From: JBFLYE01 sp040756715 [NCBI: bacterium]
GTDB lineage: Bacteria; UBA9089; UBA9088
Direction: 5' to 3'
Assembly (NCBI GenBank): GCA_040756715.1
Contig: JBFLYE010000084.1
Span: 1 to 7,868 of the forward strand
Length of the DNA: 7,868 nt
Made by a program: the position numbers and the translations under genes. Every line of letters begins with the position of its first letter. Positions within the stretch are counted from its first letter, which is position 1. Under the pieces are notes generated by a model. The model was not told where the DNA came from, searched no databases, and saw only the letters and a program-made list of their open reading frames with translations. Shown here piece by piece: positions 1 to 7,868 of this stretch.

Positions 1-125
1 AAGTTTTATAAAATTTTTTCCCTTTTAATTCAAAATTCAACATTCAAAATTCATAATTTTATAAAGTTTTCCTTAAGATTATCTAAACACATACATTTTG
101 TAAAGCGTTATGGAATTAACTATAA
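1..125. other. AT-rich leader region upstream of the NIL-Thi4 operon
   Basis: Very AT-rich non-coding stretch before the first NIL gene. It holds a 12-base direct repeat (attcaaaattca at 28-39 and 42-53, period 14). It also holds a loose inverted match between ttttataaaatt near the window start and aattttataaa at about 56-66. I find no TPP riboswitch core, although a thiamin gene lies downstream. I find no convincing Shine-Dalgarno site before the ATG at 126. A TTGTAA (98-103) and TATAAA (121-126) pair has 17-base spacing, but it would start transcription inside the first gene, so I do not call it a promoter. Confidence 0.5.
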
Positions 126-368
126 ATGGCAAAGATAAAGTTGTCTTTAAGGTTTCCCAAGGAACTGATTGATAAGCCAATAATTTATCAATTAAGCCGG
201 GATTTTGATGTAATAACAAACATAAGGAGGGCAAATATTGATCAGGAAATTGGATGGATGGTTTTGGAGCTTTCGGGAGAGATGGATGAGATAGATAGGG
301 CAATTGATGATTTAATAAAAAAGGGTGTAAAGGTGGATCCCATCGGAGGGGATGTTGTGGAGGGGTAA
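126..368 (+). CDS. Small stand-alone NIL-domain protein (copy 1)
   Basis: An 80-residue protein that is essentially one NIL domain, a ferredoxin-like alpha/beta fold. The core runs from about residue 3 to 72: strand KIKLSLRFP, helix around DKPIIYQLSRDF, strand VITNIRRANI, then GWMVLELSGE, a helix with EIDRAIDDL, and a final GVKVDPI strand. NIL domains are known at the C terminus of MetN methionine ABC-transporter ATPases, where they bind amino acid. They also occur in anaerobe proteins tied to sulfide incorporation into homocysteine. This copy has no transporter domain, no ferredoxin domain and no cysteine, so a binding or accessory role is more likely than catalysis. Its stop overlaps the next start by one base (TAATG), and the operon continues into thi4. 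I infer a role in sulfur or amino-acid handling for thiazole synthesis. The fold call is fairly secure; the function is not. Confidence 0.85.
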   Translation: MAKIKLSLRFPKELIDKPIIYQLSRDFDVITNIRRANIDQEIGWMVLELSGEMDEIDRAIDDLIKKGVKVDPIGGDVVEG

Positions 369-610
369 TGGAATTTAAGATTGGGAGGAATGAGATGAAG
401 AAAGAGATGAAGCTTGTATTTCCAGAAGACTTGGTCTGTGAGCCTGTGCTTTATCGCCTGGGAAAGGATTTTTCGGTTATTTATAGCATAAAGTCTGCAA
501 ATGTAACCTCAGATTCTGGATGGGTAGTCCTTTCCCTAGAGGGAGAAGAAGGGGAGATTGAAAGGGCAATAAAGCATTTAGAAGAAAAGGGGGTAATTGT
601 TGAAAGATGA
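368..610 (+). CDS. Small stand-alone NIL-domain protein (copy 2)
   Basis: A second NIL-domain protein, clearly a paralogue of the gene before it. By hand alignment about 31 of 65 core residues are identical, including the shared FP, Y-L, DF-VI, AN, GW-VL-L, GE, EI-RAI and KGV positions. Unlike copy 1 it has one cysteine (C24, in LVCEP). The start is uncertain. ATG 368 gives 80 residues, overlaps the previous stop, and has GGAGG at 359-363 only 4 bases upstream. ATG 395 gives 71 residues, has GGGAGG at 383-388 with 6-base spacing, and better matches where copy 1's domain begins. The 3' end overlaps thi4 by four bases (ATGA), so the three genes are probably translated as a coupled unit. Function unproven; a ligand-binding or sulfur-metabolism partner of Thi4 is an inference from context. 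Confidence 0.83.
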   Translation: MEFKIGRNEMKKEMKLVFPEDLVCEPVLYRLGKDFSVIYSIKSANVTSDSGWVVLSLEGEEGEIERAIKHLEEKGVIVER

Positions 611-1386
611 ATAAAATATTTGCACCAATTTCTGAGAAGGATGTAAGCTCTGCAATCGTCTCTGAGTTTTCCAAGCAATTCTTGGAATATGTAGAGAGCG
701 ATTGCATTATCATTGGAAGTGGTCCATCTGGGCTTATCGCAGGAAGGGAGCTGGCAAGGGAAGGAATGAAGGTGCTTATAATAGAGAGGAATAACTACCT
801 TGGTGGTGGCTTCTGGATTGGTGGCTATCTTATGAATAAGGTAACATTAAGAGAGCCGGGACAGGAGATTTTGGAAGAGCTCGGTGTTCCTTGCAAAGAA
901 ACGACAAAGGGGCTATATGTTGCAGATGGTCCTCATTGTGTATCAAAGCTTATTGGCTCTGCCTGTGATGCAGGTGTTAGATTCTTGCAATTGACCGTAT
1001 TTGATGACCTTGTCTTGCAAGAGGAAAATAGGGTCTGTGGCGCTGTGGTAAATTGGACGCCAATTGAGGCACTTCCAAGGGAGATTGCCTGTATAGACCC
1101 AATTCCTTTAGAGACAAAGGTTTTAATTGATGCAACAGGACATGATGCTTGCTGTGTTAAGAAGCTTGAGGAAAGGGGGTTAATAAAAACAAAGGGGTTT
1201 GGTGCGATGTGGATTTCTCAATCAGAAGACCTTGTGGTTGAGCATTCTGGTGAGGTATGGCCTGGCCTTGTTGTAATCGGAATGGCAACCGCCACCACCT
1301 ATGGCTTGCCCAGGATGGGACCTACCTTTGGTGCAATGCTTCTCTCTGGCAAAAAGGGTGCAGAAATAGCAAAAAGGCTGATCTGA
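607..1386 (+). CDS. thi4: Thi4-family thiazole synthase (ADP-thiazole biosynthesis)
   Basis: A 259-residue Thi4-family protein, which makes the ADP-thiazole precursor of thiamin from NAD, glycine and a sulfur source. Visible features in order: an N-terminal ISEKDVSSAI segment typical of the family, the dinucleotide-binding GSGPSG (37-42) ending its strand at IIER (58-61), GGG (66-68), NWTPIE (149-154), ACIDP (161-165), DATGHD (175-180), VVEHSGEVWPGL (210-221) and a C-terminal GLPRMGPTFGAMLLSGKK (233-250). Length is prokaryotic; yeast Thi4 is about 326 residues. C162 falls just before the DP motif. As I recall the families, that place is His in the sulfide-using Methanocaldococcus enzyme and the sacrificial Cys205 in yeast. 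This protein may therefore donate sulfur from its own cysteine. The start overlaps the NIL copy 2 stop by ATGA. Old databases label this family ribose/ribulose bisphosphate isomerase; the motifs fit Thi4 better. Confidence 0.93.
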   Translation: MNKIFAPISEKDVSSAIVSEFSKQFLEYVESDCIIIGSGPSGLIAGRELAREGMKVLIIERNNYLGGGFWIGGYLMNKVTLREPGQEILEELGVPCKETTKGLYVADGPHCVSKLIGSACDAGVRFLQLTVFDDLVLQEENRVCGAVVNWTPIEALPREIACIDPIPLETKVLIDATGHDACCVKKLEERGLIKTKGFGAMWISQSEDLVVEHSGEVWPGLVVIGMATATTYGLPRMGPTFGAMLLSGKKGAEIAKRLI

Positions 1387-1414
1387 CCATTATTCTTTTA
1401 TATCAACCTCTCTC

Positions 1415-1534
1415 TTATGCCATTACGCACATAGATTCTCTGGCTACCTTTTCCTCCTTTAAACCTAATAACTCTGCCGCCCTGCAAACCCACTCAAACC
1501 TAACAAGGATTTCAACATTTTTGAGATAAACGCC
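1415..1534 (-). pseudogene. Possible remnant of a small protein gene
   Basis: Between the convergent thi4 and secA ends, the minus strand holds a 39-codon open stretch between an in-frame TGA (1535-1537) and a TAA (1415-1417). The translation looks protein-like, with an amphipathic helix around WVCRAAELLGLKEEKVA and codons (AGG, AGA, GAG, AAG, GTA) like the native genes here. It has no in-frame start codon near its beginning and no Shine-Dalgarno site, so it cannot be an intact gene. I do not recognise the family. It may be the eroded 3' end of a lost gene, or chance. Confidence 0.25.
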
Positions 1535-1605
1535 TCAATACAAAAATCAAAAATACAAACAAAACTTAAAACCATAAACTCTGTGCCTTTGCCGCTTTAT
1601 ATTGC

Positions 1606-4095
1606 TTACCTCCCATGGCAATACTTGTATTTCTTCCCACTTCCACAGGGGCAGGGTTGGTTTCTCCCTATTTTCTTATGGGGTTCTGTAGGAAGGCTTG
1701 CTCGGGTAATTATCTCTCTTGGTCTTTCCCTTACTCCAGTAAGGGAAACCTTAAATAGATGCCCAACAATTTCCTCTTTCATATGATAAACAAGCTCTTC
1801 AAACATCCTAAATGCCTCAATCTTGTATTCCACCAAGGGGTCTCTTTGTCCATATGCCCTTAAATGGATGCTTTCCCTTAAGAAATCTAAGTTATGCAAA
1901 TGGTCTTTCCATAGGTTATCAATAACCGAGAGCATAATCATCCTTTGGATATGGATTAAATCTTTTCCCATGGTTTCCTTTTTCCTCTCATAGGCAAGGC
2001 TAATCTCTTTTTCTAATCCTTCCTTTATCTCTTCTCTATCTTCTATAGAAATACTTGGATTTATTCCAAAAACCTGAAAAACCCTTGTTTTTAATCCCTC
2101 TATATCCCAATCATCGGGATGAATATCTTTAGGAAGATAAATGGGAAGGTATAGCTCAAGCACCTCAAGGCACATCTCCTTAAAATGCTCATCAAGGTCG
2201 CTTGAGGCCATAATCATATCCCTTTCATTGTAAATAAGGCTTCTTTGGTTATTCATCACATCATCAAATTCCAAAAGCCTCTTTCTTATCTCAAAGTTAT
2301 GTGCCTCTACCTTTTTCTGGGCATTCTCTATTGACTTTGTAATCCAGGAATGCTCAATCACCTCATCATCCCTTAAGCCAAGCTTGGTCATTATGCTTGC
2401 TATTCTCTCTGAGCCAAATAGCCTCATTAAGTCATCCTCTAAAGAGATATAAAACCTTGATGAGCCAGGGTCTCCCTGCCTGGCACACCTTCCCCTTAAT
2501 TGATTATCAATCCTCCTTGCCTCATGCCTTTCAGAACCAATAATATGGAGACCACCAAGTTTTAATACCTCCTCTTGATTTTCCTTATCGGGTGGATTCC
2601 CTCCTAGAATAATATCGGTTCCCCTTCCTGCCATATTTGTGGCAATGGTAACCATCCCCTTTCTTCCTGCCTGGGCAACAATCTCTGCCTCCTTCTCATG
2701 GTATTTTGCATTCAATACCTGATGGGGAATACCTTTTGATTTAAGCATCCTGCTTAAGCGTTCTGATTTTTCTACAGATATTGTTCCAATCAGGACAGGC
2801 TCTTGCTTTCTGTAAAGCTCCACAATCTCCTTCGTAATTGCCTCAAACTTTGCCTTTTCTGTTTTATAGATTACATCGGGGTAATCCTTCCTAATCATTG
2901 GCTTGTTTGGGGGGATAACCACCACATCAAGCTTGTAGATATTATAGAATTCATCTGCCTCAGTTTTGGCGGTTCCCGTCATTCCCGCTAGCTTTTCATA
3001 CATCCTAAAGTAATTTTGTAGGGTAATCGTTGCCAGGGTTTGATTTTCGCTTTTAATTTTAACCCCCTCCTTTGCCTCTAATGCCTGATGTAAGCCTTCG
3101 GAAAACCTCCTTCCTGGCATAATCCTTCCCGTAAATTCATCAATAATTAAAACCTCTCCATCCTTTACCATATAATCAACATCCCTTTTAAACAGGGTAT
3201 GTGCCCGCAGAGCCTGGTTGATATGATGGATAAGGTCGATATTCTTTGGGTCATAAAGGTTTTCTCTCTTTAAAAGCCTTTCAGCCTTTCTTACCCCATC
3301 CTCGGTTAAGACAGAGGTATGCATCTTCTCGTCAACCTGATAGTCTATGTCCTTTTTAAGATAAGGAATTGTTTGATTTATCTTGTAATACTTATCCGTT
3401 GATTCCTCAGAAGGACCTGAGATGATCAAAGGTGTCCTTGCCTCATCAATCAATATTGAATCAACCTCATCCACAATGGCATAGAAATGACCCCTTTGCA
3501 CCTTAAGCGATAGGTCAGGAACCATATTGTCCCTTAAATAATCAAAGCCAAATTCAGAGTTTGTTCCATAGGTAATATCACATTGATAGATTGTCTTTCT
3601 TTGCTTAGGGTTCATATCGTGCTGGAGATAGCCAACGGAAAGACCCATAAATTCATATATTGGACCCATCCACTTTGCATCCCTTTTTGCCAGATAGTCA
3701 TTTACCGTAACAATATGGACACCCTTTCCCAGCAAGGCATTAAGATAAACCGGCATTGTGGCAACCAGGGTCTTTCCCTCTCCTGTCTTCATCTCGGCAA
3801 TCTTTCCCTGATGTAAGACAATCCCTCCCATAAGCTGGACATCAAATGGCCGCATATTTATTGTCCTTTTTCCCGCCTCCCTCACTAAAGCAAATGCCTC
3901 AGGAAGAAGATCATCCAATGTTTCACCTTTTGCAATTCTTTCCTTAAATTCCTCGGTTTTTTCCTTGAATTTTATCTCAGGATATTTTGCTACATCTTCC
4001 TCATAAGCATTTATCTCATTAACAATGGGAAGAAGGCGATTGATATCCCTCTTTTCCTTTGTGCCAAAGATTAAAGAAAGCAATTTTCCTAACAT
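1606..4095 (-). CDS. secA: SecA preprotein translocase ATPase
   Basis: The 829-residue SecA motor, which pushes unfolded secretory proteins through SecYEG by ATP hydrolysis at the inner face of the membrane. Domains are complete: Walker A MKTGEGKT (102-109), motif [14 protein letters not shown] (208-219), preprotein cross-linking region about 225-370, [10 protein letters not shown] (367-376), second helicase fold with [11 protein letters not shown] (485-495) and the arginine motif [15 protein letters not shown] (532-546), then helical scaffold/wing with NLWKDHL (727-733). The C-terminal zinc-binding SEC-C motif has C815, C817, C826 and H827. Length is close to Bacillus SecA (about 841). The start [11 protein letters not shown] is the standard amphipathic N terminus. 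It lies 10 bases after the OB-fold gene without a strong Shine-Dalgarno site, so it may be read from upstream promoters. About 5 of 54 arginines use CGN; the rest use AGG/AGA. Confidence 0.98.
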
Positions 4096-4105
4096 TGGTA
4101 TTTCA

Positions 4106-4579
4106 TCATTTCAAAATCTCTATTTGGCTTTGATCATTTAAAATTATCTCCGGTTTTCCCTTGTATTCTTTAATGTAGCCGGAGACACGAACCCTCTTTT
4201 TATAGTAGTAATTTTCTGGATTCGCGGGGAAAGAGGAAAAGGCTCTCGCAAAGATAACTGCCGTAAAGTAACGCTTGTAATCTGGGTGAAAGTTAAGGAA
4301 GCATGCCTTTCCTGAATTATGTGTGGCGACAATTCTACCTTCTACCCTTGCATACTCACCATAGTGCTTCTCAGCATCCTGCCAAGAAATCACCGGGATG
4401 CCTCCCTTTTGTCTTTTTTTAGGAAAAGATCTATCTCCTTGTTCACCCTTTGAAGGCAAAGGAGCACCTCGTTGGTCAACGAACCATACTTTGGCCAAGT
4501 AGATCACCAAAACAGCCGCTACCACTGTAACTGTAAGCCTAATAAGAAACTTTTTAAGATCTGGATTGTGTTTCCTCAT
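4106..4579 (-). CDS. Membrane-anchored OB-fold protein
   Basis: A 157-residue protein with a positively charged N terminus (R2, K3, K9, K10, R14), one transmembrane helix (about 12-31), a basic hydrophilic linker (32-60) and a C-terminal OB-fold-like domain (about 62-157). The domain has the pattern of small nucleic-acid-binding OB folds: a [19 protein letters not shown] stretch, then TAVIFARAF, then a [21 protein letters not shown] closing strand pair. Charge distribution predicts a cytoplasmic N terminus and an exported OB domain. It overlaps the nuclease gene by ATGA and has a strong AAGGAGG site, so the two are made together. OB domains of this sort are, from memory, sometimes fused to staphylococcal-type nucleases; here the parts are separate genes. 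I infer a nucleic-acid-binding partner for the nuclease; ligand unproven. Confidence 0.75.
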
Positions 4580-5262
4580 TCTTTCCTCCTTAGAGAATAA
4601 ATTTTCCCTTTCTCTTCAAAAGGATATTTTTGCAGAAGTTCCTTAAGAATTTCATCTAATCTTTTGCGTCCTTCCAGATTAAGTGATTCATATCTCTTTA
4701 CCAGGTTAGCAATTCTGCCATCCTTGAGGGAGAGGTGCCATAAACCATATTGATGTTTCTGCGCTTCCGCTTCTAAGGCAATAAATTCAGCTTGACGCCG
4801 GAAGGGAAACCTAAGATAAGCATACGCATACCCTCGGTAGATCATCTCAGCGTTTGCAAGGCGGCCGTCCACAAAAACATAGGCCAGAAGCCTTCCATAT
4901 TGGTCTCTAAGATTATTGGGTTCGTATTCCAAAGTACACTCAAATCCTTCTGCAAACCCCTTCAAAAATTGCCTTGCTTCTTCGCCGAACCTTTGTACAG
5001 GAATTTCTGGGTGGTGTATTTCGGGAGCATCTACCCCTATCAAACGAACTGTCTCGCCATTGTCCAGTAATATTGTGTCGCCATCGAGAACACGCCTCAC
5101 GCGAAATGGACCTTTTAAAGGCAGAGACTGGACTTGGACTACCATAGATGGCGATTTTTCCCTCTCCATCCCTCTATGGAGGATGAACATTCCTAAAATG
5201 ACAACTGCCGTGACCACTACCACTCCTATTAAGAATCGATCACCTACGAATCCGAATCGCAT
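4576..5262 (-). CDS. Membrane-anchored staphylococcal nuclease-like (thermonuclease) protein
   Basis: A 228-residue calcium-dependent SNase-type nuclease. An N-terminal hydrophobic helix (about 10-28) anchors it, probably facing outward. The SNase domain spans about 52-178: RVLDGDTILL (57-66), VRLIGVDAPE (72-81), DQYGRLLAYVFVDGR (120-134), then an alanine/glutamate-rich helix ending YGLWH. All catalytic and metal residues known for staphylococcal nuclease have counterparts: D62 (D21), R73 (R35), D78 (D40), E81 (E43) and R124 (R87). It is therefore probably active and would cleave DNA or RNA at or outside the membrane. Residues 180-228 add a charged helical tail. The ATG is the first after an in-frame stop but has no clear Shine-Dalgarno site. 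Arginine codons are mixed (about 10 of 23 are CGN), unlike secA, which suggests separate origin. Roles could be nutrient scavenging or defence against foreign DNA. Confidence 0.92.
   Translation of the reverse strand: MRFGFVGDRFLIGVVVVTAVVILGMFILHRGMEREKSPSMVVQVQSLPLKGPFRVRRVLDGDTILLDNGETVRLIGVDAPEIHHPEIPVQRFGEEARQFLKGFAEGFECTLEYEPNNLRDQYGRLLAYVFVDGRLANAEMIYRGYAYAYLRFPFRRQAEFIALEAEAQKHQYGLWHLSLKDGRIANLVKRYESLNLEGRKRLDEILKELLQKYPFEEKGKIYSLRRKE
4585..4591 (-). promoter_or_regulatory. Strong Shine-Dalgarno site of the OB-fold gene, inside the nuclease 3' end
   Basis: On the minus strand AAGGAGG lies 5 bases before the ATG of the OB-fold gene. It is embedded in the last arginine codons (AGG AGG) of the nuclease gene. 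With the ATGA overlap this supports both the start choice and coupled translation. Confidence 0.85.
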
Positions 5263-5342
5263 CTTTAAGACTTTAAAAAAGTTTTACCCAAGGTTTTTCC
5301 TAATATGAAGTTTGGCAACATCCATAACATTAGACCTTCAAG
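5263..5342. other. 80-base gap between retropepsin and nuclease genes
   Basis: Non-coding spacer between two same-direction gene pairs. On the minus strand I see a TTGCCA, but no -10 element at proper spacing, and no stem with a U-tract. It does not decide whether the nuclease pair has its own promoter. Confidence 0.4.
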
Positions 5343-5795
5343 CTATTTAACCGCTTCAATAAAAGCATCTTTGGTGTGGTAACTGAAGAAAATATCAAAT
5401 TCTGAAAGTAATCTTTCAAATCCAATTACTAATGGTACATTATCACCTGGAGCAAGATAAGCCTTTATTCCTATTGTTTCTGTAGCATACTCTGGATCAA
5501 TCAAGCGTAATTCAATTGTGGCAACCCTAACAGACATAGCACATTCCTTTTTAGGAATTACACCCCGTAATTCTGTTTCACCTATAACCTTATTAATGCA
5601 TTTCCTCCATATCTTGTGCGGAATAAGAGAAATTGGAGCACCTGTATCTACAATAGCAGATTCAGGGCTACTCCATCCTTGAGAAGTCCTAAACTGGATG
5701 ACTGCTAAAAGCCTAATACCTTTATGCAACTCTATTCCACTTTTGGTATCAATAACAGGTTCTGTAGAAAAGAAGAGCCGAATTCTTTTATTCAT
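5343..5795 (-). CDS. Retropepsin-like aspartic protease
   Basis: A 150-residue single-domain aspartic protease of the retropepsin type. The active-site strand is SAIVDTGAPISLIP (46-59), with D50-T51-G52 as the catalytic triplet. Residues 119-135 (NVPLVIGFERLLSEFDI) match the second conserved strand-plus-helix of the fold, where a hydrophobic run ends in G before the helix. Only one DTG is present, as expected for an enzyme that becomes active as a homodimer. No signal peptide or membrane helix is visible, so it is probably cytoplasmic. Its ATG overlaps the stop of the preceding DUF5678-like gene by ATGA, so the two are almost certainly made together. Natural substrates of such bacterial proteases are largely unknown; the partner could be a substrate, a regulator or an inhibitor. 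Confidence 0.85.
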   Translation of the reverse strand: MNKRIRLFFSTEPVIDTKSGIELHKGIRLLAVIQFRTSQGWSSPESAIVDTGAPISLIPHKIWRKCINKVIGETELRGVIPKKECAMSVRVATIELRLIDPEYATETIGIKAYLAPGDNVPLVIGFERLLSEFDIFFSYHTKDAFIEAVK

Positions 5796-6043
5796 AGTAT
5801 TCTCGCTTGTCCTTCTATAAAAAGCGTAACAGGTGGTCTACCTATTTCTCTGGATATAGATTCTTCTCTTTCATCGGTTAAATCTTCTCCAAAAGCTACT
5901 ACTTTTTTATCTGCAATTGCTACCCACATCTCTGCGTATTTTTCCCTAAGATCAGCATAGTGCTCTAATGCCCATTTATGATCTTCCCAAAAGTCGGATG
6001 CTAAACGCTCCTCTTGCTGTAATTTATGTATTTTAGGTATCAT
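5792..6043 (-). CDS. DUF5678-like small protein paired with the protease
   Basis: An 83-residue acidic protein. Residues 1-34 are a charged helix (KLQQEERLASDFWEDHKWALEHYADLREKY is the run I read as helical, parts at 6-35). The signature WVAIADKKVVAFGEDL (40-55) follows, then a helix DEREESISREIG and a final strand VTLFIEG (72-78). The WVAI-x-VVA-G pattern resembles the DUF5678 family; that match is from memory. There is no signal peptide or cysteine. It is the first gene of the minus-strand cluster, with its own promoter (6112-6141) and a strong GGAGGTG site 7 bases before the ATG. It overlaps the protease gene by ATGA. A small first gene coupled to an enzyme resembles toxin-antitoxin or regulator-enzyme pairs, but no function is established. 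Confidence 0.75.
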   Translation of the reverse strand: MIPKIHKLQQEERLASDFWEDHKWALEHYADLREKYAEMWVAIADKKVVAFGEDLTDEREESISREIGRPPVTLFIEGQARIL

Positions 6044-6050
6044 ATTTATT

Positions 6051-6057
6051 CACCTCC
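6051..6057 (-). promoter_or_regulatory. Strong Shine-Dalgarno site of the DUF5678-like gene
   Basis: GGAGGTG on the minus strand, 7 bases before ATG 6041-6043. It fixes the start of the 83-residue protein. Confidence 0.85.
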
Positions 6058-6111
6058 AAACTTTTTTATTATCTCTCTTGTGCCTATTTATATATTGTTC
6101 CATCCCTTTTT

Positions 6112-6141
6112 ATAATACCCTACAAATAAACATTTTGTCAA
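6112..6141 (-). promoter_or_regulatory. Sigma70-type promoter for the DUF5678/retropepsin operon
   Basis: Minus-strand TTGACA (6136-6141, perfect -35) and TATTAT (6112-6117, one mismatch to TATAAT) are separated by 18 bases. Transcription would begin near 6105, giving a leader of about 60 bases before ATG 6043. No other comparable promoter is seen until secA, so this may drive the whole minus-strand cluster. Confidence 0.65.
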
Positions 6142-6172
6142 TATTTGGGTTGACTAAATCCTCAAGATGGGT

Positions 6173-6187
6173 AGGTTTCAAAAACCT
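6173..6187. repeat. Palindrome between the divergent promoters (candidate operator)
   Basis: AGGTTT (6173-6178), a 3-base spacer, then AAACCT (6182-6187): perfect 6-base inverted arms ending immediately before the plus-strand -35 box at 6188. Its place suits a repressor or activator site; a short hairpin or chance are alternatives. Confidence 0.4.
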
Positions 6188-6217
6188 TTGACAAAATAAG
6201 GAAAGGAATGATAAAAT
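6188..6217 (+). promoter_or_regulatory. Sigma70-type promoter with extended -10 for the mobA-like gene
   Basis: TTGACA (6188-6193, perfect -35), 18-base spacer, then TAAAAT (6212-6217, one mismatch) preceded by TGA at 6209-6211, which makes an extended -10. The predicted transcription start is about 6224-6226, exactly at the ATG of the next gene (6225), so the mRNA may be leaderless. Confidence 0.7.
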
Positions 6218-6224
6218 TTATATA

Positions 6225-6803
6225 ATGAGGGGGATTATTCTGGCAAAGGAAAAAAGTCAAAGGCTCTCCTTAAATAAGGCATTTATTGAAATTGAAGGGG
6301 AATTTCTCATTGAAAGGATAATAAAAACAATAAAGCCATATTGTAAGGATATTTTGATCATCAGTGATGACCAAAGGCTTTCCCAATTTGGAAAGAGGTT
6401 TGGGGATATATTTAAGGAAAAAGGGCCAATCTCTGGATTATATACAGGGCTTTATTATTCAGATTGTGAAAGAAACCTTGTCCTTGCCTCTGATCTGCCA
6501 TTTTTGGAAAGCCCTCTTATTGAATACATATTGAAAGGGCAGCCTACGAGCATCCTTCTAGCACCCGAGCACCAGAATAATATTCAAGCTATTGTTCCCA
6601 CCATAGATGGAATTCCAGAGCCTTTTTGTGCGATATATTTAAAAGAAACCCTTCCTTTAATAAAGGAGCAGATAGAGAATAACGAGCTTTCCCTCCAGGG
6701 TTTAATAAAGAGGCTAAAGGTAAAATATGTAAACTGTAATAAATTTAGGAATTGCTTTTTTAACCTGAATAGAGAAGAAGACTTGGTTAAATGTTTAAGA
6801 TGA
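6225..6803 (+). CDS. MobA-like molybdenum cofactor guanylyltransferase
   Basis: A 192-residue nucleotidyltransferase-fold protein of the MobA family, which transfers GMP onto molybdopterin to make the guanine dinucleotide cofactor. Support: N-terminal RGIILAKEKSQRLSLNKAF (2-20), where the K18 of the loop is kept; KGPISGLYTGL (66-76), the GPLxGIxxGL nucleotide-binding stretch; LVLASDLPFL (85-94), with the metal-binding D90; and FFNLNREEDL (178-187), the family's closing NxNxPEDL-like motif. The oddity is the first loop. The usual LAGGxSxRMG has become LAKEKSQRLS, losing the glycines that hold the phosphates, so substrate or activity may differ. There is no usable Shine-Dalgarno site at proper spacing; see the promoter entry. 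Its end overlaps the TPR gene by ATGA. Related CTP- or GTP-using transferases are possible alternatives. Confidence 0.78.
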   Translation: MRGIILAKEKSQRLSLNKAFIEIEGEFLIERIIKTIKPYCKDILIISDDQRLSQFGKRFGDIFKEKGPISGLYTGLYYSDCERNLVLASDLPFLESPLIEYILKGQPTSILLAPEHQNNIQAIVPTIDGIPEPFCAIYLKETLPLIKEQIENNELSLQGLIKRLKVKYVNCNKFRNCFFNLNREEDLVKCLR

Positions 6804-7868
6804 GGTTTATCATCGCCCTTTTGATTATTTCATTAAATGCTTATTGTGATTCTATAAAGGAGGCAAGGGCGGCTTATTCAAGAGGGGATTTTAAGCGGGC
6901 ATCCTTATTTTATAAGGAGGCATTAACTAAAAAGAAGTCTTTAGAAATCCTTTTTTTCCTGGCAGATTCCCTTAAAAATGAGGGAAATCTCTCCTCCTTT
7001 AAAGAGATTAAATTAGACCCCCCTCTTTCCTATTTAAGGGATGGTATTTATTTTTACCATAAGGGTATGTATGAAAAAGGAGAGGTATTATTTAAAAAGG
7101 CGGGAAATTCTTATGGATATGTGGGTATGGCACTTTGTAGAAAGGCAAGGGGCGATTTTAGAAAGGCAGAGAAATACCTTATCCTGGCAAAAGGGCTCTC
7201 TTTGCAAAACCCCTTGGTTTATATAAATTTGCTGAATATTTATAGCTTATTGGGAGAGGATGAGAAGAAACATAAGGTATTTAAGGAGGGTTTAAAAAAT
7301 ACAAGAAGCCCCCTTTTGCTTTTTGAATTTGCCAAGAGCCTTGCCTATCAGGGTTTATTATCTGAATCCTATAATATCCTCCAAAAACTACATCAAGCTG
7401 AACCCGATAACCTCTTTTATAAAGAGGAGCTGGTAAAGGTCTTGCTTGCCAGAGGGGAAGAAAAACATAAACATCAACATACACATGGTGTTCTCCATAG
7501 ACTACATAGAATAGAGGAGATTGAAAAGGATATATTTTCCAAGATAAGGCATAGCGAGATAGAAAAGGTATATCTTCAAGGGTTTATGAACATTCTCTTA
7601 AATTTTTTTACCTCTGGCATGGAGAAGATGAATGAGGTATTAGAAAGGGATAAAAGCTTTTTTATTGCCAGGCAGAGGCTTCTTTTTATCTATAAAGAGG
7701 TTGGATTTATGGCAAAGATATTGCCAGATGTTTATCGGGATGCCCTTTCTAATGCAAAGGGTTTAGCAATCTTGGATGTTTATCTGGCTGAGCTTTATAT
7801 GAAAAAGGGAAGCATAACCGAGGCATATATTCATTCTAAAAATGCTCTAAGAAAAGACCCAAACCTCG
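6800..7868 (+). CDS. Secreted TPR-repeat protein, cut by window end
   Basis: An open frame of 356 residues with no stop before the window ends. The start ATG overlaps the mobA-like stop (ATGA). Residues 1-16 (MRFIIALLIISLNAYC) form a Sec-type signal sequence. The C16 context (AYC) is not a proper lipobox, so it is more likely cleaved or an anchor than a lipoprotein. The rest is helical TPR-like repeats: about 20-45 (ARAAYSRGDFKRASLFYKEAL), 79-101, 105-132 (with RGDFRKAEKYLILAKGL), 139-165, 173-202 and 325-355 (ELYMKKGSITEAYIHSKNAL). Residues 220-238 carry six histidines within 14 residues (H223-H236). TPR proteins hold protein complexes together; this one would act outside the cytoplasmic membrane. 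I see no catalytic domain in the visible part. Confidence 0.82.
   Translation, partial: MRFIIALLIISLNAYCDSIKEARAAYSRGDFKRASLFYKEALTKKKSLEILFFLADSLKNEGNLSSFKEIKLDPPLSYLRDGIYFYHKGMYEKGEVLFKKAGNSYGYVGMALCRKARGDFRKAEKYLILAKGLSLQNPLVYINLLNIYSLLGEDEKKHKVFKEGLKNTRSPLLLFEFAKSLAYQGLLSESYNILQKLHQAEPDNLFYKEELVKVLLARGEEKHKHQHTHGVLHRLHRIEEIEKDIFSKIRHSEIEKVYLQGFMNILLNFFTSGMEKMNEVLERDKSFFIARQRLLFIYKEVGFMAKILPDVYRDALSNAKGLAILDVYLAELYMKKGSITEAYIHSKNALRKDPNL

Follow-up and report, generated by a model that had tools for sequence, protein, structure and literature searches.

The closest described relative of the small proteins considered here is the C2 (NIL) domain of MetN, in which methionine is located at the C2 dimer interface and Asn295 is needed for methionine, MetN itself being subject to transinhibition (PMC10710835). 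A second setting is the homocysteine system made up of DUF39/COG1900 and a NIL-ferredoxin protein (L-ASST, MA1821-1822), for which feedback by methionine has been proposed (PMC12068725), and in Desulfovibrio methionine synthesis depends on a NIL/ferredoxin protein (PMC5764234). A third is the MetM-MetO pair. PMC12172450 cites Hasebe et al. (2024) for Streptomyces MetM, a homocysteine synthase that uses O-phosphohomoserine and has a SAM riboswitch upstream of its gene, and reports that a metO-like carrier gene adjoins the Microcystis MetM homologue, the cyanobacterial homologue apparently not fully acting as MetM in cells; PMC7311316 and PMC13257386 added nothing on MetM. For Thi4, single-turnover Cys enzymes are distinguished from multiple-turnover non-Cys enzymes that use sulfide (PMC8454699), and the Cys is required in the Haloferax enzyme (PMC4215014).

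The window analyzed here (the whole stretch of DNA under study, 7,868 bp) is an entire contig, G000:C84, of a 1.55-Mb metagenome-assembled genome of Candidatus Desantisbacteria. The assembly is 96% complete, so absences from it are no proof, and the sequence preceding the first gene of interest is out of view because the window is the whole contig. Two NIL genes and a thi4 gene stand together near its start (Table 1). The NIL proteins share the Pfam family of the MetN C2 domain, but they are encoded as two separate genes and are not fused to an ATPase. In the DUF39 system, too, a NIL domain stands beside a homocysteine synthase; the window differs in that both NILs are 80-aa proteins with no ferredoxin part and that no HcyBio was found in G000 (no PF01837 match), and by these two marks it does not fit that system.

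The NIL and Thi4 genes of the window

All three are real genes by profile, as their Pfam matches and the NCBIfam match TIGR00292 exceed curated cut-offs (67.7 bits for NIL-1 and 52.7 bits for NIL-2 vs. the PF09383 cut-off of 24). A search of the genome returned no further NIL domain and no second full Thi4, four extra matches spanning 35-42 profile positions at the FAD-binding start. The sequence-only reading had held that overlapping stop and start codons bind the three genes into one unit. Both junctions are indeed present, TAATG at 366-370 and ATGA at 607-610. Coupling through TAATG is uncertain because NIL-2 may begin at an alternative ATG at 395 (6 nt 3' of GGGAGG), as suggested by the sister genome G001, in which the first start codon falls at the equivalent MKKE, and the junction between NIL-2 and thi4 is not kept in G001. 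Neither a TPP nor a SAM riboswitch was found ahead of the unit at the Rfam gathering score, and a scan for promoters and terminators was uninformative (3 promoter-like sites vs. 3.6 expected; no terminators). The remaining genes of the window (SecA, an SNase-like nuclease, a MobA-like transferase and a TPR protein) look unrelated.

Table 1. Features of the window and the loci in which NIL and carrier genes lie close together.
Feature	Location	Strand	Basis
NIL-1, stand-alone NIL domain, 80 aa, predicted methionine-binding	126-368	+	Pfam PF09383 8e-19
NIL-1 Asn32 codon, equivalent of E. coli MetN Asn295	219-221	+	profile alignment to 3dhw_C/3dhx_A
NIL-2, stand-alone NIL domain, 80 aa as annotated	368-610	+	Pfam PF09383 3.9e-14
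Thi4, Cys-type ADP-thiazole synthase, 259 aa	607-1386	+	PF01946 2.6e-64; TIGR00292 8.1e-69
Thi4 Cys162 codon, suicide-cysteine position	1090-1092	+	aligned with His of 4y4n
11 close NIL-carrier loci	L083, L087-L089, L096, L098, L101, L104, L105, L107, L108		

The structural evidence covers the NIL-1 model alone. Its AF2 model has a pLDDT of 90.4, and Foldseek places MetN chains at the top of the matches (3tui_C with a TM of 0.86 and an rmsd of 1.1; best TM 0.86 to 0.87). A direct phmmer search against the PDB gave repeat-protein artefacts first for NIL-1 and nothing for NIL-2, and the family profile succeeded. In the profile alignment, on which residue numbers were counted, Asn32 of NIL-1 falls on Asn295 of E. 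coli MetN. Of 30 aligned stand-alone NIL proteins, 27 keep this Asn, and Ser takes its place in the other three, namely NIL-2 of the window, NIL-2 of G001 and that of locus L098. NIL-1 has no cysteine, nor do 22 of the 30 aligned proteins have any, and the single Cys of the window's NIL-2 is common only to NIL-2 of G001 in this alignment.

Because of the MetN-type fold, the kept Asn and the missing cysteine, methionine sensing rather than sulfur carriage is the likeliest property of the NIL proteins as judged from sequence and model, and NIL-1 is predicted to bind methionine. A role as persulfide carrier was considered and is rejected, as NIL-1 has no Cys and none is conserved in the family. 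Of the ligands proposed in the sequence-only reading (sulfide, a persulfide or a sulfur amino acid), the last is thus retained in part, as methionine and for NIL-1, NIL-2 having lost the Asn. The open-licence literature yielded no account of a stand-alone NIL protein that binds methionine.

The Thi4 of the window has 7rk0 as its nearest solved structure (E 1.7e-54) and, among the first 98 genomes, is 58-97% identical to a set of proteins that we call group A and 36-43% identical to group B. At the column of Cys162, structure 4y4n from a methanogen has His, and 18 of 18 group-A alignment rows have Cys, the lone non-Cys group-A row seen (L050) being left out of that alignment. His also stands there in five group-B rows adjoining DUF39/NIL-ferredoxin genes (L053, L054, L055, L060 and L063), and Met or Pro is possible in other group-B rows. 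By this residue the window's Thi4 is a Cys-type enzyme and a putative suicide THI4, and it would carry its own sulfur as the yeast and Haloferax volcanii enzymes do, because Cys stands where sulfide-using Thi4 has His. It differs from these suicide enzymes in being bacterial and, in relatives, in lying inside a sulfur amino acid operon.

Neighbors of Thi4 and of stand-alone NIL genes

To follow the neighborhood beyond the window, we took the best 80 listed named group-A Thi4 loci, recovered with two peptide patterns. The Cys was read by pattern in 75 of the 80 (5 were not parsed), a conservation that is partly due to selection because one of the patterns contains the active-site Cys. At least 3 kb was available on both sides in only 37 of the 80. 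Genes were counted on the thi4 strand only in these loci and on either strand in the NIL loci described below, and neighbors were labeled by phmmer scores against references drawn from these same loci, so that unlisted partner families are invisible. Some of the loci overlap the genome survey (L139 is G002, L141 is G224, L142 is G004 and L151 is G015).

Within 9 kb on the same strand, a stand-alone NIL gene occurs in 13/80 of these best listed loci, a NIL-ferredoxin gene in 13/80 and either kind in 26/80; a MetM-like gene (a threonine-synthase-like enzyme, treated below) occurs in 14/80, DUF39 in 13/80 and one or the other in 27/80. A homocysteine synthase of either type is present in 24 of the 26 loci with any NIL. 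The remaining 54 of the 80 hold no NIL, many of them having incomplete flanks. Close adjacency, with NIL within 300 bp on the same strand, is found in 4 of the 80, in the window and in genome G192 (76 bp, with CysK- and IscS-like genes 3' of Thi4). By chance, NIL would be expected near Thi4 in 0.72 of 80 loci, a value that takes 2 NIL genes per 2 Mb and independent loci as given, although related genomes are not independent. On a tree of 89 Thi4 proteins, whose bootstrap support is not fully settled, the stand-alone-NIL label changes at least 7 times on well-supported branches and 11 times overall, so the linkage is not one inherited case. Shuffled labels gave a mean of 15.0 changes and none of 500 shuffles was as low, which means that the label is clustered. 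The order MetM-carrier-E1-NIL-Thi4 is seen for example in the Omnitrophota loci L170, L183 and L197 and also in L190, and Thi4 lies within MetM/NIL operons in Elusimicrobiota and Chloroflexota as well. In L195 and L199 NIL adjoins Thi4 with no MetM in the stretch.

The neighborhood noticed in the window does therefore recur in other lineages, so that the sequence-only reading is not refuted on the ground of non-recurrence, and the sulfur setting that had been read into it is borne out, with homocysteine-synthesis genes among the partners of NIL. No description of NIL together with Thi4, or with MetM, was found in the open-licence literature. The related loci share partner kinds (carrier, E1, JAB/JAMM, cysteine synthase and sulfite reductase) with the ThiS/MoaD-E1-JAB-cysteine synthase operons of Iyer et al. 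(2006; PMC1779556), from which they differ in that threonine synthase, NIL and Thi4 each had 0 uses when the main text of that paper was searched by word.

A more faithful neighbor of group-A Thi4 than NIL is DUF6775, found within 300 bp in 68 of the 80 best listed loci. Judged from the rows listed, it is present in 19/36 group-A genomes (at least 53% identity), in 2/63 genomes whose Thi4 hits all fall outside that class and in 0/286 with no hit, a tally in which G139, with a short group-A fragment, was left out of both Thi4 classes. DUF6775 was not found in G000, nor in print in the open-licence literature.

It is instructive to reverse the question and start from NIL. We assembled 34 listed stand-alone NIL loci from 33 genomes, comprising the listed matches with an open frame of at most 112 aa and two more; one of them, L109, ends at a contig end and may not be stand-alone. 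Within 5 kb on either strand, a MetM-like gene is found in 20/34, a MetO-like carrier gene in 20/34 and Thi4 in 4/34. NIL and carrier genes overlap or are separated by no more than about 31 bp in 11/34 (Table 1). G192 is an additional MetM case at a contig end, its protein being 64.5% identical to MetM and 39% to ThrC. In 9/34 (including L109) the 5-kb span shows no searched partner, so NIL has other settings too. Aspartokinase-like genes were seen near NIL in G142 and G279, and a homoserine-dehydrogenase-like gene in G279, as read from the protein starts.

The same association appears at the level of whole genomes. Among 19 Desantisbacteria genomes, NIL frames of at most 112 aa occur in six (G000, G001, G002, G004, G005 and G015) and strong MetM hits (661-922 bits) in exactly the same six, a co-occurrence with a Fisher value of 3.7e-5 that is uncorrected for kinship. 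Physical linkage of NIL and MetM is seen in G001 (711 bp), G002, G004, G005 and G015, and group-A Thi4 is present in five of the six. HcyBio/DUF39 is missing in exactly G000, G001, G002 and G004 of the 19, all of which hold MetM, and G005 and G015 have both. No strong MetY/MetB-family protein was found in the 19 genomes, an absence that rests on scores below 46 bits because PF01053 returned only weak cross-hits. In the lineage of the window the MetM-like route has probably taken the place of the DUF39 route, since the four genomes with no DUF39 hold MetM and no strong MetY/MetB, and NIL domains accompany both routes.

The MetM-like enzyme and the state of its module

Among operon genes, the MetM-like protein, the carrier, E1, one PALP protein and DUF6775 were run through Pfam. 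The names HEPN, MNT, antirepressor, SepCysS, SufBC, LarE and MnmA are a reading of the sequences, as are IscS/IscU, CysK, JAMM, aspartokinase and homoserine dehydrogenase. The MetM-like enzyme belongs to the PALP family, carries an N-terminal four-cysteine motif in 33/34 proteins and has threonine synthases as its nearest solved relatives (best 194 bits). Its motif reads STGN-L in 34/34 cases, in contrast to STGN-T in 5/5 canonical-like ThrC proteins, at a site that we take to be phosphate-binding in Thermus ThrC. Five of the six MetM genomes also have a ThrC-like gene at 39-42% identity (a fragment in G001, and with two stops in G002), and for this reason, together with the differing motif, we reject the reading of the enzyme (ThrC*) as an ordinary threonine synthase. 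The G000 gene lies at C120:9203-10414, is distinct from a ThrC-like gene on C206, and encodes a protein 75% identical to that of G004 and 50.9% identical to one of Nonomuraea gerenzanensis. The Nonomuraea gene is preceded by a SAM riboswitch (RF00162, 68.7 bits) and followed by a MetO-like carrier gene. By sequence, then, the threonine-synthase-like partner of NIL matches MetM.

Compared with the MetM-MetO pair as described in PMC12172450, the enzyme in relatives likewise lies mostly beside a small ThiS-like carrier. Three differences stand out, in that the operons of anaerobes add a stand-alone NIL gene, that G000 and G001 yielded no carrier, and that a scan of 20 other sources gave no SAM riboswitch at the gathering score (in some of them the sequence ahead of MetM is missing). 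This last result would leave room for control at the protein level.

In the genus of the window the MetM-NIL module is altered. G001 has the order MetM, an MNT/HEPN-like pair, NIL-1, NIL-2, a phage-antirepressor-like ORF and Thi4, with 1152 bp holding that ORF between NIL-2 and thi4. In G000, contig C120 ends in MetM and then the MNT/HEPN-like pair, with the NIL genes on C84. The end sequences of C120 and C84 do not match G001 there, and positions 1-122 of the window gave no BLAST match to the G001 stretch. Because MetM and NIL are on different contigs with mismatching ends, their linkage, seen in G001, is not seen in G000 itself. MetO was found in 4 of the 19 genomes of the phylum (G002, G004, G005 and G015), and no ThiF/E1 exceeded the cut-off in G000. 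MetM of G000 and G001 would thus depend on free sulfide or on a different carrier. In both species the two NIL frames and Thi4 are unbroken and conserved, with 97% identity for thi4 and 93% for NIL-1.

Candidate roles of the NIL pair

Taking these results together, we consider it reasonably probable that the NIL pair is the methionine-sensing feedback component of a MetM-type homocysteine module and that Thi4 rides along. In this scheme NIL-1 would bind L-methionine at the NIL dimer interface, like the MetN C2 domain, NIL-2, with its ligand Asn lost, would serve as partner chain, and the methionine-loaded NIL would restrain MetM or its sulfur supply. We infer such feedback on homocysteine synthesis by analogy, because MetN is transinhibited and methionine feedback has been proposed for the NIL-ferredoxin system (PMC10710835 and PMC12068725). 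Thi4 would share expression with the MetM module and not be served by NIL. In several lineages it would have joined a sulfur operon since making thiazole takes sulfur as well, at a cost of one cysteine per molecule if the enzyme is of the suicide type.

A rather unlikely alternative is that MetM requires NIL as a subunit or adaptor, which docks thiocarboxylated MetO or stabilizes MetM, methionine being incidental. The tight MetM-MetO-NIL gene order in many loci is consistent with such a part, as are the persistence of NIL alongside MetM in G001, which yielded no MetO, and the need of Desulfovibrio for its NIL/ferredoxin protein in methionine synthesis, which may reflect the ferredoxin part. 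An obligate adaptor is, however, at odds with the MetM-MetO pairs that have no labeled NIL in the stretch (Nonomuraea, L143 and L144), and a methionine-binding Asn kept in so large a share of the family is unexpected of a pure adaptor.

We regard it as improbable that the NIL-NIL-thi4 cluster is the leftover of an eroding MetM operon, adjoining thi4 by rearrangement with no joint function. The missing carrier and E1, the HEPN/MNT-like pair between MetM and NIL and the phage-like insert before thi4 in G001, the unmatched start of the window and the Asn lost from NIL-2 would all fit erosion, whereas the intact, conserved frames in two species and the entry of Thi4 into MetM/NIL operons in Omnitrophota, Elusimicrobiota and Chloroflexota argue against it.

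Most improbable is the role first proposed, in which NIL serves Thi4 by binding or delivering sulfide, a persulfide or a sulfur amino acid or by re-arming its cysteine: adjacency does recur, but NIL tracks MetM more than it tracks Thi4, nearly all Thi4 loci with any NIL also hold MetM or DUF39, most of the best listed Thi4 loci have no NIL (many with incomplete flanks), the linkage of NIL-2 and thi4 is broken in G001, and delivery as well as re-arming finds no support in a family with no conserved Cys, in which NIL-1 has none and that of NIL-2 is shared with G001 NIL-2.

Returning to methionine feedback on the MetM module, a bolder version, to which we give little credence, would make stand-alone NIL a general cytosolic methionine sensor of MetM in anaerobes that also throttles Cys-type Thi4 in shared operons, holding back the making or use of an enzyme that would cost one cysteine per molecule until sulfur amino acids suffice. 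If true, NIL would act at the protein level as the SAM riboswitch does for actinomycete metM.

What is new here is an arrangement of known parts, in which a NIL gene is added to the MetM module and is sometimes joined by group-A Thi4. It corrects the Thi4-centered reading of the NIL genes, and it shows that group-A Thi4 recurs alongside two homocysteine synthases that are unrelated to each other. The MetM pathway is extended to Desantisbacteria, in which four genomes have neither HcyBio/DUF39 nor a strong MetY/MetB-family protein, and orphan stand-alone NIL genes gain a specific, testable job, which they would perform in a methionine pathway first described in 2024.

DUF6775 beside the Cys-type Thi4

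Among the best 80 named loci of group A, the Cys-type Thi4 group to which the window's own Thi4 belongs (L138-L217, 37 of them with 3 kb on both sides), a DUF6775 gene (PF20565) lies within 300 bp of thi4 in 68. The label is absent from all 24 stretches with a group-B Thi4, which count as 18 distinct loci, many with short flanks, and a search of the window's own genome (G000) did not find DUF6775. The predicted structure (pLDDT 94.2) resembles an archaemetzincin-like fold, with a match to 3lmc (Z 14.6, rmsd 2.7, 165 aligned), and an HExxH motif is absent from all 59 proteins examined, while sequence comparison gives invariant Cys and His residues. DUF6775 is perhaps an inactive or altered metzincin in service of the Cys-type Thi4.

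One group-A thi4, in genome G201, is read as two overlapping pieces with several stops and is therefore probably broken or misassembled.

Features discussed in this section and their locations
Feature	Location	Strand	Remark
DUF6775 gene, example	L110:7478-8278		adjoins group-A thi4; outside window
Group-A thi4 in two pieces	G201:C69:18237-18997
MNT/HEPN-like pair and phage-antirepressor-like ORF region	L067:2216-4553 (G001:C18)
thi4 fragment in G001	G001:C18:2-145		at contig end
Short IscU-like frame	L195:8601-8750
DUF5678 gene and overlapping small gene	window 5343-6043	-

Neighbors of NIL genes

No searched sulfur partner occurs within 5 kb of the stand-alone NIL gene in L081, L082, L093, L097, L099, L100, L102, L106 and L109 (the last stretch ending at a contig end), and NIL may have a different role in these loci. 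The short IscU-like frame of L195 sits between NIL and Thi4; in L187 and L199, two loci related to it, this interval is occupied by longer IscS- and IscU-like genes.

In the sister genome, G001, the MNT/HEPN-like pair occupies the expected place of the carrier gene, NIL-2 and thi4 are parted by the phage-antirepressor-like ORF, and the thi4 fragment at the contig end is 90% identical and carries a stop.

Within the window, the DUF5678 gene and its overlapping small gene, which has a weak, sub-cut-off aspartyl-protease match, possibly form a two-gene unit.

Homocysteine synthesis genes and group-B Thi4

In Nonomuraea gerenzanensis (L225), a SAM riboswitch is followed by MetM, the threonine-synthase-like homocysteine synthase, and a MetO-like carrier; the replicon (NZ_LT559118.1, 11.85 Mb) is labeled a plasmid in its record and has the appearance of a chromosome.

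Elsewhere in Desantisbacteria (L073-L080), group-B Thi4 occurs together with DUF39, of the other homocysteine system, and NIL-ferredoxin, and some of these loci also hold SepCysS-, SufBC-, LarE- and MnmA-like genes, as named from sequence. Judged by this gene content, these loci are a predicted sulfur-insertion cluster.
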